Source: Alphaproteobacteria bacterium
GTDB taxonomy: Bacteria; Pseudomonadota; Alphaproteobacteria; Rhodospirillales; WMHbin7
Direction: 5' to 3'
Assembly (NCBI GenBank): GCA_015231795.1
Contig: JADGAX010000001.1
Span: 124,001-188,000, forward strand
DNA: 64,000 nucleotides
Shown piece by piece: positions 1-64,000 of the stretch (positions are counted from its first letter, which is position 1; every line of letters begins with the position of its first letter). The position numbers were made by a program, and so were the translations under genes. The notes beneath the pieces are model-generated. The model did not search any database. It worked only from the letters and a program-made list of their open reading frames with translations, and was not told the DNA's origin.

Positions 1-1
1 G

Positions 2-145
2 GTCAGCAATTTCCTGCTTTGGCAGGCGGCCTATGCCGAATTTGTTTTCCAGGACGTTTTATGGCCCGATTTCGGGCGGCCGCAGCTGGAAGAGGCGATC
101 TCGGAATTCCATCGGCGTGAGCGCCGTTATGGTCAGGCGGGCTGA
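2..145 (+). CDS. uppS: Undecaprenyl diphosphate synthase, C-terminal fragment (cut by window start)
   Basis: The last 47 residues of a protein whose beginning lies outside the window. The peptide contains [15 protein letters not shown] and a basic RRERRYG tail, which is the typical end of cis-prenyl transferase UppS, the cytosolic enzyme that makes the undecaprenyl carrier for peptidoglycan and other surface polymers. The frame runs open from base 2 to the TGA at 143-145. The next gene, cdsA, starts inside this end, and the order uppS-cdsA-dxr-rseP is standard in Alphaproteobacteria, which supports the call. Only the end is visible, so catalytic residues cannot be checked. Confidence 0.85.
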
Positions 146-947
146 TCGGGTGGCTGTTTCCCTGAATTCCCTGACATTGCGCATTCTTTCCGCGGTCTTG
201 CTGGCGCCTCCGGTGCTGGCGGCCGTTTGGTACGGTTCGCCCTATTTCGAGGGGATGACGGTGCTGGCCGCCATCGTCATGGCCTGGGAATGGGAGAAGC
301 TGGTCTCCAAGGAAAGTTTTGCAGGCCCTGGCATCGCCTTGGCCTTGGCCAGCGTCGTCGCCCTTATTCTGCTTCCACTGCCGCTGCTGGCTTTGGTGGC
401 GATGGGAGTGGGCGCCTTGGTCGCCAGCCTGCTGGCGCCGGTGGGCTTGCGCGGTTGGATGGCGGCGGGAGCGCCCTATATCGTTCTGCCCTTGGCGGCC
501 TTGTTGATGCTGCGCGCCGCTCCCGAAGGACAATCCATCCTGATCTGGCTGTTCTTGATCGTCTGGGCGACGGACATCGGCGCTTATGCCGCCGGTCTTC
601 TGATCGGCGGGCCGAAGCTGGCTCCGTCGATCAGTCCGAAGAAGACCTGGGCAGGTCTGGCGGGCGGCATGATCGCGGCCGCCGTGATCGCCATGTGGGG
701 CGGAAGCTGGCTCGGCTTCGTTTCTCCCGCCCCCAAGCTGGGGTTGATGGGGGCGGCTTTGGCCGTGGTGGCGCAAGTCGGCGACCTGTTCGAATCCTTC
801 GTCAAACGCCGTTTCGACGCTAAGGACTCAAGCCAGTTGATTCCAGGGCATGGCGGCTTGTTGGACCGTATCGACGGCTTGTTGGCGGCGGGATTCGCCC
901 TGGGAATATTGTATCTGGCGACCTTCGATGGAGGCTTTGAATGGTAG
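129..947 (+). CDS. cdsA: Phosphatidate cytidylyltransferase (CDP-diacylglycerol synthase)
   Basis: Integral membrane enzyme that makes CDP-diacylglycerol from phosphatidic acid and CTP, the entry point of phospholipid synthesis. The 272-residue product is almost entirely hydrophobic helices. It has SPKKTWAG in the middle and, near the C-terminus, the family signature: KRRFDAKD followed by [14 protein letters not shown] chose the ATG at 129, which overlaps the uppS end by 17 bases and begins MVRRADRV just before the first membrane helix. A longer reading from 33 would add 32 residues taken from another frame of uppS and is unlikely. A GTG at 150 is another option. The end overlaps dxr by 7 bases, so translation is probably coupled. 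Confidence 0.95.
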
Positions 948-2110
948 GCGAGCCTTTGTCCGTCACCGTGCTGGGATCGACCGGTTCGATCGGCATGAGC
1001 ACGTTCGATCTTCTGGCCCGCGATCCGCAGGCTTACCGGATCGAGGCGCTGGTGGCTGGGCGCAATGTCGAACGTCTGATCGAACAGGCCAAGACCTTGA
1101 AACCCAAGCTGGCCGTGATGGCCGATCCGGAATTCTATGCGGCCTTGAAGGAAGGCCTCTCCGGCACGGGAATCGAAGTGGCGGCAGGCGACGACGCCGT
1201 GATTGCGGCGGCGGACCGTCCGGCCAAATGGGTAATGGCGGCCATCGTGGGGGCGGCGGGTTTGAAGCCGACCATGAAGGCCATAGAGCGCGGCGCCGTG
1301 GTTGGCCTGGCCAACAAGGAAACGCTGGTATCGGCGGGTGACGTGGTGACCCGGGCGGTCAGGGATTCGGGCGCCGTCATCATTCCGGTCGATTCCGAGC
1401 ACAGCGCCATCTTTCAGGTATTGGATTTTGAGCAGAAGGACAAGGTCGAGAAGATCATCCTGACCGCTTCCGGCGGCCCGTTCCGCACCATGGGCGGCAA
1501 CGAAATGGCCCGCGTCACGCCCAAACAGGCGGTGGCGCATCCCAATTGGAGCATGGGCGCCAAGATATCGGTCGATTCCGCCACCATGATGAACAAGGGA
1601 CTTGAACTGATCGAGGCGCATCATCTGTTCGACATGCCCGAAGAGAAGATCGACGTCCTGGTTCATCCCCAGTCGGTCATCCACAGTCTGGTCGCCTATG
1701 TCGATGGCTCGGTCTTGGCGCAATTGGGCGCGCCCGACATGCGAACCCCCATCGCCTACGCCCTGGGTTGGCCCAAGCGCATCAGCGCCCCGGTGCCGCG
1801 CCTCAATCTGGCCGATATAGCGACGCTGACCTTCGAGCGGCCAGACAACAAACGGTTCCCTGCGCTTGAATTGGCCCGGGCCGCCTTGCGCCGCGCCGGT
1901 TCGATGCCTACTATTTTGAATGCGGCCAATGAAGTCGCCGTCAGCCTGTTCCTGGACCACAAGATCGGTTTCCTGGATATCGCCAGGCTGGTGGCCGAAA
2001 CCATGGAGGCCGTCGAGGCCTCAGAGCTGCAAGGGCTTGAGGACGTTCTGGCCGCCGATGCCGAGGCCAGAATTCGTGCCCAGGAAATCGCCAGAAGACT
2101 GACTCATTGA
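941..2110 (+). CDS. dxr: 1-deoxy-D-xylulose 5-phosphate reductoisomerase
   Basis: Second enzyme of the MEP isoprenoid pathway: it rearranges and reduces DXP to MEP with NADPH. It supplies precursors for the neighbouring UppS. The 389 residues match the family length. The NADPH-binding loop GSTGSIG is at residues 12-18, the active-site segment [10 protein letters not shown] lies near residue 150, and [16 protein letters not shown] plus [13 protein letters not shown] follow. The ATG at 941 sits inside the end of cdsA. A 29-base gap separates it from rseP. Confidence 0.97.
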
Positions 2111-2139
2111 GAAATCTGGCGCATTAAGGAGTTTCCAAG

Positions 2140-3258
2140 TTGGACGTGTTGATCAATTACATTCTTCCTTTCCTGATTCTGTTGACCGTCGTGGTCTTCG
2201 TGCATGAGTTGGGCCATTATTGGGTGGCGCGCCGCAACGGTGTGCGGGTTCTGGTCTTTTCGGTCGGGTTCGGGAAAGAACTCTTTGGTTTCAATGATAA
2301 GAACGGAACGCGCTGGAAACTGGGACTGATCCCATTCGGCGGTTACGTCAAGATGTTCGGCGACGAGGACGAAAGCAGCAAGCCCGACACGACGCGCGAA
2401 TTCACCGAAGAGGAAAAGGCGGTTTCCTTCCACCACAAGCGGTTGGGACAAAGGGCCGCCATCGTGGCGGCTGGCCCCTTGTCCAATCTATTCTTCGCCA
2501 TCATCGTTCTGGCCGTGCTGTTCATGACGGTAGGGCAGTTGAATACGCCGCCGGTCGTGGGGGCTGTTTCGCCCGGGTCCGCAGCCGAGAAGGCGGGCAT
2601 CCAAGAGCAAGACCGCATTACAGCCATCAATGGCGCGGCCATCGAACGTTTCGAGCAAATTCAACAAATTGTCCGCTTGGGCGATGGTTCCCGGCTTGAT
2701 TTGACCATTGAGCGCGCCGGACAATCCCTGGACCTGCCGATCACGCCCACCATGACCGAACTGACCGACCGTTTCGGCAATGTTCAGCGCACGCCGCTTC
2801 TGGGCATTTCGGCGTCGATGGCCGAAAGCCAAGTCGTGATGCTGTCGCCGGGGGCGGCGGTTTACGAGTCCTTCCGCCAGACCTGGGTGATCACCAGCTC
2901 GACCTTGTCGGCCGTGGGGCAGATGATTACCGGCAGCCGGGACACCAGCGATTTGGGCGGGCCCCTCAGAATCGCCAAATTTTCCGGCGAGGCAGCCCAG
3001 GGCGGGGCCGCCAATTTCATTACGTTTATCGCGGTGCTATCGATCAATCTGGCGTTGATTAACCTTTTCCCGATACCTATGTTGGATGGTGGCCACCTTT
3101 TGTTCTATGCCATTGAAGGCGTCATCCGTCGGCCATTATCCGAGCAGGCGCAAGAATATGGTTTCCGAATCGGCCTCTTTCTGGTACTAGCATTGTTCGT
3201 GTTCGCAACGTGGAACGACTTGATTCACTTGAAGGTGTTCGACTTCCTGAAGGGTTAG
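2140..3258 (+). CDS. rseP: Site-2 intramembrane zinc metalloprotease RseP
   Basis: Membrane protease that releases envelope-stress sigma factors by cutting anti-sigma factors and clears leftover signal peptides. The 372 residues show the zinc site HELGH at 22-26 within the first membrane segment, a central PDZ domain (about residues 125-220, PPVVGAVSPGSAAEKAG), and the third ligand motif PMLDGGHL near residue 320. The start is a TTG at 2140 with an AAGGA ribosome site ten bases upstream; no ATG fits the N-terminal helix. It sits between dxr and bamA as usual. Confidence 0.96.
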   Translation: MDVLINYILPFLILLTVVVFVHELGHYWVARRNGVRVLVFSVGFGKELFGFNDKNGTRWKLGLIPFGGYVKMFGDEDESSKPDTTREFTEEEKAVSFHHKRLGQRAAIVAAGPLSNLFFAIIVLAVLFMTVGQLNTPPVVGAVSPGSAAEKAGIQEQDRITAINGAAIERFEQIQQIVRLGDGSRLDLTIERAGQSLDLPITPTMTELTDRFGNVQRTPLLGISASMAESQVVMLSPGAAVYESFRQTWVITSSTLSAVGQMITGSRDTSDLGGPLRIAKFSGEAAQGGAANFITFIAVLSINLALINLFPIPMLDGGHLLFYAIEGVIRRPLSEQAQEYGFRIGLFLVLALFVFATWNDLIHLKVFDFLKG

Positions 3259-3300
3259 GGAGCCGACCGGACAGAGGATCGGGCCGCGCCACGGAATCGT

Positions 3301-5676
3301 GTGGGAAGAGGGGACGCTTTGCCTATTCGCCCGGTACAGTCGCTGCAGAATGCAGGAACGGCGTTGGCAGCAATGTGTTTGGTTGCTGGGATTGCTTGGG
3401 CCGGGTCGGCCTGGGCGGCGGAAGAACCGCCTGTTCCCATGGCATCGCCGCGCATTCAGGTCGACAATTCGGAAATCGGCAGCGTCATCCGTCAGGTGAC
3501 CTTCCAGGGCAATCAGCGCATCGAGCCGGAAACCATCCGCTCCTATCTGCTGGTTCAGGAGGGCGACGCCTTCAATCCGGAACGCATCGACCGTTCCTTG
3601 AAGTCCTTGTTTGCGACCGGCTTGTTCGCGGATGTCAGCATCAAGCGCGAAGGTGGCACGCTGCTCGTCAAGGTGATCGAAAATCCGATCATCAACCGCA
3701 TCCAGCTTGAGGGCAACAAGCGCGTCAAGGACGAGACGCTGACGCCCGAGTTGCAGATGAAGCCGCGTACCGTCTACACGCGCACCAAGGTGCAATCCGA
3801 CGTCAAGCGCATGCTGGACATCTATCGTCGCCAGGGCCGTTTCGCGGCCACGGTCGATCCCAAGGTTATCCAGCTTGATCAGAACCGCGTCGATCTGGTT
3901 TACGAGATTGACGAAGGCAAGCGGACGGGCGTCAAACGCATCGCATTCGTCGGCAACAAGCATTTTGCAGACGCCACGTTGCGTGAAGCCTTGCAGACCA
4001 AGGAAGAGCGCTGGTGGCGCTTCTTCTCATCGGACGACAATTACGATCCCGACCGCGTCACCTACGACCGCGAACTGCTGCGCCGCTTCTACATGAAGCG
4101 CGGCTATGCGGATTTCAGGGTGGTTTCCGCGCAGGCGGAACTTAGCCCGACGCAAGACGAGTTCTTCATCACCTTCACGGTCGAGGAAGGCGAGCGCTAT
4201 AAGATCGGCAAAGTCGATGTCGATCTGGCGCTGCCGCAGATCAAGAAAGAGGATGTCTTCGACGTCGTCCAGTTCGAGAAGGGCGATTGGTACAACTCGC
4301 TCAAGGTCGAGAATTCGGTTCAGAAAATCACCGATCTGGTCGGCACGAAGGGCTACGCTTTCGGCGAAGTGCGTCCCAGAATCGAGCGCAACAAGGACAA
4401 GCGCACTTTGGATATCACCTTCGATATCCAGGAAGGGCCGCGCGTTTTTGTCGAGCGCATTGACATCACGGGCAATGTGCGCACGCTGGACAAGGTTATC
4501 CGGCGCGAGTTCCGCTTGGTCGAAGGCGACGCCTTCAATTCGGCCAAGCTGCGCCGTTCGCGTCAGCGCTTGCAAGATCTGGGCTTCTTCGAAAAGGTTG
4601 AAGTCAATAATGTGCCATCCGACGACTATCCTGACCGCACGATCGTCAAGGTGGATGTTCAGGAGAAGTCGACTGGCGAATTGTCCTTCGGCGTCGGCTG
4701 GTCGACGACGGCGGGCGCCTTGTTCGAAATCGGCGTGCGCGAGCGCAATTTGCTGGGGCGCGGGCAGGATTTGCTGGCCAAATTCTCGTTGGGACAGAAA
4801 TCCACGAAGATCGACCTGTCGTTCACCGAGCCATATTTCATGGAACGTGAAGTGGCGGTCGGCTTCGATTTGTTCCATCGGACGACTGATTACAAGAAGA
4901 CCAGTTCCTATAAACAAACGGATACCGGCGGCGCTTTGAGGGCAGGTTATCGTCTGACCGAGAATCTGAGCCAGAGCGTTCGATATGGGCTTAAGCAGTC
5001 CAAAGTCGAGGATGTTTCTGCCCTGGCTTCACGCTACATCCAGTCGCAGAAAGGCACTTCGATAACGTCAGCCGTTTCTCAGACATTGCTCTATGATCGT
5101 CGCGACAGCAGGCTAAACCCAACTGACGGCTATTTCATGCGCATGAGCAATGATCTGGCTGGTTTTGGCGGCACAGAGCGCTATCTCCGTTCCGATTTCG
5201 ATGCCGGTTATTACTATCCCCTGGCAGAGCAATGGACCTTGGCCGTTTCTGGCCGCTCGGGATATATCTTTGGCATCGGTAAGGATATTCGCATCGTTGA
5301 TCGTTATTTCATGGGTGGCGAGTCCGTGCGCGGCTTTGCGCAGTCGGGTATTGGCCCCAGAGATAAGTCGACTGATGATGCCTTGGGCGGCAACTGGATG
5401 GCTTCCGGTTCGGCCGAGGTGACCTTCCCGATCGGTTTGCCCAATGAATACGGCATTGAAGGCAAGGTCTTCTCCGATGTGGGAACCTTGGGGGCTGCCG
5501 ATGACAATGATTCAGCAACAGTCGACAGCTCAAACTTGATCCGAACGTCTGTCGGTTTCGGCGTCAATTGGAAGTCGCCTATTGGTCCGATGAGTCTCGA
5601 TTTTGGCTTCCCCATCACCAAGGAAAACTACGACGAGACCGAAGTTTTCCGCTTCAATTTTGGTACGAGGTTCTAA
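3301..5676 (+). CDS. bamA: Outer membrane protein assembly factor BamA (Omp85)
   Basis: Outer-membrane barrel that inserts other beta-barrel proteins. The product has a signal peptide ending AGSAWAAEE, five POTRA repeats over roughly residues 60-440, and a C-terminal surface-antigen barrel ending in phenylalanine (FNFGTRF), the recognition signal for the BAM machine itself. The length of 791 fits the family. The start is uncertain: GTG at 3301 gives the longest form, but TTG at 3319 has a better ribosome site (AGAGGGG five bases upstream) and gives an ordinary signal peptide. It follows rseP by 42 bases, and skp begins directly after its stop codon. Confidence 0.96.
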   Translation: MGRGDALPIRPVQSLQNAGTALAAMCLVAGIAWAGSAWAAEEPPVPMASPRIQVDNSEIGSVIRQVTFQGNQRIEPETIRSYLLVQEGDAFNPERIDRSLKSLFATGLFADVSIKREGGTLLVKVIENPIINRIQLEGNKRVKDETLTPELQMKPRTVYTRTKVQSDVKRMLDIYRRQGRFAATVDPKVIQLDQNRVDLVYEIDEGKRTGVKRIAFVGNKHFADATLREALQTKEERWWRFFSSDDNYDPDRVTYDRELLRRFYMKRGYADFRVVSAQAELSPTQDEFFITFTVEEGERYKIGKVDVDLALPQIKKEDVFDVVQFEKGDWYNSLKVENSVQKITDLVGTKGYAFGEVRPRIERNKDKRTLDITFDIQEGPRVFVERIDITGNVRTLDKVIRREFRLVEGDAFNSAKLRRSRQRLQDLGFFEKVEVNNVPSDDYPDRTIVKVDVQEKSTGELSFGVGWSTTAGALFEIGVRERNLLGRGQDLLAKFSLGQKSTKIDLSFTEPYFMEREVAVGFDLFHRTTDYKKTSSYKQTDTGGALRAGYRLTENLSQSVRYGLKQSKVEDVSALASRYIQSQKGTSITSAVSQTLLYDRRDSRLNPTDGYFMRMSNDLAGFGGTERYLRSDFDAGYYYPLAEQWTLAVSGRSGYIFGIGKDIRIVDRYFMGGESVRGFAQSGIGPRDKSTDDALGGNWMASGSAEVTFPIGLPNEYGIEGKVFSDVGTLGAADDNDSATVDSSNLIRTSVGFGVNWKSPIGPMSLDFGFPITKENYDETEVFRFNFGTRF

Positions 5677-6324
5677 ATGACAATTCGCATGCGCAGCCTG
5701 GGGGCCGTTGCCCTTGGTATTTCCCTTGCCTTCTCTGCTTTGCCGGCCATTGCTGCCGAAGCCAAGGTTCCGGCGGCAACCGTCATGGTTGTCGATATTC
5801 CGAAGGTGCTGAACGAATCGCGTCAGACGAAGAAAATTCGCGAGACGCGTGAGACCTTCGCCGAGAAGTTCCGCAAGGAATTCGATGCCGAAGGCAATAA
5901 GTTGCGCGACGAGGAAAAGCAGATTGTCGATCAGCGCACCGTTCTGTCGCCTGAAGCCTTCGTCGAGAAGCAGAAGGCCTTCAACGCGAAGGCGGCTAAT
6001 TTCGAGAAGCGCACGCGCATTCGCTTCCTAAGCCTGGATACGGCGACCGACACGGCGATGAAGCAGGTCGGCATGCATCTGTCGCAGATCGTCCGCGAGT
6101 TCGCTTCGGAAGTGGGGGCCAATCTGGTTCTCTCGCGCACGCAGGTCGAATATTTCGAGCCTGCCATGGATAGGACCGATGCGGTGCTCGAGCGCTTGAA
6201 TACCAAGGTCAAGGAAATCACCTTCCCCAATCCCATGGAAGTTGAAAAAGAGCTTCAGTCCAGGGTTGATGCCGAGAATGCCAAGAGGCAGGGCGCCGCA
6301 GCCAAGGACGCCAAGAAAAAGTAA
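5677..6324 (+). CDS. skp: Periplasmic chaperone Skp/OmpH
   Basis: Periplasmic chaperone that holds unfolded outer-membrane proteins on their way to BamA. The 215-residue product starts with a clear signal peptide ending LPAIAAEA. A highly charged helical body follows (about 60-150), rich in Lys, Glu and Arg, typical of the tentacles of Skp, and it ends in a lysine tail (KKK). The ATG abuts the bamA stop codon with no gap, so the two are co-translated. The order bamA-skp-lpxD-fabZ-lpxA is conserved in Proteobacteria. Confidence 0.92.
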   Translation: MTIRMRSLGAVALGISLAFSALPAIAAEAKVPAATVMVVDIPKVLNESRQTKKIRETRETFAEKFRKEFDAEGNKLRDEEKQIVDQRTVLSPEAFVEKQKAFNAKAANFEKRTRIRFLSLDTATDTAMKQVGMHLSQIVREFASEVGANLVLSRTQVEYFEPAMDRTDAVLERLNTKVKEITFPNPMEVEKELQSRVDAENAKRQGAAAKDAKKK

Positions 6325-6341
6325 GAGGATAAGGGGCCGGC

Positions 6342-7391
6342 ATGGCGGATTTACGATTCTTTGACCGTGCCGGCCCATTTTCCTTGGAGGAATTGGCGCG
6401 CCTTGCCGGCGCCCAGTTGGCTCCGGCCAGCGATCCAGTTCGACAAATCTCGGACGTTGCCGCGCTAGACTCCGCCCTTGAGACGGAAATCGTTTTTCTA
6501 TCCGAACGCAAGCTGAAGGATGCCTTGGCCGCCTCGAAGGCCGGCGCTTGCATTCTTTCCCCGGCCTTGGCCGATCTGGCGCCCCCTGGCATGGCTTGCC
6601 TGATCCATCCTGATCCCAAACGCGCCTATGCCTTGATCGCCCAGGCCTTTTATCCGCAGAACGCGCCAGACCCCTGGGTTGCGCCCACGGCCAGCGTCGA
6701 TCCGTCCGCCAAGCTGGGGCAGGGTGTTCGCATTGAGCCTGGGGCCGTGATCGGTCGCAACGCGGTGCTTGGCGACCGCGTGCATGTGGGGGCCAATGCC
6801 GTGATCGGCCGTTCCGTCGTCGTCGGCGACGACAGCCGCATCGGCCCTTTGGTTTCCTTGCAATGCTGCGAAATCGGCAAGCGCGTCATCCTTCATCCGG
6901 GCGTCGCCATCGGCCAGGACGGTTACGGTTTTGCGCCCTCGCGCGATGGACGTCACGTCAAGTTGCCGCAGATGGGGCTGGTCATCGTCAGCGACGATGT
7001 GGAAATCGGCGCCAACACCACCATCGACCGCGGGGCCACCGGCGACACGGTCATCGGGCCACACACCAAAATCGACAATCTTGTTCAGATCGGCCACAAT
7101 GTGCGCACCGGTCTGGGTTGCGGAATCACCGCCCAGGTAGGCATTTCCGGCAGCACCACGATTGGCGATCTGTCGTTGCTTTATGGCCAAGTGGGCGTGG
7201 CCGATCACAGCCGCATCGGCTCTGGCGTCACCATCCTGGCCCGCAGCGGCGTTCAGGGCTTCGTGCCCGACGGCGCCACTTATATGGGCTATCCGGCCGT
7301 CGAGATGAGAGAGTATCTGAAGATTCACAAATTTCTCTTGCGTGAATCGCGCAAGATGGGTTCCGCCAAGAAAAGTTCCGAATCAGATTGA
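6342..7391 (+). CDS. lpxD: UDP-3-O-acylglucosamine N-acyltransferase
   Basis: Third step of lipid A synthesis: it adds the second acyl chain from acyl-ACP onto UDP-3-O-acylglucosamine. The 349 residues have the N-terminal uridine-binding domain (first about 100) and then a left-handed beta helix built from hexapeptide repeats ([20 protein letters not shown] and similar). The segment IGHNVRTG carries the expected active-site histidine. A C-terminal helical tail follows ([11 protein letters not shown]). It lies 17 bases after skp and 25 before fabZ. Confidence 0.96.
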
Positions 7392-7416
7392 CGGCAAGTG
7401 AAGAGGAGTTGCTGGG

Positions 7417-7878
7417 ATGACCGAGACGACGAATGCCCCCCGCGTGATCGATATCAACCGTATCGTTCAGATGATCCCGCATCGCTATCCCTTCTTGCTG
7501 GTTGACCGCGTTCTTGACGTGGTGCCCGACGAAAGCGCCGTCGGCCTTAAGAACGTCACCATGAACGAGCCGTTCTTTCAGGGCCATTTTCCGTCGCGTC
7601 CCATCATGCCGGGCGTGCTGATCATCGAATGTATGGCGCAGACGGCGGCGGTGCTGGTGGTCGAGACATTGGGGCCGAATTCCGAAGGCAAGCTGGTCTA
7701 TTTCATGTCGGTCGAGGAAGCCCGCTTCAGAAAGCCGGTCGTGCCCGGCGATCAACTGAAGATCCATGTGAAGAAGGAACGTTCGCGCGGCAATGTCTGG
7801 AAGTTCACCGCGCAGGCCAAGGTCGACGGCCAAGTGATGGCCGAGGCGACCTATACGGCGATGATTGTCGACAATTGA
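7417..7878 (+). CDS. fabZ: 3-hydroxyacyl-[acyl-carrier-protein] dehydratase FabZ
   Basis: Dehydratase of fatty acid elongation, with a hot-dog fold. The 153 residues contain [12 protein letters not shown], the catalytic His57 in [12 protein letters not shown] and the catalytic Glu71 in IIECMAQ. It draws on the same hydroxyacyl-ACP pool as LpxA and LpxD, which explains its place in the lipid A operon. A ribosome site (GAGGAG) precedes the ATG. The next gap, 120 bases before lpxA, is the longest within this operon and could hold an internal promoter. Confidence 0.97.
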
Positions 7879-7998
7879 CGGCTGGCCAGTCGCTTCGATT
7901 GCTTGCGGTAACATTCCGTAACGCGAAGTGACTTGTCGATCCCTTGTCGGCTTTTAGAATGAAGCGCCTTCTCACGCATCGCATCGGACAATCAAGTC

Positions 7999-8817
7999 AT
8001 GACGAACATCCATCCCTCCGCCGTCGTCGATCCCAAGGCCAAGCTGGCCGAAGGCGTCTCGATCGGCCCCTTCTGCGTGGTCGGTCCCGATGTGGAGTTG
8101 GGGCGTGGTGTTGAGTTGATCGCCCATGTCGTGGTGGGCGGCAGAACGAAGATCGGCGCCGAAACCCGCATTTTCCCCTTCGCCTCGATCGGGCTTCAGC
8201 CGCAGGACCTGAAATACAAGGGCGAACCCAGCGAACTGATCATCGGTGAGCGCAACCAAATCCGCGAACATGTCACCATGAATCCCGGCACCGAAGGCGG
8301 GGGCATGATCACCCAGGTCGGCGACGAATGCCTTTTCATGATGAGCGCCCATGTGGCGCATGATTGCATCGTCGGCAACAACGTCATCCTGGCCAACAAC
8401 GCCACCTTGGCAGGTCATGTGCAGGTTGGCGACAATGCGGTTCTGGGCGGGCTTTGCGCCGTCCATCAATTCGTGCGCATCGGCAGGCACACCATGATCG
8501 GCGGCATGAGCGGGGTCGAGAACGACGTCATTCCCTATGGCGCCGTGATGGGCAACCGCGCCTATCTGTCGGGGCTTAATCTGGTCGGGCTGAAGCGGCG
8601 CGGCTTCGCGCGCGACGACATTCACGCCCTGCGCAACGCCTACCGCGTTCTGTTCAGCCAGGAAGGCACGATGGCCGAGCGTTTGGACGACGTGGCAAAT
8701 CTGTTCAAGGATGTCGGTTGCGTGATGGAAATCGTCGATTTCGTGCGCGCCGATTCCTCGCGCGCCATCTGTCGTCCGAATTGGGAGAATGTTCCCGGAA
8801 CCCCCACGGCGACCTGA
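7999..8817 (+). CDS. lpxA: UDP-N-acetylglucosamine O-acyltransferase
   Basis: First committed step of lipid A synthesis. The 272 residues form a left-handed beta helix of hexapeptide repeats. MSAHVAHDCIVGNN includes the expected catalytic histidine, MNPGTEGGG and VHQFVRIGRHTMIGGMSGV are family landmarks, and a C-terminal helical domain follows (RNAYRVLFS). The stop codon is one base before the lpxI start, so the two are translationally coupled. Confidence 0.96.
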   Translation: MTNIHPSAVVDPKAKLAEGVSIGPFCVVGPDVELGRGVELIAHVVVGGRTKIGAETRIFPFASIGLQPQDLKYKGEPSELIIGERNQIREHVTMNPGTEGGGMITQVGDECLFMMSAHVAHDCIVGNNVILANNATLAGHVQVGDNAVLGGLCAVHQFVRIGRHTMIGGMSGVENDVIPYGAVMGNRAYLSGLNLVGLKRRGFARDDIHALRNAYRVLFSQEGTMAERLDDVANLFKDVGCVMEIVDFVRADSSRAICRPNWENVPGTPTAT

Positions 8818-8818
8818 T

Positions 8819-9637
8819 ATGGCAACGCTGGGCATCATCGCCGGTTCCGGACGCTTGGCGGAGCTTGTGGCGAGTGCCGCACTTTCTCAAGGCAGAGACG
8901 TTTTCTTGTTGGCCCTGGAAGGGCAAGCCGATCCCGCCTTCATCGCGGCGTCGAAATTGCCGCATGCCTGGGTGCGCCTGGGCGCCGCCGGTCAGGGCTT
9001 CGACGCGTTGCGAAACGCCAAAGCGTCGGATGTGGTGATGGCGGGCGGCGTTCGCCGTCCCAGCCTGAAGGAACTGGCGCCCGATTGGCGGGCCGCCAAA
9101 TTCTTTGCCCGCATCGGCCTGGGAGCACTGGGCGATGACGGCTTGCTGAAGGTGGTGATCAAGGAATTCGAGGCCGAAGGCTTCAACGTGCTGGGACCCG
9201 ACGACATTCTGCAAAGCCTGTTGGCCCGCGAGGGCGCTTATGGGCGTCATGCGCCCGATGAACAAGCCTTGACCGATATCGCCCTGGGCGTTCGGGTCGC
9301 CAAGGCTCTGGGGGCCTTGGATGTCGGCCAGGCCGTGGTGGTGCAGCAAGGTTTGGTTCTGGGCCTTGAGGCGATTGAGGGAACGGCGGCGCTGATCGCG
9401 CGTTGCAAGGAGTTAAGGCGGGACGGCGAGGGCGGCGTGCTGGTCAAGACGGCCAAGCCGCAGCAGGAACGCCGGGTCGATCTGCCCAGCATCGGCCCGG
9501 ATACGGTGGCGCAGGCGCATGCGGCGGGTCTGCGCGGCATCGCCGTCGAAACCTCGCGCTCGTTGGTGCTGGACGAAAGTGCTCTGATTGAAAGCGCTGA
9601 CCGGCTGGGGCTGTTCGTCGTCGGCGTAACCGCATGA
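8819..9637 (+). CDS. lpxI: UDP-2,3-diacylglucosamine pyrophosphatase LpxI (DUF1009)
   Basis: Hydrolyses UDP-2,3-diacylglucosamine to lipid X. It is the alphaproteobacterial replacement for LpxH, and its product is the substrate of the next gene, LpxB. The 272-residue protein starts LGIIAGSGRLAEL, the usual N-terminal motif, and has the conserved VMAGGVRRP and the C-terminal DLPSIGPDTV and AGLRGIAVE segments. The start is the ATG at 8819; an in-frame start at 8789 would lie inside lpxA and adds unrelated residues. It overlaps lpxB by an ATGA. Confidence 0.93.
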   Translation: MATLGIIAGSGRLAELVASAALSQGRDVFLLALEGQADPAFIAASKLPHAWVRLGAAGQGFDALRNAKASDVVMAGGVRRPSLKELAPDWRAAKFFARIGLGALGDDGLLKVVIKEFEAEGFNVLGPDDILQSLLAREGAYGRHAPDEQALTDIALGVRVAKALGALDVGQAVVVQQGLVLGLEAIEGTAALIARCKELRRDGEGGVLVKTAKPQQERRVDLPSIGPDTVAQAHAAGLRGIAVETSRSLVLDESALIESADRLGLFVVGVTA

Positions 9638-10794
9638 ACCAGCCCTTGCGCTTCTTTTTGATCGCGGGCGAGCCATCGGGCGATTTTCTGGCTTCCAGAC
9701 TGATGCTGGCCTTGCAGAGTGCTTCGGATGGTCGGGCCTCGTTTGCGGGCGTGGGTGGCGAGAATATGGCGGCCCAGGGGCTGCAAAGCCTGTTTCCCAT
9801 CGCCGACCTGTCCGTGATGGGGCTGGTCGAGGTTCTGCCGCGTCTGCCCCTGATCTTGAAGCGCCTCGATCAAACCCTGGCCGCCATCGAACGCTTTCAG
9901 CCCCATGCCGTGATCACCGTCGATTCCTGGGGCTTTACCGGGCGCGTCGCCCGCGCCCTTTACAAGCAAGGATCGCGCATTCCCCGCATTCATTATGTGG
10001 CGCCTATGGTCTGGGCCTGGAAGGAAATCCGCGCCAAGGGGGTTGCCCGTTACGTCAATCGCCTGCTGGCCTTGTTTCCGCACGAGCTTCCCTATTTCCA
10101 GCGTCATGGGTTGGATACGATCTGCGTTGGCCATCCGGTGATCGAAAGCGGGGCCGATGCGGGCGACGCCGAGGCATTTCGCAGCCGCCACGGCATCGGG
10201 CGCGATGTGCCGCTTTTGGCCGTGCTGCCGGGCAGTCGCATGGGCGAGGTGAAGCGCCTGCTGCCGGTGTTCGAACAGGCGGTGAAACTGATCGCCAAGC
10301 GCCATCCTGGCCTGACCGTGCTGGTGCCAACGGTCGATACCGTGGCGGGGCCGGTGGCTTCGTCCGTCGCCGATTGGTCTGTTCCCACGCTGGTCCTGCG
10401 CGGCACGCAAGAAAAGTATGACGCCTTCGCGGCGGCCAGGGCGGCCATGGCGGCATCGGGCACGGTAGCGCTGGAATTGGCCATGGCGCGCCTTCCCCAT
10501 GTCGTGGCCTATAAGCTGAACCCCATCACCGTGATGGCGGCCAGGAGATTGTTCAAGATACCCTATGTCAATCTGTCGAACATTTTGCTGGAACGTTTGG
10601 CGGTGCCCGAACTGCTACAGGAAGAATGCACGCCGGATCGATTGTCCGGCGAGGTGCTGGCCCTGATGGCGGATGGCGAACGGCGCCAGAGCCAGATACA
10701 GGATTTGGATGAAGCCATGCGCCGCCTGGGACTGGGAGGGTCGTCGCCCAGCCAGCGTGCGGCGCAAGCCGTTTTGGAGATGATCAAGCCATGA
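9634..10794 (+). CDS. lpxB: Lipid-A-disaccharide synthase
   Basis: GT19 glycosyltransferase that joins lipid X to UDP-diacylglucosamine, forming the lipid A disaccharide at the inner membrane. The 386 residues open with FLIAGEPSGDFLAS, then GVGGENMAAQGL, HYVAPMVWAWKEIRAKG and LLAVLPGSRMGEV, all family motifs. The C-terminal half has SGTVALELAMARLPHVVAYK and IPYVNLSNILL. It overlaps lpxI upstream and gloA downstream by four bases each (ATGA), a tightly coupled run. Confidence 0.96.
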   Translation: MNQPLRFFLIAGEPSGDFLASRLMLALQSASDGRASFAGVGGENMAAQGLQSLFPIADLSVMGLVEVLPRLPLILKRLDQTLAAIERFQPHAVITVDSWGFTGRVARALYKQGSRIPRIHYVAPMVWAWKEIRAKGVARYVNRLLALFPHELPYFQRHGLDTICVGHPVIESGADAGDAEAFRSRHGIGRDVPLLAVLPGSRMGEVKRLLPVFEQAVKLIAKRHPGLTVLVPTVDTVAGPVASSVADWSVPTLVLRGTQEKYDAFAAARAAMAASGTVALELAMARLPHVVAYKLNPITVMAARRLFKIPYVNLSNILLERLAVPELLQEECTPDRLSGEVLALMADGERRQSQIQDLDEAMRRLGLGGSSPSQRAAQAVLEMIKP

Positions 10795-11183
10795 GCCAGT
10801 TTCGATTCCTGCACGCCATGATCCGCGTTTTCGATCTGGATGCGTCGCTCGATTTCTACACGCGCCATCTTGGCATGTCGCTGCTGCGCAAATCGGATTA
10901 CCCCGAGGGACGTTTCACCCTGGCCTTCGTGGGCTATGGCGACGAGGGGGCCAACACCGTGCTGGAGCTGACGCATAATTGGGATCAGAAGGAACCCTAC
11001 GCCATCGGCTCGGGCTTTGGGCATCTGGCCCTGGGGGTTGCCGATATCTACGCCGTCTGCGAGCGATTGTCGGCGGCAGGTGTCAAGATCGTTCGCGCTC
11101 CGGGTCCGATGAAGCATGGCAAAACCGTGATCGCCTTCATCGAAGACCCCGACGGCTACAAGATCGAACTGATCGAGCGGTAG
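10791..11183 (+). CDS. gloA: Lactoylglutathione lyase (glyoxalase I)
   Basis: Detoxifies methylglyoxal: it isomerises the glutathione hemithioacetal to S-lactoylglutathione. The 130 residues form a VOC-fold enzyme with all four metal ligands in place at His8, Glu59, His78 and Glu126, the same spacing as in E. coli GloA. It overlaps the lpxB end by ATGA, an unusual partner for the lipid A operon. The last 97 bases of the gene and the 3 bases after its stop form one copy of a 100-base direct repeat; the other copy is at 11807-11906 (see the remnant entry). Confidence 0.95.
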   Translation: MSQFRFLHAMIRVFDLDASLDFYTRHLGMSLLRKSDYPEGRFTLAFVGYGDEGANTVLELTHNWDQKEPYAIGSGFGHLALGVADIYAVCERLSAAGVKIVRAPGPMKHGKTVIAFIEDPDGYKIELIER

Positions 11184-11186
11184 GGT
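11087..11186 (+). repeat. 100-bp direct repeat, copy 1 (gloA 3' end)
   Basis: First copy of the direct repeat shared with 11807-11906. The mismatches are single or double bases in three codons (CGC/CGA, AAA/AGC, CGG/CGT). The toxin-antitoxin pair lies between the two copies. Confidence 0.95.
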
Positions 11187-11191
11187 GGGGA

Positions 11192-11455
11192 TTACCCGAT
11201 CAAGCGGTCATAGTCGGCGTGCGACCCGACCCAGAACCAAGTGACGGCCTCGTCATCCCTAAAGCCCAGCGCCCGCCAGTGAATGCCGACACGCGCCGAC
11301 CAAGTGCCATGCTTTTCGGAAACGCATTTGAAGTGCAGGCTTTGATGCCAGGGATCGCTTTGCCATAGCGCATAGGCGCGCATGGCTTGGCGCTGGGCGG
11401 CAAGCGGCAGAGCCTCGTAATGTTGCCAAAAGGTCTTGGTGGTTCTGGAAATCAC
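11192..11455 (-). CDS. RelE/ParE-like toxin of a toxin-antitoxin pair
   Basis: An 87-residue basic protein with the RelE/ParE-type layout: an N-terminal helix (FWQHYEALPLAAQRQAMRAY), then strands with HFKCV, WSARVGIHWRALG and a WFWVGSHADYDRLI ending. This type is often annotated as a cytotoxic repressor of a stability system and is thought to act as an mRNA interferase or gyrase poison; which one cannot be told here. I chose the GTG at 11455, which overlaps the antitoxin stop as GTGA, the classic coupled arrangement. A longer reading from 11545 duplicates antitoxin sequence. It converges on gloA with only 8 bases between stop codons. Confidence 0.75.
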   Translation of the reverse strand: MISRTTKTFWQHYEALPLAAQRQAMRAYALWQSDPWHQSLHFKCVSEKHGTWSARVGIHWRALGFRDDEAVTWFWVGSHADYDRLIG

Positions 11456-11679
11456 CGGGCAGGGCGGTTCGAAGGATCGAAAGAAAACAGCCCGCCCCCT
11501 GCCGCCTCGGCACGCGCCTTCGCCGTCATTTCGCCCAATAAACACTGGGTTTTGGCGAAACGCTCATCCCAACCGCGCTCAATCTCCAACTCGTCAAGCA
11601 ACCGCGCGGCATAAGCCTCCTGCTCGGCCTCGGGCAGTTTGGAAAGTTCGGCGATAGCCTTTTCCAGCATCTTGTTCAT
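11452..11679 (-). CDS. Putative antitoxin partner of the RelE/ParE-like toxin
   Basis: A 75-residue acidic, helical protein ([20 protein letters not shown], then [15 protein letters not shown]) immediately upstream of and overlapping the toxin by a GTGA. Its size, charge and position are those of a type II antitoxin. There is no clear DNA-binding fold in the N-terminal part, so autoregulation is unproven. The C-terminal half ([16 protein letters not shown]) would be the toxin-wrapping tail. The start at 11679 is preferred over 11697 because the family usually begins close to the ELSKLPE helix. Confidence 0.65.
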
Positions 11680-11719
11680 GGCCCGAGCATAGCCCAAACA
11701 CAGGCAAAATAAAAGGGAC

Positions 11720-11903
11720 CCCCACCTTAAAGCGCGCTACACATCTTGATGTCTCCCCCAGGGTGTGCAACTTTTTTGCCAGGGAATTCGCAGGGGCTGG
11801 CGTGATGATCGTTCGAGCTCCGGGTCCGATGAAGCATGGCAGCACCGTGATCGCCTTCATCGAAGACCCCGACGGCTACAAGATCGAACTGATCGAGCGT
11901 TAG
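11720..11903 (+). pseudogene. Truncated second copy of glyoxalase I 3' end
   Basis: Bases 11807-11906 repeat gloA bases 11087-11186 with four mismatches in 100, at an exact offset of 720 bases. The copy keeps the gloA frame and stop ([12 protein letters not shown] at 11901-11903). Further upstream the DNA no longer matches, but the frame still reads a glyoxalase-like stretch (THLDV then AREFAGAGV) with the same 21-residue spacing as in gloA from the metal-binding His to the AGV. The first half of the gene, including His8 and Glu59, is missing, so it cannot be active. The left border is approximate. Confidence 0.7.
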
Positions 11904-11906
11904 GGT
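11807..11906 (+). repeat. 100-bp direct repeat, copy 2 (gloA remnant)
   Basis: Second copy of the repeat at 11087-11186, 96 percent identical, ending three bases past the shared stop codon. Sequence identity stops sharply at both ends. Confidence 0.95.
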
Positions 11907-11929
11907 TTGCTTTTCTTGGTCTGCAGAAG

Positions 11930-13393
11930 CTACTTATGATGATATGTTTTATCTATTTTTAGCTGAGGAATGATCTCACACCATTTATGAAGTTTTGGCT
12001 CTGAACTATTTCTGTCATAAGTGATTGAGTAAATCCCAGGCAATTCCTCACCACGGCGATGGGCAAACATGTAATATTTACCATCATATTCGAGCGGATT
12101 AAAAATATTATCAATTTTATGATATTGTTCATTGTTTCTTGTCCAGCCAAAATTCAGCCAATCAATATTGCTTATGAAATTTGTAACTGAATCCGATTGT
12201 TTCCGTGAATTGTTTTCTTTTATAAAAACAATGTAATTTTGATTAAACCCGCATCCTCTCGATTCACTGGCACTTATTATGCCAATTTTTTCCATTCGCC
12301 CATCATTATCAATATCAGATTCCACAAACATTTTCCCAGAAGGATATATAGATTGCCTCTCCATCTCGTCTCCGTAAATATGGTAAGACTTCTCAAATTT
12401 CATGGAGCGCACTCTGTCTTCTGATGACAAAAATGGGCGATCATATTTTGAAGTTACCCATGGAAGTATTCTAACTTTATTTTCCACAAACGCTTTACAC
12501 ACGTCATGAATATTCTTAGAACTCTGCTTGTACTTCGTTGGGATGGTTGGCTCGAATGTACAAACAGGCCGTGCATTCTCTTTTTCAAACCACGTAATCA
12601 ATTTTCCTGACCAGCCTTCATGTGTTGTCGGATGGACGACAACTGCATCTCCATCAATATTTAGCATTATTCCGTCTGAGAAATAATTGAGATCCTCATT
12701 TTCATATCCCTCTAAGTATCCGTTTTCCCCCGTTGAAAAATAATCTTCAATGTCTGTGCAATCTAAAATATGCTCAGAAAGACTGTTATGCCAGTTTAGC
12801 CGTTGTGCTTTTCTTATGTCGCAAAATCTATAGCCTGAACAAGACCCGCCAGAAATAATGGTAATAAAGTTCCTTGTTTCCCCATTTTTCTTTCTGACTG
12901 GAGTAACTCGGTAAAAGGGCTCTTCGTTGTTTTGATTCTTATGCTCTTCAAGAGCATGGTCCTTTAAGTGCCCAGCATTTGCAACTTTTAGCGCTTTTTT
13001 GCAAATCGCATCGGCCTTAGCGTCAGAAGGTGCCCAAAGATCGATTTGAAATTGAGGGTCTCTTAGCTGTTCAATCTTTCCAGACAGAAAAAGTTCTCTG
13101 CTTCTAGTCCAGTTTCCGATGCAATCTATATTGCCTTTGCACTTCACTTCGCGATTATTTAGCCACACTCGCTGAGCGTTAAGTTGTCGGCTTTGTGCTG
13201 CGGGATTGATGAGCGAAATCAATTTGCGATATTCCTTGCTCATTCTTGCATCAAGGAATCCCAGAATATCCGTATCGCAAATGGTTTTCTCTGTTTCTGT
13301 ATGCGCTTTGTCACAGTCAAACCCAGGCTGATCTGCGATAGCCGAAAAAGAGAAAGCCTGTAAGCACACAATACAACCTAGTATAAATCGCAT
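11930..13393 (-). CDS. Secreted protein with LprI-like (DUF1311) N-terminal domain; function unknown
   Basis: A 487-residue product with a signal peptide (MRFILGCIVC, then AFSFSAIADQ) and a cysteine-bearing domain at about residues 25-100: FDCDKAHTETEKTICD, LDARMSKEYRKLI and RVWLNNREVKC match the LprI/DUF1311 pattern known from lysozyme-inhibitor-like proteins. The remaining 380 residues are unrecognised; they are aromatic-rich, with an acidic DIDNDGRMEK stretch that could bind calcium. The start at 13393 has GGAGAAGG directly upstream; in-frame starts further upstream add no signal peptide. The gene is strikingly AT-rich (AAT, ATA, TTT codons) against a high-GC background, pointing to recent transfer. 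Envelope defence is a guess only. Confidence 0.7.
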   Translation of the reverse strand: MRFILGCIVCLQAFSFSAIADQPGFDCDKAHTETEKTICDTDILGFLDARMSKEYRKLISLINPAAQSRQLNAQRVWLNNREVKCKGNIDCIGNWTRSRELFLSGKIEQLRDPQFQIDLWAPSDAKADAICKKALKVANAGHLKDHALEEHKNQNNEEPFYRVTPVRKKNGETRNFITIISGGSCSGYRFCDIRKAQRLNWHNSLSEHILDCTDIEDYFSTGENGYLEGYENEDLNYFSDGIMLNIDGDAVVVHPTTHEGWSGKLITWFEKENARPVCTFEPTIPTKYKQSSKNIHDVCKAFVENKVRILPWVTSKYDRPFLSSEDRVRSMKFEKSYHIYGDEMERQSIYPSGKMFVESDIDNDGRMEKIGIISASESRGCGFNQNYIVFIKENNSRKQSDSVTNFISNIDWLNFGWTRNNEQYHKIDNIFNPLEYDGKYYMFAHRRGEELPGIYSITYDRNSSEPKLHKWCEIIPQLKIDKTYHHK

Positions 13394-13793
13394 GTCCTTC
13401 TCCAACACGTGCTGCATTCCGCAATAATACATGTAACAATTGGAGTTTCCCATTATATAAGGACTTGATAATGCTAGCGTACGGACCAAGTCTTGATTGT
13501 TTCTTGTTTTCTTGAATCACGGACAAAGCTTCCGAAAGGTTTTAGCTTCAGGCGTATGTGATCCGGCAAGCAGACTTGTACTGTTTGATAAGCTCGTTTC
13601 AAACTCTAGCCGATGGCCCTAGAGAGTCAACAGGCATTTCTCGTATTAAGATATGCGCAGAACATAGCTTATGCATCGGTTGATTTGCATCAGCACCAAT
13701 ACGCGCGCTACCCGGAAACGCTCGCAGGCGGTTCTCAGGATATGATCGAGGACGTGTTGAATCACGCGGCGCGGACGCGGCCTTCGTCGTCGG
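13394..13793. other. Intergenic stretch without a recognised gene
   Basis: About 400 bases of mixed composition upstream of the LprI-like gene and downstream of the gltA side. The first part is AT-rich and presumably holds the LprI gene promoter on the minus strand. A + strand frame beginning with the ATG at 13613 is open but matches nothing I know and lacks a ribosome site. Composition changes gradually from AT-rich to GC-rich here, so the right border of the acquired segment probably lies in this stretch. I see no transposase remnant, tRNA or clear repeat. Confidence 0.5.
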
Positions 13794-13988
13794 CTAAGGC
13801 ATTCCGCCGTTTGCCCAAATCGCCGACAAGGCCAGCAGCGCGATCAGGCACAAGGCCATGACGCGTTTGATTTGATGGCCGCTTCCCGCGCGGTTGTCGT
13901 TGGCGGGTTTCTTGAAGATGTGCTGAAAGGCCGGGGGGCGTCTTGCCCCCCGTCCCGGTTGTTGGCCATGGCGTTTGAAATTGCTCAT
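13794..13988 (-). CDS. Possible small membrane protein downstream of gltA
   Basis: A 64-residue frame beginning MSNFKRHGQQ, 10 bases after the gltA stop. A basic N-terminal half ends in KKPANDNR and is followed by a single hydrophobic segment (VMALCLIALLALSAIW). The last 40 codons use mostly G or C in third position, like neighbouring genes, which favours real coding. Against it: no good ribosome site, and its early codons coincide with a strong GC hairpin that may be the gltA terminator. I do not recognise a family. Confidence 0.35.
   Translation of the reverse strand: MSNFKRHGQQPGRGARRPPAFQHIFKKPANDNRAGSGHQIKRVMALCLIALLALSAIWANGGMP
13926..13951 (-). terminator. Candidate terminator after gltA
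   Basis: On the minus strand GGGGGGC, a five-base loop and GCCCCCC form a seven-pair stem followed by GGCCTTT. This resembles the hairpin at 28481-28506, but the T-run is short, and it overlaps the possible small gene, so either call could be wrong. Confidence 0.4.
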
Positions 13989-13998
13989 GGCCCGATGG

Positions 13999-15306
13999 TT
14001 ACTTGCGCTGATCCAGGGGAACGAACTTGCGCTTGGGTGCGCCCACATACAACTGGCGCGGACGCCCGATCTTCTGGTCGGTGTCCTCGATCATTTCGTT
14101 CCATTGCGACACCCAACCCACCGTGCGCGCCAGCGCGAACAGGCTGGTGAACATGCTGGTGGGAATGCCCATGGCGCGGAAGATGATGCCCGAATAGAAA
14201 TCGACGTTCGGGTACAGCTTCTTCGAGATGAAATAATCGTCCGACAGGGCGATGCGTTCCAACTCCATGGCCAGCTTCAAAAGCGGGTCGTCATGCATGT
14301 CCAACTCGTCCAAAACTTCCTTGCAGGTCTTCTGCATGATCTTGGCGCGGGGGTCGTAATTCTTGTAGACGCGGTGGCCGAATCCCATCAGGCGGAAATT
14401 GTCGTCCTTGTCCTTGGCGCGTTTGATGTATTCGTTGATGTGATCGACCGAGCCGATTTGCTGCAGCATGCCCAGCACGGCTTCGTTGGCGCCGCCATGG
14501 GCTGGCCCCCACAAGGACGCGATGCCGGCCGCGATGCAGGCGAACGGGTTGGCGCCCGACGATCCGGCCAAGCGCACTGTCGATGTCGAGGCGTTCTGCT
14601 CGTGATCGGCGTGCAAGATCAAGATGCGGTCCATGGCCTTGGACAGGACGGGGCTGACCACATAATCCTCGCAAGGATTGGCGAACATCATGTGCAGGAA
14701 ATTCTCGGCATAGCCCAGCGCGTTCTTGGGATACATGAAAGGCTGGCCCAGCGAGTATTTATAGGCCCAGGCGATGACGGTCGGCATCTTGGCGATCAAG
14801 CGGTGCTGCGCGATCATGCGGTCGCGCGGATTGTTGATGTCGATGCTGTCGTGATAGAAGGCGGCCATCGATCCCACCACGGCGCACAGCACGGCCATGG
14901 GGTGCGAATCGCGCCTGAATCCGCGATAGAAGAAGTTGATCTGCTCGTTCACCATCGTGTGGTTGGTGATGGTCTTCACGAACTTCTTCTTTTCACCCTC
15001 GTTGGGCAGTTCGCCCTTCAGCAAAAGATAGGCGACTTCCATGAAGTCGGAATGTTCGGCCAACTCTTCAATCGGATAGCCGCGATGCAACAGCACGCCT
15101 TCATCGCCATCGATGTAGGTGATGGTCGATTTGCAGCTGCCTGTCGAGGTGAAGCCCGGATCGTAGGTGAAAAGATCCATCTGGCTGTAAAGCGAACGGA
15201 TGTCGATCACCTTGGGTCCGACGGTTCCCGAGTGGAGAGGGAACTCCACCTGCTTTCCATTCGAATTGTTGGTGACTGTGACGGTTTCTTTTGCGCTGGT
15301 GCTCAT
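13999..15306 (-). CDS. gltA: Citrate synthase (type II)
   Basis: Condenses acetyl-CoA and oxaloacetate in the TCA cycle. The 435 residues include the diagnostic [15 protein letters not shown] segment with the active-site histidine, [19 protein letters not shown] with another, and the N-terminal small-domain features of the NADH-sensitive hexameric type. The start at 15306 (MSTSAKETV) has GAGGG spaced by an A-run just upstream; an earlier in-frame codon at 15324 lies before this ribosome site. It follows gltX on the same strand with a 30-base gap, so the two may be co-transcribed. Confidence 0.97.
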
Positions 15307-15336
15307 CTTTTTTTCCCTCTTCATGGGGGTGGAAGT

Positions 15337-16764
15337 TTAGGTGGCTTCACGGACTGCTTTAATGGCTGAGACAAAACGGTTTTGACAAAGATTTGCCCCC
15401 AGGATCTCCATGACCTCGAAAATCGGCGGCGAGGTGGTGGAACCGGTCAGGGCGGCGCGCAAGGGCTGGGCCAGATCTCCCAGCTTCATGCCGGTTTCTT
15501 CCGAATAATTGCGGGCCAGGGCTTCGATGCCCGCACGGTCGAACGACGGCAGGTCATAGGCCTTGGACAGGAACGCATCCATCTGAAGCGCTCGGTCATT
15601 GTCCAAAAGAGGTTGCATGGCCTTGATCGCCTTGGCGTCCAGATTGGGTCTTTCGGCGTAGAAGCGGGCACTCTCCGCCAGTTCGACCAAGGTTTTAGCG
15701 CGCTCCTTCAAGCCTTCCATGCCCTTGGTCAATCGCTCGCTTTCTTCAGGCGAAAGTTGGCGACCCAGGCTTTTCTCGATCAGGGGCGCGACTTCCATGG
15801 CCAAGCGGGCATCGCTGGCTTGGCGCAGGTAATGCGCGTTCAGGCTAGATAGCTTGGTCATGTCGAAACGCGCGGGCGAACGGCCGACATTCTCCAGATT
15901 GAACCAGGAAACGGCTTGTTCGGTGGAAATGATTTCGTCGTCGCCATGGCTCCAGCCCAGGCGCAACAGGTAATTGCGCATCGCTTCGGGCAAGAATCCC
16001 ATGTCGCGATAGGCTTCCACGCCCAAGGCTCCGTGCCGCTTGGACAATTTGGCGCCGTCGGGTCCGTGGATCAGCGGGATATGGCCGAAAGACGGCGCCG
16101 TCCAACCCATCGCATTGTAGATTTGCATCTGGCGGAAGGTGTTGGTCAGATGGTCGTCGCCGCGAATGACATGCGTGACGTTCATGTCGTGATCGTCCAC
16201 CACCACGGAAAGCATGTAAGTGGGCGTTCCATCAGCGCGCAGCAGCACCATGTCGTCCAACTGGGCGTTGGCCACCTTCACTTCGTCTTGCACTAGATCG
16301 GCGACGATCGTCTCGCCTTCCTTGGGCGCCTTGATGCGGATGACCGGCGGAACGTCCTTGGGCGCGTCGGCCGGATCGCGGTCGCGCCAACGTCCGTCAT
16401 AGCCCATGGGCCGACCTTCGGCCTTGGCCTGTTCGCGCATCAAGGCCAGTTCTTCTTGCGAGCAATAGCAGCGATAGGCCTTGCCCTCGGCCAGCAGTTG
16501 ACGCGCCACTTCGGCATGGCGTTCGGCCCGCGAGAATTGCATGACGGCGTCGCCGTCCCAATCCAGGCCCAGCCATTTCAGCCCTTCGAAAATCTTGTTG
16601 ACCGCATCGTCGGTCGAGCGCGCGCGGTCGGTGTCTTCGATGCGCAGCTTGAACTGTCCGCCATGTCGTCTGGCGAACAGCCAGGAAAACAGCGCGGTGC
16701 GAGCACCACCGATATGCAGATATCCGGTCGGAGAGGGGGCGAAGCGGGTAATGACCTCTGACAT
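15337..16764 (-). CDS. gltX: Glutamyl-tRNA synthetase
   Basis: Class I synthetase that charges tRNA-Glu. The 475 residues start [20 protein letters not shown], giving the HIGH-type motif at the N-terminus, and the KMSKS-type motif is present as KLSKRHG. A C-terminal anticodon-binding domain follows. Alphaproteobacteria often carry two GltX proteins, one charging tRNA-Gln as well; this one cannot be assigned to either role from sequence alone. It is divergent from comEC with 126 bases between the start codons. Confidence 0.95.
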
Positions 16765-16813
16765 TGAAATAGATCGGTTCCTTCCTAGGGTCCATAATCA
16801 GCCGGGCTGGCGG

Positions 16814-16830
16814 GGGAGGGTACCCCTCCC
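16814..16830. repeat. GC hairpin in the gltX-comEC divergent region
   Basis: GGGAGGG, a TAC loop and CCCTCCC form a perfect seven-pair stem in the 126-base divergent promoter region. It could sit in the leader of either gene, or be a leftover terminator. No T-run follows on either strand. Confidence 0.35.
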
Positions 16831-16890
16831 TTGGGGTGGCTTTGACCTCACCCGAAGATATCTCTAGCACATTCATTGAGCGGTTGCAGC

Positions 16891-19146
16891 ATGAGCCTTG
16901 AGGGAGATCGCACAAGTTCTACACCCAGCAAATGGGAAGCGCATAACGTCGCGGCAAGGCGGGGTTGGGAACTTGTTCTGCAGCCTTTTCTGGCCGAACG
17001 CGAGCGCTGGCCCCTCTGGTTGCCCGTTCTGAGCGGCTTTGGAATTAGTCTCTATTTCGCATCTGCGGTTGAAATCGGCCTGACCGCCCTAATTGTCTCG
17101 TTTTTTGCTGTAGTATCCTTGGCCTTTGGCTTGCGCAAATGGGCGAGCGCCCTGATCCCCCTGGCGGTCGCCGGGGCGCTGCTGGCGGGTTATGCCGCCG
17201 CCGCCATTCGCAGCCAGATCGTGGCGGCACCGGTCCTGGAACGGCCCCTGAACATGGCGCTGGTTTCGGGCGTGGTGGCTCATGTCGAGCCGCTTGAGCA
17301 TGACGGGGCGCGGGTGATCCTTGAACGCTTGTCTTTCGAGAACAGGACTATCCAGGCCGTTCCCCAGCGTATCCGCCTTCGCCTGCCGCTCAAGGCCCCC
17401 TTGATCGCTCCCGGCGACCGTATTCGGCTTTACGCCAGCCTGATGCCGCCCACGGGTCCCGTCATCCCGGGCGGCTTCGATTTCGCCCGCCAGGCTTGGT
17501 TTCAGAGATTGGGGGCCATCGGTTATGGCATGGGGCAGGTCGAGATTCTGGACGGGGTGGATGACGAGGCCGGTTTTATCGATGGGCTTGCCAAATCGAT
17601 AGCGCGGCTTCGCCTGCACATCACGAAGCGCATCCAAAGCGAATTGCCGGGAGACAGCGGGGCGGTGGCGTCGGCCCTGATCACGGGCGGCGAGCGCGCC
17701 ATTTCAAGGCCGCTGCTGGATGCCTATCGCGATTCGGGTCTTGCCCATATCTTAAGCGTCTCCGGCTTGCATATGTCGCTGGTGGCCGGGCTGGTCTTCG
17801 TGGGGTTGCGCGCCTTGCTGGCCCTGATCGGCCCCTTGGCGCTCAATTACCCGATCAAGAAATGGACGGCGGTGGGAGCGGCGCTGGCGACACTTTTCTA
17901 TCTGTTTCTGTCGGGTGCGATGGTGCCCACCCAGCGCAGTTTTTTGATGACGGGCATTGTATTGTTGGGGGTGGTTCTGGATCGCCAAGCCATATCGATG
18001 CGCTTGGTCGCCTGGGCGGCGCTGGCCATCTTGCTGACCCAGCCCGAAAGTCTGACGGGTGCTAGTTTTCAGATGAGCTTTGCCGCCGTTCTGGCTTTGG
18101 TGGCGGTCTATGAAATCGCCCAGGCGCCGGTTGCGGATTGGCGTCGCCAGAAAGGCGGCTGGTGGCGCGGCGTCGTTCTTTACGTGGCGCTGCTAGCAAT
18201 GTCGTCGCTGGTCGCCAGCTTCGCCACCGCCCCATTTTCGGCCCATCACTTCAACCGCTTCAATCCCTATGGTCTGGCATCGAACATGTTGGCGGTGCCC
18301 TTGTCGGGCGTGCTGGTCATGCCTGCCGCCCTGGCTTCTGTCTTGCTGATGCCGTTGGGTCTGGAACGATTGGCCCTGATTCCCATGGGTTGGGGCGTCG
18401 ACATGATCAACGCCATCGCCTACGAAACCTCCTCCTGGCCGGGGGCGGGGTTGTCCGTGCCCTCTTTCTCGCAGACGGGGTTTGCCGCCCTGATTGTCGG
18501 TGGATTGTGGCTGCTCTTGATGCGCAAAGCCTGGCGCTTTTTGGGACTGCTGGGGATCTGTTTCGGGCTTTCCACGGCGGTTTTTGCCCGTCTGCCCGAC
18601 CTGCTGGTCGATGGCGGCGGAGGTTTGGCGGCGATCCGTCTTGAAGATGGGCGGATGCTGGTCACGCCGGGCAAGCAAGAACCGATCACGCGTCAGGCTT
18701 GGCAGCGTTACTTAGCCATCGATGGCGAAGCGGAATTTTTCGCCGATGGCGCAGCAGAGGGCAAGATGCGTTGCGATTCCCTGGGATGCCGGATTGACGT
18801 CAAGGAAGTTGCCTTGGCCTTGACCCATCGTCCCGAGGCCTTGGCGGAAGATTGCGCATCGGCGGACCTGTTGGTAGCCCCCTTCACCTTGCCCAAGGGA
18901 AGCTGCCAAGGACCGGCGGTTATCGACCGTCGTCAGCGCCTTGCGAACGGCCCTCATGCGGTTTGGTTGGAACAGGGGAAAATTCTGCGCGTCGAAACGG
19001 TGAGGGAAAAACGGGGCGATCACCCCTGGGCGCTGGAGAAGGGCAACAAGCCAAGGCCAGACAAGCCAGACAAGGCTGAAACAAACAGCCTAGCCGAACC
19101 GCCGGATTCCGATCCGCCAAACGTCAAACAAGAGGATTCGCTTTAG
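16891..19146 (+). CDS. comEC: ComEC/Rec2-family DNA uptake channel
   Basis: Inner-membrane channel through which single-stranded DNA enters during natural transformation. The 751 residues have an N-terminal membrane and OB-like region (DUF4131, about residues 40-200), and the competence domain with its hallmark HILSVSGLHMSLVAGLVFVG near residue 290, followed by many membrane helices. The C-terminal 170 residues occupy the place of the metallo-beta-lactamase nuclease-like domain but lack any HxHxDH metal motif. The ATG at 16891 is preferred to a TTG at 16876. It converges on lexA, the usual order in this bacterial class. Confidence 0.92.
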   Translation: MSLEGDRTSSTPSKWEAHNVAARRGWELVLQPFLAERERWPLWLPVLSGFGISLYFASAVEIGLTALIVSFFAVVSLAFGLRKWASALIPLAVAGALLAGYAAAAIRSQIVAAPVLERPLNMALVSGVVAHVEPLEHDGARVILERLSFENRTIQAVPQRIRLRLPLKAPLIAPGDRIRLYASLMPPTGPVIPGGFDFARQAWFQRLGAIGYGMGQVEILDGVDDEAGFIDGLAKSIARLRLHITKRIQSELPGDSGAVASALITGGERAISRPLLDAYRDSGLAHILSVSGLHMSLVAGLVFVGLRALLALIGPLALNYPIKKWTAVGAALATLFYLFLSGAMVPTQRSFLMTGIVLLGVVLDRQAISMRLVAWAALAILLTQPESLTGASFQMSFAAVLALVAVYEIAQAPVADWRRQKGGWWRGVVLYVALLAMSSLVASFATAPFSAHHFNRFNPYGLASNMLAVPLSGVLVMPAALASVLLMPLGLERLALIPMGWGVDMINAIAYETSSWPGAGLSVPSFSQTGFAALIVGGLWLLLMRKAWRFLGLLGICFGLSTAVFARLPDLLVDGGGGLAAIRLEDGRMLVTPGKQEPITRQAWQRYLAIDGEAEFFADGAAEGKMRCDSLGCRIDVKEVALALTHRPEALAEDCASADLLVAPFTLPKGSCQGPAVIDRRQRLANGPHAVWLEQGKILRVETVREKRGDHPWALEKGNKPRPDKPDKAETNSLAEPPDSDPPNVKQEDSL

Positions 19147-19156
19147 AAATTTGTTT

Positions 19157-19221
19157 TAGCTAAGGATTCACGCTTAACTCCGCGTCACCGGGATGCCTCG
19201 GAGTTAAGCGATCCTGAGCTA
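19157..19221. repeat. Long inverted repeat between convergent comEC and lexA
   Basis: Inner arms CGCTTAACTCCG (19171-19182) and its exact complement (19199-19210) enclose a 16-base loop. Outer arms at 19157-19167 and 19211-19221 pair over 11 bases with one mismatch, and the left side has a three-base bulge. The structure fills the gap between the two stop codons and its right edge overlaps the lexA stop. It probably acts as a bidirectional terminator or 3'-end stabiliser, although no T-run follows. Confidence 0.75.
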
Positions 19222-19956
19222 GTAATTGCGCATCAAGCCGACCAGACGGCCTTGCACCTTCACCCGGTCGGGGCCGAAGATTCGCGTTTCGTATTTCGTG
19301 TTGGCCGGTTCCAGGGCGATCGAGGCGCCCTTGCGGCGCAGCCGCTTCAGGGTAACTTCGTTCTCATCGACCAGTGCCACCACGATGGCGCCGTTTTCTG
19401 CTGTGTCGCAACTGCGGATCAGCACCGTGTCGCCATCCATGATGCCTGCGTCGATCATCGAGTCGCCCTCGATGGTCAGGGCGTAATGTTCGCCGGACCC
19501 CATCATGCTCATCGGGATGTCGACGGTGGTGGAATGGTCGTTCATGGCCTCGATCGGCGTTCCGGCGGCGATCTTGCCCCACAGCGGAACCTGGGCCGAC
19601 GGGTTTTCGACTTGCAGTACGCGCCCAGGAAGCGGCGAACGACTGATCGGCTGGGGTGCGGGCGCCTGAGGCTGCGAGCGCACCAGTTGCGGCGTGAAGC
19701 GCTGCGGGGCTTGGCGGGTCTCGGCCCTGGTGTCATGGATGTTTTCCGGCAGGCGGGTCACTTCCAAGGCGCGCGCCCGATGCGGCAGCCGGTTCAGAAA
19801 GCCCCGTTCCTCAAGCCCGGTAATCAAGCGGTGAATGCCTGACTTCGATTTCAGCCCCAGCGCTTCCTTCATTTCGTCGAAAGAAGGGGATACGCCGCTT
19901 TCCCTGAGGCGCTTTTCGATAAACATCAGAAGTTCATATTGTTTCTTGGTCAACAT
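19219..19956 (-). CDS. lexA: SOS response repressor LexA
   Basis: Represses DNA-damage genes and cuts itself when RecA filaments form. The 245 residues have the N-terminal winged helix ([13 protein letters not shown], then [12 protein letters not shown]), a long linker rich in Gln, Pro and Arg, the Ala-Gly cleavage region in [11 protein letters not shown], the catalytic serine in [10 protein letters not shown] and the catalytic lysine in [10 protein letters not shown]. The linker makes it longer than E. coli LexA (202), as is usual in Alphaproteobacteria. Two SOS boxes lie directly upstream, so it represses itself. It lies 99 bases downstream of moeA on the same strand. Confidence 0.97.
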
Positions 19957-19961
19957 GTGGC

Positions 19962-19976
19962 GAACCCCGCGTGAAT
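19962..19976 (+). promoter_or_regulatory. Second, imperfect LexA operator next to lexA start
   Basis: GAAC, seven bases (CCCGCGT), GAAT: one mismatch from the alphaproteobacterial box, six bases upstream of the lexA start and in opposite orientation to the perfect box. A paired site could tighten autorepression. Binding is inferred. Confidence 0.55.
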
Positions 19977-19987
19977 TTCACACGGAT

Positions 19988-20002
19988 GTTCTAATTTAGT
20001 TC
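19988..20002 (-). promoter_or_regulatory. LexA operator (SOS box), perfect match
   Basis: GTTC, seven bases (TAATTTA), GTTC: an exact match to the alphaproteobacterial LexA box. It sits 32 bases before the lexA start codon, where it would cover the promoter. Confidence 0.85.
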
Positions 20003-20055
20003 GTCCTTAAGGTCAAGGAAAATTTACGGAACGTCTGTGGACCAACCGGGCGACA

Positions 20056-21240
20056 TCAATCCAGGGGCAGAACCGGCACCTGATCGCCCGCCTTGGCGGC
20101 TGCCGCCTTAATGGGGCGTAGGATCAAGGCGTTGGCGCTGGCCAGTTCGCTTAACATGGCGCTGTCTTGCGCCTTGCTTGGGTGAACCGCCAATGTTCCG
20201 TCCTGGGCGGTTTCGAGACGGGCGCGCAAATATTCCTCTCTCGCCCCACCGGCGGGCAAAGGGGCGGCCAGCTTGGCCGGAACGGGGCTGGCCAGAGCAG
20301 GCGAAATCCCCTGAAGCTGCCTTAGCATGGGCTTTAGGAATAGAACGGCGCTGACATAGGCGGAAACCGGATTGCCGGGCAGGCCCAGCACGGGCAGGCC
20401 GCCCATGCGCCCGAACATCAAAGGCTTGCCCGGCTTCATGGCGATCTTGTGGAATCCTGCCGAAAAGCCCAGGGCCGCCAGGGCGTCCTTGACCTTGTCG
20501 TAAGCGCCCACGGAAACGCCGCCGGTGGTGATCAGCAGGTCGCAGCCCGTCGCACTTTTGGCCTTGGCGACCAGACTGTCGAAATCGTCCTTGGCGATGC
20601 CCAGGTCGAAGGCTTCGCCCCCCCATTCCTGGATGCAGGCGATCAGCATCAGACTGTTCGAATTGGGCAGGCCGCCTTCGGGGATCGGCTCGCCCGGCAG
20701 GGCCAACTCGTCGCCGGTGGACAGAACGGCCACGCGCGGGCGGCGCGCCACGCCGATCCAGGGCAGGTTCATGGCGGCCAGCAGGGCGATGTCGCGTGCC
20801 GTCAGGCGTTGGCCCGCCGCCAACAGGCTTTGCCCCTTGGCGAAGTCCTGGCCTTGCTTGCGGACATGCTGGCCCGCTGGGGCGGGGCGGTCCAGGGTAA
20901 TGGCCATGCCGTCGGCCTTGACCTCTTCTTGGATAGCGACGCTGTCGGCTCCCGATGGCATGACGGCGCCGGTAAAGATGCGCACGCATTGCCCCTGTCC
21001 GACCGTGCCATCGAAAGGGTGACCGGCTGAGGATTCGCCGATCTGGGTCAGGTTAACCCCATCCGCCGAGCGCACCGCCCAGCCATCCATGGCCGAAACG
21101 TCGGCAGTAGGGTGGCTGGTCCTGGCCGTGGCGGGCTGCGCCAAAACCCGACCCAACGCCTGCGAGACGGCGACGGTTTCGCTGCCCAAGGGTGCCAGAT
21201 TGGATAAAACGAGAGTCTGTGCTTCTTCAACCGACAGCAT
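20056..21240 (-). CDS. moeA: Molybdopterin molybdenumtransferase MoeA
   Basis: Inserts molybdenum into adenylated molybdopterin, the last general step of molybdenum cofactor synthesis. The 394 residues include VSAMDGWAVRS, GAVMPSGADSVAIQEEV, RKQGQDF, the molybdopterin-binding segment LLITTGGVSVGAYDKV, and KPGKPLMFG with LPGNPVSAYV. The start is ATG at 21240, or GTG at 21243; both overlap the moaC stop, so translation is coupled. It stands with moaC between the trp genes and lexA. Confidence 0.96.
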   Translation of the reverse strand: MLSVEEAQTLVLSNLAPLGSETVAVSQALGRVLAQPATARTSHPTADVSAMDGWAVRSADGVNLTQIGESSAGHPFDGTVGQGQCVRIFTGAVMPSGADSVAIQEEVKADGMAITLDRPAPAGQHVRKQGQDFAKGQSLLAAGQRLTARDIALLAAMNLPWIGVARRPRVAVLSTGDELALPGEPIPEGGLPNSNSLMLIACIQEWGGEAFDLGIAKDDFDSLVAKAKSATGCDLLITTGGVSVGAYDKVKDALAALGFSAGFHKIAMKPGKPLMFGRMGGLPVLGLPGNPVSAYVSAVLFLKPMLRQLQGISPALASPVPAKLAAPLPAGGAREEYLRARLETAQDGTLAVHPSKAQDSAMLSELASANALILRPIKAAAAKAGDQVPVLPLD

Positions 21241-21716
21241 CACTTCGCCTCATAGATTCCTGATTTACCGCCAGATTTGTGCGTCAGCCGAATGTCGGTC
21301 AGACGCATACCCTTGTCCACCGCCTTGCACATGTCATAGACGGTGAGGGCGGCGACGCTGACCGCCGTCAAGGCTTCCATCTCCACGCCGGTGCGCCCCG
21401 TCACCTTGCAGGTGGCGGTGATGCCAATGGCGTTGGACGTTTCGTCGCATTCCAACTCGACCTTGACCGAGGACAGGGCCAGCGGGTGGCAAAGCGGGAT
21501 CAGGTCGGGGGCTTTCTTGGCCCCCATGATCCCCGCCAACTGGGCCACGGCCAGCACGTCGCCCTTCTTGACCCCCTTGTCCAAGATCAGCTTCATGGTT
21601 TCGGGGGCCATCAGAACGCTGCCCTTGGCGGTCGCCACGCGCTCGGTTTCGTTCTTGTGGCCGACATCCACCATATGGGCATTGCCCTCGGCGTCGAAAT
21701 GGGTGAGTCCGCTCAT
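21240..21716 (-). CDS. moaC: Cyclic pyranopterin monophosphate synthase MoaC
   Basis: Converts the MoaA product to cyclic pyranopterin monophosphate, an early step in molybdenum cofactor synthesis. The 158 residues carry [18 protein letters not shown] at the N-terminus, then [42 protein letters not shown] and the ending [10 protein letters not shown], all family landmarks. The ATG at 21716 has GGAG about ten bases upstream; an upstream in-frame start at 21764 lies inside trpC. The gene follows trpC by seven bases. Confidence 0.97.
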
Positions 21717-21723
21717 GGAAACA

Positions 21724-22521
21724 TCACTCCTTGGCAAGCAGGTCGCGGGTGGCGGATTCAACATCCGCTTGGCGCATCAATGATTCGCCGATCAGAAAAC
21801 AGTTTGCCCCGGCAGTCGCCATGCGGGCCAGATCGGCCTTGGTCTTAAGACCGCTTTCGGCGATGCCGATCCTGCCGGGAGGCAGTTGGGGCATCAGCCG
21901 CTCGCTGGTCGCGATATCCACCTTAAGGGTTTTGAGATTCCGGTTGTTGACGCCGATCAAGGGCGATTTCAAATGGTTAAGGGCGCGCTCGAATTCAATT
22001 TCGTCATGGGTTTCGATCAGCGCGTCCATGCCCAGCTCGAAGGCCAGGCTTTCCAAATCGCGGGCCAAAGCGTCGTCCATCGAGGCCAGGATGATCAGGA
22101 TGCAATCGGCGCCCAGGGCCCTTGATTCCAGAATCTGCCAAGGATCGACCATGAAATCCTTGCGCAGGGCGGGCAGGGGCACGGCTTCGCGGGCGGTCTG
22201 AAGATAGGCGTCCTCGCCCTGGAAATTGGGGCTGTCGGTCAGCACCGACAGGCAGGAAGCGCCGCCTTTGAAATAGGCCTGGGCCAAGGCGGCGGGATCG
22301 AAATCCGGGCGGATCAGCCCGGCCGAAGGCGAGGCTTTCTTTATTTCGGCGATCAGCCCATAGCGGCCCTGGGCGACAGCCGTTTCAAGGGCCTTGGCAA
22401 AGCCGCGGGCGGGGACTTGGCCTCGGGCCAGCCGCTCCATCTCCGCCCAGGGGGTCTTGGCCTTGCGTTCGGCCACCAGTTCCCGTTTTTGCTGGTTGAT
22501 CCGCTCCAGAACGTCGCTCAC
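21724..22521 (-). CDS. trpC: Indole-3-glycerol phosphate synthase
   Basis: Fourth step of tryptophan synthesis, a TIM barrel that closes the indole ring. The 265 residues show [21 protein letters not shown] (active-site lysine), [37 protein letters not shown] and GIAESGLKT, as expected. The start overlaps the trpD end by ATGA. It is monofunctional, not fused to TrpF as in enteric bacteria. Confidence 0.97.
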
Positions 22522-23567
22522 GAAGCCACCGGACGGTTGGTGATGGCGACCAGCTTTTCCAGCGTCGCCTTGCCAGCGCCGGAATCGATGGCCTGGGCGG
22601 CCATGGCGGCGCCGGATTTCAAGTCCTTGGCCTTGTCGGCCACCACCAGGGCGGCGGCCGCGTTCAACAGCACGATGTCGCGGTAAGGGCCTGCGGCGCC
22701 ATCCAGAACGGCCATCAGGGCGGCGGCGTTGTAGGCGGGATCGCCACCCACCAGATCGGATTTCTGGGCGCGATCAAGGCCCGCCATTTCCGGCGTCACT
22801 TCGAAAACATTGACCGATCCGTTCTTCAACTCCGCCACTTGGCTGGAGCCGGTGGTGGTCAGTTCGTCCATGCCGTCGCCATGCATCACCCAGGCCTTTT
22901 CCGACCCCAGGCGGCCCAGCACCTGGGCCATCGGTTCGACCCATTGAGGGGCGAAAACGCCGGTCAATTGGCGCTTGGCGCCAGCCGGGTTGGACAAAGG
23001 CCCCAGCAAATTGAAGATGGTGCGGGTTCCCAACTCCACGCGCGGCCCGGCCACATGGCGCATGGCCGAATGGTGCCTGGGGGCCATCAGAAATCCGATA
23101 TTGGCCTTCCACAGCGCCTCTTCCACCAGGGACATGTCGGCGTCGATCTTGACTCCCATCGAGGTCAGCACGTCGGCGGCGCCCGACTTCGAGGACAAAG
23201 CCTTGTTGCCGTGCTTGGCCACCGGGACGCCGCAGGCGGCGACCACCAGCGAGGCAGCGGTCGAGATGTTGTAGGTGCCCGAAGCGTCGCCGCCCGTGCC
23301 CACCACGTCGATGGCGCCAGAGGGCGCGTTGATCTTCAAGGCCTTGGCCCGCATGGTGCGCACAGCGCCGGTGATTTCCTCGACCGTTTCGCCGCGCAGG
23401 CGCAAGGCCATCAGGAATGCCCCGATCTGGGCGGGCGTGGCGTTGCCCGACATGATGATGTCGAAGGCCTGTTCGGCTTCGCTTTCGTCCAGCCTGACGC
23501 CTTGCGCCAAGCGGTTGAGGACAGCCTTCATGGCGGCCAGCGAGTCGGCGGATTGGGCTTGGGTCAT
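22518..23567 (-). CDS. trpD: Anthranilate phosphoribosyltransferase
   Basis: Second step of tryptophan synthesis: it transfers phosphoribose from PRPP to anthranilate. The 349 residues carry the PRPP-binding [16 protein letters not shown] and [17 protein letters not shown], the anthranilate-site [15 protein letters not shown], and [11 protein letters not shown] near the end. It shares one base with trpG upstream and four with trpC downstream. Confidence 0.97.
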
Positions 23568-24160
23568 CAGGCTGCTTTCTTTTGGACGGGAATGCCCGAC
23601 AGCGACAGGAAATTGGCCAGCAAATCGTGGCCATGTTCGCTGGCGATGCTTTCCGGATGGAACTGAACGCCGAAAATGGGATGCGTTTTGTGGCTAAGGG
23701 CCATGATCAGTCCGTCGGCGGTCTCGCCGGTGATCTTCAGGCAATCGGGCAGGCTTTGGCGCTCGACGATCAGCGAATGGTAGCGCGTCGCCTTGAAGGG
23801 CGAGGGGACGTTCCTGAACAGATCTTCGCCGGTGTGATGGATCATGTCCATCTTGCCATGCATGGGCAGAGGTGCTCGGATCACCTTGCCGCCGAAGGCT
23901 TGGCCGATCGCCTGATGGCCCAGGCACACGCCCAGTAGCGGTATCTTGCCCACCGCCGCCTTGATCAGGGGCAGGCAGATGCCCGCCCGGTCGGGATCGC
24001 AAGGACCGGGCGAGATAACGATGGCCTTGGGGGCTAGCGCCAGCGCCTGATCGACCGAAAGCTGGTCGTTGCGCTGGACCTCGACGGGCGCTCCAAGATC
24101 GCCCAGATACTGCACCAGGTTCCAGGTGAAGCTGTCGTAATTGTCGATAAGCAGAAGCAT
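23567..24160 (-). CDS. trpG: Anthranilate synthase component II (glutamine amidotransferase)
   Basis: Supplies ammonia from glutamine to TrpE. The 197 residues start [19 protein letters not shown] and have the nucleophilic cysteine in [15 protein letters not shown] and the catalytic His-Glu in [10 protein letters not shown]. It may also serve folate synthesis as PabA. It heads the minus-strand run trpG-trpD-trpC-moaC-moeA. trpE, which usually precedes it, is absent; dadA stands there instead, 39 bases away. Confidence 0.96.
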
Positions 24161-24199
24161 GCGTTGCGTCCTTGATGGGTAGGCGAGGATACTCTCGCT

Positions 24200-25441
24200 T
24201 CAGAATCGGTCAAGCCCAAGGCCTTGCGGGTCGATGGCGGGGGATTTTCCGTCCAGGATGTCGGCCAGAAAACGGCCAGCCCCCAGTCCCATGGTCCAGC
24301 CCAGCGTGCCGTGGCCGGTGTTGAGAAACAGCCCTTTGACCTGCGTCCTTCCCATGATGGGCACGCTGTCGGGCGTGACCGGGCGCAGGCCCGTCCAGAA
24401 TTCAGGATCGCTTCCCGCATCGGGAAACAGATCCAGGGTCTTTTTCAAGATAAGCCCCGCCCGGAAGTCGTTCATCGATGTGTCGTGGCCCGAGAATTCC
24501 GCCGTTCCCGCCGCCCTTAGCCGGTCGTTCAGGCGCGAATAGACCATCTTGTGCTCGTCGTCGGTCAGGCTGAGCGACGGCGCGCCCGAACCCGCCTTCA
24601 GCGTCACCGAATAGCCCTTGGCGGGCACGACGGGAACCTTGATTCCCAAAGGCGACATGATCCGGGGCGAGAAGCTGGCCATCGCCACCACGCAGGCCTG
24701 GGCCTCGATGCGGCCCTTGCCGGTCAGCACCGCCCGGAAATGGCCGCCTTGGGTCTCGATGACGTCGATCCTTGTATCGAACTGGAAGGTCGCGCCCAAC
24801 CCCTGGGCCAAGCGGGCCAGTTCCTGGGCAAAGCGGCAGGCGTCGCCGCTTTCGTCCTCGGGCGTGAAGATGCCGCCTTTGAGCGAAGGGCGAGACGACG
24901 CCAAGGCAGGTTCCTTGGCGATACAGGCCTCGGTATCAACCACTTGACGGTTAAGGCCGAAGGTTTTCATGGTCTCGGCGGCCCGGCAGGCCAAGTCGAA
25001 CTCCCGCCCGTCGCGATAGATGTGCAAGATGCCCTCGGCCCTGCGGTCGTAATCCAGCTTGCAGCTTTGATTCAGTTCTTTCAGCAGGGCGCGGCTGTAC
25101 AGGGCCATGCGCAAAGTGCGCTCGGTATTGATGGCGGTGCGCGGTTTCGTGCAATTGGCCAGAAAGCGCAAGCCCCAGGCCCATAATTCGGGGTCGAAAC
25201 GGGTCAGGCGCCACAAAAGCGGGGCGTCCTTGCGCCCCAGCCATTTGATGGCCTTGAACGGGGTGGCCGGGTTGGCCCAGGGTTCGGCGTGGCTGGCGGA
25301 AATCTGGCCACCATTGGCGAAACTGGTTTCCTGGGCGGGGCCTGGCTGGCGGTCGATGACGGTGACCTCGTGCCCATCCTTGGCCAGCCAATAGGCGGTC
25401 GAGACGCCGACGATGCCCGCCCCCAGCACGATCACGCGCAT
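24200..25441 (-). CDS. dadA: D-amino acid dehydrogenase small subunit family (DadA-like FAD oxidoreductase)
   Basis: FAD enzyme that oxidises D-amino acids, typically D-alanine, passing electrons to the membrane. The 413 residues begin with the dinucleotide-binding motif VIVLGAGIVGVSTAYWLA and the family segment ETSFANGGQISASHAEPWANP. The C-terminal part has GLRPVTPDSVPIMG and a final FAD loop GHGTLGWTMGLGAGR. The true substrate could be another amine, since the family is broad. It overlaps the TPR gene by ten bases and is likely co-transcribed with it. Confidence 0.88.
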   Translation of the reverse strand: MRVIVLGAGIVGVSTAYWLAKDGHEVTVIDRQPGPAQETSFANGGQISASHAEPWANPATPFKAIKWLGRKDAPLLWRLTRFDPELWAWGLRFLANCTKPRTAINTERTLRMALYSRALLKELNQSCKLDYDRRAEGILHIYRDGREFDLACRAAETMKTFGLNRQVVDTEACIAKEPALASSRPSLKGGIFTPEDESGDACRFAQELARLAQGLGATFQFDTRIDVIETQGGHFRAVLTGKGRIEAQACVVAMASFSPRIMSPLGIKVPVVPAKGYSVTLKAGSGAPSLSLTDDEHKMVYSRLNDRLRAAGTAEFSGHDTSMNDFRAGLILKKTLDLFPDAGSDPEFWTGLRPVTPDSVPIMGRTQVKGLFLNTGHGTLGWTMGLGAGRFLADILDGKSPAIDPQGLGLDRF

Positions 25442-26997
25442 GGCGTCCCCCTATGGGTTTGCAAGGCCGAGATCATCTGCTGACGCACCGCCGTCCAATC
25501 GTCGGGTTTTGCTTGGCGAAACAGGCGCAGGCTTGGATACCAAGGACTGTCCGTCCGCCCTTCCAGCCAACGCCATTCGGCGGCATAGGGCAGAGCCATC
25601 CAGACGGGAGCGCCCAGGGCGCCCGCCAGATGCGGCACCGACGTGTCCGAAGCGATGACCAGATCAAGCCCGGCCAGCAGGGCCGCCGTTTCCGCGAAGG
25701 GGACCGTATCGGCGTCCACCTCATGGCCCAAATCGAGCGCCTGATCGCCCATGGCGGCCAGAAACGCGCCCAGGCCATTGGCCTGCAGGCAAACGATTTT
25801 TGCGTCTTGCCTTGCATGCGCCACTTGGGCAAACAACTCAAGCCCGGGCGAGCGCCAGTCTTCGCCCCTGTATTTGGCGTTGCCCTGCCAGACAAGGCCG
25901 ATCTTTAGGCCTGAAACGCTGTCCAGCCAGCGGCGCTTTTCCAAGGCCAAAGCGGGATCGGCTTTCAGATAGGGAATGTTGGCGGGGATTGTTTCCAAGC
26001 TGGTTGCGAATGCCGTGGGCAGGCTTAGGAGCGGGCAATGGCAATCGAAAGCGGGCAGAGCAGTTCCTTGGGCGACGATCTGGTCAACTCCGTCCAGCGA
26101 GCGCATCAGGGGGACCAGCGGCGCTTGAACCTCAAGGATCACTCTTGCCGCTCCCTTGTCCTTGACCAACGGGGCGTAACGGCAGAAATGCAAGCTGTCG
26201 CCCAAACATTGCTCGCCGTGCAGCAGAATGGCTTTGCCGGTCAGGCTCTCGCCTTGCCATTGCGGTTGGGCGAAGGGACGGGGCGGCATGTCGGGCCTGC
26301 GCCAGCGCGCTTCATAGGCCTTGAACCCTTCGATCAGATGCCCCTGGGCCAGCAAGGTCATGCCCAGATTGCATCGCGCCTCGGCATGGCTGGGGGCCAG
26401 CGACAGACAGCGGCGATAGGATGTTTCGGCATCGGCCCGCAGCCCCATTTCATCTTGCACCAGGGCCAGATTGTTCCATAAATCCGCCCGCCCCGGTTCC
26501 TGGCCGATGGCGCGCCGGGCGCATTCCAGGGCATTGCCGAAATGGCGCCGGTCGCGCTCGAGCAGGCTAAGGCCCGACAGCGCGCCGACATGCAGGGGGG
26601 CCAATTTCAAGGCCGCCAGGTAATAGCCCATGGCCTCTTCCACCCGGCTCATGCGGGCCACCAGATTGGCCAGATTGACCAGGGGGTCGGGGTCGGAGGG
26701 GGCTAGGCTGACGGCTTGCGCCAGAACTGGCAAGGCTTCGTTCATCCGCCCCAGATCGGCTAGGCACATGCCCCTGGAATTCAGGGCCGAGGGCGTGCCC
26801 AACTCGCCAAGGGTTGTCAAGGCGTCGCCCGCCTTGTCTTGCTCGCGCAGGGCTTCGGCCAGAAGAACCAGAATTTCACCATCATTCGGCGCCTCGTTCA
26901 GCGCCAGGCGATAGAAATCCTCGGCGGCGGCACTTTGGCGCTCGCGGTGCACGGCCATGCCAAGCGAGAGATATTTCTCGGCCAATGGGGATCGCAT
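25432..26997 (-). CDS. TPR-repeat protein with glycosyltransferase-family-9-like C-terminal domain
   Basis: A 521-residue protein. The first 260 residues are about seven tetratricopeptide repeats (AEDFYRLALNEAPNDGEILV, then CARRAIGQEPGRADLWNNLA and CLSLAPSHAEARCNLGMTL). The C-terminal half resembles the GT-B type domain often fused to TPRs, with LLHGEQCLGDSLHFCRYAP, KIGLVWQGN and DLVIASDTSVPHLAGALGAPVW. The start at 26997 is chosen because the frame stays open much further, to 28140, only as a shadow antisense to nnr. Such proteins often act on surface polysaccharides or flagellin; the target here is unknown. Confidence 0.8.
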   Translation of the reverse strand: MRSPLAEKYLSLGMAVHRERQSAAAEDFYRLALNEAPNDGEILVLLAEALREQDKAGDALTTLGELGTPSALNSRGMCLADLGRMNEALPVLAQAVSLAPSDPDPLVNLANLVARMSRVEEAMGYYLAALKLAPLHVGALSGLSLLERDRRHFGNALECARRAIGQEPGRADLWNNLALVQDEMGLRADAETSYRRCLSLAPSHAEARCNLGMTLLAQGHLIEGFKAYEARWRRPDMPPRPFAQPQWQGESLTGKAILLHGEQCLGDSLHFCRYAPLVKDKGAARVILEVQAPLVPLMRSLDGVDQIVAQGTALPAFDCHCPLLSLPTAFATSLETIPANIPYLKADPALALEKRRWLDSVSGLKIGLVWQGNAKYRGEDWRSPGLELFAQVAHARQDAKIVCLQANGLGAFLAAMGDQALDLGHEVDADTVPFAETAALLAGLDLVIASDTSVPHLAGALGAPVWMALPYAAEWRWLEGRTDSPWYPSLRLFRQAKPDDWTAVRQQMISALQTHRGTPCA

Positions 26998-27048
26998 GGA
27001 CAGCCAGACACCTTTGCAAGACGGGTTCAGGGGGTATAGCCTAGTGGC

Positions 27049-28476
27049 ATGCAGTTCAGCAACCAAGCCCTTCTTGGCATAGCGGAAATGTCCAAAGCCG
27101 ATAGCTTGGCCGCCGAGGGGGGCGTGCCTTCCTCGCGGCTGATGGAGGCGGCGGGGTGGGCGGTCGCCATGAATGTGCGCAAACGTTTCCCGCCCTGCCG
27201 GGTTCTGGTGCTGGCTGGCCCCGGCAATAATGGCGGTGATGGCTTCGTGGCGGCTCGCTATTTGCGCCATTGGGGTTGGCCGGTGCGGGTGGCGCTTCTG
27301 GGCGACGCCAGGGCGTTGAGGGGGGATGCCGCCCTGAACCTTGAGCGCTGGGAAGGCGAGACCGAACCCTTGGCCCTGTCTTGCCTGGAAGGGGCCGATC
27401 TGGCGATCGACGCCTTGTTCGGAGCCGGTTTGACCCGCCCGCTGGAAGGCGTGGCACGACAAGTGATCGAGGCGCTGGCGGTTCCCGTGGTGGCGGTCGA
27501 TATCCCAAGCGGGATTTCTGGCGATGACGGCCAAGTGCTGGGCGCGGCGCCCAAAGCCTGCCTGACGGTTACCTTTTTTAGGAAAAAGCCCGGCCACTGT
27601 CTGATGCCAGGGCGGGGATTGTGCGGCCATATCGTCGTGGCGGATATCGGCATTCCCGATGCCGTGCTGGACGTTATCAAGCCGCAAGCCTTTGAGAATG
27701 GGCCGGAACTTTGGAATATGCCCCGCTTGGCCGCCGATGCGCACAAATATGCGCGGGGTCACGCCTTGATCCTGGGCGGCGAGATGACCGGGGCGGCGCG
27801 CTTGGCCGCTGGCGCGGCGCGCCGGATCGGGGCGGGGATGGTCACTTTGGCCGTGCCGCAAAAGCTGATGCCCATCTATGCCAGCGCCTGTGCGCCGGGC
27901 GTGGTGCTCAAGCCTTGCGATAAGCCGGACGATTTGGCGGCCCTTCTGGAGCCTGGAAAAATTTCGGCGGCGCTGGCCGGACCCGGCCTGGGTGTGGGCA
28001 AGACCACGCGTTCGATGGTTGCCCAATTGCTTGAAGCCGGATTGCCGCTGGTTCTCGACGCCGATGCGCTGACCACTTTCGAAGGCAGGCAGGACGACCT
28101 GTTTGACAACCTGCACCACCCGGCCTTGCTGACCCCGCATGAGGGTGAATTCAAGCGTTTGTTCGAACGATCCAGCGACAAGCTAGCCTCGGCCCGTCAG
28201 GCCGCCCGCCATGCCGGGGCCACGGTGCTGCTGAAGGGGGCCGATACGGTGATCGCTTCGCCCGATGGGCGCGCCGTCATCGAAACCCAGGCGCCGCCCT
28301 GGCTAGCCACCGCCGGATCGGGCGATGTGCTGGCGGGGATTGCCGTGGGGTTGATGGCCCAGGGAATGCCACCGTTCCAGGCAGGCCAAGCCGCCGCTTG
28401 GCTGCACGGCCAAACCGGACTCAGGGCAGGCGAGGGGCTGGTGGCCGAGGATTTGATCGGCGAATTGGGCAAATGA
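27049..28476 (+). CDS. nnr: Bifunctional NAD(P)H-hydrate repair enzyme (epimerase and dehydratase)
   Basis: Repairs damaged NAD(P)HX. The N-terminal half (about 1-210) is the YjeF-type epimerase with VLAGPGNNGGDGFVAARYL, LAIDALFGAGLTRPL and VVAVDIPSGISGDDG. The C-terminal half (about 225-475) is the ADP-dependent dehydratase with LAGPGLGVG, VLDADALT, LLTPHEGEFKRLF, VLLKGADTVI and AGSGDVLAGIAVGL. The 475 residues match the fused form. It is divergent from the TPR gene (51 bases between starts) and ends in a strong terminator. Confidence 0.96.
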   Translation: MQFSNQALLGIAEMSKADSLAAEGGVPSSRLMEAAGWAVAMNVRKRFPPCRVLVLAGPGNNGGDGFVAARYLRHWGWPVRVALLGDARALRGDAALNLERWEGETEPLALSCLEGADLAIDALFGAGLTRPLEGVARQVIEALAVPVVAVDIPSGISGDDGQVLGAAPKACLTVTFFRKKPGHCLMPGRGLCGHIVVADIGIPDAVLDVIKPQAFENGPELWNMPRLAADAHKYARGHALILGGEMTGAARLAAGAARRIGAGMVTLAVPQKLMPIYASACAPGVVLKPCDKPDDLAALLEPGKISAALAGPGLGVGKTTRSMVAQLLEAGLPLVLDADALTTFEGRQDDLFDNLHHPALLTPHEGEFKRLFERSSDKLASARQAARHAGATVLLKGADTVIASPDGRAVIETQAPPWLATAGSGDVLAGIAVGLMAQGMPPFQAGQAAAWLHGQTGLRAGEGLVAEDLIGELGK

Positions 28477-28480
28477 ATAA

Positions 28481-28506
28481 GGCCGGGGGTTGCCCCCCGG
28501 CCTTTT
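28481..28506 (+). terminator. Rho-independent terminator after nnr
   Basis: GGCCGGGGG, loop TTGC, CCCCCGGCC, then TTTT: a nine-pair GC stem with a T-run, four bases after the nnr stop. It lies between convergent nnr and the chemoreceptor gene and could serve both. Confidence 0.88.
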
Positions 28507-28525
28507 CAATACTTGTCGGTTCTGC

Positions 28526-29875
28526 TCAGCCGCGGATGCTGCGCAGGAAGCCGTCGACCTTCGAACTCATCTCGTCCGAATTGTGCGACAGCGTGTTGGC
28601 GGCTTGCAGCAAGTTGCGGGCCGACTGGCCGGTCTCGCCGGCGGCCTGATTGACCCGACCGATCGTGTCGGTCACTTCCTGGGTACCGGTGGCCGCCTGC
28701 TGGACATTGCGAGCAATTTCCTGCGTGGCCGCCCCCTGTTCCTCAACCGCCGTGGCAATTGCTGACGCGATCTCATTGATTTGAGCGATAATCCCAGAGA
28801 TACCCTGGATCGCGTTCACGGTTTCCTTGGTGGCGTTCTGGACGCTGGTGATCTGGGTGGTGATTTCTTCCGTCGCCTTGGCCGTCTGGTTGGCGAGGCT
28901 TTTGACTTCGTTGGCGACCACGGCGAATCCCTTGCCCGCATCGCCGGCGCGGGCCGCTTCGATGGTGGCGTTCAGGGCCAGAAGGTTGGTTTGCGACGCG
29001 ATGTCGTTGATCAGCTTGACCACTTCGCCGATTTTATTGGCCGCCTGGGCCAGCCCCTGGACCATGGCGTTGGTGCGGTCGGCTTCGTGCTGTGCGTTGT
29101 TGGCGATCTGGGCCGATTGGGTGACCTGACGGCTGATTTCCGTGATCGAGGAGGACAATTCCTCGGCCGCCGCCGCCACGGTCTGGATGTTGACGGTGGC
29201 TTCCTCGGCCGCCGCCGCCACGGTGGTGGACTGTCTCGACGTTTCCTCGGCCGTGCTTGTCATCGACTGGGCGGTCGATTGAAGCTGGGTGGCGGCGCTG
29301 GACACGGAAGAGACGACCCCCTTGACCTCGCGCTCGAAAAGATCGGCCTTGCCGCCCAGTTCCTTGGCGATGATGGCCGCCGTGTTGGTGTCGGTGTAGA
29401 CCGAGATGGCGACGCTCATGTCCAAGAGCGCCACCTTGTTGATGGATTTGACGACTTCGGCCAGCATTTCGGGCTTCTTGCGGTAGGTTTGCACCGCCAG
29501 TTCGAACAGTTTGGATAGGGTGAAGCTGTAACCGCCGACATACCAGCCGGGCGCCAAGCCGATCCTCTGGTGGACTTGTCCGATGATCTGGGCGGAACGC
29601 AGGTACGTATCGTCGAAATTGCCCGAAAACACGTTCTTCAGCCAGTGATCCTTCTGGCGGGCGCGGGCGTGCGTCAGAATCTGCTGGTTGGGAAACATGC
29701 GCGACAGGTTGGCGTAAGAGGTGACGTAGCCATAGAACCCGTCCAAAATCTTGTCGATATTGGCAGCCAGGACGCCGTTAAAGTCCCGCAGGCAGGAGAT
29801 GGTTTTTTCGTCGATTTGGTAATACTTCGTACGTTCGCCCATGCTGGCGAATTCGGCATTTTGCTCACTCGACAT
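28526..29875 (-). CDS. Globin-coupled methyl-accepting chemotaxis protein (HemAT-like)
   Basis: Soluble chemoreceptor that probably senses oxygen through heme and signals to CheA. Residues 1-180 form a protoglobin domain; His102 in QIIGQVHQRIGLAPGWYVGGY is the expected proximal heme ligand. Residues 190-449 are a coiled-coil signalling domain with the conserved hairpin tip (DIASQTNLLALNATIEAARA) and Ala/Thr/Gln heptads. There are no membrane segments, as in HemAT. An AGAGG ribosome site precedes the ATG. No che genes flank it, but motAB lie 26 kb away. Confidence 0.9.
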   Translation of the reverse strand: MSSEQNAEFASMGERTKYYQIDEKTISCLRDFNGVLAANIDKILDGFYGYVTSYANLSRMFPNQQILTHARARQKDHWLKNVFSGNFDDTYLRSAQIIGQVHQRIGLAPGWYVGGYSFTLSKLFELAVQTYRKKPEMLAEVVKSINKVALLDMSVAISVYTDTNTAAIIAKELGGKADLFEREVKGVVSSVSSAATQLQSTAQSMTSTAEETSRQSTTVAAAAEEATVNIQTVAAAAEELSSSITEISRQVTQSAQIANNAQHEADRTNAMVQGLAQAANKIGEVVKLINDIASQTNLLALNATIEAARAGDAGKGFAVVANEVKSLANQTAKATEEITTQITSVQNATKETVNAIQGISGIIAQINEIASAIATAVEEQGAATQEIARNVQQAATGTQEVTDTIGRVNQAAGETGQSARNLLQAANTLSHNSDEMSSKVDGFLRSIRG

Positions 29876-30012
29876 GATCCGTACCTCTAAATTAGAAAAT
29901 GATAACTTTTTGTTTGGCTCAGCGTCTTCAGGCTATATGGCGCATTCCAGGCCGCGCGCATCGTGAAAAACACGTATTATTATTTATCATAGTTGGCTGC
30001 GGCGCGCCAGAA

Positions 30013-30058
30013 ATTCCAGCATATTTAATAAGGATATAAATATCCGCTAGGCTGGAAT
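30013..30058. repeat. Nested inverted repeats upstream of tRNA-Leu
   Basis: ATTCCAGC (30013-30020) pairs with GCTGGAAT (30051-30058). Inside, GGATAT (30032-30037) and ATATCC (30040-30045) are also complementary. Outer GGCGCGCC and GGTGGCGC can extend pairing imperfectly. The 280-base gap between the chemoreceptor start and the tRNA contains this and the tRNA promoter, but no gene I recognise. Confidence 0.55.
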
Positions 30059-30086
30059 GCGAGGTGGCGCTTGGCCAAGCCTCGAT

Positions 30087-30116
30087 TTTACCTGTTTACC
30101 TTAAAGCGCTTATGCT
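30087..30116 (+). promoter_or_regulatory. Candidate sigma-70 promoter for tRNA-Leu
   Basis: TTTACC (30087-30092), 18 bases, TATGCT (30111-30116), about 40 bases upstream of the mature tRNA. The match is moderate. Confidence 0.4.
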
Positions 30117-30156
30117 ATAGGAGCGGGCTTCGGCAAGCGCGGCTTGGCTGAAAGGC

Positions 30157-30241
30157 GCGGGCGTGGCGGAACTGGTAGACGCGATGGATTTAGGTTCCAT
30201 TGCCGCAAGGCGTGGGGGTTCGAGTCCCTTCGCCCGCACCA
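30157..30241 (+). tRNA. tRNA-Leu (anticodon TAG)
   Basis: An 85-base class II tRNA. The acceptor stem GCGGGCG pairs with CGCCCGC, the anticodon TAG is at 30191-30193 in the loop TTTAGGT closed by ATGGA/TCCAT, a variable arm TGCCGCAAGGCGT follows, then the T loop GGTTCGAGTCC, discriminator A and an encoded CCA (30239-30241). It reads CUN leucine codons. The trigger factor gene begins 73 bases later on the same strand. Confidence 0.97.
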
Positions 30242-30314
30242 TCCAGGCCCGTGCGATGCCTACCCGCGCAGACTCTACACGCAAGTTTTCTTTTTCATCA
30301 AGGATTGGCAGTCG

Positions 30315-31697
30315 ATGCAAGTTACCGAGACCAATGTTGACGGGCTCAAGCGTTCCTACAAAGTGACCGTGCCCGCGGGACAAATTGAGACCTTGTTGGT
30401 CGGCCGCCTGACCGAGGTTGGCAAGCAGGCCAAGGTGCCCGGTTTTCGCCCCGGCAAAATTCCGATGCCGATCCTGCGTAAGAAATATGGTTCTTCGGTG
30501 ATGAGCGAAGTCCTGGAACAGGCCGTCAATCAGGGCGCCAGCCAGGCAGTGACCGAAAACAACCTGAAGCTGGCCATGCGCCCCAATATCGAGGTGACGA
30601 GCTTTGCCGAAGGCGGCGATTTGGAATTCACCGTGGCGTTGGAGACTTTGCCCGAATTCACGCCGATGGATTTCAAGTCGATCACGCTGGAGCGCTTGAA
30701 GGTCGAGGCCCAGGAATCCGAGATCGCCGAGGCGCTCGAGCAATTCGCGCAGTCGCGTTCGACCAGCGAGGCGGTGACGGATGACCGCCCCTCGCAGTCC
30801 GGCGACATCGTGGTGATCGATTTCGTGGGCAAGCTGGGCGACGAAGCCTTCCAGGGCGGCACCGCCGAGGGCTACGAGCTTGAACTGGGATCGAACACCT
30901 TCATTCCCGGCTTCGAAGAGCAACTGATCGGCGTCAAGGTGGGGGCCGAGGTCAAGGTCAACGTCACCTTCCCCGAGGCCTATCAGAACGACAAGCTGGC
31001 GGGCCAAGCCGCCGTTTTCGAAGTCAAGCTGCATGGTCTGAAGAAGAAGGTTCCGGCCAAGGTCGACGACGAGATGGCCAAGACGATGGGCCTGGAAAAT
31101 CTCGATGCGGTCAAGAAGGCCATCAAGGAACAGATCGAGCGCGATTACGAGCGTCTGGCCCGCATGAAGCTGAAGCGCGCCTTGCTCGACAAGCTGGCCG
31201 ACGGCCATGATTTCCCGGTCCCGGCGGGGCTGCAGGACTCGGAATTCCAGGCCATCTGGAAGCAGATCGAGGAGGCCAAGGCCAAGGACCAACTGGATGA
31301 GGCCGACAAGGCCAAGAGCGAGGACGAGCTGAAGGCCGAATATCAGGCCATCGCCGCCCGTCGGGTGCGTCTGGGCATTCTGCTGGCCGAAGTGGGCCGT
31401 CTGAACAATGTCCAGATCCAGCAAGACGACCTGAACCGCGCCTTGGTTGCCGAAGCGCGACGCTTCCCCGGCCAGGAAGCCATGGTCTTCAAGTACTACC
31501 GTGAAAATCCCGATGCGATCGAAGCCCTGAAGGCGCCGCTTCTTGAAGAAAAGGTGGTTGATTTCATTCTGGAGCTGGCTCAGATCAGCGACAAGCCGTC
31601 TTCGCGCGACGAATTGATGCAAGACGACGACGCGCCCGCCCAGCCTAGCGACAAGCCCAAGAAGAAGTCCGCCAAGAAGAAGGCCGAGGAGGCTTGA
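30315..31697 (+). CDS. tig: Trigger factor (ribosome-associated chaperone, peptidyl-prolyl isomerase)
   Basis: Binds the ribosome exit tunnel and shields new chains. The 460 residues have the N-terminal ribosome-binding domain with [19 protein letters not shown] (the usual GFRxGKxP signature), an FKBP-type isomerase domain near 150-245 ([12 protein letters not shown]), and the helical C-terminal domain ending in a lysine-rich tail. The start is the ATG at 30315 with AAGGA ten bases upstream. The frame stays open upstream through the tRNA gene, but that part is not coding. The stop overlaps the clpP start. Confidence 0.96.
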
Positions 31698-32338
31698 TGA
31701 GCATGAACGAGCGCGATCCCGTCGACGTCTATATGAACACGCTGGTTCCCATGGTGGTCGAACAGACCAGCCGGGGCGAGCGGTCCTATGACATCTATTC
31801 GCGCCTGTTGAAGGAGCGCATCGTCTTTCTGACCGGTCAGGTCGAGGATTACACCGCCAGCTTGATCTGCGCCCAGCTTCTGTTCTTGGAATCCGAGAAC
31901 CCCAACAAGGACATCTCGTTCTACATCAACTCGCCGGGCGGCGTCGTCACCTCCGGTTTGGCGATTTACGACACGATGCAGTTCATTCGCCCCCAAGTGT
32001 CCACGGTCTGCATCGGCCAAGCCGCATCGATGGGGTCGCTGTTGCTGGCTGCCGGGGCCGCTGGAAAGCGCTATGCGCTTCCCAATTCGCGCATCATGGT
32101 CCATCAGCCTTCGGGCGGGGCCAGGGGGCAGGCCACCGACATCGAGATTCAGGCGCGTGAAATTCTGGCTTTGCGTGCCCGTTTGAACCAGATTTACGTT
32201 AATCATACGGGCCAAGCTCTCGACGTCATCGAGCGCGCCATGGAGCGCGACAACTACATGACGGCCGAAGAGGCCAAAACCTTCGGCCTGATCGATCAGG
32301 TCTTCACGAGGCGGCCCGAGCCTTCCGAGGGGCAATAA
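31697..32338 (+). CDS. clpP: ATP-dependent Clp protease proteolytic subunit
   Basis: Serine protease chamber used by ClpX or ClpA. The 213 residues have the catalytic Ser111 in [11 protein letters not shown] and His136 in [11 protein letters not shown], and the oligomer-forming handle [16 protein letters not shown]. Start choice: ATG at 31697 shares one base with the tig stop; ATG at 31703 is a near alternative with a better distance to AGGAGG. clpX, the usual next gene, is not here; rpoZ follows after a 75-base gap. Confidence 0.97.
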
Positions 32339-32350
32339 CAACCCCGCGAC

Positions 32351-32379
32351 TTGGCTTGTCGCCTGCAATGAACTATATA
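32351..32379 (+). promoter_or_regulatory. Candidate sigma-70 promoter for rpoZ-rel
   Basis: TTGGCT (32351-32356), exactly 17 bases, TATATA (32374-32379), 35 bases before the rpoZ start codon and well placed for an independent transcript after clpP. Confidence 0.5.
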
Positions 32380-32413
32380 TTCCCTAATCTCCCGGCTAGG
32401 AGTTGACCCAGCA

Positions 32414-32809
32414 ATGGCCCGCGTAACCGTAGAAGATTGCGTCACGAAGATCCCCAACCGTTTTGAACTGGTGATGTTGGCCGCCCAGCGCGCCCGCGAC
32501 ATTTCCACCGGTTCGCATTTGACCGTGGACCGCGACAACGACAAGAATCCCGTTGTGGCTCTGCGCGAGATCGCCGACGAAACGGTCAGCCTCGAAGTTC
32601 TCAAGAACTCGCTGGTGCAAGGGCTGCAAAAGCATGTCGAGAACGACCAGCCCGAGGACGACAACCTCGAGGGTCTGGCCGCCGCCGACATGGCTTTGGA
32701 CGTGGGCGAGGCCAATATCGACGAGGAAGTGGCCGAGGACGGCCTGACCGTCGAGGAAGAACCCGAAATGACCGGGTTCGAAGACATCGCGCCGGGCGAG
32801 GAGGCTTAA
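32414..32809 (+). CDS. rpoZ: RNA polymerase omega subunit
   Basis: Small subunit that helps assemble RNA polymerase and binds ppGpp in proteobacteria. The core (about residues 1-75) has [30 protein letters not shown] and [15 protein letters not shown]. It is followed by a long, very acidic tail (about residues 75-131) made mostly of Asp, Glu and Ala, which makes it longer than the 91-residue E. coli protein. The next gene makes (p)ppGpp, a pairing seen in many bacteria. Confidence 0.95.
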
Positions 32810-32830
32810 CCTACTCCCTCTGGACAGCGG

Positions 32831-34984
32831 ATGATCCGGCAATTCGAACTCGTCGAGCGCGTTAAGGCCTACGATCCGTCCGCAGACGAGGATGCCATCA
32901 ATCGCGCTTACGTTTACGCCATGAAGATGCATGGCGCGCAGAAGCGCGCCTCGGGCGATCCCTATTTCTCGCATCCCATCGAAGTGGCCGGCATCCTGAC
33001 CCAGTTCCATCTGGACGGCGCCTCGATCATCACGGCCCTGTTGCATGACGTGATCGAGGACACCACCTCGACGCTTGAGGAAATCCAGAAGATTTTCGGC
33101 GCCGACATCGCGCGTTTGGTCGATGGCGTGACCAAGCTGACGCGGCTGGAACTGACGTCGGACCAGGCCAACAAACAGGCCGAGAATTTCCGAAAACTGG
33201 TCCTGGCCATGAGCGAGGACATTCGCGTTCTGCTGGTCAAGCTGGCCGACCGGCTGCACAACATGCGCACGCTGCACTACATTGAAAATCCTGACAAGCG
33301 CAAGCGCATCGCCATGGAGACGATGGAGATCTACGCGCCGCTGGCTGAACGCATCGGCATGCAAGAGATCAAGAACGAACTGGAAGACCTAGCCTTCGGC
33401 GAATTGCACACCGATGTGCGCCAGTCGATCACCAATCGATTGGATTTTCTGAAGCAAAGCGGCGGCAACCTGATCGGCCACATTCTGGCCGAGCTTGACG
33501 ACGTGATGAAGGGCAACAAGCTGGTGGCGGAAATCTCGGGCCGCGAGAAAACGCCCTATTCGATCTGGCGCAAGATGCAAAGAAAGGATGTCGGCTTCGA
33601 GCAATTGTCCGACATCATGGCCTTTCGCATCATCGTGGACAATGTCGATGGCTGCTATAGGGCCTTGGGCGTGCTGCACAGCCATTATCCGGTGGTGCCC
33701 GGCCGCTTCAAGGATTACATCAGCCTGCCCAAGCCCAACGGCTACAAGTCGCTGCATACCGGCGTTCTGGGGCCGGAACATCAGCGCATCGAAGTGCAGA
33801 TCAGAACGCGCGACATGCATGAAGTGGCCGAGCTGGGTGTGGCGGCGCATTGGAATTACAAGGATGGCGGCCCCAATACCGATGGGCGTCAGTATCGCTG
33901 GCTGAGAGAGTTGCTGGACATTCTCGACCATGCTTCGGGGCCTGAGGAATTCCTTGAGCACACCAGACTCGAGATGTTCCAAGACCAGGTGTTCTGCTTC
34001 TCGCCCAAGGGCGACTTGATCGCGTTGCCGCGCGGCGCCTGCCCGGTCGATTTCGCCTATGCGGTTCACAGCCAGGTGGGCGACACTTGCGTCGGCGCCA
34101 AGGTGAATGGGCGCATGGTTCCCTTGAAGGCGGCGCTGGTCAACGGCGATCAGGTCGAGATTCTGACGTCGAAGGCGCAATCGCCGCAGCCTGCCTGGGA
34201 GCGATTCGTCGTCACCGGCAAGGCCAGGGCCTGCATCCGGCGCTTCATCCGCAATCAGCAGCGCAGCCAGTTCCTGGCCCTGGGCCGGGAAATTCTGAGC
34301 AAGGCTTTCCGACAGGAAGGCTACGAACTGACCAACAAGGCCCTGGACGGCGTGATAAAGCAGTTCAAGGCGGCTAGCGCCGACGATCTGATCGTCGAGG
34401 TGGGCGAGGGCCATCATACCGGGCGCGAGGTTCTGCTGGCCGTCTATCCGGGGCTGAAGGAACACCACCACGCCCCCAATGTCGTACCCTTGCCCAAGCA
34501 GAAGGACAAAACGAAGCAATCTGGCAAGCATGAGCATGCGGTGCCCATCAAGGGGCTGATTCCCGGCATGGCCATGCACTTCGCCGGATGCTGTCACCCG
34601 TTGCCGGGCGACCGCATCGTGGGCATCATCACTACGGGCCGCGGCGTCACCATCCACACCATCGATTGCGACATGCTGTCGAATTTGCAAGATCAGCCCG
34701 AGCGCTGGTTGGACATCGCCTGGGACGCCGGCGCCGAGATCAAGTCGCACACCTCGCGCATCAGCATGGTGGTGGCCAACGAGCAGGGCAGTCTGGGCAC
34801 GCTGGCCACCGTGATCGCCAAGAACAAGGGCAACATCACCAATGTCAAGATCACCAACCGCTCGACCGACTTTTTCGAATTGATGGTGGATGTCGAGGTG
34901 CATGACGTCCGCCACCTGACCAACATCATTGCAGCCCTTCGCGCCACGCCCGAAATCAGTTCGGTCGACCGGGCGCGCAGTTGA
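32831..34984 (+). CDS. rel: Bifunctional (p)ppGpp synthetase/hydrolase (Rel/SpoT family)
   Basis: Makes and degrades the stringent-response alarmone. The 717 residues carry the HD hydrolase domain (SHPIEVAGILTQF, then ALLHDVIEDTTST, about 35-150), the synthetase domain (GREKTPYSIWRKMQRK, then DYISLPKPNGYKSLHTGVLG, about 230-345), a TGS domain near 390-450 and a C-terminal ACT domain. Both catalytic halves look intact, as expected for the single long Rel enzyme of Alphaproteobacteria. It starts 21 bases after rpoZ. Confidence 0.96.
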   Translation: MIRQFELVERVKAYDPSADEDAINRAYVYAMKMHGAQKRASGDPYFSHPIEVAGILTQFHLDGASIITALLHDVIEDTTSTLEEIQKIFGADIARLVDGVTKLTRLELTSDQANKQAENFRKLVLAMSEDIRVLLVKLADRLHNMRTLHYIENPDKRKRIAMETMEIYAPLAERIGMQEIKNELEDLAFGELHTDVRQSITNRLDFLKQSGGNLIGHILAELDDVMKGNKLVAEISGREKTPYSIWRKMQRKDVGFEQLSDIMAFRIIVDNVDGCYRALGVLHSHYPVVPGRFKDYISLPKPNGYKSLHTGVLGPEHQRIEVQIRTRDMHEVAELGVAAHWNYKDGGPNTDGRQYRWLRELLDILDHASGPEEFLEHTRLEMFQDQVFCFSPKGDLIALPRGACPVDFAYAVHSQVGDTCVGAKVNGRMVPLKAALVNGDQVEILTSKAQSPQPAWERFVVTGKARACIRRFIRNQQRSQFLALGREILSKAFRQEGYELTNKALDGVIKQFKAASADDLIVEVGEGHHTGREVLLAVYPGLKEHHHAPNVVPLPKQKDKTKQSGKHEHAVPIKGLIPGMAMHFAGCCHPLPGDRIVGIITTGRGVTIHTIDCDMLSNLQDQPERWLDIAWDAGAEIKSHTSRISMVVANEQGSLGTLATVIAKNKGNITNVKITNRSTDFFELMVDVEVHDVRHLTNIIAALRATPEISSVDRARS

Positions 34985-35006
34985 CCCTTCCGACGCGAGA
35001 CATGCG

Positions 35007-35738
35007 ATGACGCTTCCCTACCAACGCCTGGGCATCAATATCGATCACGTCGCCACGCTGCGCAACGCCAGGGGCGGAAGCCATCCCGATCCCGTCTTGG
35101 CGGCGCTGCTGGCCGAAAAGGCGGGTGCCGACGGCATCACGGCGCATCTTAGAGAGGACAGGCGCCATATCATGGATGGCGACGTGGATCGGCTGATGGC
35201 CGAATTGTCCCGACCGCTCAATCTGGAAATGGCCGCCATCGGCGAGATGGTCGAGATTGCCGTGCGCCTGAAACCGCATGCCTGCTGTTTGGTGCCCGAG
35301 AAGCGCTCTGAACGCACCACCGAGGGCGGCCTTGAGGTGGCGGGTGATCTGGCGCGCATTTCCGACGTATCGGCACGCCTGAAGAATGCGGGCATCCGCG
35401 TTTCGCTGTTCATCGAACCCGACGAGCGTCAGGTGCGCGCCGCCAAGGCTGCGGGAGCGCCGGTGATCGAACTGCATACCGGCACTTATGCCGAGGCGGG
35501 AGGCGGCGAGGGGCCAGAGATTGTGCGGTTGCGTCGGGCGGCAGAGCTGGCCGCCGAGATTGGGCTGGAATGCCATGCCGGACATGGTCTGACCTATGCC
35601 AATGTGAAGCCGGTGGCGGCCATTCCGAATATCGTCGAACTGAATATCGGCCATTTCCTGATGGGAGAAGCGATGTTCGTGGGTCTGGAAGCCAGCATTC
35701 AGGCCATGCGCCGACTGATGGACGAGGCCAGGGCGTGA
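35007..35738 (+). CDS. pdxJ: Pyridoxine 5'-phosphate synthase
   Basis: Closes the pyridine ring of vitamin B6 from DXP and aminoacetone phosphate. The 243 residues show [17 protein letters not shown] at the start, [14 protein letters not shown], the active-site [13 protein letters not shown], and [13 protein letters not shown] with [19 protein letters not shown] at the end. The start is the ATG at 35007; the frame runs upstream into rel but that part is not coding. It overlaps acpS by GTGA. The order pdxJ-acpS is widely conserved. Confidence 0.97.
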
Positions 35739-36133
35739 TCCTAGGCATCGGCAACGATCTGGCCGATATCCGGCGCATCGAACAGACCCTGCAGCGTTAT
35801 GGTCAGCGTTTCTTGAATCGCATCTTCACGCCCACGGAAATCGCCAAGGCCATGAAGCGCGCCGATCCCGCTGCGACGCTGGCCAAGCGTTTCGCCGCCA
35901 AGGAAGCCTGTTCCAAGGCCCTGGGCACCGGCTTCAGGAAGGGCGTTTTCTGGCGCGACATGGGCGTGGTCAATCTAGATACCGGCCAGCCGACCCTGGA
36001 ACTGACCGGCGGCGCGCTTTCCCGCCTGCAAGAAATGACTCCGCCGGGCTACAGGCCGGTCATTCACCTCACCATGACCGACGAACCGCCGATGGCCGAA
36101 GCCATCGTCCTGATCGAGGCTGTCAGGATTTAA
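35735..36133 (+). CDS. acpS: Holo-[acyl-carrier-protein] synthase
   Basis: Attaches the 4'-phosphopantetheine arm to acyl carrier protein. The 132 residues begin [18 protein letters not shown], with the metal-binding Asp, and contain [19 protein letters not shown], the second conserved motif. The GTG start at 35735 overlaps the pdxJ stop. The 3' end overlaps by three bases the stop codon of the metallophosphoesterase on the other strand. Confidence 0.95.
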
Positions 36134-37101
36134 ACATTACGGGGTGCAGGTGGAGTTTGCATCGTTTTCAAGGTTATCAAAGTGATTTCGGGAATCGTGC
36201 CGAAACGCACGGGAATGATGCTGGTGCCGATGCCGCCGCTGACCACCAGCGGCCCCTTGTCGCCGTCGATCAATCCGTAGGCATAGCGTTGTCCGTAGAT
36301 TGAGGGAACTACCAAACGTCCCAGCAGGGGCAGATTGACCTGTCCGCCATGGGTGTGTCCCGCCAGGGCCAATCCAGCCCGCCTTGGCAGTTCCGGATAA
36401 CTGTCCGGATGATGCATCGCTACAATGAGAGGGACGTTCCTTGGAATGCCCGCCAACGCCTTTTCAGGCCTGTCATTGTCGGTCGTCTTGTCGCCAACGC
36501 CAGCCAGCCAGATATCGGCGCCTTGCCAGTTGAGGACGATGGATTTGTTTTCAAGCACGGGGATGCCCACGGACTCGAAGGCTCGGGCGACGCGCCCGCC
36601 ATCCAGCCACCAATCGTGATTGCCAAGAATCGTATAGACGCCCAAGGGGGATTCAAGTTTCGACAAAATGTGGGCCGTGGTTTCGGGCGGGACGAAGCGG
36701 GTGAATAGGCCGCCCGCGATATAGTCACCCATCAGAACCACCAGATCGGGCCTTTCGGCGTTCGCCATGGCGACGACGCGCTCAAGTTTGGCCTCGTCGA
36801 TATGGGGGGCGCCAGGATGCGGATCGGCGATCGCCAGGATGCGAAGCTCGGGCGCGTCCTTCGGCCAGGAAGGCGATTGAACGGTCCAGCGCCGGACATG
36901 CAACAGGTCCGGCTCGACGAAAAATCCCCAGGCAAAACCGGCCACGGCAAGGCCCAGGCAGAAGAAAGTCAGTCGTCTGAACAAGCGAAGGCACCCAGCA
37001 CGAGGAACGGTCAATCCATAGCTGGTTATATTTGCAAGAAAAGCAATGGGATAATGGTGCGGCAAGGCGCCCTTGACATTAAAGGTCAGGACTGGCTTCA
37101 T
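36130..37101 (-). CDS. Membrane-anchored calcineurin-type metallophosphoesterase
   Basis: A predicted phosphoesterase of the YaeI/DUF-type family. One N-terminal membrane helix ([16 protein letters not shown]) anchors a periplasm-facing or cytosolic domain with the complete two-metal site: IADPHPG, GDYIAGG, GNHDWW, MHHPDS and GHTHGGQ. Family members hydrolyse phosphodiesters or lipid headgroups; the substrate here is unknown. The start is uncertain: ATG at 37101 lies only 28 bases from the divergent lepB start, while a TTG at 37014 just before the helix would leave room for promoters. It interrupts the otherwise co-directional acpS-lepB run. Confidence 0.8.
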
Positions 37102-37129
37102 CCCGGACTGAAAAGCTAGGATTTTGCCA

Positions 37130-37918
37130 GTGGATTTCAATATTTCCCGATTCTTCGCCAGCAGTCAGGCGCGCAAAAAGCCCAAGCCCCAGGATGGTTC
37201 CTGGAGCGAGACCACGAAGACCGTGCTTTATGCGGGATTGATCGCGCTTGGCATTCGCACCTTGGCTTATGAACCGTTCAACATTCCCTCGGGGTCGATG
37301 ATTCCCACGCTTCTGGTGGGCGACTATCTGTTCGTTTCGAAATTTTCCTACGGCTATTCGAGACATTCTTTTCCTTTCAGCGCCGCTCCCTTCAAAGGGC
37401 GACTTTTCAAGGGCGCGCCAGAGCGCGGCGACGTGGCGGTCTTCAAGCTGCCCACCGACAACAAGACCGACTACATCAAGCGCATCGTGGGACTGCCCGG
37501 CGACCGCATTCAGGTGAAGAACGGAATCTTGCACATCAATGGCGAAGCGGTGAAGCGCGAGCGCATCGCCGATTTCGTCTTCAAGAACGAGCATGGCAAC
37601 ACGACGCGCATGGTCCAGTATCTGGAAACGCTGCCGGGCGGGCGGGTGCATCCGATCATCGAGATCAGCGACATGCTGCCTCAGGACGACACGCATGAAT
37701 ATGTGGTTCCCGAGAACCATTTCTTCGCCATGGGCGACAATCGCGATAATTCCAAGGACAGCCGTTTCCTGTCGGAAGTGGGATATATCCCCTCTGAAAA
37801 TCTGGTGGGGCGGGCGGAGTTCCTGTGGTTCTCGACCGATGGTTCGGCCAGCCTGTTCGAATTCTGGAAATGGCCCTCGGCCACGCGTTTCTCGCGCTTC
37901 TTCGGCGCCGTGCGTTAG
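37130..37918 (+). CDS. lepB: Signal peptidase I
   Basis: Membrane serine protease that removes signal peptides in the periplasm. The 262 residues have one N-terminal membrane helix (TVLYAGLIALGIRTLAY), the catalytic Ser56 in PSGSMIPTLLVGDYLFVSKF and Lys117 in YIKRIVGLPGDR, and box E as GDNRDNSKDSR. I chose GTG at 37130 because AGGA lies eight bases upstream; TTG at 37124 is too close to that site. It is four bases from rnc and co-transcribed with it. Confidence 0.95.
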   Translation: MDFNISRFFASSQARKKPKPQDGSWSETTKTVLYAGLIALGIRTLAYEPFNIPSGSMIPTLLVGDYLFVSKFSYGYSRHSFPFSAAPFKGRLFKGAPERGDVAVFKLPTDNKTDYIKRIVGLPGDRIQVKNGILHINGEAVKRERIADFVFKNEHGNTTRMVQYLETLPGGRVHPIIEISDMLPQDDTHEYVVPENHFFAMGDNRDNSKDSRFLSEVGYIPSENLVGRAEFLWFSTDGSASLFEFWKWPSATRFSRFFGAVR

Positions 37919-37921
37919 GCA

Positions 37922-38584
37922 ATGGCCAGGGATATCGAACTCCGCCTAGGTCATCGCTTCAACAACCCATCCTTGCTGACCGAGGCCCTGACGCATCCCA
38001 GCGCCTCGGCGCCCTTGTCTCCCAGCTATCAGCGCCTGGAATTCCTGGGCGACCGGGTGCTGGGCTTGGTGGTGGCGCGTTTGCTGATCGAGCGTTTTCC
38101 TCACGAGGCCGAGGGTGATCTGGCCAAGCGCCATGCCCAGTTGGTCAGCCGCGAGACGGCGGCCAAGGCCGCCCGCTTGCTCGACATCGGCTCGTTCATC
38201 AGGTTTTCCAAGGGCGAGATGGAAGCAGGCGGCCAGGGTAGTTCGTCGGCCTTGGGCGATGTGATGGAAGCGCTGCTGGGCGCCATCTATCTGGATGGCG
38301 GATTGGCCCCTGCCGAGGCCTTGGCCCTGCGCCTGTGGGAGCCGATGCTGTCTTTGGACCTGACGCCACCCAAGGACGCCAAGACGGCGTTGCAGGAATG
38401 GAGCCAGGCGCGCACATTGGGTCTGCCCGTCTATACTGTTGTGGGACAGAGCGGCCCGGCGCATGATCCGAGGTTCGAGGTCAAGGTTCAGGTTGGCGTC
38501 CATTCGGCTTCGGGCGAGGGGGCTTCGAAGCGCGCCGCCGAGCAGTTGGCCGCCAAGTCGTTGTTGGATAAGGTTGAGTCATGA
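37922..38584 (+). CDS. rnc: Ribonuclease III
   Basis: Cuts double-stranded RNA, including rRNA precursors. The 220 residues contain the signature RLEFLGDRVLGL with its acidic metal ligands, the second acidic cluster in LGDVMEALLGAIYLDGG, and a C-terminal dsRNA-binding domain (about 150-220; TALQEWSQARTLGLPVY, then SGEGASKRAAEQLAAKSLL). It overlaps era by ATGA. The lepB-rnc-era-recO order is conserved across Proteobacteria. Confidence 0.97.
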   Translation: MARDIELRLGHRFNNPSLLTEALTHPSASAPLSPSYQRLEFLGDRVLGLVVARLLIERFPHEAEGDLAKRHAQLVSRETAAKAARLLDIGSFIRFSKGEMEAGGQGSSSALGDVMEALLGAIYLDGGLAPAEALALRLWEPMLSLDLTPPKDAKTALQEWSQARTLGLPVYTVVGQSGPAHDPRFEVKVQVGVHSASGEGASKRAAEQLAAKSLLDKVES

Positions 38585-39471
38585 AAAAAGCCGGATTTGT
38601 CGCCGTTCTGGGCGCGCCCAATGCCGGAAAATCGACGCTGGTCAATCAGTTGGTCGGTTCCAAAGTGTCCATCGTTTCATCGAAGGTGCAGACCACGCGC
38701 ACCCGCGTTCTCGGCATCGTGATGCATGGCGAATGTCAGGTGGTGCTGATGGATACGCCGGGCATTTTTCAGCCCAAGCGCCGGCTTGACCGCGCCATGG
38801 TGGCGGCGGCCTGGACCGGGGCCGAGGATGCTGACGTGCTGTTGCTGCTGATCGATGCCCGCAAGGGATTCGACGCTGAAAGCCAGGCCATCGTTTCGCG
38901 TTTGAAGGAACAGAAGAAGCGCGCCTTGCTGGCGCTCAACAAGGTCGATCAGTCGGACAAGGGCAAGTTGTTGAAGCTGGCCGAATCGCTGCATGCCGAA
39001 GGCTGTTTCGACGAGGTCTTCATGATCTCGGCCCTGACCGGCGACGGCTGCGACGTGCTGATCGACAAGCTGGCGTCATTGATGCCGGAAGGCCCCTATC
39101 TGTATCCCGAAGATGAACTGTCCGACATGCCCCAGCGTTTGCTGGCCGCCGAAGTTGTGCGCGAGCAGCTTTATCACAGGCTTTATCAGGAACTGCCCTA
39201 TCAGGCGACCGTGGAAACCGAAGCCTGGGAAGAGCGCCGCGACGGCAGCGCCAAGATCGACGTCACAATTTACGTCGAGCGCGACGGCCAGAAATCCATC
39301 GTGCTGGGCGAGAAGGGGGCCATGGTCAAGGCCATCGGCCAGTCGGCGCGCCAAGAGCTTGAGCAGTTGCTGGAACGCAAGGTCCATCTGTTCTTGTTCG
39401 TCAAGGTGCGCGAAAACTGGCAAGAAGACCGCGAGCGCTATTCCACCTGGGGATTGGATTTCGAGGCCTAA
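38581..39471 (+). CDS. era: GTPase Era
   Basis: GTPase needed for maturation of the 16S rRNA 3' end. The 296 residues carry the P-loop GAPNAGKSTLVNQLVG, the switch region SKVQTTRTRVLGI, DTPGIF, NKVDQSD, and a C-terminal KH domain (IGQSARQELEQLLERKVHLF). It is overlapped by rnc upstream, so RNase III and Era, both acting in rRNA processing, are made together. Confidence 0.97.
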   Translation: MKKAGFVAVLGAPNAGKSTLVNQLVGSKVSIVSSKVQTTRTRVLGIVMHGECQVVLMDTPGIFQPKRRLDRAMVAAAWTGAEDADVLLLLIDARKGFDAESQAIVSRLKEQKKRALLALNKVDQSDKGKLLKLAESLHAEGCFDEVFMISALTGDGCDVLIDKLASLMPEGPYLYPEDELSDMPQRLLAAEVVREQLYHRLYQELPYQATVETEAWEERRDGSAKIDVTIYVERDGQKSIVLGEKGAMVKAIGQSARQELEQLLERKVHLFLFVKVRENWQEDRERYSTWGLDFEA

Positions 39472-39489
39472 CCGCTCTATCCTTTCCCC

Positions 39490-40191
39490 ATGGACTGGAC
39501 CGACGACGGCATTGTCTTAACGACCCGAAAATTCGGCGAAAGCGGGCTAATCGTCAGCCTGCTCACCCGCGAGCATGGGCGCCATGCCGGGCTGGTGCGT
39601 GGCGGGGCGGGCAAAAGGGCGGCGGGCCAGTACGAACCCGGCAATCTTGTCCACGCGGTTTGGCGGGCGCGCCTGGAAGAACAACTGGGGTCGCTGGCTT
39701 GCGAGGTGCGCAGCAACCACGCCGCCCGCCATCTGGCGCATCCGGCAAGGCTGGCGGCCTTGATCTCCGCCTTGTCGCTGGTGGAAACCGCCCTGCCCGA
39801 GCGCGAGCCGCATAGCAGCCTGTTCGACTCGCTGTCGGCCCTGTTGGTCATCCTGGGCGAGGAGGGCTGGGAGCAGGCCTATATTCGCTGGGAGATGATC
39901 TTGCTGGCCGAACTGGGCTTCGGCATCGACCTGTCTTGCTGCGCCGCCACTGGCAAGAATGACCAACTGGCCTATGTCTCGCCCAAGTCGGGCCGCGCCG
40001 TCAGCCTGTCGGCGGGGGCGCCCTGGAAGGATAAGCTATTGAAACTGCCGGGATTCTTAGTTGAGGGAGAAGGCGGCAGCATCGCCGATGGCCTGAAACT
40101 GACCGGCTATTTCCTGGAATCCTGGCTTTTCAACCATTTGGGCCGCCCTTTGCCTGCCGCCCGCACACGGCTTGTTGACCGGCTGGGCTGA
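39490..40191 (+). CDS. recO: DNA repair protein RecO
   Basis: Loads RecA onto SSB-coated gaps with RecR. The 233 residues have the N-terminal OB fold (DDGIVLTTRKFGESGLIVSLL, then GLVRGGAGKR), a helical core with WEMILLAELGFGIDLSCCA, and YVSPKSGRAVS. The zinc-type cysteines seen in some RecO proteins are only partly present (SCCA). It starts 18 bases after era and is 21 bases before parC. Confidence 0.93.
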   Translation: MDWTDDGIVLTTRKFGESGLIVSLLTREHGRHAGLVRGGAGKRAAGQYEPGNLVHAVWRARLEEQLGSLACEVRSNHAARHLAHPARLAALISALSLVETALPEREPHSSLFDSLSALLVILGEEGWEQAYIRWEMILLAELGFGIDLSCCAATGKNDQLAYVSPKSGRAVSLSAGAPWKDKLLKLPGFLVEGEGGSIADGLKLTGYFLESWLFNHLGRPLPAARTRLVDRLG

Positions 40192-40212
40192 TACCCACTA
40201 TATCTAGCCCCC

Positions 40213-42441
40213 ATGAACGAACTGTCCCCCAACGGCGGCGAAATCCGCGATACCGGTCTGGCCGATGCGCTCAGCGAGCGCTATCTGGCCTATGCCCTGT
40301 CGACCATCGTTTCCCGTTCGCTGCCCGACGTGCGCGACGGGCTGAAGCCCGTGCATCGGCGCATTCTGTACGCCATGCGCCAGTTGAAGCTGGACCCCGA
40401 GTCCGGTTTCAAGAAGTGCGCGCGCGTGGTTGGCGACGTCATCGGTAAATATCACCCGCATGGCGATTCCGCCGTGTACGAGGCGATGGTGCGCCTAGCC
40501 CAGGATTTCGCGGTGCGCTATCCGTTGGTGGAGGGGCAGGGCAATTTCGGCAATATCGACGGCGACAACGCTGCCGCCATGCGCTACACGGAATCGAAGC
40601 TGACGGCGGTGGCCCAGGCCCTGATGGATGGGCTTGACGAAGACGCCGTCGATTTCAGGCCCACCTATGACGGGTCGGAATCCGAACCCGTGGTCATGCC
40701 CTCGGCTTTTCCCAATCTGCTGGCCAATGGTTCGTCGGGCATCGCGGTCGGCATGGCGACCAATATTCCGCCGCACAATGTTTCGGAACTTTGCGACGCT
40801 CTGTCGCACATCATCAAGAAGCCCGGCTGTTCGGTGGACGAACTGGTGCAGTTCGTGCGTGGCCCCGATTTTCCTACCGGCGGCATCCTGGCCGAGCCGG
40901 GCGAGAACATCCTGGAAGCCTATCGCACCGGGCGCGGCGGATTTCGCCTGCGTGCCCGCTGGGAAGTGGAAAAGCTCAAGCACGGCCTGTGGCAAGTGGT
41001 GGTCACGGAAATTCCCTATCAGGTGCAGAAGGCCAAGCTGATCGAGCGCATCGCCGGACTATTGTCCGAAAAGAAGCTGCCGCTGCTGGCCGATGTGCGC
41101 GATGAATCAACCGATATCGTGCGCGTCGTTTTCGAACCCAAGAACCGCACCGCCCAGCCCGAAGTGCTGATGGAGCAGTTGTTCCGCCAGACCGATCTGG
41201 AAACACGCATCTCGCTCAACATGAATGTGCTGGACGCAGATGGCGTGCCGCGCGTCATGAATTTGAAGGAAGTTCTGCGTGCCTTCCTTGATCACCGCAT
41301 GGTGGTGCTGGAGCGCCGGGCTAGGCACCGGCTGGGCCGCATCGATCACCGGCTGGAAGTGCTGGGCGGTTATCTGGTGGCCTATCTCAACCTGGATGCG
41401 GTGATCAAGATCATCCGCAACGAGGATGAACCCAAGCCCGCATTGATGAAGAAGTTCAAGCTGTCGGACGTGCAGGCCGAAGCCATCTTGAACATGCGGC
41501 TTAGGGCCTTGCGCAAGCTGGAAGAAATCGAAATCAAGCGCGAACATGATCGCTTGAGCGCCGAAAAGACCGAGTTGGAATCGCTGCTGGCCGACGAGGC
41601 CAAGCGTTGGCGGGCCATCGGCGCCGAGATCAAGGACATCCGCAAGAAATTCGGCCCCGAGACGGCGCTTGGCAAGCGCAGAAGCGATATTTCCGGCCCG
41701 CCGCCGGTGATCGACGTGCCCATGGAAGCCATGGTCGAGCACGAGGAACTGACCGTTGTCCTGTCCGAAAAAGGCTGGGTGCGCGCCATGAAGGGCCATC
41801 TGGAAGACACGGCGGAACTGAAATACAAGGAAGGCGATGGACCGGCCTTTATCTTGCCTGCCGCCACCACCTCGAAAATCCTGGTTTTCGCCTCGAACGG
41901 CCGCTTCTATACGCTGTCTGGCGACAAGCTGCCCAAGGGGCGCGGCCATGGCGAACCTATCCGCCTGATGATCGATCTGCCCAACGATGCCGAAATCGTG
42001 ACACTGGTCGTCCACAAGCCGGGCGACAAGCTGCTGCTGGCCTCGGCCCTGGGGCGCGGTTTCGTGGTCGAGGAAACCGAAGTTCTGGCATCGACCAGAA
42101 CCGGCAAGCAGGTGATGAATCTGGACGACGACGACAAGGCGATGTTCGCCGTTCCCGCCGATGGCGATCATGTCGCCATTATCGGCGAGAACCGCAAGAT
42201 GCTGATCTTCCCGCTGAACCAAGTGCCCGAAATGGGCAAGGGGCGCGGCGTGATCTTGCAGCGCTACAAGGATGCGCATCTGTCCGATCTGAAGGTCTTC
42301 GTGAAGAAGGAAGGCCTTAGCTGGATCGTCGGCGGCCGCGTGCGCACTGAAACCGACCTGGGACCCTGGATCGGCGAACGCGCCCAGGCGGGCCGTCTGC
42401 CGCCCACTGGTTTTCCGCGCTCGAACCGCTTCGACGGGTAG
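40213..42441 (+). CDS. parC: DNA topoisomerase IV subunit A
   Basis: Decatenates sister chromosomes with ParE. The 742 residues start with the GyrA/ParC core: [42 protein letters not shown] and the catalytic Tyr125 in [10 protein letters not shown]. The C-terminal beta-pinwheel is shorter than in GyrA and lacks the canonical GyrA box, which supports ParC. The quinolone-region positions read as [10 protein letters not shown], the usual sensitive-type residues. parE is not in the window. Confidence 0.95.
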
Positions 42442-42488
42442 TAAAATCTCCCCTTGAACCTAGCCCCAACTTGCCTAAAACTGGTTCC

Positions 42489-42845
42489 ATGATCCTGACT
42501 GCGGGAACATGGCGGAAATGGCTGGCGAACGGGCTTTTGGCGCTCGCGCTGATGCTGTCGCATGCGGCGCCGGTCATGTCGTTCGAGCAAACGACCACCC
42601 CCGCCCATCATGCGCAAGCGCAAGAAGGCCATTGCCAAGATGTCTTGGCCGATCAAATGCCTGCTTCAACGGTTCCGCAGGCCGCCTGTCAGGCCTGTCC
42701 TGGCATGGCGATCTTCCTGCCCGAGCCGATGCGTCTTCCCATCCGCGTGGCCGTTTTGGGATTCGCCTTGCCGGAACCGCAAGAAAGGCAGGGGATTTCC
42801 ATCTCGCTCGATACGCCGCCTCCGAAATCCTTGTCCGTCGTCTGA
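42489..42845 (+). CDS. Small secreted Cys/His protein beside multicopper oxidase; function unknown
   Basis: A 118-residue product with an N-terminal hydrophobic signal (WLANGLLALALMLSHAAPVMS), then a His-rich stretch (PAHHAQAQEGH), a cysteine and a QAACQACPGMAIF motif, and a proline-rich end (DTPPPKS). The layout resembles small copper-linked proteins such as DUF2946, but I cannot place it firmly. It is 33 bases upstream of the multicopper oxidase on the same strand, suggesting a shared operon and a role in periplasmic copper handling. The ATG at 42489 has no clear ribosome site. Confidence 0.6.
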   Translation: MILTAGTWRKWLANGLLALALMLSHAAPVMSFEQTTTPAHHAQAQEGHCQDVLADQMPASTVPQAACQACPGMAIFLPEPMRLPIRVAVLGFALPEPQERQGISISLDTPPPKSLSVV

Positions 42846-42878
42846 CCATTTTTTGAAACGACGAACAACGAGGATTTC

Positions 42879-44330
42879 ATGATCGATCTGTCACGCCGCC
42901 AGTTGCTGGCGGCCACGGCCATGGCAAGCGCCTGGGCCACATTGCCGAAAAACGCGCAGGCCGCATCGCCGGTCCAACTCTCCATCGAAAAGCGCACGCT
43001 TGAGGTCAAGGGCAAGGCGGCCAGCGTTTTCGCCATCCGCCAACCCGACGGGACGCAGGGCTTGCGCGCCAAGGCGGGCGAGCGTTTCAGGGTGCGCCTT
43101 ACCAACAAGGCGGGCGAATCCAGTCTGATCCATTGGCATGGGCAGACCCCGCCCATGGCCCAGGATGGCGTGCCCGGCATCGGCCAGGATGCGCTGAAGG
43201 ATGGCCAAAGCTGGGATTACGATTTCCCCTTGCGCCCCGGCACCCACTGGATGCATTCGCATCACGGCCTTCAAGAACAGCTTCTGATGGCGGCCCCCTT
43301 GATCGTGCGCGAGGATGCGAAGGAAAACGTGCAGGAAGTGGTGATCTTGCTGCACGACTTCACCTTCAAATGGCCCGAGGAAATCCTGAGCGATTTGCAA
43401 GGCGGTGGCGGCAATCATAGCGGTCATGCCATGCCAGCGCCCGCTCCCCGGCATGGCGCCAGCGGCCATGAACATGGCAGCCATATGAACCATGGCGGCA
43501 ATGTCGCCCCTATGACCATGGGCCATGCCAACGATGTCGATTACGACGCCTATCTCGCCAACGATCGCACGCTGGACGATCCCGAGATCGTCAAGGTCGA
43601 GAAGGGTGGGCGGGTGCGGCTGCGCATCATCAACGGCGCCACCACCACCGGCTTTACCATCGACACCGGCGGCTTGACGGCCATGACCTTAAGCGTCGAT
43701 GGCAATCCGGTCAGGCCCGTTCAGGGTAAGAATTTTCCGCTGTCGATGGGGCAACGGATCGATCTGCTGGTTGATATTCCGAAGGATGGCGGGGCTTTTC
43801 CCATCCTGGCCCTGCGCGAGGCGGCCATTGAGCGGACGGGTGTCATTCTGGCGACGAGCGGCGCCAAGGTGAGCAAGCTGTCTGGCGAGGGCAAGGCTGC
43901 GTCGAAACTGTTGGACCTGTCGCTGGAAAGCCGACTGGTGGCCGTCAGGCCATTGGCCGAGAAGAAACCCAACCGCAAGCTGGTGTTGGAACTGGGCGAA
44001 ATCATGGGCAAGTATCTGTGGACGCTCAACGGCCAGGCTTACGGCCAAAACGAACCCTTGAAGGTAAAGAAGGGCGAGCGGATCGAACTGACCATGGTCA
44101 ACCGCACGATGATGATGCATCCCATGCATCTGCACGGACACCATTTCCAGGTGGTGGCGTTGCAAGGAAAACCCGTGAGCGGTCCCGTGCGCGACACCGT
44201 GATCGTGCCCTCCATGATGGGCGAGGTGACGGTGGCCTTCGATGCCGACAATCCAGGCCGCTGGCCCTTGCACTGCCACAACCTGTTCCACATGGCGGCG
44301 GGCATGATGACGACGGTCGATTACATCTGA
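42879..44330 (+). CDS. Tat-exported multicopper oxidase (CopA/CueO/laccase family)
   Basis: A periplasmic copper enzyme that oxidises Cu(I) or phenols with oxygen. The 483 residues begin with a Tat signal (LSRRQLLAATAMASAWA, twin Arg). Copper ligands are in LIHWHGQ, HWMHSHHGLQEQ, MMHPMHLHGHHFQV and the final PLHCHNLFHMAAGM, so all type 1, 2 and 3 sites look intact. A Met/His-rich insert (NHSGHAMPAPAPRHG, then GHEHGSHMNHGG) near residues 184-215 suggests copper binding. A GAGGA ribosome site precedes the ATG. Confidence 0.92.
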   Translation: MIDLSRRQLLAATAMASAWATLPKNAQAASPVQLSIEKRTLEVKGKAASVFAIRQPDGTQGLRAKAGERFRVRLTNKAGESSLIHWHGQTPPMAQDGVPGIGQDALKDGQSWDYDFPLRPGTHWMHSHHGLQEQLLMAAPLIVREDAKENVQEVVILLHDFTFKWPEEILSDLQGGGGNHSGHAMPAPAPRHGASGHEHGSHMNHGGNVAPMTMGHANDVDYDAYLANDRTLDDPEIVKVEKGGRVRLRIINGATTTGFTIDTGGLTAMTLSVDGNPVRPVQGKNFPLSMGQRIDLLVDIPKDGGAFPILALREAAIERTGVILATSGAKVSKLSGEGKAASKLLDLSLESRLVAVRPLAEKKPNRKLVLELGEIMGKYLWTLNGQAYGQNEPLKVKKGERIELTMVNRTMMMHPMHLHGHHFQVVALQGKPVSGPVRDTVIVPSMMGEVTVAFDADNPGRWPLHCHNLFHMAAGMMTTVDYI

Positions 44331-44344
44331 GCTTGGCTTAACGC

Positions 44345-44379
44345 TTCCCGCAGGCGCCAGCCTGCGGGAATGCGCTTTT
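44345..44379. terminator. Bidirectional terminator between multicopper oxidase and SulP genes
   Basis: TTCCCGCAGGC, loop GCCA, GCCTGCGGGAA: a perfect 11-pair stem followed by TGCGCTTTT. It lies 14 bases after the oxidase stop and next to the stop of the convergent permease gene. Confidence 0.8.
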
Positions 44380-46165
44380 ACGCGGCGTCTTCCATAGGTT
44401 CCTTGCGTCCCGCCAACTTGCATTCAATGAAGACATGCTGTTTGCATGATTTGCAGATGTCATGGTCAAGCTGCGGATAGATGTTGCGCAGGGCCTGCGT
44501 TTTCGAGTGAAAGAAATTCGCTGGCCCAATCTCGGCGTCATAGCCGCCCTGATGCAAAGTTTCGGTCACGCTTGCCTTGGTGTTCAGAAGATACAGCGCG
44601 CCGCCGCGTTTGCGAAAGCGTTTGGCTTCCTGCGCCAAGGCTTCGGCGCCCGCGATATCGACGAAATTGACTCCCGACATTTCGATCATCAGGCGCTTTT
44701 GCTCGGGGTGCTCTTGCTCATAGGTGCGCAAGGTTTCCTGGAAATAATTGACCGCGCCGAAAAACAGCGAGCCGTCGATGCGCACGATGCGCAACTGCGG
44801 ACATTCGGGCAAAGCCAGATTCGTGATGAATTTGCGCGATGCATGATCCGGGTCCGGGACTCGGATGCTGATCTTGGGATGCGATGTGCGGTTGAGATAG
44901 AGCAGCAGCGACAGCAGAACGCCCGCGAAAATCGCTTCTTGCAGCTCAAGAAACAGCGTTGAGAAGAACGTCACCAGCAAGACGGCGCTTTCCGCCCGGC
45001 TGGTCTTTAGAATTTGACGGATATGGTGTTGATCGATCAGGCCATAGGAAACCAGCATCAAGACGCCAGCCATGGCGGCGTTTGGCATATAGGCGGCGAA
45101 GGGGGCGACAAGGACGACGATCAAGGCCAGGGCGGCGCCTGCCACGATGGCGGCCAGCGGTGTCTTGGCGCCCGAATCAAAATTGAGGCCGCTGCGGTTG
45201 AACGAACCCGTGGCGACATAGGCCGAGAAGAAACTGCCCGCGACGTTGGACAGGCCCTGGCCGATGAATTCCTGATTGCCGTTGATATGCTGGCCGCTGC
45301 GCACGGCCAGCGCCCTGGAAATCGACAAGGCCTCGGTCAGGGCGAACAGGGTGACGGCAAGGGCGGGCGAAGCCAGTTGTTTCCAGACTGCCGGATCGAA
45401 GCTGGGCGCTGAAAGGGGCGGCAGGCTGGCGGGCAGGGCGCCGACGGTGGGAATGCCTGCCGCAAACCAGAAATTGAGCGCGGCGGAAAGCAGGCTGCCC
45501 GCCAGGATGGCGACGATCATATAGGGAACTTTTGGCAGATAGCGGCGCACCAGAATGCCGCTGAGCAGCGTTGTCGTCGCCACGCCCGCCACGGCCCAGG
45601 AAATGGCGCTGAGATGCGTGAACAGATAGATGAAGATGTCGGAGAAATGTGCCCCGCGGGGAATCGGCAAACCGAAATAATTCTTGATCTGATTGGCGGC
45701 GATCAGCACGCCTGCGCCTGCCGTGAATCCGATCACCACCGAATGCGAGATGAAATTGACGATCGATCCCAGACGAAACAGCCCAAGGGCCAATTCCAGC
45801 AGCCCCACCATCATGGCTAAGGTTAGCGCCAGTTTCACATAGTCCGCCGAACCAGGCTCGGCCAGGGCCGAGAGCGAGGAGAACAAAACCAGCGACGCCG
45901 CCGTGGTCGGCCCGGACACCAAATGCCAGCTTGATCCGAACAGGGCCGCCACGATGGCCGGGATGATTCCCGCATACAAACCATATTCCGGCGGCATGCC
46001 TGCGATGGTCGCAAAGGCGACTCCTTGCGGCAGAACCACGATGGCGCCGGTCAGACCCGCCGACAAATCGGAGCCAAGCGAACGCCGGTTGACCAACGGC
46101 ATCCAAGTGAGAAACGGAAACACGCTCCGCATCCAGCCGAAGCGGGCGGTCTTGGAAATGGACAC
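44378..46165 (-). CDS. SulP-family anion permease with STAS domain
   Basis: Inner-membrane transporter for sulfate, bicarbonate or another anion. The 595 residues have the SulP core of about 10-14 helices (GAIVVLPQGVAFATIAGMPP, then EYGLYAGIIPAIVAALFGSS and VSGPTTAASLVLF) and a cytosolic STAS domain near residues 440-560 (LMIEMSGVNFVDIAGAEAL). Unusually, the last 30 residues add a tail with DICKSCKQHVFIECK, three cysteines in CxxC-x6-C spacing, which could bind a metal or respond to redox. The substrate cannot be told from sequence. A candidate promoter lies upstream. Confidence 0.88.
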   Translation of the reverse strand: MSISKTARFGWMRSVFPFLTWMPLVNRRSLGSDLSAGLTGAIVVLPQGVAFATIAGMPPEYGLYAGIIPAIVAALFGSSWHLVSGPTTAASLVLFSSLSALAEPGSADYVKLALTLAMMVGLLELALGLFRLGSIVNFISHSVVIGFTAGAGVLIAANQIKNYFGLPIPRGAHFSDIFIYLFTHLSAISWAVAGVATTTLLSGILVRRYLPKVPYMIVAILAGSLLSAALNFWFAAGIPTVGALPASLPPLSAPSFDPAVWKQLASPALAVTLFALTEALSISRALAVRSGQHINGNQEFIGQGLSNVAGSFFSAYVATGSFNRSGLNFDSGAKTPLAAIVAGAALALIVVLVAPFAAYMPNAAMAGVLMLVSYGLIDQHHIRQILKTSRAESAVLLVTFFSTLFLELQEAIFAGVLLSLLLYLNRTSHPKISIRVPDPDHASRKFITNLALPECPQLRIVRIDGSLFFGAVNYFQETLRTYEQEHPEQKRLMIEMSGVNFVDIAGAEALAQEAKRFRKRGGALYLLNTKASVTETLHQGGYDAEIGPANFFHSKTQALRNIYPQLDHDICKSCKQHVFIECKLAGRKEPMEDAA

Positions 46166-46216
46166 TTCTAGAAACCCTCCGCGATTCCTGGAATCCCAGG
46201 TAACTTAGTCACTTCT

Positions 46217-46246
46217 AATATAGGCGGATGCCTGAATCCGTCTCAA
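46217..46246 (-). promoter_or_regulatory. Candidate sigma-70 promoter for the SulP gene
   Basis: Read on the minus strand: TTGAGA (46246-46241), 18 bases, TATATT (46222-46217), about 50 bases before the permease start. This is a good match to the consensus. Confidence 0.5.
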
Positions 46247-46294
46247 TTGGGACTCTTACTTAGCAAGGCGTATATCGTTTGTTCCAGGCCAGAC

Positions 46295-46897
46295 TTAAGC
46301 CACGGCGCAGGCTAGGCGCACAAGTTCAGCGATGTTTTTGGCGCCGGTCTTTTCCATGATGTGGGCGCGATGCACTTCGACGGTTCGGGTGCTGATCCCC
46401 AGTCTTTCCGCCACCACCTTATTGGGGTGACCCGCCACCAACAGCAGCAAGACATCCTGCTCCCTGGGGCTTAGGATGTCCATGTTGAAGCCGCTGCTTG
46501 CCGCGGATTGCGCTGAAGTTTCCCTAAGCGGCGGCATCAGGGCAGACCGGATGCTAGACAGCAGAACTTCGTCGCGAAACGGCTTTTGAATGAAATCGAC
46601 GGCGCCCGCCTTCAAGGCGGCCACCGCCATCGGCACATCGGCATGCGCGGTGATGATGATGACCGGCAGCCGGATGCCGCGCAGGCGCAAATCCTTCAAC
46701 AATTCGATGCCTGTCATGCCGGGCATGCGCACATCGGCTACGATGCACCCGGCCCAGCCCGGCTGCACCGCTTTTAGAAAATCGAGCGCCGAAGCGAAGG
46801 TTTTGCTGCGATAGCCAGCCGAGTCCAGCAGAATGGCCAATGAGTCTCGGACATCGGCCGAATCGTCGATAACGAATATAGGCTGTGTTTCAGGCAT
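46295..46897 (-). CDS. FixJ-type response regulator (receiver plus LuxR HTH)
   Basis: DNA-binding partner of the histidine kinase encoded just upstream (8-base overlap). The receiver domain (1-120) has the acidic pair DD at 11-12, the phosphorylation site Asp55 in VADVRMPGMTG and the conserved lysine in IQKPF. The C-terminal HTH (about 140-200) has LSPREQDVLLLLVAGHPNKV and RLGISTRTVEVHRAHIMEK. It closely resembles FixJ/TodT-type regulators. The divergent TRAP cluster beyond the kinase is a plausible target. Confidence 0.92.
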   Translation of the reverse strand: MPETQPIFVIDDSADVRDSLAILLDSAGYRSKTFASALDFLKAVQPGWAGCIVADVRMPGMTGIELLKDLRLRGIRLPVIIITAHADVPMAVAALKAGAVDFIQKPFRDEVLLSSIRSALMPPLRETSAQSAASSGFNMDILSPREQDVLLLLVAGHPNKVVAERLGISTRTVEVHRAHIMEKTGAKNIAELVRLACAVA

Positions 46898-48479
46898 CTT
46901 CTAAATCCCTTTTCGCCAGGGGCAGGGTGAACCGGAAAATGGCGCCGCTCGTGGGCGCATTTTCGGCCCACAATCTTCCCTCATGCGCTTCCAGTATAGA
47001 CTTGCTGATGGAAAGCCCCAACCCCATTCCCGCCACCTTGGTGGTGACGAATGGTTCGAACAGATGGTCCATGACGTCTTTCGGCATGCCGGGGCCATTA
47101 TCGGCGACAGATATTTCGATCATGTCCATATCGATCCTTCCGGCAACGGTTATCTGCGGATGCTGGGTTTTCGACAAGGTCAGAGATTGAATGGCGTTGC
47201 GCAACAGGTTGATCAGAACCTGAACGATTTGCGTCTTGTCGGCCATGACCTCGGGCAGGGCCGACATGCCGGATGACTGGATTGCGACGCCTGCGGCATT
47301 GGCTTCCGCCGAGACCAGCCGGATGGCGTCATCGGCCATGTCGGACATCGCGTTGGCGGACAGAGTCAATTCACCCTTGCGCATGAAATCGCGCAGCCCA
47401 TGGATGATCTGTCCCACCCGCTCGACCCTGTCCACGCTCATGCTCATGACGTTGGCGGCGCGCTCAATGTCGGGCGATGGCGATTTGAGAAGGCGCAAGG
47501 CCGCCTGGGTCAGGTTCATCGCGGCGGTCAGGGGCTGGTTCAATTCGTGCGCCAGGGCGGACGCCATTTCCCAACCCACGTTCAAGCGTTGGAAATGCGC
47601 CAGCTCGGTCTGGCGCTCCTGCATGCGCATTTCGGCATCGCGTCGTTCGGCGGTCATGGCGCCGAACAGCAGGCTTGTCACGGCCAATACGCCCAGGCGG
47701 ATTTGCATTTCGACGATCATGGCACTTTCGTGGCCGTACAACAGATCTGTCAGGACGGGGGCGACATAGATGGCGCCCAAGGCCAGCGCCGCGCCGGTTT
47801 GTCCATGACGCGTGGCGATCCAGGCAAAGGGAAGAAAAAGGAGATAGAAGAAGTGGATTTCCGCATTGACGAATTGCCCGAACACTTCCCAAGCGATCAG
47901 GGTCAGCGCGCCGGTCTGCAAGATGATTTCGCCGCTCAACAGCGTCTGAAAGCGGATATGTCGCCAGGACTTGTCGTAAATGAGAATGAGCGGGGCGATG
48001 GACAGGATGGCCACCAGATTGAACAAAAATAGCAGCAGTGCGGCTTCAAGCGATCCCGCATTCTGAAAAGGCGGAATTGCCAGGATGATCGTGGTCAGGG
48101 CCGAGGCTGCCGAGGCGGCGGTCAGGAATCTGAGAACGCCGCGCCGTCGCTTCAAGCTCCAAACGGGGGCGGAATTTCTTGGATGCAGCAGCGCAAGGCC
48201 AAGGGCGGCGCCAGCGGTTTCCGCAGCAATGCGCAGGATGGCCGACAAAGGGGTCGCAAGAAAACCGCCATCGATCAGGCCGGCCAGCAGGGGGGCGGCT
48301 ACGGCGAACCACAGCCCGTTTCGGCCATGGCGCGCCGCGATGGCAAAGCTGATGGCGGGCGCCGCATTCCAGGGATGCGCTGCGAGGTCGGCAAAGCGAT
48401 GCGCCGCCGCCGCCAAGTCGGCGGTCATGTACAAGGTCAAATAGATGGCGCCAATGGCTAGATCGCGTAATCCCGGCAT
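46890..48479 (-). CDS. Membrane sensor histidine kinase with MASE1-like domain
   Basis: Sensor partner of the FixJ-type regulator. The first 275 residues hold about eight membrane helices resembling a MASE1-type integral sensor, with no periplasmic or PAS domain visible. A short coiled coil leads to the dimerisation box with His311 in ALAHELNQPLTA, then the ATPase domain with VLINLLRNAIQSL, VADNGPGMP and GMGLGLSISKSI. The family of kinases with HELNQPL boxes pairs with FixJ regulators. It is divergent from the TRAP-like genes (117 bases), which often hints at regulation of the neighbour. Confidence 0.88.
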   Translation of the reverse strand: MPGLRDLAIGAIYLTLYMTADLAAAAHRFADLAAHPWNAAPAISFAIAARHGRNGLWFAVAAPLLAGLIDGGFLATPLSAILRIAAETAGAALGLALLHPRNSAPVWSLKRRRGVLRFLTAASAASALTTIILAIPPFQNAGSLEAALLLFLFNLVAILSIAPLILIYDKSWRHIRFQTLLSGEIILQTGALTLIAWEVFGQFVNAEIHFFYLLFLPFAWIATRHGQTGAALALGAIYVAPVLTDLLYGHESAMIVEMQIRLGVLAVTSLLFGAMTAERRDAEMRMQERQTELAHFQRLNVGWEMASALAHELNQPLTAAMNLTQAALRLLKSPSPDIERAANVMSMSVDRVERVGQIIHGLRDFMRKGELTLSANAMSDMADDAIRLVSAEANAAGVAIQSSGMSALPEVMADKTQIVQVLINLLRNAIQSLTLSKTQHPQITVAGRIDMDMIEISVADNGPGMPKDVMDHLFEPFVTTKVAGMGLGLSISKSILEAHEGRLWAENAPTSGAIFRFTLPLAKRDLEDA

Positions 48480-48596
48480 CCCCCTATTCTCCAGATTATA
48501 CGCGGGAATTGAAGAGGCATTTCGAAGGCCTTCTTGCGATCCGCTTTATGTGTTTGATAAGCTGATGGGAATAAGAAAGAAAGGGAGGTGTCTGGC

Positions 48597-49097
48597 ATGC
48601 GCGTTTTTGCAAGCCTTGCTGCTTGGGCCGAAAGGGCGAGCTTGCGGATCGGCGATGCCGCATCCTGGCTGCTGCTGGCCGTGGCGGGGGCGGGAATCGC
48701 CGTTCTTCTGTTGCGCCATCTTCTGGGATCGGGAGAGGTGAGCATGCCGCCCGCCTATGTCTGGTGCACGGCGCTGGTCATGCTGGCGGGAAGCGGCGTG
48801 GCGCTCAAGACAGACATCGACGCTATCTTCATCTTTCGTGTTCTGTCCCATAGGGCGCGCTCAGTCCTGTTGATTGGCGCGGGACTTGGCATCGTGTTGC
48901 CATGGGCGTTGCTGCTTGATCTGTTCGCGGGATCGCTGTCGCTTGCCGCACCGGGACTGATCGGCGAGCCAAGCGGCCTTTTGGAAAGCCTGTGGTGGCG
49001 TCTGGCCATTGATGTAGGGGCTTTGGCGCTGGGGTTGGAGGCCTTGGGCCTTTTCTCGCAAGGCTTGGCTGGATTGATGCAAGCCAGGCAGTCTTGA
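48597..49097 (+). CDS. TRAP-type transporter small membrane subunit-like protein (atypical)
   Basis: A 166-residue membrane protein with four hydrophobic helices, the layout of the DctQ subunit (LLLAVAGAGIAVLLLRHLLG, then VWCTALVMLAGSGVALKTDI). The segment ALKTDIDAIFIFRVLS occupies the place of the usual LRNxxHIRVD motif but keeps little of it. The start is ATG at 48597 with AGGGAGG eight bases upstream. Directly followed by an atypical large subunit, it appears to be a diverged copy of the pair at 50483-52725. Confidence 0.65.
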   Translation: MRVFASLAAWAERASLRIGDAASWLLLAVAGAGIAVLLLRHLLGSGEVSMPPAYVWCTALVMLAGSGVALKTDIDAIFIFRVLSHRARSVLLIGAGLGIVLPWALLLDLFAGSLSLAAPGLIGEPSGLLESLWWRLAIDVGALALGLEALGLFSQGLAGLMQARQS

Positions 49098-50380
49098 TGA
49101 TGGGCGAGTCTGGTTTTCTTGCACCCTTGATGCTGGCTCTTGTTCTGCTGGGCTTGCTGGCCGGATTGCCAACCCCTTTGGTTTTGGCTGGCGGCGCTTT
49201 GCTGGGCTTGTTGGTGGGGCAGTTGCTTGGCGTTTACGACATCGTGCTGATGGGAGACTTGGCCGGGCAGTTGAAGACGCTGCTGGAGAACGAGGTCCTG
49301 CTGGCCATTCCGCTGCTGGCGCTTTCGGGTACGCTGTTGCAAGACACGAGCGCTTTTTGTGCCTTGCGCCAGCGTTTGGCTGGACTGATCGTTCCCGCCA
49401 GCGACGCTTTGCTGGCCATGTCGGGTGGGGGAGGCGGCAATCAGAAAAGCAGGGCTGTTTCCGCCTTGCTGGAACGGGCGATCCCGGCTTCGCCCTTTCT
49501 CGTTCTTTTGGCCGATTTGATTGGCAAGGCTTCACATGATGCCCAAGCGCCGATTGATGCGCCTTCGCTTATGTCGGCGATGATTGTTCCTGGCCTCTGT
49601 TTGGCCTTTTTGGTTGGCGTCGCAAGAAACGACGAGGCGGCCATTGAAGGCGAGGCCCAAACCACCATTTCCCATTGGCACGCGATGTTAGCCGGTTTGG
49701 CGGCGATTTCCATTCCGGCCATCATACTGTTTGGCCTTGCCAGTCCGGCGGAAGCGGGGGCGGTTGGCGTCGGCCTGTCATTGGGGCTGGGGATTCTTGC
49801 CAAGGAATTGCGGCTTGACCGATTGGGCGACCCGCTCGACCGCGCCTTGCGTCGTTCCGCCGCCGTCTATGCCGCCTTGATCGCCGGGGCGGCCTTCATG
49901 CTTGTCTTTCAAGGCATCGGCGGCGCTGTGATTGTGGACAGCCTGTTGTCCGCCCTGCCCGACGACAACGTCCTGTCGCTGCTGCTGGCGTTGGCCGTCC
50001 TTCTGGCCTTGCTGGGCCTGCTGATCGAGCCATTGTCCTTGGCGATTTTGTTCATTCCCCTGGCCGGGCCGCTTTTGCTCGCCAAGGGAATTTCTCCCAT
50101 GCTGCTGGGCGCCGCCTTCATTCTGGCGCCGATGTCCGGCCTAGCCCTTAAGATGAGCTTGCGCCAGCGTATCTTGCTGCCCCTGACCCAAGGCGTCGCC
50201 TTCGCGGTTGCAATATTCTGGATCGGGTTACAGCCAGCCGACAAGCCCAGGCCGACCGTCGATGCTCCGGCGCAGCTTGAAAAGCACGAAGATGTTTTCA
50301 TTCCCGGCAACGCCAGCGATTCACTGCCGCAGGGCGAGCATGAGGATCGTGGATATGCGCCGCCCAGTGAAGGTGAGTGA
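49097..50380 (+). CDS. TRAP-type transporter large membrane subunit-like protein (atypical)
   Basis: A 427-residue protein with about 11-12 helices and DctM features (ENEVLLAIPLLALSGTLLQ, SPAEAGAVGVGLSLGLGI, LLIEPLSLAILFIPLAGPLL). Compared with the next large subunit it is shorter, and family segments are changed: SGGGGGNQKSRAVSALLERA replaces the usual GGLA..VVxxxLLAAxTG region. A polar tail of about 50 residues (PAQLEKHEDVFIPGNASDS and on) follows. It starts within the stop of the small subunit (TGATG). It could be a transporter with an unusual receptor, or a decaying duplicate; the frame is intact. Confidence 0.65.
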   Translation: MMGESGFLAPLMLALVLLGLLAGLPTPLVLAGGALLGLLVGQLLGVYDIVLMGDLAGQLKTLLENEVLLAIPLLALSGTLLQDTSAFCALRQRLAGLIVPASDALLAMSGGGGGNQKSRAVSALLERAIPASPFLVLLADLIGKASHDAQAPIDAPSLMSAMIVPGLCLAFLVGVARNDEAAIEGEAQTTISHWHAMLAGLAAISIPAIILFGLASPAEAGAVGVGLSLGLGILAKELRLDRLGDPLDRALRRSAAVYAALIAGAAFMLVFQGIGGAVIVDSLLSALPDDNVLSLLLALAVLLALLGLLIEPLSLAILFIPLAGPLLLAKGISPMLLGAAFILAPMSGLALKMSLRQRILLPLTQGVAFAVAIFWIGLQPADKPRPTVDAPAQLEKHEDVFIPGNASDSLPQGEHEDRGYAPPSEGE

Positions 50381-50383
50381 ATA

Positions 50384-50392
50384 GGTAATACC
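50384..50392. promoter_or_regulatory. GGTAATACC palindrome upstream of TRAP operon
   Basis: A near-palindromic site that occurs again as GGTATTACC (its exact reverse complement) at 54058-54066, upstream of the dctP receptor gene on the other strand. Both copies are followed by CAGTT. It is a candidate shared operator; no regulator is known. Confidence 0.3.
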
Positions 50393-50482
50393 AGTTCCGT
50401 CCGCCGTTACGCGCTGGCGAATCAGACAAGCGCATGGCATAGTTAAGTCCAGCTCCAGACAAACGAAAAACGGAGACGCGCC

Positions 50483-51046
50483 TTGAATTTTCTTCTTGGA
50501 TTGAGTCGTCTAGTCGACAAGATGAACGAAGCGATCGGCAAGACGGTGATGTGGGGGATATTGGTCGCTGTTCTCATCAGCGCAGGCAACGCCAGCCTGC
50601 GTTACGCGCTAAATATCGGATCGAACGCCTGGCTGGAAGCTCAGTGGTATCTTTTCTCGGCCGTCTTCCTGCTCTGCGCGGGATTCACGCTGCTTCGCAA
50701 CGAGCATATCCGCATCGACGTCGTTTCCAGCCATTTGCCGCGCAAGGCGCAAATCTGGATCGACATTCTGGGCGCGGTGTTCTTCCTGCTGCCGATGACG
50801 GTTCTGCTGACCGAACTTTCCTGGGCCATGCTGGTCGAATCCTACGCCACGCAGGAAGTGTCAACCAATACCGGCGGCCTGATCCGCTGGCCGGTGAAAC
50901 TTCTGGTTCCCGTCGGATTTATTCTTCTGACCCTGCAAGGCCTGTCCGAAATGCTGAAAAAGATCGCCATCCTGACCGGCCATCTTGAAGACCCAGGCCC
51001 GCATGGCGGACACCATACTCCCGTCAAAGCGGGAGAAGCGTCATGA
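50483..51046 (+). CDS. TRAP transporter small membrane subunit (DctQ family)
   Basis: Part of a periplasmic-receptor-dependent secondary transporter for carboxylates or related solutes. The 187 residues have four helices and the family motif LLRNEHIRIDVVSSHL after the second helix, with WLEAQWYLFSAVFLL before it. The start is a TTG with GGAG seven bases upstream. A His-rich tail (PGPHGGHHTP) precedes the overlap (ATGA) with the large subunit. Confidence 0.9.
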   Translation: MNFLLGLSRLVDKMNEAIGKTVMWGILVAVLISAGNASLRYALNIGSNAWLEAQWYLFSAVFLLCAGFTLLRNEHIRIDVVSSHLPRKAQIWIDILGAVFFLLPMTVLLTELSWAMLVESYATQEVSTNTGGLIRWPVKLLVPVGFILLTLQGLSEMLKKIAILTGHLEDPGPHGGHHTPVKAGEAS

Positions 51047-52725
51047 CCCAGTTCCTGATCGACAACATGGCGCCCATGATGTTCGCGGCCCTGGTGGTGT
51101 TCTTGCTGCTGGGCTATCCGGTGGCTTTCGCCCTGGCCGCCAATGGATTGATGTTCGGCATGATCGGCATCGAGCTTGGGCTGCTGACGCCAAACCTATT
51201 GCAAGCACTCCCGCAGCGCATCTTCGGCATCATGTCCAACGACACGCTGCTGGCCATTCCCTTCTTCACTTTCATGGGGCTGGTTCTTGAACGCAGCGGC
51301 ATGGCCGAGGATTTGCTGGATACGGTCGGCCAGCTATTCGGCACCATGCGCGGCGGCTTGGCTTTCGCCGTCATCTTCGTCGGCGCGTTGCTGGCCGCCA
51401 CCACCGGCGTCGTCGCCGCCTCGGTGATTTCCATGGGGCTTATCTCGCTGCCCATCATGCTGCGCTACGGCTATGACCGCAGGCTGGCCTCCGGCGTCAT
51501 CGCCGCCTCGGGCACCTTGGCGCAGATCATTCCGCCTTCTCTGGTGCTGATCATCATGGCCGATCAGTTGGGTCGCTCGGTGGGCGACATGTATCAGGGC
51601 GCCTTCATTCCCGGTCTGGTCCTGACCTCCTTCTACGCCATCTATGTCTTGTCGGTGACCATCTTCAATCCCAAGGCCGCGCCGGCCCTGCCGTTTGAGG
51701 CGCGCACGATCAAGGAAGATGACGGGTCGGCGGGCTACCCTTCCGTCGTGGCGATTACCGGACTTTGCGCGGGAACGGCTTGGCTGCTGACCCAATTCCT
51801 CGATCCCATTCTTGCCATGTTCCTGCCAGTGCTGGCTTTGTATCTGCTGGTCGTTCTGCACAAAGCCTTGGGGATGCGCCTGATCAGCCGCATGGCCCAG
51901 CAGGTGGTTATCGTGATGGTGCCGCCGCTTGCGCTGATCTTCCTGGTTTTGGGCACCATCTTTTTGGGTATCGCCACGCCGACCGAGGGTGGCGCCATGG
52001 GGGCAGCCGGTGCTTTGATCATGGCCTTCGCAAAGCAGAAACTGTCCATCAGCTTGATGAAACAGGCCATGGAAAGCACGGCCAAGCTGACCTCTTTCGT
52101 CGTTTTCATCCTGGTCGGTTCGACGGTGTTCGGTTTGGTCTTCCGCGGCGTGAACGGCGATCTGTGGGTCGAGCATCTGTTGCTCGATCTGCCGGGCGGC
52201 CAGGTCGGCTTCCTGATCGTGGTGAATATCCTGATCTTCGTGCTGGCCTTCTTCCTCGATTTCTTCGAATTGGCCTTTATCGTCGTGCCGCTATTGGCGC
52301 CGGTGGCCGACAAACTGGGCATCGACCTGATCTGGTTCGGCGTGCTGTTGGGCGTGAATATGCAAACCTCGTTCATGCATCCGCCCTTTGGCTTTGCGCT
52401 ATTCTATTTGCGCAGCGTGGCGCCCACGCAAGATTACGTCGACAAAGTCACGGGCAAGCTGACGGCGCGCATTACGACGGGGCAAATCTATTGGGGCGCC
52501 GTGCCCTTTGTGGTGATCCAGGTCATCATGGTTTGCGTCCTGATTTTCCTGCCCGATCTGGTGCTGGGATCGCTAGACGATCAGAAGAAGATCGATCCTT
52601 CGAAGATCGAATTGAACTTCACGCCCGAGGAATATGGAACGCCGATGTTCGAGGACAACAAGCCCGAGGGGGAAGGTGACGAAGCGGTCCCCGCCGGTGA
52701 GGATGAGCCGAAAAAACCGCAATAG
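51043..52725 (+). CDS. TRAP transporter large membrane subunit (DctM family)
   Basis: The transport subunit driven by a sodium or proton gradient. The 560 residues are longer than usual DctM (about 430). The core has LLGYPVAFALAANGLMFG, MSNDTLLAIPFFTFMGLVLE, GVVAASVISMGLISLPIML, GTLAQIIPPSLVLIIMADQ, IATPTEGGAMGAAGALIMA and LGVNMQTSFMHPPFGFALFYL. An insert in the middle and an acidic, proline-rich tail (PEGEGDEAVPAGEDEPKKPQ) account for the extra length, as in the TakP-type mannitol/chloroaromatic subgroup. A bidirectional terminator follows, then the convergent receptor gene. Confidence 0.93.
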   Translation: MTQFLIDNMAPMMFAALVVFLLLGYPVAFALAANGLMFGMIGIELGLLTPNLLQALPQRIFGIMSNDTLLAIPFFTFMGLVLERSGMAEDLLDTVGQLFGTMRGGLAFAVIFVGALLAATTGVVAASVISMGLISLPIMLRYGYDRRLASGVIAASGTLAQIIPPSLVLIIMADQLGRSVGDMYQGAFIPGLVLTSFYAIYVLSVTIFNPKAAPALPFEARTIKEDDGSAGYPSVVAITGLCAGTAWLLTQFLDPILAMFLPVLALYLLVVLHKALGMRLISRMAQQVVIVMVPPLALIFLVLGTIFLGIATPTEGGAMGAAGALIMAFAKQKLSISLMKQAMESTAKLTSFVVFILVGSTVFGLVFRGVNGDLWVEHLLLDLPGGQVGFLIVVNILIFVLAFFLDFFELAFIVVPLLAPVADKLGIDLIWFGVLLGVNMQTSFMHPPFGFALFYLRSVAPTQDYVDKVTGKLTARITTGQIYWGAVPFVVIQVIMVCVLIFLPDLVLGSLDDQKKIDPSKIELNFTPEEYGTPMFEDNKPEGEGDEAVPAGEDEPKKPQ

Positions 52726-52747
52726 ATTCTGGCGAAACCGTACAGTC

Positions 52748-52781
52748 AAAAAAAGCCCCGCTCGCGAGAGCGGGGCTTTTC
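52748..52781. terminator. Bidirectional terminator between TRAP large subunit and dctP
   Basis: A-run, then AGCCCCGCTC, loop GCGA, GAGCGGGGCT and a T-run: a ten-pair stem with poly-A before and poly-T after, a classic two-way terminator between convergent genes. Confidence 0.92.
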
Positions 52782-52806
52782 GTTAGGCTGTCAGCCCTTG
52801 CGGGGC

Positions 52807-53991
<1,185 letters not shown>

Positions 53992-54057
53992 TCATACACC
54001 TGGGCATTCTTTTGTGTAGATAAAAGCTATTGATTCAAAAAACTGTGCAGTGCGGTA

Positions 54058-54066
54058 GGTATTACC
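54058..54066. promoter_or_regulatory. GGTATTACC site upstream of dctP
   Basis: Reverse complement of the site at 50384-50392. It lies 145 bases before the dctP start codon. The 200-base gap from dctP to the bpt end otherwise contains AT-rich promoter-like sequence without a clear consensus. Confidence 0.3.
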
Positions 54067-54113
54067 AGTTTCTCGGAGTGGCTTTGCAAGAAGTCCTCTT
54101 TAGACCTGGAAAA

Positions 54114-54830
54114 TCACATCGGCGTCCATCCGGCCGGGCCAAAGGCTTCCATCGGTTTGAAGCGGGCCTTGTAGGCCATCTTGCGGCTTTCCGCGATCCA
54201 ATATCCCAGATAGACATAGGGCAAGCCCAGGCGATTGGCTTCCTCGATCAGCCATAAAACGATGCGGGTGCCCAGGCTGCGTCCAGGATCCTCCGTTTCA
54301 TAGAAGCTATAGACGGCGGACAGGCCGTCGCTTAAGCAATCGCCCAGACAGGCGCCCAGCAATCTGTTGTCGGGGCCGCGCAACTCGATCATGAAACTTT
54401 CGATCGGGCTGTCCTCGATCATCGAACGGTAGTCGTAGAATCCCATCAGCGCCATGTCGCTTCCCGAATGGCGGGCATCCTGATAGCGGGTGAACAGGCG
54501 GTATTGTTCGCTGGTGGCGCGTGCCGGTCCCCTTATGATCGTGACATCCTGCGCGGCGTTGCGGATGCGGCGCATGGTGCGGTCGGGCTTGAATTCGCTG
54601 GCCAGAATGCGCACCGGAATGCAGGCCCGGCAGTTCGGACAGGCGGGCGCGTAGGCGATGGCGTGGCTGCGCCTGAAACCTGCCTTGGACAAAGATTCAT
54701 GCAGGTTCTTGCCGTCCGGGCCGCTTAGCTCGGTCACCAGCTTGCGCTCGAAGCGGCCTTCCAGATACGGGCAGGGCAGCGGCGCCGTGGTGTAAAAGAA
54801 ATGGGGGTTCTTGAGAGCGACATGGTCCAT
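54114..54830 (-). CDS. bpt: Aspartate/glutamate leucyltransferase (N-end rule)
   Basis: Transfers leucine from its tRNA to proteins with N-terminal Asp or Glu, marking them for ClpAPS degradation. The 238 residues carry the N-terminal CPYLEGR segment, the cysteine cluster ACPNCRACIPVRI, and the ATE-type C-terminal domain (SAVYSFYETEDPGRSLG, then LPYVYLGYWIAESRKMAYK). The length and double cysteine pattern fit Bpt. Its operon partner is unclear; it lies 44 bases after the RDD gene. Confidence 0.93.
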   Translation of the reverse strand: MDHVALKNPHFFYTTAPLPCPYLEGRFERKLVTELSGPDGKNLHESLSKAGFRRSHAIAYAPACPNCRACIPVRILASEFKPDRTMRRIRNAAQDVTIIRGPARATSEQYRLFTRYQDARHSGSDMALMGFYDYRSMIEDSPIESFMIELRGPDNRLLGACLGDCLSDGLSAVYSFYETEDPGRSLGTRIVLWLIEEANRLGLPYVYLGYWIAESRKMAYKARFKPMEAFGPAGWTPM

Positions 54831-54874
54831 GAGTCAGATATTAAACCTGACGGGCCGGATTTCTAGTACCCGAA

Positions 54875-55342
54875 TTATCCCAGTTTTCTGACCGTCACGC
54901 TCGAAAGCATGTCGTGGATCAATCGTCCCTTGGCGTTGAACAGCCCCACCAGCAAGATCAACGGCGTGGCGATCAGGACCGAGGCGTAGAACAGAAACAC
55001 CTGCAAGAAGGCCTGGAACATCATGGGGTTCTGCCCTTCATCCGTGACCAGACGCAACCCCATCATCCGCTGCCCCCAGGTGGATGCTTTCGAACCGCCG
55101 GCCAGGAAAGCGTAATAAAGCGCATTCACCGTCAGCCACAGAAAGGGCAGGGGCGCCCACAACAGTCCAAAGGTGGCGACGCCGCCCAGAATCAGAAACA
55201 GTCCCAAGGGCAAGGTAAGAAGGCCAGCAAAGAACAGATCGGCGAGATAAGCCGCCACTCGCCGCCACAGAACGCCATCGTAAGGCGTCAGATCATTCTT
55301 TGCCCGCTGTGGCGGATCGACGGAGACGGGCAGGGTTTGCAT
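54875..55342 (-). CDS. RDD-family membrane protein
   Basis: A 155-residue protein with three hydrophobic helices and the RDD layout: RRVAAYLADLFFAGLLTLPL (with Arg and Asp in helix 1), a second helix pair, and TWGQRMMGLRLVT after it. RDD proteins may act as small ion or solute exchangers, but their function is mostly unsettled. The start overlaps the motB stop by one base (TGATG), so it may be translated with the motor genes, which is an unusual partnership. Confidence 0.85.
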   Translation of the reverse strand: MQTLPVSVDPPQRAKNDLTPYDGVLWRRVAAYLADLFFAGLLTLPLGLFLILGGVATFGLLWAPLPFLWLTVNALYYAFLAGGSKASTWGQRMMGLRLVTDEGQNPMMFQAFLQVFLFYASVLIATPLILLVGLFNAKGRLIHDMLSSVTVRKLG

Positions 55343-56244
55343 CAGGGTTTTGCGGGTGGTTTGTCGTCGGTCATTTCATGTTCGCGCAGCAGCACGATGG
55401 AAATGCGCCGGTTTCTTTGCGAGCGCGGATCGTCCTTGATCATAGGTTCGCGGTCGGCCTTGCCGATCACGCGCGCGATGCGCTTTTCCGGCATTCCGGA
55501 ATCCAGCAGGGCGCGGCGGCTGGCCAGGGCGCGGTCGCTGGACAGTTCCCAATTGCCGTATTGGGGGTTGCGCGCATAGGGGATGGAATCGGTATGGCCG
55601 GAAATGGCGATCTGCTGGGGCATTTGCATCACGACCTTGCCGATCAGTTCCAGCAGTTTTGCCGCCTTGGGGGTCATGGAGGCCGAACCGCTGTCGAACA
55701 TGGCTTGGCGCTCATTGTCCACGATCTGGATGCGCAAACCTTCGGGCGTGTTGTCCAGCAGAACGCTGTCCTTCAACTGAATCAAATCGGGGCTGGCTTG
55801 CACCGCCTGGCGGATCACGCGCTGCGCCTCGCGAAACGACTGCTCTTCCTTTTCCGCCTGCATTTGCTGATATTCTTCATCGGTCATGCCCGACTGGTCT
55901 TGCGGCTTGTCGTCTTGCGATTTGCCCATCACCGGCGGCGGCAGTTCCAGATTGACCGTGGGGGCCGACGAGCTTTGCGGCATGGCGCCTTCTTCGCCCA
56001 TCACCTGGCCGCCCAGCATGCCGCCGGCGCCGCTGGTGGTACGCGACACGGTCTGCGGAGCGAAATAGTTCGAGATGCCTTTCAACTGCTCCTCGGTCAC
56101 GGCGTTCAACAGCCAAAGCAACAGAAAGAAAGCCATCATCGCGGTCACGAAGTCGGCATAGGCCACCTTCCAAGCGCCGCCATGGGCGGCCGCGTGACCT
56201 TTCTTTATTCGCTTGATGATGATAGGGCGACCGTCATCGGCCAT
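55342..56244 (-). CDS. motB: Flagellar stator protein MotB
   Basis: Anchors the proton-driven stator to peptidoglycan. The 300 residues have a basic N-terminus (RIKKGHAAAHG), the single membrane helix with the proton-binding Asp in KVAYADFVTAMMAFFLLLWL, a Pro/Gln-rich linker (about 90-150) and the OmpA-like domain (ISGHTDSIPYA, then WELSSDRALASRRALLDSG and RNRRISIVLL). Six bases separate it from motA. Both lie in one operon, which shows that the cell is motile by flagella. Confidence 0.96.
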   Translation of the reverse strand: MADDGRPIIIKRIKKGHAAAHGGAWKVAYADFVTAMMAFFLLLWLLNAVTEEQLKGISNYFAPQTVSRTTSGAGGMLGGQVMGEEGAMPQSSSAPTVNLELPPPVMGKSQDDKPQDQSGMTDEEYQQMQAEKEEQSFREAQRVIRQAVQASPDLIQLKDSVLLDNTPEGLRIQIVDNERQAMFDSGSASMTPKAAKLLELIGKVVMQMPQQIAISGHTDSIPYARNPQYGNWELSSDRALASRRALLDSGMPEKRIARVIGKADREPMIKDDPRSQRNRRISIVLLREHEMTDDKPPAKP

Positions 56245-56250
56245 GAGACA

Positions 56251-57111
56251 TCAATCCGGCGGCACATTGGCGAGATATTCTTCCACTTCCTTGAAGCTGG
56301 GCTTCACGGTGTGCGGAAGAATTTTGCGGGCGAACTCGATCGAGACCTGCGGCGCGTAGCCTTGCATATGGGCCAGCAGACCGGCCTTGATGCACATCAG
56401 ATACATGCTTTCGGTATTGAAGTTCTGTTCCAGATTGCGCCCGAAGGCGGCGAAGAAACCATAGGACAAAAGCACGCCCATGAAAGTGCCGACCAGGGCG
56501 GCGCCGATCAGGTGGCCCAGCACTTCCGGTGGCTCGGTGATCGATCCCATGGTGTGAATCACGCCCAGCACGGCGGCCACGATGCCCAGGGCGGGCATGG
56601 CGTCGGCCATGTTGGTGATAGCGCCTGAAATGGCGTGCATTTCGTTGTGATGGGATTCGATCTCGCCGTCGATGATCGATTCCATCTCATGGGCGTTGTT
56701 GGTGCCCAGGGTCAGAAGGCGCAGATAGTCGCACAGGAACTCGACCAGATGATGGTCCTTAGAGAATCCCGGAAATTTGGTGAAGAGCGAGCTTTCCTCG
56801 GGCTTCTCGACGTGGCTTTCCAGCGCCAGATCGCCCTTGGTCTTGGCCAGCTTAAATATGGCGTAAAGCATGGCCAGCAGCTCAAGATAGCTGGCTTTGG
56901 AAAAACGCGATCCCTTGAAGACCTTGCCGATGTTCTTGGCGACGCCGGTCACGACCTGCTTTGGATTGCCGATCATGAAACTGCCGAAGGCGGCGCCCAG
57001 AATGATCATGAATTCGAACGGCTGCCACAGCACGTCCAGATGGCCGCCGGGGATTGCATAGCCGCCAATGACCGAGACGATAACTACGACGAAACCAATG
57101 ATAGCGAACAT
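56251..57111 (-). CDS. motA: Flagellar stator protein MotA
   Basis: The proton-channel subunit of the flagellar motor. The 286 residues show four membrane helices, MFAIIGFVVVIVSVIGGYAI at the start, a cytosolic loop with the conserved charged region near residues 75-170 (KFPGFSKDHHLVEFLCDYLRL), and the last two helices with MPALGIVAAVLGVIHTMGS and GTFMGVLLSYGFFAAF. It begins the motA-motB operon; the 205-base upstream gap to the flavin reductase holds both promoters, with no clear flagellar sigma consensus. Confidence 0.96.
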   Translation of the reverse strand: MFAIIGFVVVIVSVIGGYAIPGGHLDVLWQPFEFMIILGAAFGSFMIGNPKQVVTGVAKNIGKVFKGSRFSKASYLELLAMLYAIFKLAKTKGDLALESHVEKPEESSLFTKFPGFSKDHHLVEFLCDYLRLLTLGTNNAHEMESIIDGEIESHHNEMHAISGAITNMADAMPALGIVAAVLGVIHTMGSITEPPEVLGHLIGAALVGTFMGVLLSYGFFAAFGRNLEQNFNTESMYLMCIKAGLLAHMQGYAPQVSIEFARKILPHTVKPSFKEVEEYLANVPPD

Positions 57112-57316
57112 GTGATTTCGGGGTCCCCGTGGCTTTTGACCGCTAAATCTTGTGTTGTTTATTGTGCGACTGCGACATTAGCTTACCCGGCTCTGAAAAA
57201 GAAGCGGGTTTTATGACATCCGGCTCATTTCAAGCCGCTCCCTGGCCGAAAGTCCAGTTTCGCAAACCCGCTGAATAAGGTATGTAGAGCTTCATTCCCA
57301 AGATCGAGAGAGCGAC

Positions 57317-57796
57317 ATGGTGATTGATTCTCGCAGTTTTCGCAAGGCATTGGGCTGTTTCGCCACCGGCGTGACCGTGGTGGCCGCCACCGACGGCGAG
57401 GGCAAACCCGTAGGGGTGACGATCAGTTCCTTCGCTTCCCTGTCGCTTGAACCGCCTTTGGTCCTGTTTTGCCTGGGGCTGAGCACCAGTAATGTCGAAA
57501 CCTTTCGAAAGGCATCGAATTTCTCGGTGAACGTTCTGCGCAGCGATCAGCGGGAATTGTCGATTCGTTTTGCCAGCCGCATGACCGACAAATGGAGCGA
57601 GGTCGAGTATGTCGCGGGCGAGGCCACGGGCGCTCCGGTCATCTCGCATTGTCTGGCTTCGATCGAATGCACGCTTGAAAAGGAATATGTCGAGGGCGAC
57701 CATGTGATCCTGATCGGTCGCGTGCAGACGCTCGATTACGATCCGGGCGGCCAGCCTTTGCTCTATTTCCGGGGCAATTACGCGGAACTCGCGTAA
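57317..57796 (+). CDS. Flavin reductase domain protein (HpaC/RutF-like)
   Basis: Probably reduces FMN or FAD with NAD(P)H for a partner monooxygenase. The 159 residues are the single flavin_reduct domain: SFRKALGCFATGVTVVAATD, VTISSFASLSLEPPLVLFCL, NFSVNVL and the C-terminal HVILIGRVQTL with GQPLLYFRGNYAEL. No monooxygenase gene adjoins it, so the partner is not evident. A GAGAGAG ribosome site precedes the ATG. It is divergent from motA. Confidence 0.88.
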   Translation: MVIDSRSFRKALGCFATGVTVVAATDGEGKPVGVTISSFASLSLEPPLVLFCLGLSTSNVETFRKASNFSVNVLRSDQRELSIRFASRMTDKWSEVEYVAGEATGAPVISHCLASIECTLEKEYVEGDHVILIGRVQTLDYDPGGQPLLYFRGNYAELA

Positions 57797-57821
57797 TCGC
57801 CGACGGTTCAACCTGGGCGTT

Positions 57822-60221
57822 CTAATTTCCAACCGGCGCGGGCCAGAGCACCAATTCCTCCGCTTTGCCTCGCCCGTCCAGCTTGAGATAGCTTCCTTCG
57901 CGCCACATCTTCAGCAGATCGTCGTAATGACGCGACAACGGGTTGCCCGATTGACCCGAGGCGATGATGAATCTTGAATTCGCCGGGTCGTGCAAATCAT
58001 AGACGGCGCGCAGTCCGGCGCCGTGGACATGGCGGAAATTGCCAAAGGCGTAGGTGCCGCGATTGAGGCTGGAGCCGTCGCCATCGGTTTCGATCGAGGG
58101 GGCGATCCAAGATTCGGGCAAAGGCAGGCGCTCAAGAATGCCGTGCGGGAATTTCGCCCGGTGCGCCGTTCCCCACTTCCATTTCGCCATGTCGGCGCCA
58201 AAGTCGCGCGATAAGCGCCTGAGCGCCTCTTCCAGCGCCCGCGTGACGATTTCCTGACAGTCTTCCGTTTGGTCCTTGGTGGCGACGTTGTCGCACCAGA
58301 CATTGTTGTCGCTCAAAGTCTTCGCGATCAATTGCGGCTTGAGGGCATGGCTCCAGGCGTTGAACAGGCGGTCGGGTTCCTTCTTGTCGGCTGTCCTCAA
58401 TTCGTCGGCAAAAAGGCCTCGTTGGATTTCCTCGGCCCAGGCGGCGAAGATCAGCGGTTCGGGCAGGTCGCGAGCCATGCTGCCATCCCAGTCGGCAACC
58501 ATGCCCAGCGCTTTCTTCCCATCCAAGCCCGGCGGCGAAACAGTGAGAAGGTGAGGTTTCAAAAGCAGAAAGGCCGCCGACAGACTATCCATCTGATAAG
58601 CGCTCATATCGTCTGGGCCGTGCTGGGTTTTGGCGGCCAGCAGTTCGGAGATCCGACCAGCGCGCAGGTTATCCGGCCAGTTGCTGGCTAGGTGATGCGG
58701 ATAATCTTCGGGTGCCAAGCGGTTGTTGGCGTTCGACAGCGCGCCATCCGCCGGATTGTGAAGGGCGGGGAGGGCATTGGCCGGAATGAATCCCTTCCAA
58801 TCGGCGCTGCCGTCGGAGCCGGGTCTTGGCATGTCGGGCGAGGCGTTCCCCGCCCGCAGTGGGACCAGTCCCGTTTGCACGAGGCCGATATTGCCATCGT
58901 CCGCCGCATAGGCGACATATTGAGCCGGGGCCTGAAACAAGGCCAGGGCTTGCAGAAAATCGACGCTGTTTTGCGCCAGGCTCATCTTGCGCAGGGCTTC
59001 TGGCGTTTTGTCGGCCGGGTTGAGAAAGGTTCCCGCCAGCGAGAAGATCGCATCCGAGGGAGCTTCCCTTTCGCTTAGAACGTCGGAAATCACCGGGCCG
59101 TGCCGTGTTTCTCGGATATCGAACGGCATGTCCGCCTCGCCCTTGATCGAAATGATCTCGCGACGCACGCTATAGGGGGCGGGGCCGTCAGGCGTCATAT
59201 AGCGGCTTTTGTCGCCATCGGTGTCCGGCCTTTCGACGAACAGGTCCATGGTGTCGGTGTGTGAACTGGTCAAACCCCAGGCGACATGCTTGTTCTGTCC
59301 CAGGAACACGAAGGGCGAACCGGGCACCGTGCCGCCCTTTACCGATAGGCCGGGCGCTTCCAGACTGGCCAGATACCAAAGAATCGGCGCCTGGAAATTC
59401 AAATGCGGATCATTGGCCAGCAAAGGTTTTCCGCTTGAAGTGCGGTTTCCCGCCAGGACCCAGGCGTTGGATGCCAGTTGCGGCGTCGAAAGCGGGGGCA
59501 GGCCCGCCAAAAGCCTGCTTGCCGACAAAGAGGCGACAGGTTGAAGCGATGGGGCGGACATCGGCGTCAGGTCATTGGCTCTCTCGAATCCCAACTGCTG
59601 GATCAGATTCAGGCTTAGCAATTCCTCGCGCCAGTTTCCCGCCAGTTGCAAAGCCATCACCCGCGGCCAAAGCAATGAATCGGAAGGTCGCCATGGTTTC
59701 GGATGAATGCCCGCCAGCAGGAATTCAAGAGGGGGCTGGCGGTTGAAATCCAACCCGGCGATCCAGGCGTTCACGCCAGCGGCATAGGACAAAAGAATTT
59801 GCCGCACAGGTTCATCCAGGGCGGCGAACGAACTTTCCACCTTGGATTCCAAGCCCAGGACCCGGAAGAAACGGTCGTTCGACAGCCCGGCCTTGCCAGC
59901 GATTTCCGACAATCTGCCGCTGGCGATACGGCGTTGCAAATCCATCTGCCACAAGCGGTCCTGGGCATGAGCATAGCCCAGTGCGAAATATGCATCCGCC
60001 TCGGTCTGCGCCTGGATGAAGGGGACGCCGTGGCGGTCGCGGGCGATGGTTGCCGGTTGGGAAAGCCCCAGTGTCTTGACGTCGCCCTCCGTCATGGGCA
60101 GCGATGTCTTCAGCCATTGCCAGCCGCCAAACACGACGCCCAGAGTGAGCAAGGTCAGAAGAATGAGCAATAGAGGCGGCAGGGCAATGCGCCCGCGCCG
60201 CCCCCGGCGGGAGGGAAACAT
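57822..60221 (-). CDS. Penicillin-acylase-family Ntn hydrolase
   Basis: A large periplasmic amidase or acylase of the S45 family, which matures by cutting itself. The 799 residues have an N-terminal hydrophobic helix (LPPLLLILLTLLTLGVVFGG) and then the alpha subunit (ARDRHGVPFIQAQTEADAYF, HAQDRLWQMDLQRRIA). The catalytic serine is Ser251 in QLASNAWVLAGNRT, the start of the beta subunit. GQNKHVAWGLTSSHTDTMDLF is the next family segment, and RGTYAFGNFRHVHGAGLRAV lies near the end. Natural substrates could be acyl-homoserine lactones, lactams or peptides; this cannot be decided here. Confidence 0.93.
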   Translation of the reverse strand: MFPSRRGRRGRIALPPLLLILLTLLTLGVVFGGWQWLKTSLPMTEGDVKTLGLSQPATIARDRHGVPFIQAQTEADAYFALGYAHAQDRLWQMDLQRRIASGRLSEIAGKAGLSNDRFFRVLGLESKVESSFAALDEPVRQILLSYAAGVNAWIAGLDFNRQPPLEFLLAGIHPKPWRPSDSLLWPRVMALQLAGNWREELLSLNLIQQLGFERANDLTPMSAPSLQPVASLSASRLLAGLPPLSTPQLASNAWVLAGNRTSSGKPLLANDPHLNFQAPILWYLASLEAPGLSVKGGTVPGSPFVFLGQNKHVAWGLTSSHTDTMDLFVERPDTDGDKSRYMTPDGPAPYSVRREIISIKGEADMPFDIRETRHGPVISDVLSEREAPSDAIFSLAGTFLNPADKTPEALRKMSLAQNSVDFLQALALFQAPAQYVAYAADDGNIGLVQTGLVPLRAGNASPDMPRPGSDGSADWKGFIPANALPALHNPADGALSNANNRLAPEDYPHHLASNWPDNLRAGRISELLAAKTQHGPDDMSAYQMDSLSAAFLLLKPHLLTVSPPGLDGKKALGMVADWDGSMARDLPEPLIFAAWAEEIQRGLFADELRTADKKEPDRLFNAWSHALKPQLIAKTLSDNNVWCDNVATKDQTEDCQEIVTRALEEALRRLSRDFGADMAKWKWGTAHRAKFPHGILERLPLPESWIAPSIETDGDGSSLNRGTYAFGNFRHVHGAGLRAVYDLHDPANSRFIIASGQSGNPLSRHYDDLLKMWREGSYLKLDGRGKAEELVLWPAPVGN

Positions 60222-60445
60222 TAAAAAGACACTCCGGGATTTTGATCTCTAGGCAGCGCGAAGATACTCTTTCGCCTCTTGCCGCGTCCAGTGCCGGGGT
60301 GTGACAAATGAACCAAGTTGGAAAATCCCCGCCATGTCCCAAAAACTCAAACATTCAGTTAAAATTGTTTATTAACAATATATTAATTAACCATATTAAT
60401 TCATTAAGTTATTTTTAATCGCTATTGGAATTTTGATTTTGCCGG

Positions 60446-60473
60446 TTGTTGGCCGACTGGGCGGCCATATAAT
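60446..60473 (+). promoter_or_regulatory. Candidate sigma-70 promoter for the alpha/beta hydrolase gene
   Basis: TTGTTG (60446-60451), 16 bases, TATAAT (60468-60473), 24 bases before the ATG. The preceding 80 bases are very AT-rich (60350-60435), which may act as an upstream activating stretch. Confidence 0.5.
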
Positions 60474-60497
60474 CGGGCAACGGTTCAGGGGGATGGG

Positions 60498-61349
60498 ATG
60501 AAGCAACGCTGGTTGCCGGTGCTGGGAACGCAAGGCTTTCGCAAGATGGCCTATACGGAATGGGGAGAGGGGGCGCCAGGCAAAAGAACGCTCATTTGCG
60601 TTCATGGCCTGACCAGGAACGGGCGCGATTTCGATGTCCTGGCCGAGGCCTTGTCGGATCGCTTCCGGGTGATTTGCCCCGATGTGGCGGGAAGGGGGCA
60701 AAGCGATTGGCTGGCCGATGCCTCTTTGTATGATTTTCCTCTCTATCTTTCCGATCTGGCGGCCTTGATCGCCAGGCTGGATGTCGAAGAGGTCGATTGG
60801 CTGGGCACCTCGATGGGGGGGCTGATAGGCCTTTTTATGGCCGTGCAGGCCAATACGCCCATCCGCCGCCTGATCTTGAACGATGTCGGCCCGAAGCTGG
60901 AAGGTTCAGCGCTGGCGCGCATCGCCAGCTATGTCGGCTACCGTCCTCTCTTCGCGGATGTCGCCAGCGCCGAAGCGCATTTCCGGCAGGTCCATGCGCC
61001 TTTCGGTTCGCTGACCGACCAACAATGGCGCCATTTGGCCGAAAGCAGCCTGCGCCCCGTGCCGGGTGGATTTGAATTCCATTACGATCCGAAGATCGCC
61101 GCAAGGTTCAAGGACGCTCCGGCGGGCGATGTCGATCTGTGGCCGGTTTGGCAGATGGTGACCTGTCCCGTTCTGGCGATCAGGGGCGAGGCGTCGGACT
61201 TGCTGGACGCGCAAACGCTTGAGCGGATGAAGGCCAGCAAGCCGGACGGGCGTTGCCAGATTCACGAGATCCCCGGCTGCGGACATGCGCCAGCCCTGAT
61301 GGATGCGGCGCAAATAGGCCTTATCCGCGATTGGCTGCTTTCTGCGTAG
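60498..61349 (+). CDS. Alpha/beta hydrolase
   Basis: A 283-residue cytosolic hydrolase of the alpha/beta fold. The oxyanion segment is VHGLTRNGRDFD, the nucleophile is Ser105 in WLGTSMGGLIGLF, and the catalytic His is in GCGHAPALMD near residue 266; the acid is probably in GEASDLLD. The nearest families include esterases and MenH-like enzymes, but the substrate is open. An AT-rich promoter region and a GGGGG ribosome site precede it. The last 29 bases overlap the end of the convergent EamA gene. Confidence 0.88.
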   Translation: MKQRWLPVLGTQGFRKMAYTEWGEGAPGKRTLICVHGLTRNGRDFDVLAEALSDRFRVICPDVAGRGQSDWLADASLYDFPLYLSDLAALIARLDVEEVDWLGTSMGGLIGLFMAVQANTPIRRLILNDVGPKLEGSALARIASYVGYRPLFADVASAEAHFRQVHAPFGSLTDQQWRHLAESSLRPVPGGFEFHYDPKIAARFKDAPAGDVDLWPVWQMVTCPVLAIRGEASDLLDAQTLERMKASKPDGRCQIHEIPGCGHAPALMDAAQIGLIRDWLLSA

Positions 61350-62187
61350 CGAAGGTTTGCATGATCACGGCGGCCAGCACGATCAGCCCGCCGGTTACCG
61401 TGTAGAAGCTGGGCGTCTCGGAGACGAACAGCCAGACCCAAACCGGCGCCATGATCGCCTCGCCCAGCGTCAGAAGGCTGGCCTCGGCCGATGGTAGATG
61501 GCGCGTGCCATGCACGAACAAGATCAGGCCTGCGCCCAGTTGAACGAATCCCAGCAAGGCCAGCCAGGGAAGGTCAGCCAAGGGGATGGCGGACAGTTCG
61601 ACGAGGGGCAGGGTAACCAGCGCCGAAAACAGGCCGCCCAGGAAGGCCGACGGCACCATGTCGATATGACGTTTCTTGCGAAGCAGAACGACATTGGCCC
61701 CGAAGGCGAGGGCGACGCCCAGGCCGAAAGCCGTGCCCGCCACGGTCATTTGCCCCATGCCTTCGGCGAACATGACGCCTATGCCCAGCAAGGCCAGCAG
61801 AATGGCGGCCAGAATGGCCGGGCTTAGCTTCTCGCCCAGCCAAAGGCGAGCCAGCAGCGCCGAGACCAGCGGCGAGCCGCACATCAGCACATAGGCGTTG
61901 GCGACCGGCATATGGGTGATCGCCAGGATGAACATGACGAAGGAAGCGCCCAGCAACAGACCCGAGATCACGCCGGTCTTTCCGGCGGCGGCAAAGACGG
62001 CGACGGCGTTGCGCCGGTGGATCAGCAGCAAATACAGCCCCACGGCCAGGGCCATGAAAGCCGAGCGGGCGAAGACGACGGGCATTCCCTGGCTTTCCAT
62101 ATGCCGAACGATCAGCCCCGCCATGCTCCAGCACAGGGCTGCGGCCAGCACGAACAAAGTACCTTGAAGGCGGGGACTGATGATCAT
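61321..62187 (-). CDS. EamA/DMT-family transporter
   Basis: A ten-helix drug/metabolite-type exporter of 288 residues made of two EamA repeats. The first has LAAALCWSMAGLIVRHMESQ and ITHMPVANAYVLMCGSPLVSALLARLWLGEKL; the second has LGFVQLGAGLILFVHGTRHL and LGEAIMAPVWVWLFVSETP. Relatives export amino acids or metabolites; the cargo is unknown. The ATG at 62187 has only a weak ribosome site. Confidence 0.9.
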   Translation of the reverse strand: MIISPRLQGTLFVLAAALCWSMAGLIVRHMESQGMPVVFARSAFMALAVGLYLLLIHRRNAVAVFAAAGKTGVISGLLLGASFVMFILAITHMPVANAYVLMCGSPLVSALLARLWLGEKLSPAILAAILLALLGIGVMFAEGMGQMTVAGTAFGLGVALAFGANVVLLRKKRHIDMVPSAFLGGLFSALVTLPLVELSAIPLADLPWLALLGFVQLGAGLILFVHGTRHLPSAEASLLTLGEAIMAPVWVWLFVSETPSFYTVTGGLIVLAAVIMQTFATQKAANRG

Positions 62188-62291
62188 GGAAGGGGTCTAG
62201 CCTAATTATCGCCGCTTTCCAATGTTGAAGTATCGAGCGGCGTTCCAATGTCAGCGTCAGAACAGTCATCGCCAGCCGCGCTGTTCGATCC

Positions 62292-62513
62292 TCATACTTT
62301 CCAGAAGGGTTTTTCGGCCTCGGCCAGGGCATCGACCCGCGTCAGTCCCAAATCCATCAGCATTCTGTGGTCGAGCGAAGCCAATTGGCGGCGCGAACGC
62401 GATCTTTCGCCATAAGTTTCCAGACGTCGAAGGGCCGACAAAACGCCACGCAGGGCGACGTTGCGCCAGATGTGAATATGGCTGATCGGATTTTCGAGGG
62501 CGAGACTGGACAT
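62292..62513 (-). CDS. DUF1127 (YjiS-like) small protein
   Basis: A 73-residue basic protein ending in the DUF1127 signature: SRRQLASLDHRMLMDLGLTRVDAL, here split as SRRQLASLDH and RMLMDLGLTRVDAL, then AEKPFWK. Short DUF1127 proteins in alphaproteobacteria have been linked to phosphate and carbon metabolism through RNA binding, but this copy is longer at the N-terminus and its role is unknown. I chose the ATG at 62513 because GGAG lies seven bases upstream; 62525 is the next option. It is divergent from the LysR regulator. Confidence 0.8.
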   Translation of the reverse strand: MSSLALENPISHIHIWRNVALRGVLSALRRLETYGERSRSRRQLASLDHRMLMDLGLTRVDALAEAEKPFWKV

Positions 62514-62591
62514 GGCCATCTCCATTCGTTACGGTAGATAACGATGAAGCATGTTACCTTCTTACACAAAGCATCATTTCTCAATAAACTA

Positions 62592-62606
62592 GTTAGATAT
62601 ACTAAC
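62592..62606 (+). promoter_or_regulatory. Palindromic operator candidate before the LysR gene
   Basis: GTTAG, five bases (ATATA), CTAAC: a perfect interrupted palindrome of LysR-box type ending four bases before the regulator's start codon. It lies in the divergent promoter region with the DUF1127 gene and is a likely site for self-regulation. Confidence 0.45.
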
Positions 62607-62610
62607 CAAT

Positions 62611-63549
62611 ATGGCCCGCCGCCTGCCGCCCCTTGGCCCTTTAAGGGCCTTCGAAGCCGCCGCCCGCCATGGGCAGTTCCATCGCGCGGCCGAAGAATTG
62701 TGCGTTACCCCCGGGGCCATCAGTCAGCAAGTTCGCCAGTTCGAGGAATGGCTGGGCACCCCCTTGTTCGAGCGGGCGGGGCGGGGCGTGCGGCTGAATG
62801 GCGCGGGCAGGCAATTGGCGAGCGATCTGGCGGATTCGTTCGATCGCATCGAATTGTCGGTACAGCGCATTCAAAGATCGATCCGCGAGGGCCAGGGGCT
62901 GACGGTCTCGACGATCCCTTCCTTTTCGGCGCGCTGGCTGATACCGCGCCTGGGTTCGTTGAAGGCGCGATTGCCCGATCTGGACGTCCGTGTGTTGGTC
63001 TCGATCCATCCGGTCGATTTCGCGCGCGAGCCGGTGGATATGGCCGTGCGATATGGGCGAGGCGTCTATCCTGGTCTGGAAAGTCGCCTGCTTTTCCATG
63101 ATTCCTATGTGCCCGTTTGCAGCCCCGCCTTGCTGGGCGGGCGCAAGCGGCTTGAGCGTTTCGACGAATTGGCGGGCGTTCCGCTCTTGCATGAAGTGAT
63201 GGACATGATGCCAGAAGTCGATTGGCCGACATGGCTGAAATCCGTGGGCGCCGAAAGGGTCGACGCCAGCCGGGGGCCGCATTTCGCCTATACTCACATG
63301 GCGCTGCAAGCGGCGTTGGATGGGCAGGGCGTCGCCCTGACTCCTTCCTCCTATGTGGTTGATGATCTGGAAAGCGGGCGTTTGATCCGCCCCTTTCCCC
63401 AGGCGGTTCCAGGTTTCTATTCGAATTACTTGGTTTGCCCGAAAGAGCGCGCCAAAGAAGCCGCCATCGCCGCTTTCTGGAACTGGGCCGAGGACGAAAC
63501 GCAGCTGATGCGCCAGCGTCTTGTGGCTTTGGATATTCCCGTCAACTGA
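62611..63549 (+). CDS. LysR-family transcriptional regulator (GcvA-like)
   Basis: A 312-residue regulator. The N-terminal winged helix (about 8-65) has LRAFEAAARHGQFHRAAEEL and VTPGAISQQVRQFEEWLG, closest to the GcvA/AmpR branch; the rest is the ligand-binding domain (STIPSFSARWLIPRLG at about 95). No Shine-Dalgarno sequence precedes the ATG at 62611, where the palindrome sits instead, so the mRNA may be leaderless. The target genes are unknown; the divergent DUF1127 gene is the nearest candidate. Confidence 0.9.
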   Translation: MARRLPPLGPLRAFEAAARHGQFHRAAEELCVTPGAISQQVRQFEEWLGTPLFERAGRGVRLNGAGRQLASDLADSFDRIELSVQRIQRSIREGQGLTVSTIPSFSARWLIPRLGSLKARLPDLDVRVLVSIHPVDFAREPVDMAVRYGRGVYPGLESRLLFHDSYVPVCSPALLGGRKRLERFDELAGVPLLHEVMDMMPEVDWPTWLKSVGAERVDASRGPHFAYTHMALQAALDGQGVALTPSSYVVDDLESGRLIRPFPQAVPGFYSNYLVCPKERAKEAAIAAFWNWAEDETQLMRQRLVALDIPVN

Positions 63550-64000
63550 CTGGTGCTTGGGTTTCTGTTTCGCGCGCCAGATCGATCAGGCGCAGGAAAA
63601 TATCCGATTCCTGCGCGCCCGCCAGGGCATAGGCTTCATTGAAGACATAACTGGGAACGCCGTTGATGCCCAAGCGGTGGGCGCGGGCGTTCTCGGCTAC
63701 GATCTGACTGCTGTCCTCGGCGTCTTCAAGGGCTTGGATGATCAGGTCGTCATCCAACCCAAGACCCAAGCCGATATCTTGCAATTGCTTGAAATCACTT
63801 ATGTCTATTCCCTGGGCGAAATAGGCAAAGAACACCGCCTCAACGGCTTCGCCAGCCTTGCCCATCCGTCCCGCCAGGCGGATCAGACGGTGCGAGGGCA
63901 GGGAATCGGGCGTGCGCACGATGGTTTCAAACGAAAAGGGAATACCCTCGCCAGCACCGGCGGCAGCCACGGCGGAATACATCTGCTTGACGCGGTAGGG
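63542..64000 (-). CDS. DsbA/FrnE-family thioredoxin-fold oxidoreductase, N-terminus outside window
   Basis: The C-terminal 152 residues of a protein that continues past the window edge. The fragment has RLIRLAGRMGKAGEAVEAVF, FFAYFAQGIDISD, a long helical insert, and the ending NARAHRLGINGVPSYVFNEAYALAGAQ, which is the cis-Pro loop region (GVPSYVF) of FrnE/2-hydroxychromene-2-carboxylate-isomerase-like proteins. The active-site CxxC, if present, lies in the missing part. It converges on the LysR gene with an eight-base overlap. Confidence 0.85.
   Translation of the reverse strand, partial: PYRVKQMYSAVAAAGAGEGIPFSFETIVRTPDSLPSHRLIRLAGRMGKAGEAVEAVFFAYFAQGIDISDFKQLQDIGLGLGLDDDLIIQALEDAEDSSQIVAENARAHRLGINGVPSYVFNEAYALAGAQESDIFLRLIDLARETETQAPVS

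What the first reader, a model, noticed from the sequence alone, without database searches (positions are those of the whole stretch)
11087..11906. Toxin-antitoxin pair nested between two copies of the glyoxalase 3' end
The same 100 bases (96 percent identical) sit at the end of gloA and 720 bases downstream, and a complete RelE/ParE-type toxin-antitoxin pair fills the interval on the other strand. The repeat ends just past the gloA stop codon, so the intact gene is preserved while a copy of its tail is left on the far side. This is what insertion with re-created gene end, or a tandem duplication followed by replacement, would leave. Gene-tail integration is well known for tRNA sites but not for gloA with a bare toxin-antitoxin pair.
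Basis: partly seen in the sequence, partly recalled or inferred. Interest (0 to 1): 0.6.

Follow-up and report, generated by a model that had tools for sequence, protein, structure and literature searches.

The report
Toxin-antitoxin insert duplicating gene ends
A tiny two-gene toxin-antitoxin unit sits behind a housekeeping gene between two copies of that gene's end, and some related units elsewhere sit between copies of other genes' ends, so such bare pairs appear to spread by inserting and copying the landing site.

Summary
gloA's 3' end (112 bp, 93%; core 100 bp, 96%) recurs 720 bp downstream, and a compact ParE-like toxin-antitoxin (TA) operon fills the gap. Four close relatives have the tail once.

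Homologous TA modules elsewhere lie between copies of other gene ends (rarA, cobQ, carB, an acetyltransferase, terminators). ParE (PF05016) and PIN/VapBC modules do it too (groEL, an acyl-CoA synthetase, comM, ligA). A direct repeat bracketing the module scores 20 or more in 12 of 133 TA loci (11 of 132 counting the shared cobQ insertion once), against 5 of 3665 sham positions, all five explained by gene-internal repeats or a retroelement. At groEL a sister species carries the ~135 bp segment once and no module.

Best reading: insertion with long target duplication. The passages I read describe this for restriction-modification systems; here bare TA operons show it. Inserts measure 552-753 bp in 14 of 15 loci measured. 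The one here holds no integrase and no repeats at its ends. How the DNA is joined is unknown, and most TA loci (115 of 133) score below 16. Site-specific integration and a decayed second gloA are unlikely. New variant of a known kind.

The parts
10791..11183 (+). gloA, intact lactoylglutathione lyase gene (target gene)
   Evidence: TIGR00068 161 bits, cut-off 120; 94 of 100 genomes (host included) have a match at E<=0.001
11075..11186 (+). target copy 1: 3' end of gloA including stop codon
   Evidence: direct repeat, 112 bp 93%, core 11087-11186 96%
11187..11794 (-). insert proper, 608 bp, holds the TA operon and its upstream region
   Evidence: interval between the copies
11192..11455 (-). 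ParE-like toxin gene (GTG start by homology), stop codon 5 bp from copy 1
   Evidence: PF24732 37.6 bits, cut-off 24.4; ORF; homologues
11452..11679 (-). antitoxin gene, 75 aa, overlaps the toxin start
   Evidence: ORF; five homologues 29-64% identical; no Pfam match
11795..11906 (+). target copy 2: duplicated gloA 3' end without the rest of the gene
   Evidence: direct repeat; matches the single gloA tail of G003 at 11795-11899

Best explanation
A bare two-gene type II TA operon (608 bp insert) was inserted at the 3' end of gloA, and the insertion duplicated about 112 bp of the target. An intact gloA remains on one side and a spare tail on the other. The same outcome recurs in this bacterial order with this TA family and with ParE and VapBC modules, at different genes. 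The process is therefore insertion with long, variable target duplication, the mode described for restriction-modification systems, here seen for TA modules. Shown: the duplications, their fit around the modules, the enrichment over sham sites, relatives with a single copy, and a module-free site at groEL. Inferred: that the module is what moves; that the joint arises by repair or template-switching at a staggered or broken target; that TA addiction keeps an insert which its flanking repeats would otherwise delete; that mainly landings which leave the gene working survive.
For: Repeat bracketing the module with score >=20: ParE_like family 7 of 34 (6 of 33 without the window), PF05016 3 of 53, PIN 2 of 46, against 0 of 455, 0 of 607 and 5 of 2603 sham modules; Fisher p 1.1e-14, or 2.2e-13 with the shared cobQ insertion counted once. 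The five sham hits are tandem repeats in L088 (3) and L128 (1) and the repeats beside a reverse transcriptase in L115 (1). Mismatched flank pairs: 0 of 552 reach 16. Duplicated pieces (gene names are mine from Pfam domains and translations): rarA tail 69 bp; cobQ last 33 bp with stop; carB and acetyltransferase 5' ends; acyl-CoA synthetase tail; groEL tail plus terminator; comM tail; ligA tail 51 bp. Of the 18 loci at 16 or more, 15 were measured: the far copy starts 0-30 bp after the toxin stop in 12; insert 552-753 bp in 14, 878 bp in L183. groEL: G003 has the ~135 bp segment once and no module; G000 and G002 have the module between two copies, decayed on opposite sides. No second tail match at E<=0.001 in 12 of 12 other genomes of the rarA genus and 4 of 4 relatives for the acyl-CoA synthetase. 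gloA: one tail in G001-G004; gloA and the gltA-side sequence 95 bp apart in G001.
Against: 115 of 133 TA loci score below 16. The modules are not all intact: the toxin frame has an internal stop in L183 and L188, and the L190 match lacks the toxin start. At gloA the copies are not simply derived from each other: copy 2 has an AGC codon shared with G001 and G002 where copy 1 and G003 have AAA, and near its 5' end copy 2 matches G003 better than copy 1 does; allelic exchange or a donor tail is possible. The flank beyond copy 2 is a second insert, so the exact joint cannot be checked there. G002 and G000 share the groEL insert while G003, closer to G000, lacks it: loss in G003 or exchange of the locus. 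In the cobQ genus the three genomes without a second match are only 67-71% identical, too far for a 33-bp copy to be seen, so they say nothing. The right flanks of the acyl-CoA synthetase site do not match those of relatives. At ligA the last residues of the gene are changed. L169 and L262 involve terminators, which can look alike by convergence; L288, L284, L331, L175 and L183 are less clear. No control with non-TA accessory genes was run.
Confidence: 0.75

Rival explanations
1. Homology-assisted uptake: donor DNA carrying gloA plus a TA module recombined by homology in gloA and joined illegitimately inside the recipient's own gloA, leaving the recipient's tail behind. Copy 2 would be the old gene's remnant.
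For: Explains why only a tail remains and why the copies carry different alleles (6 differences in 98 columns, AAA against AGC among them; 9 in the 19 columns at the 5' edge).
Against: Needs the donor already to carry the TA behind the same gene for each of the unrelated targets. No foreign tract is seen: the lpxB-gloA side is 89% and the gltA side 90% identical to G003. It does not explain 5'-end duplications (carB, acetyltransferase) without more steps.
Confidence: 0.15
2. Tandem duplication of gloA followed by decay and replacement by the TA pair.
For: Would leave a tail copy in the same orientation.
Against: No remnant of gloA beyond about 112 bp; no second gloA beside the first among the listed matches of 100 genomes; the same pattern at other genes with a TA module in the gap.
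Confidence: 0.04
3. Site-specific integration at a gene 3' end by an integrase acting in trans, like islands at tRNA genes, with the tail as attachment site.
For: Gene end restored, tail copy at the far side.
Against: Different targets, also 5' ends and terminators; duplicated length 24 to about 135 bp; no integrase gene in the insert.
Confidence: 0.04

Closest known systems
Insertion with long target duplication of restriction-modification systems (Nobusato 2000, Furuta 2010, both unread, as cited in PMC3031569, PMC3874152, PMC1643837)
   Same: Addiction-type genes inserted without their own transposase; long, variable target duplication (order of 100 bp); sites without the insert in relatives.
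   Different: The cargo here is type II TA (ParE-like, ParE, VapBC), the insert only about 0.55-0.75 kb, and the targets are mainly gene ends. The passages I read state this mode for RM systems, not for TA.
Islands integrating at tRNA or other gene 3' ends by a tyrosine recombinase (recalled)
   Same: Gene end preserved and a tail copy left on the far side.
   Different: No integrase, no fixed target, variable duplication length.
TA modules on plasmids, prophages and integrons (PMC3874152 passages) or on transposon-like TIMEs (recalled; PMC4133298 seen only in a search listing)
   Same: TA genes carried to new places.
   Different: No carrier element and no inverted repeats at the module ends here; the duplication is far longer than a usual transposon target duplication (recalled).

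Membership tests
Insertion with long target duplication | Insert flanked by direct repeats of target sequence, tens to about 100+ bp, variable | tested here: met
   24-112 bp by alignment in 15 measured loci, about 135 bp at groEL
Insertion with long target duplication | Close relatives carry the target once, without the insert | tested here: met
   groEL in G003; no second tail match in 12 of 12 others of the rarA genus and 4 of 4 for the acyl-CoA synthetase; gloA tail once in G001-G004. cobQ not informative
Insertion with long target duplication | Insert carries no transposase or integrase | tested here: met
   ORF list of the window and 608-bp insert
Insertion with long target duplication | Cargo is a restriction-modification system (original description) | tested here: not met
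   Cargo is type II TA
Insertion with long target duplication | Movement seen in the laboratory | not testable with these tools
   needs experiment
Site-specific gene-tail integration | Integrase gene and constant attachment site | tested here: not met
   no integrase in the insert; targets differ between loci
Classical transposon | Terminal inverted repeats | tested here: not met
   five inverted-repeat pairs in 10000-13500, none at the module ends; one 17-nt pair (11010-11026/13028-13044) spans it from 160 bp and 1.2 kb away
RelE/ParE superfamily toxin | Sequence match to a curated family | tested here: met
   PF24732 37.6 bits, cut-off 24.4; no NCBIfam match at E<=0.001
RelE/ParE superfamily toxin | Fold | tested here: inconclusive
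   model pLDDT 63; Foldseek 0 matches at E<=0.001, best YafQ E 0.29, YoeB, RelK and HigB chains mixed with unrelated folds
RelE/ParE superfamily toxin | Toxicity neutralised by the partner | not testable with these tools
   needs expression assay

The most novel reading that the evidence does not exclude
Bare type II TA operons of several families are mobile units in their own right: they land at gene ends with duplication of about 30-140 bp of the target, leave the gene working, are held by addiction, and can be removed cleanly by recombination between the two copies. TA pairs and restriction-modification systems would then share one transposase-free route of spread.
Probability: 0.45. Interest if true: 0.8.

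Novelty: new variant of a known kind. Interest (0 to 1): 0.62.

Why it matters
How chromosomal TA modules that sit on no visible mobile element get into genomes is an open question (my framing, recalled). A recognisable scar (gene-end duplicate plus TA) would give a direct, searchable signature of recent insertion. It would allow dating, mapping of empty sites, and tests of whether addiction protects an insert that its flanking repeats would otherwise delete.

Tried and rejected
Considered and rejected: chance repeat (score 94; sham sites in this window stay below 16); assembly artefact (the gloA copies differ at several positions; the groEL insert is in two species); decayed full paralogue; integrase or transposon.

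Led nowhere: a profile search of solved structures gave 0 matches at E<=0.01. The structure model was weak. The toxin has no match in phage records, 3 distant plasmid matches and 4 viral-contig loci. Of those 4, L379 has a bracketing repeat (score 32.5) and 3 do not; they are not in the main counts. The promoter scan found no promoter-like site near the module. NHEJ genes were not searched.

Rows left out: of 39 toxin matches in the order, 38 were taken (37 fetched plus the window; G137, the weakest, left out); L176, L192, L195 and L196 were dropped for short flanks, leaving 34. The four further class-level loci were not scored. Of the longer PF05016 list 70 loci were taken and 17 dropped for ambiguous strand, leaving 53. 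Of the longer PIN list 46 were taken and all scored. L169, L262 and L288 were not in the measurement. There the script found no antitoxin for L187 and L331 and picked a wrong frame for L270, so its antitoxin distances are not used here.

Full report
WHAT IS THERE. The end of gloA is present twice, 720 bp apart: 11066-11186 and 11786-11906, 90% over 121 bp, 96% over 100 bp, 112 bp at 93% by local alignment. No other match at E<=0.001 was found in the 3.63-Mb host genome. gloA itself is intact. Between the copies, on the opposite strand, lies a two-gene operon: a 75-residue antitoxin (11452-11679) and a toxin (11192-11455) that matches PF24732 ParE_like above its cut-off. By my reading the two genes overlap as GTGA, and the toxin stop lies 5 bp from copy 1. 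The insert between the copies is 608 bp.

THE SITE IN RELATIVES. The sister species G003 (89% identical DNA) has the gloA tail once and a different small gene in the gap. G001 has gloA followed after 95 bp by the conserved gltA-side sequence. G002 and G004 carry other genes there. In the host the module and tail copy are followed by a second foreign piece, an AT-rich ORF (11930-13489, 34-44% GC) with a sub-threshold LprI match, so the joint beyond copy 2 cannot be compared. Among the matches listed for 100 genomes (host included; the list is cut at weak E-values), the only partial second gloA match beside a gloA gene is the host's own. G088 has two gloA genes, on different contigs.

The finding said that the same module in other gene tails, each with a tail duplicate, would support a mobile unit. 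I compared the homologous modules found by DNA and saw direct repeats bracketing the module at three of them. I then searched 317 genomes of the order with a toxin alignment (39 matches in 33 genomes, host included) and 385 of the class (5 genomes with a match, host included; these further loci not scored). I fetched 37 order-level loci and scored the best ungapped direct repeat between a 250-bp window upstream of the antitoxin and 200 bp downstream of the toxin. 34 loci had enough flank. 10 of 34 score 16 or more and 7 of 34 score 20 or more; without the window 9 and 6 of 33. L187 and L188 are one insertion shared by two species (93.5% identical over the locus). Mismatched flank pairs reach 16 in 0 of 552, and sham modules in the same loci in 2 of 455, none reaching 20. 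More sham modules: 0 of 607 in the window reach 16; of 2603 in 80 other gloA loci, 9 reach 16 and 5 reach 20. These five are tandem repeats (L088 three, L128 one) and repeats beside a reverse transcriptase (L115).

WHAT IS DUPLICATED. rarA tail, 69 bp (L165); the last 33 bp of cobQ with its stop codon (L188, L187); the 5' end of an acetyltransferase (L190); the 5' end of carB, three times (L183); terminators (L166, and less surely L169); short or unassigned pieces (L173, L175) (Pfam support; gene names are mine). No second tail match was found in the other 12 of 13 genomes of the rarA genus. In the cobQ genus the other three of five genomes are too diverged (67-71%) for a 33-bp copy to be seen. 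Not every module is intact: the toxin frame has an internal stop in L183 and L188, and the L190 match lacks the start.

OTHER TA FAMILIES. I meant PF05016 ParE and PIN toxins as controls. Both show the pattern: 6 of 53 ParE loci at 16 or more and 3 at 20 or more, 2 of 46 PIN loci at either threshold. The clear cases are an acyl-CoA synthetase tail (L270, far copy at the first base after the toxin stop), groEL (L263), comM (L286) and ligA (L327, 51 bp, 96%, far copy 2 bp after the stop). At groEL the sister species G003 carries the segment from the groEL end through its terminator once, about 135 bp, with no ParDE module. The host and G002 carry the module between two copies; the host's left copy has an internal deletion, and in G002 the right copy is truncated. 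G003 is closer to the host here than G002 is (97% against 91%), so either G003 lost the module cleanly, as recombination between the repeats would do, or the locus was exchanged. Overall 12 of 133 TA loci against 5 of 3665 sham sites score 20 or more, p 1.1e-14; with the cobQ insertion counted once, 11 of 132, p 2.2e-13. A control with non-TA accessory genes was not run, so specificity for TA is not shown.

GEOMETRY. 15 of the 18 loci scoring 16 or more were measured. In 12 of 15 the far copy starts 0-30 bp after the toxin stop, and the insert is 552-753 bp in 14 of 15. The units are trimmed to the TA operon. gloA, rarA, cobQ, the acyl-CoA synthetase and groEL keep a complete gene end next to the module; at ligA the last residues are changed; comM was not compared with a relative; carB and the acetyltransferase have the 5' end copied. 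The TA reads in either direction relative to the gene (gloA opposed, rarA the same).

HOW IT PROBABLY WORKS. Insertion with long target duplication fits. Shown: duplication, tight fit, single copies in relatives, a module-free site. Inferred: joining by repair or template switching at a broken or staggered target; survival mainly of landings that keep the gene working; retention by addiction. Against the simplest form: at gloA the two copies carry different alleles. Copy 2 shares AGC with G001 and G002 where copy 1 and G003 have AAA, so later allelic exchange or a donor tail may be involved. Also, 115 of 133 TA loci score below 16.

WHAT IS KNOWN. Passages of PMC3031569, PMC3874152 and PMC1643837 say that restriction-modification systems insert with long and variable target duplications, citing Nobusato 2000 and Furuta 2010; I read neither, and the second is not held. 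PMC3874152 describes TA systems as often lying on plasmids, prophages and integrons and as mobile. PMC3031569 says that the spread it proposes for RM systems could also hold for TA systems. PMC2654758 (passages) notes that RM systems share addiction and apparent mobility with TA. Searches for TA with long target duplication or long direct repeats (listings and abstract starts only, some lists capped) showed me no paper that reports it for TA. The library holds open-licence papers only, so this is not proof of absence.

VERDICT. Observation confirmed; insertion reading supported and extended to other genes and TA families; site-specific and tandem-duplication readings not supported. A new variant of a known kind, with a searchable scar.

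Noticed in passing
L359 (host genome G000:C4:250500-254500), 1389-1917: A second TA insertion in the same genome: ParDE between two copies of the groEL end plus terminator; shared with G002, absent in G003.
   Followed up: yes
3' side of gloA in G001-G004 (L045-L048): Each relative has something different behind gloA: nothing (G001), a cysteine-containing small protein (G003), a transposase-like ORF (G002), a two-gene pair that looks like VapBC (G004). The names are my reading, no family search.
   Followed up: partly
window 11930-13489, - strand: AT-rich (34-44% GC) 519-aa ORF with a sub-threshold LprI match, directly behind copy 2; no match to it in the sister locus.
   Followed up: partly
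L183, 2171-3151: Three copies of the carB 5' end next to carB, with a TA module (toxin frame with an internal stop) between the first two.
   Followed up: partly
L115, 7990-9970: Reverse transcriptase with a pair of about 110-bp repeats (83%), one in a neighbouring ORF: looks to me like a diversity-generating retroelement.
   Followed up: no
window 11452-11679 and L359 1389-1637: The antitoxins of the two insertions in this genome begin alike (MNKMLEKA) although their toxins belong to different Pfam families; neither antitoxin has a Pfam match.
   Followed up: no
L379 (IMG/VR contig): One of four viral-contig homologues of the toxin has a 46-bp bracketing repeat, score 32.5.
   Followed up: no
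G088:C39:461-847 and G088:C3:9783-10166: One relative has two gloA genes on different contigs, each 74% identical to the host's; not at one locus.
   Followed up: no
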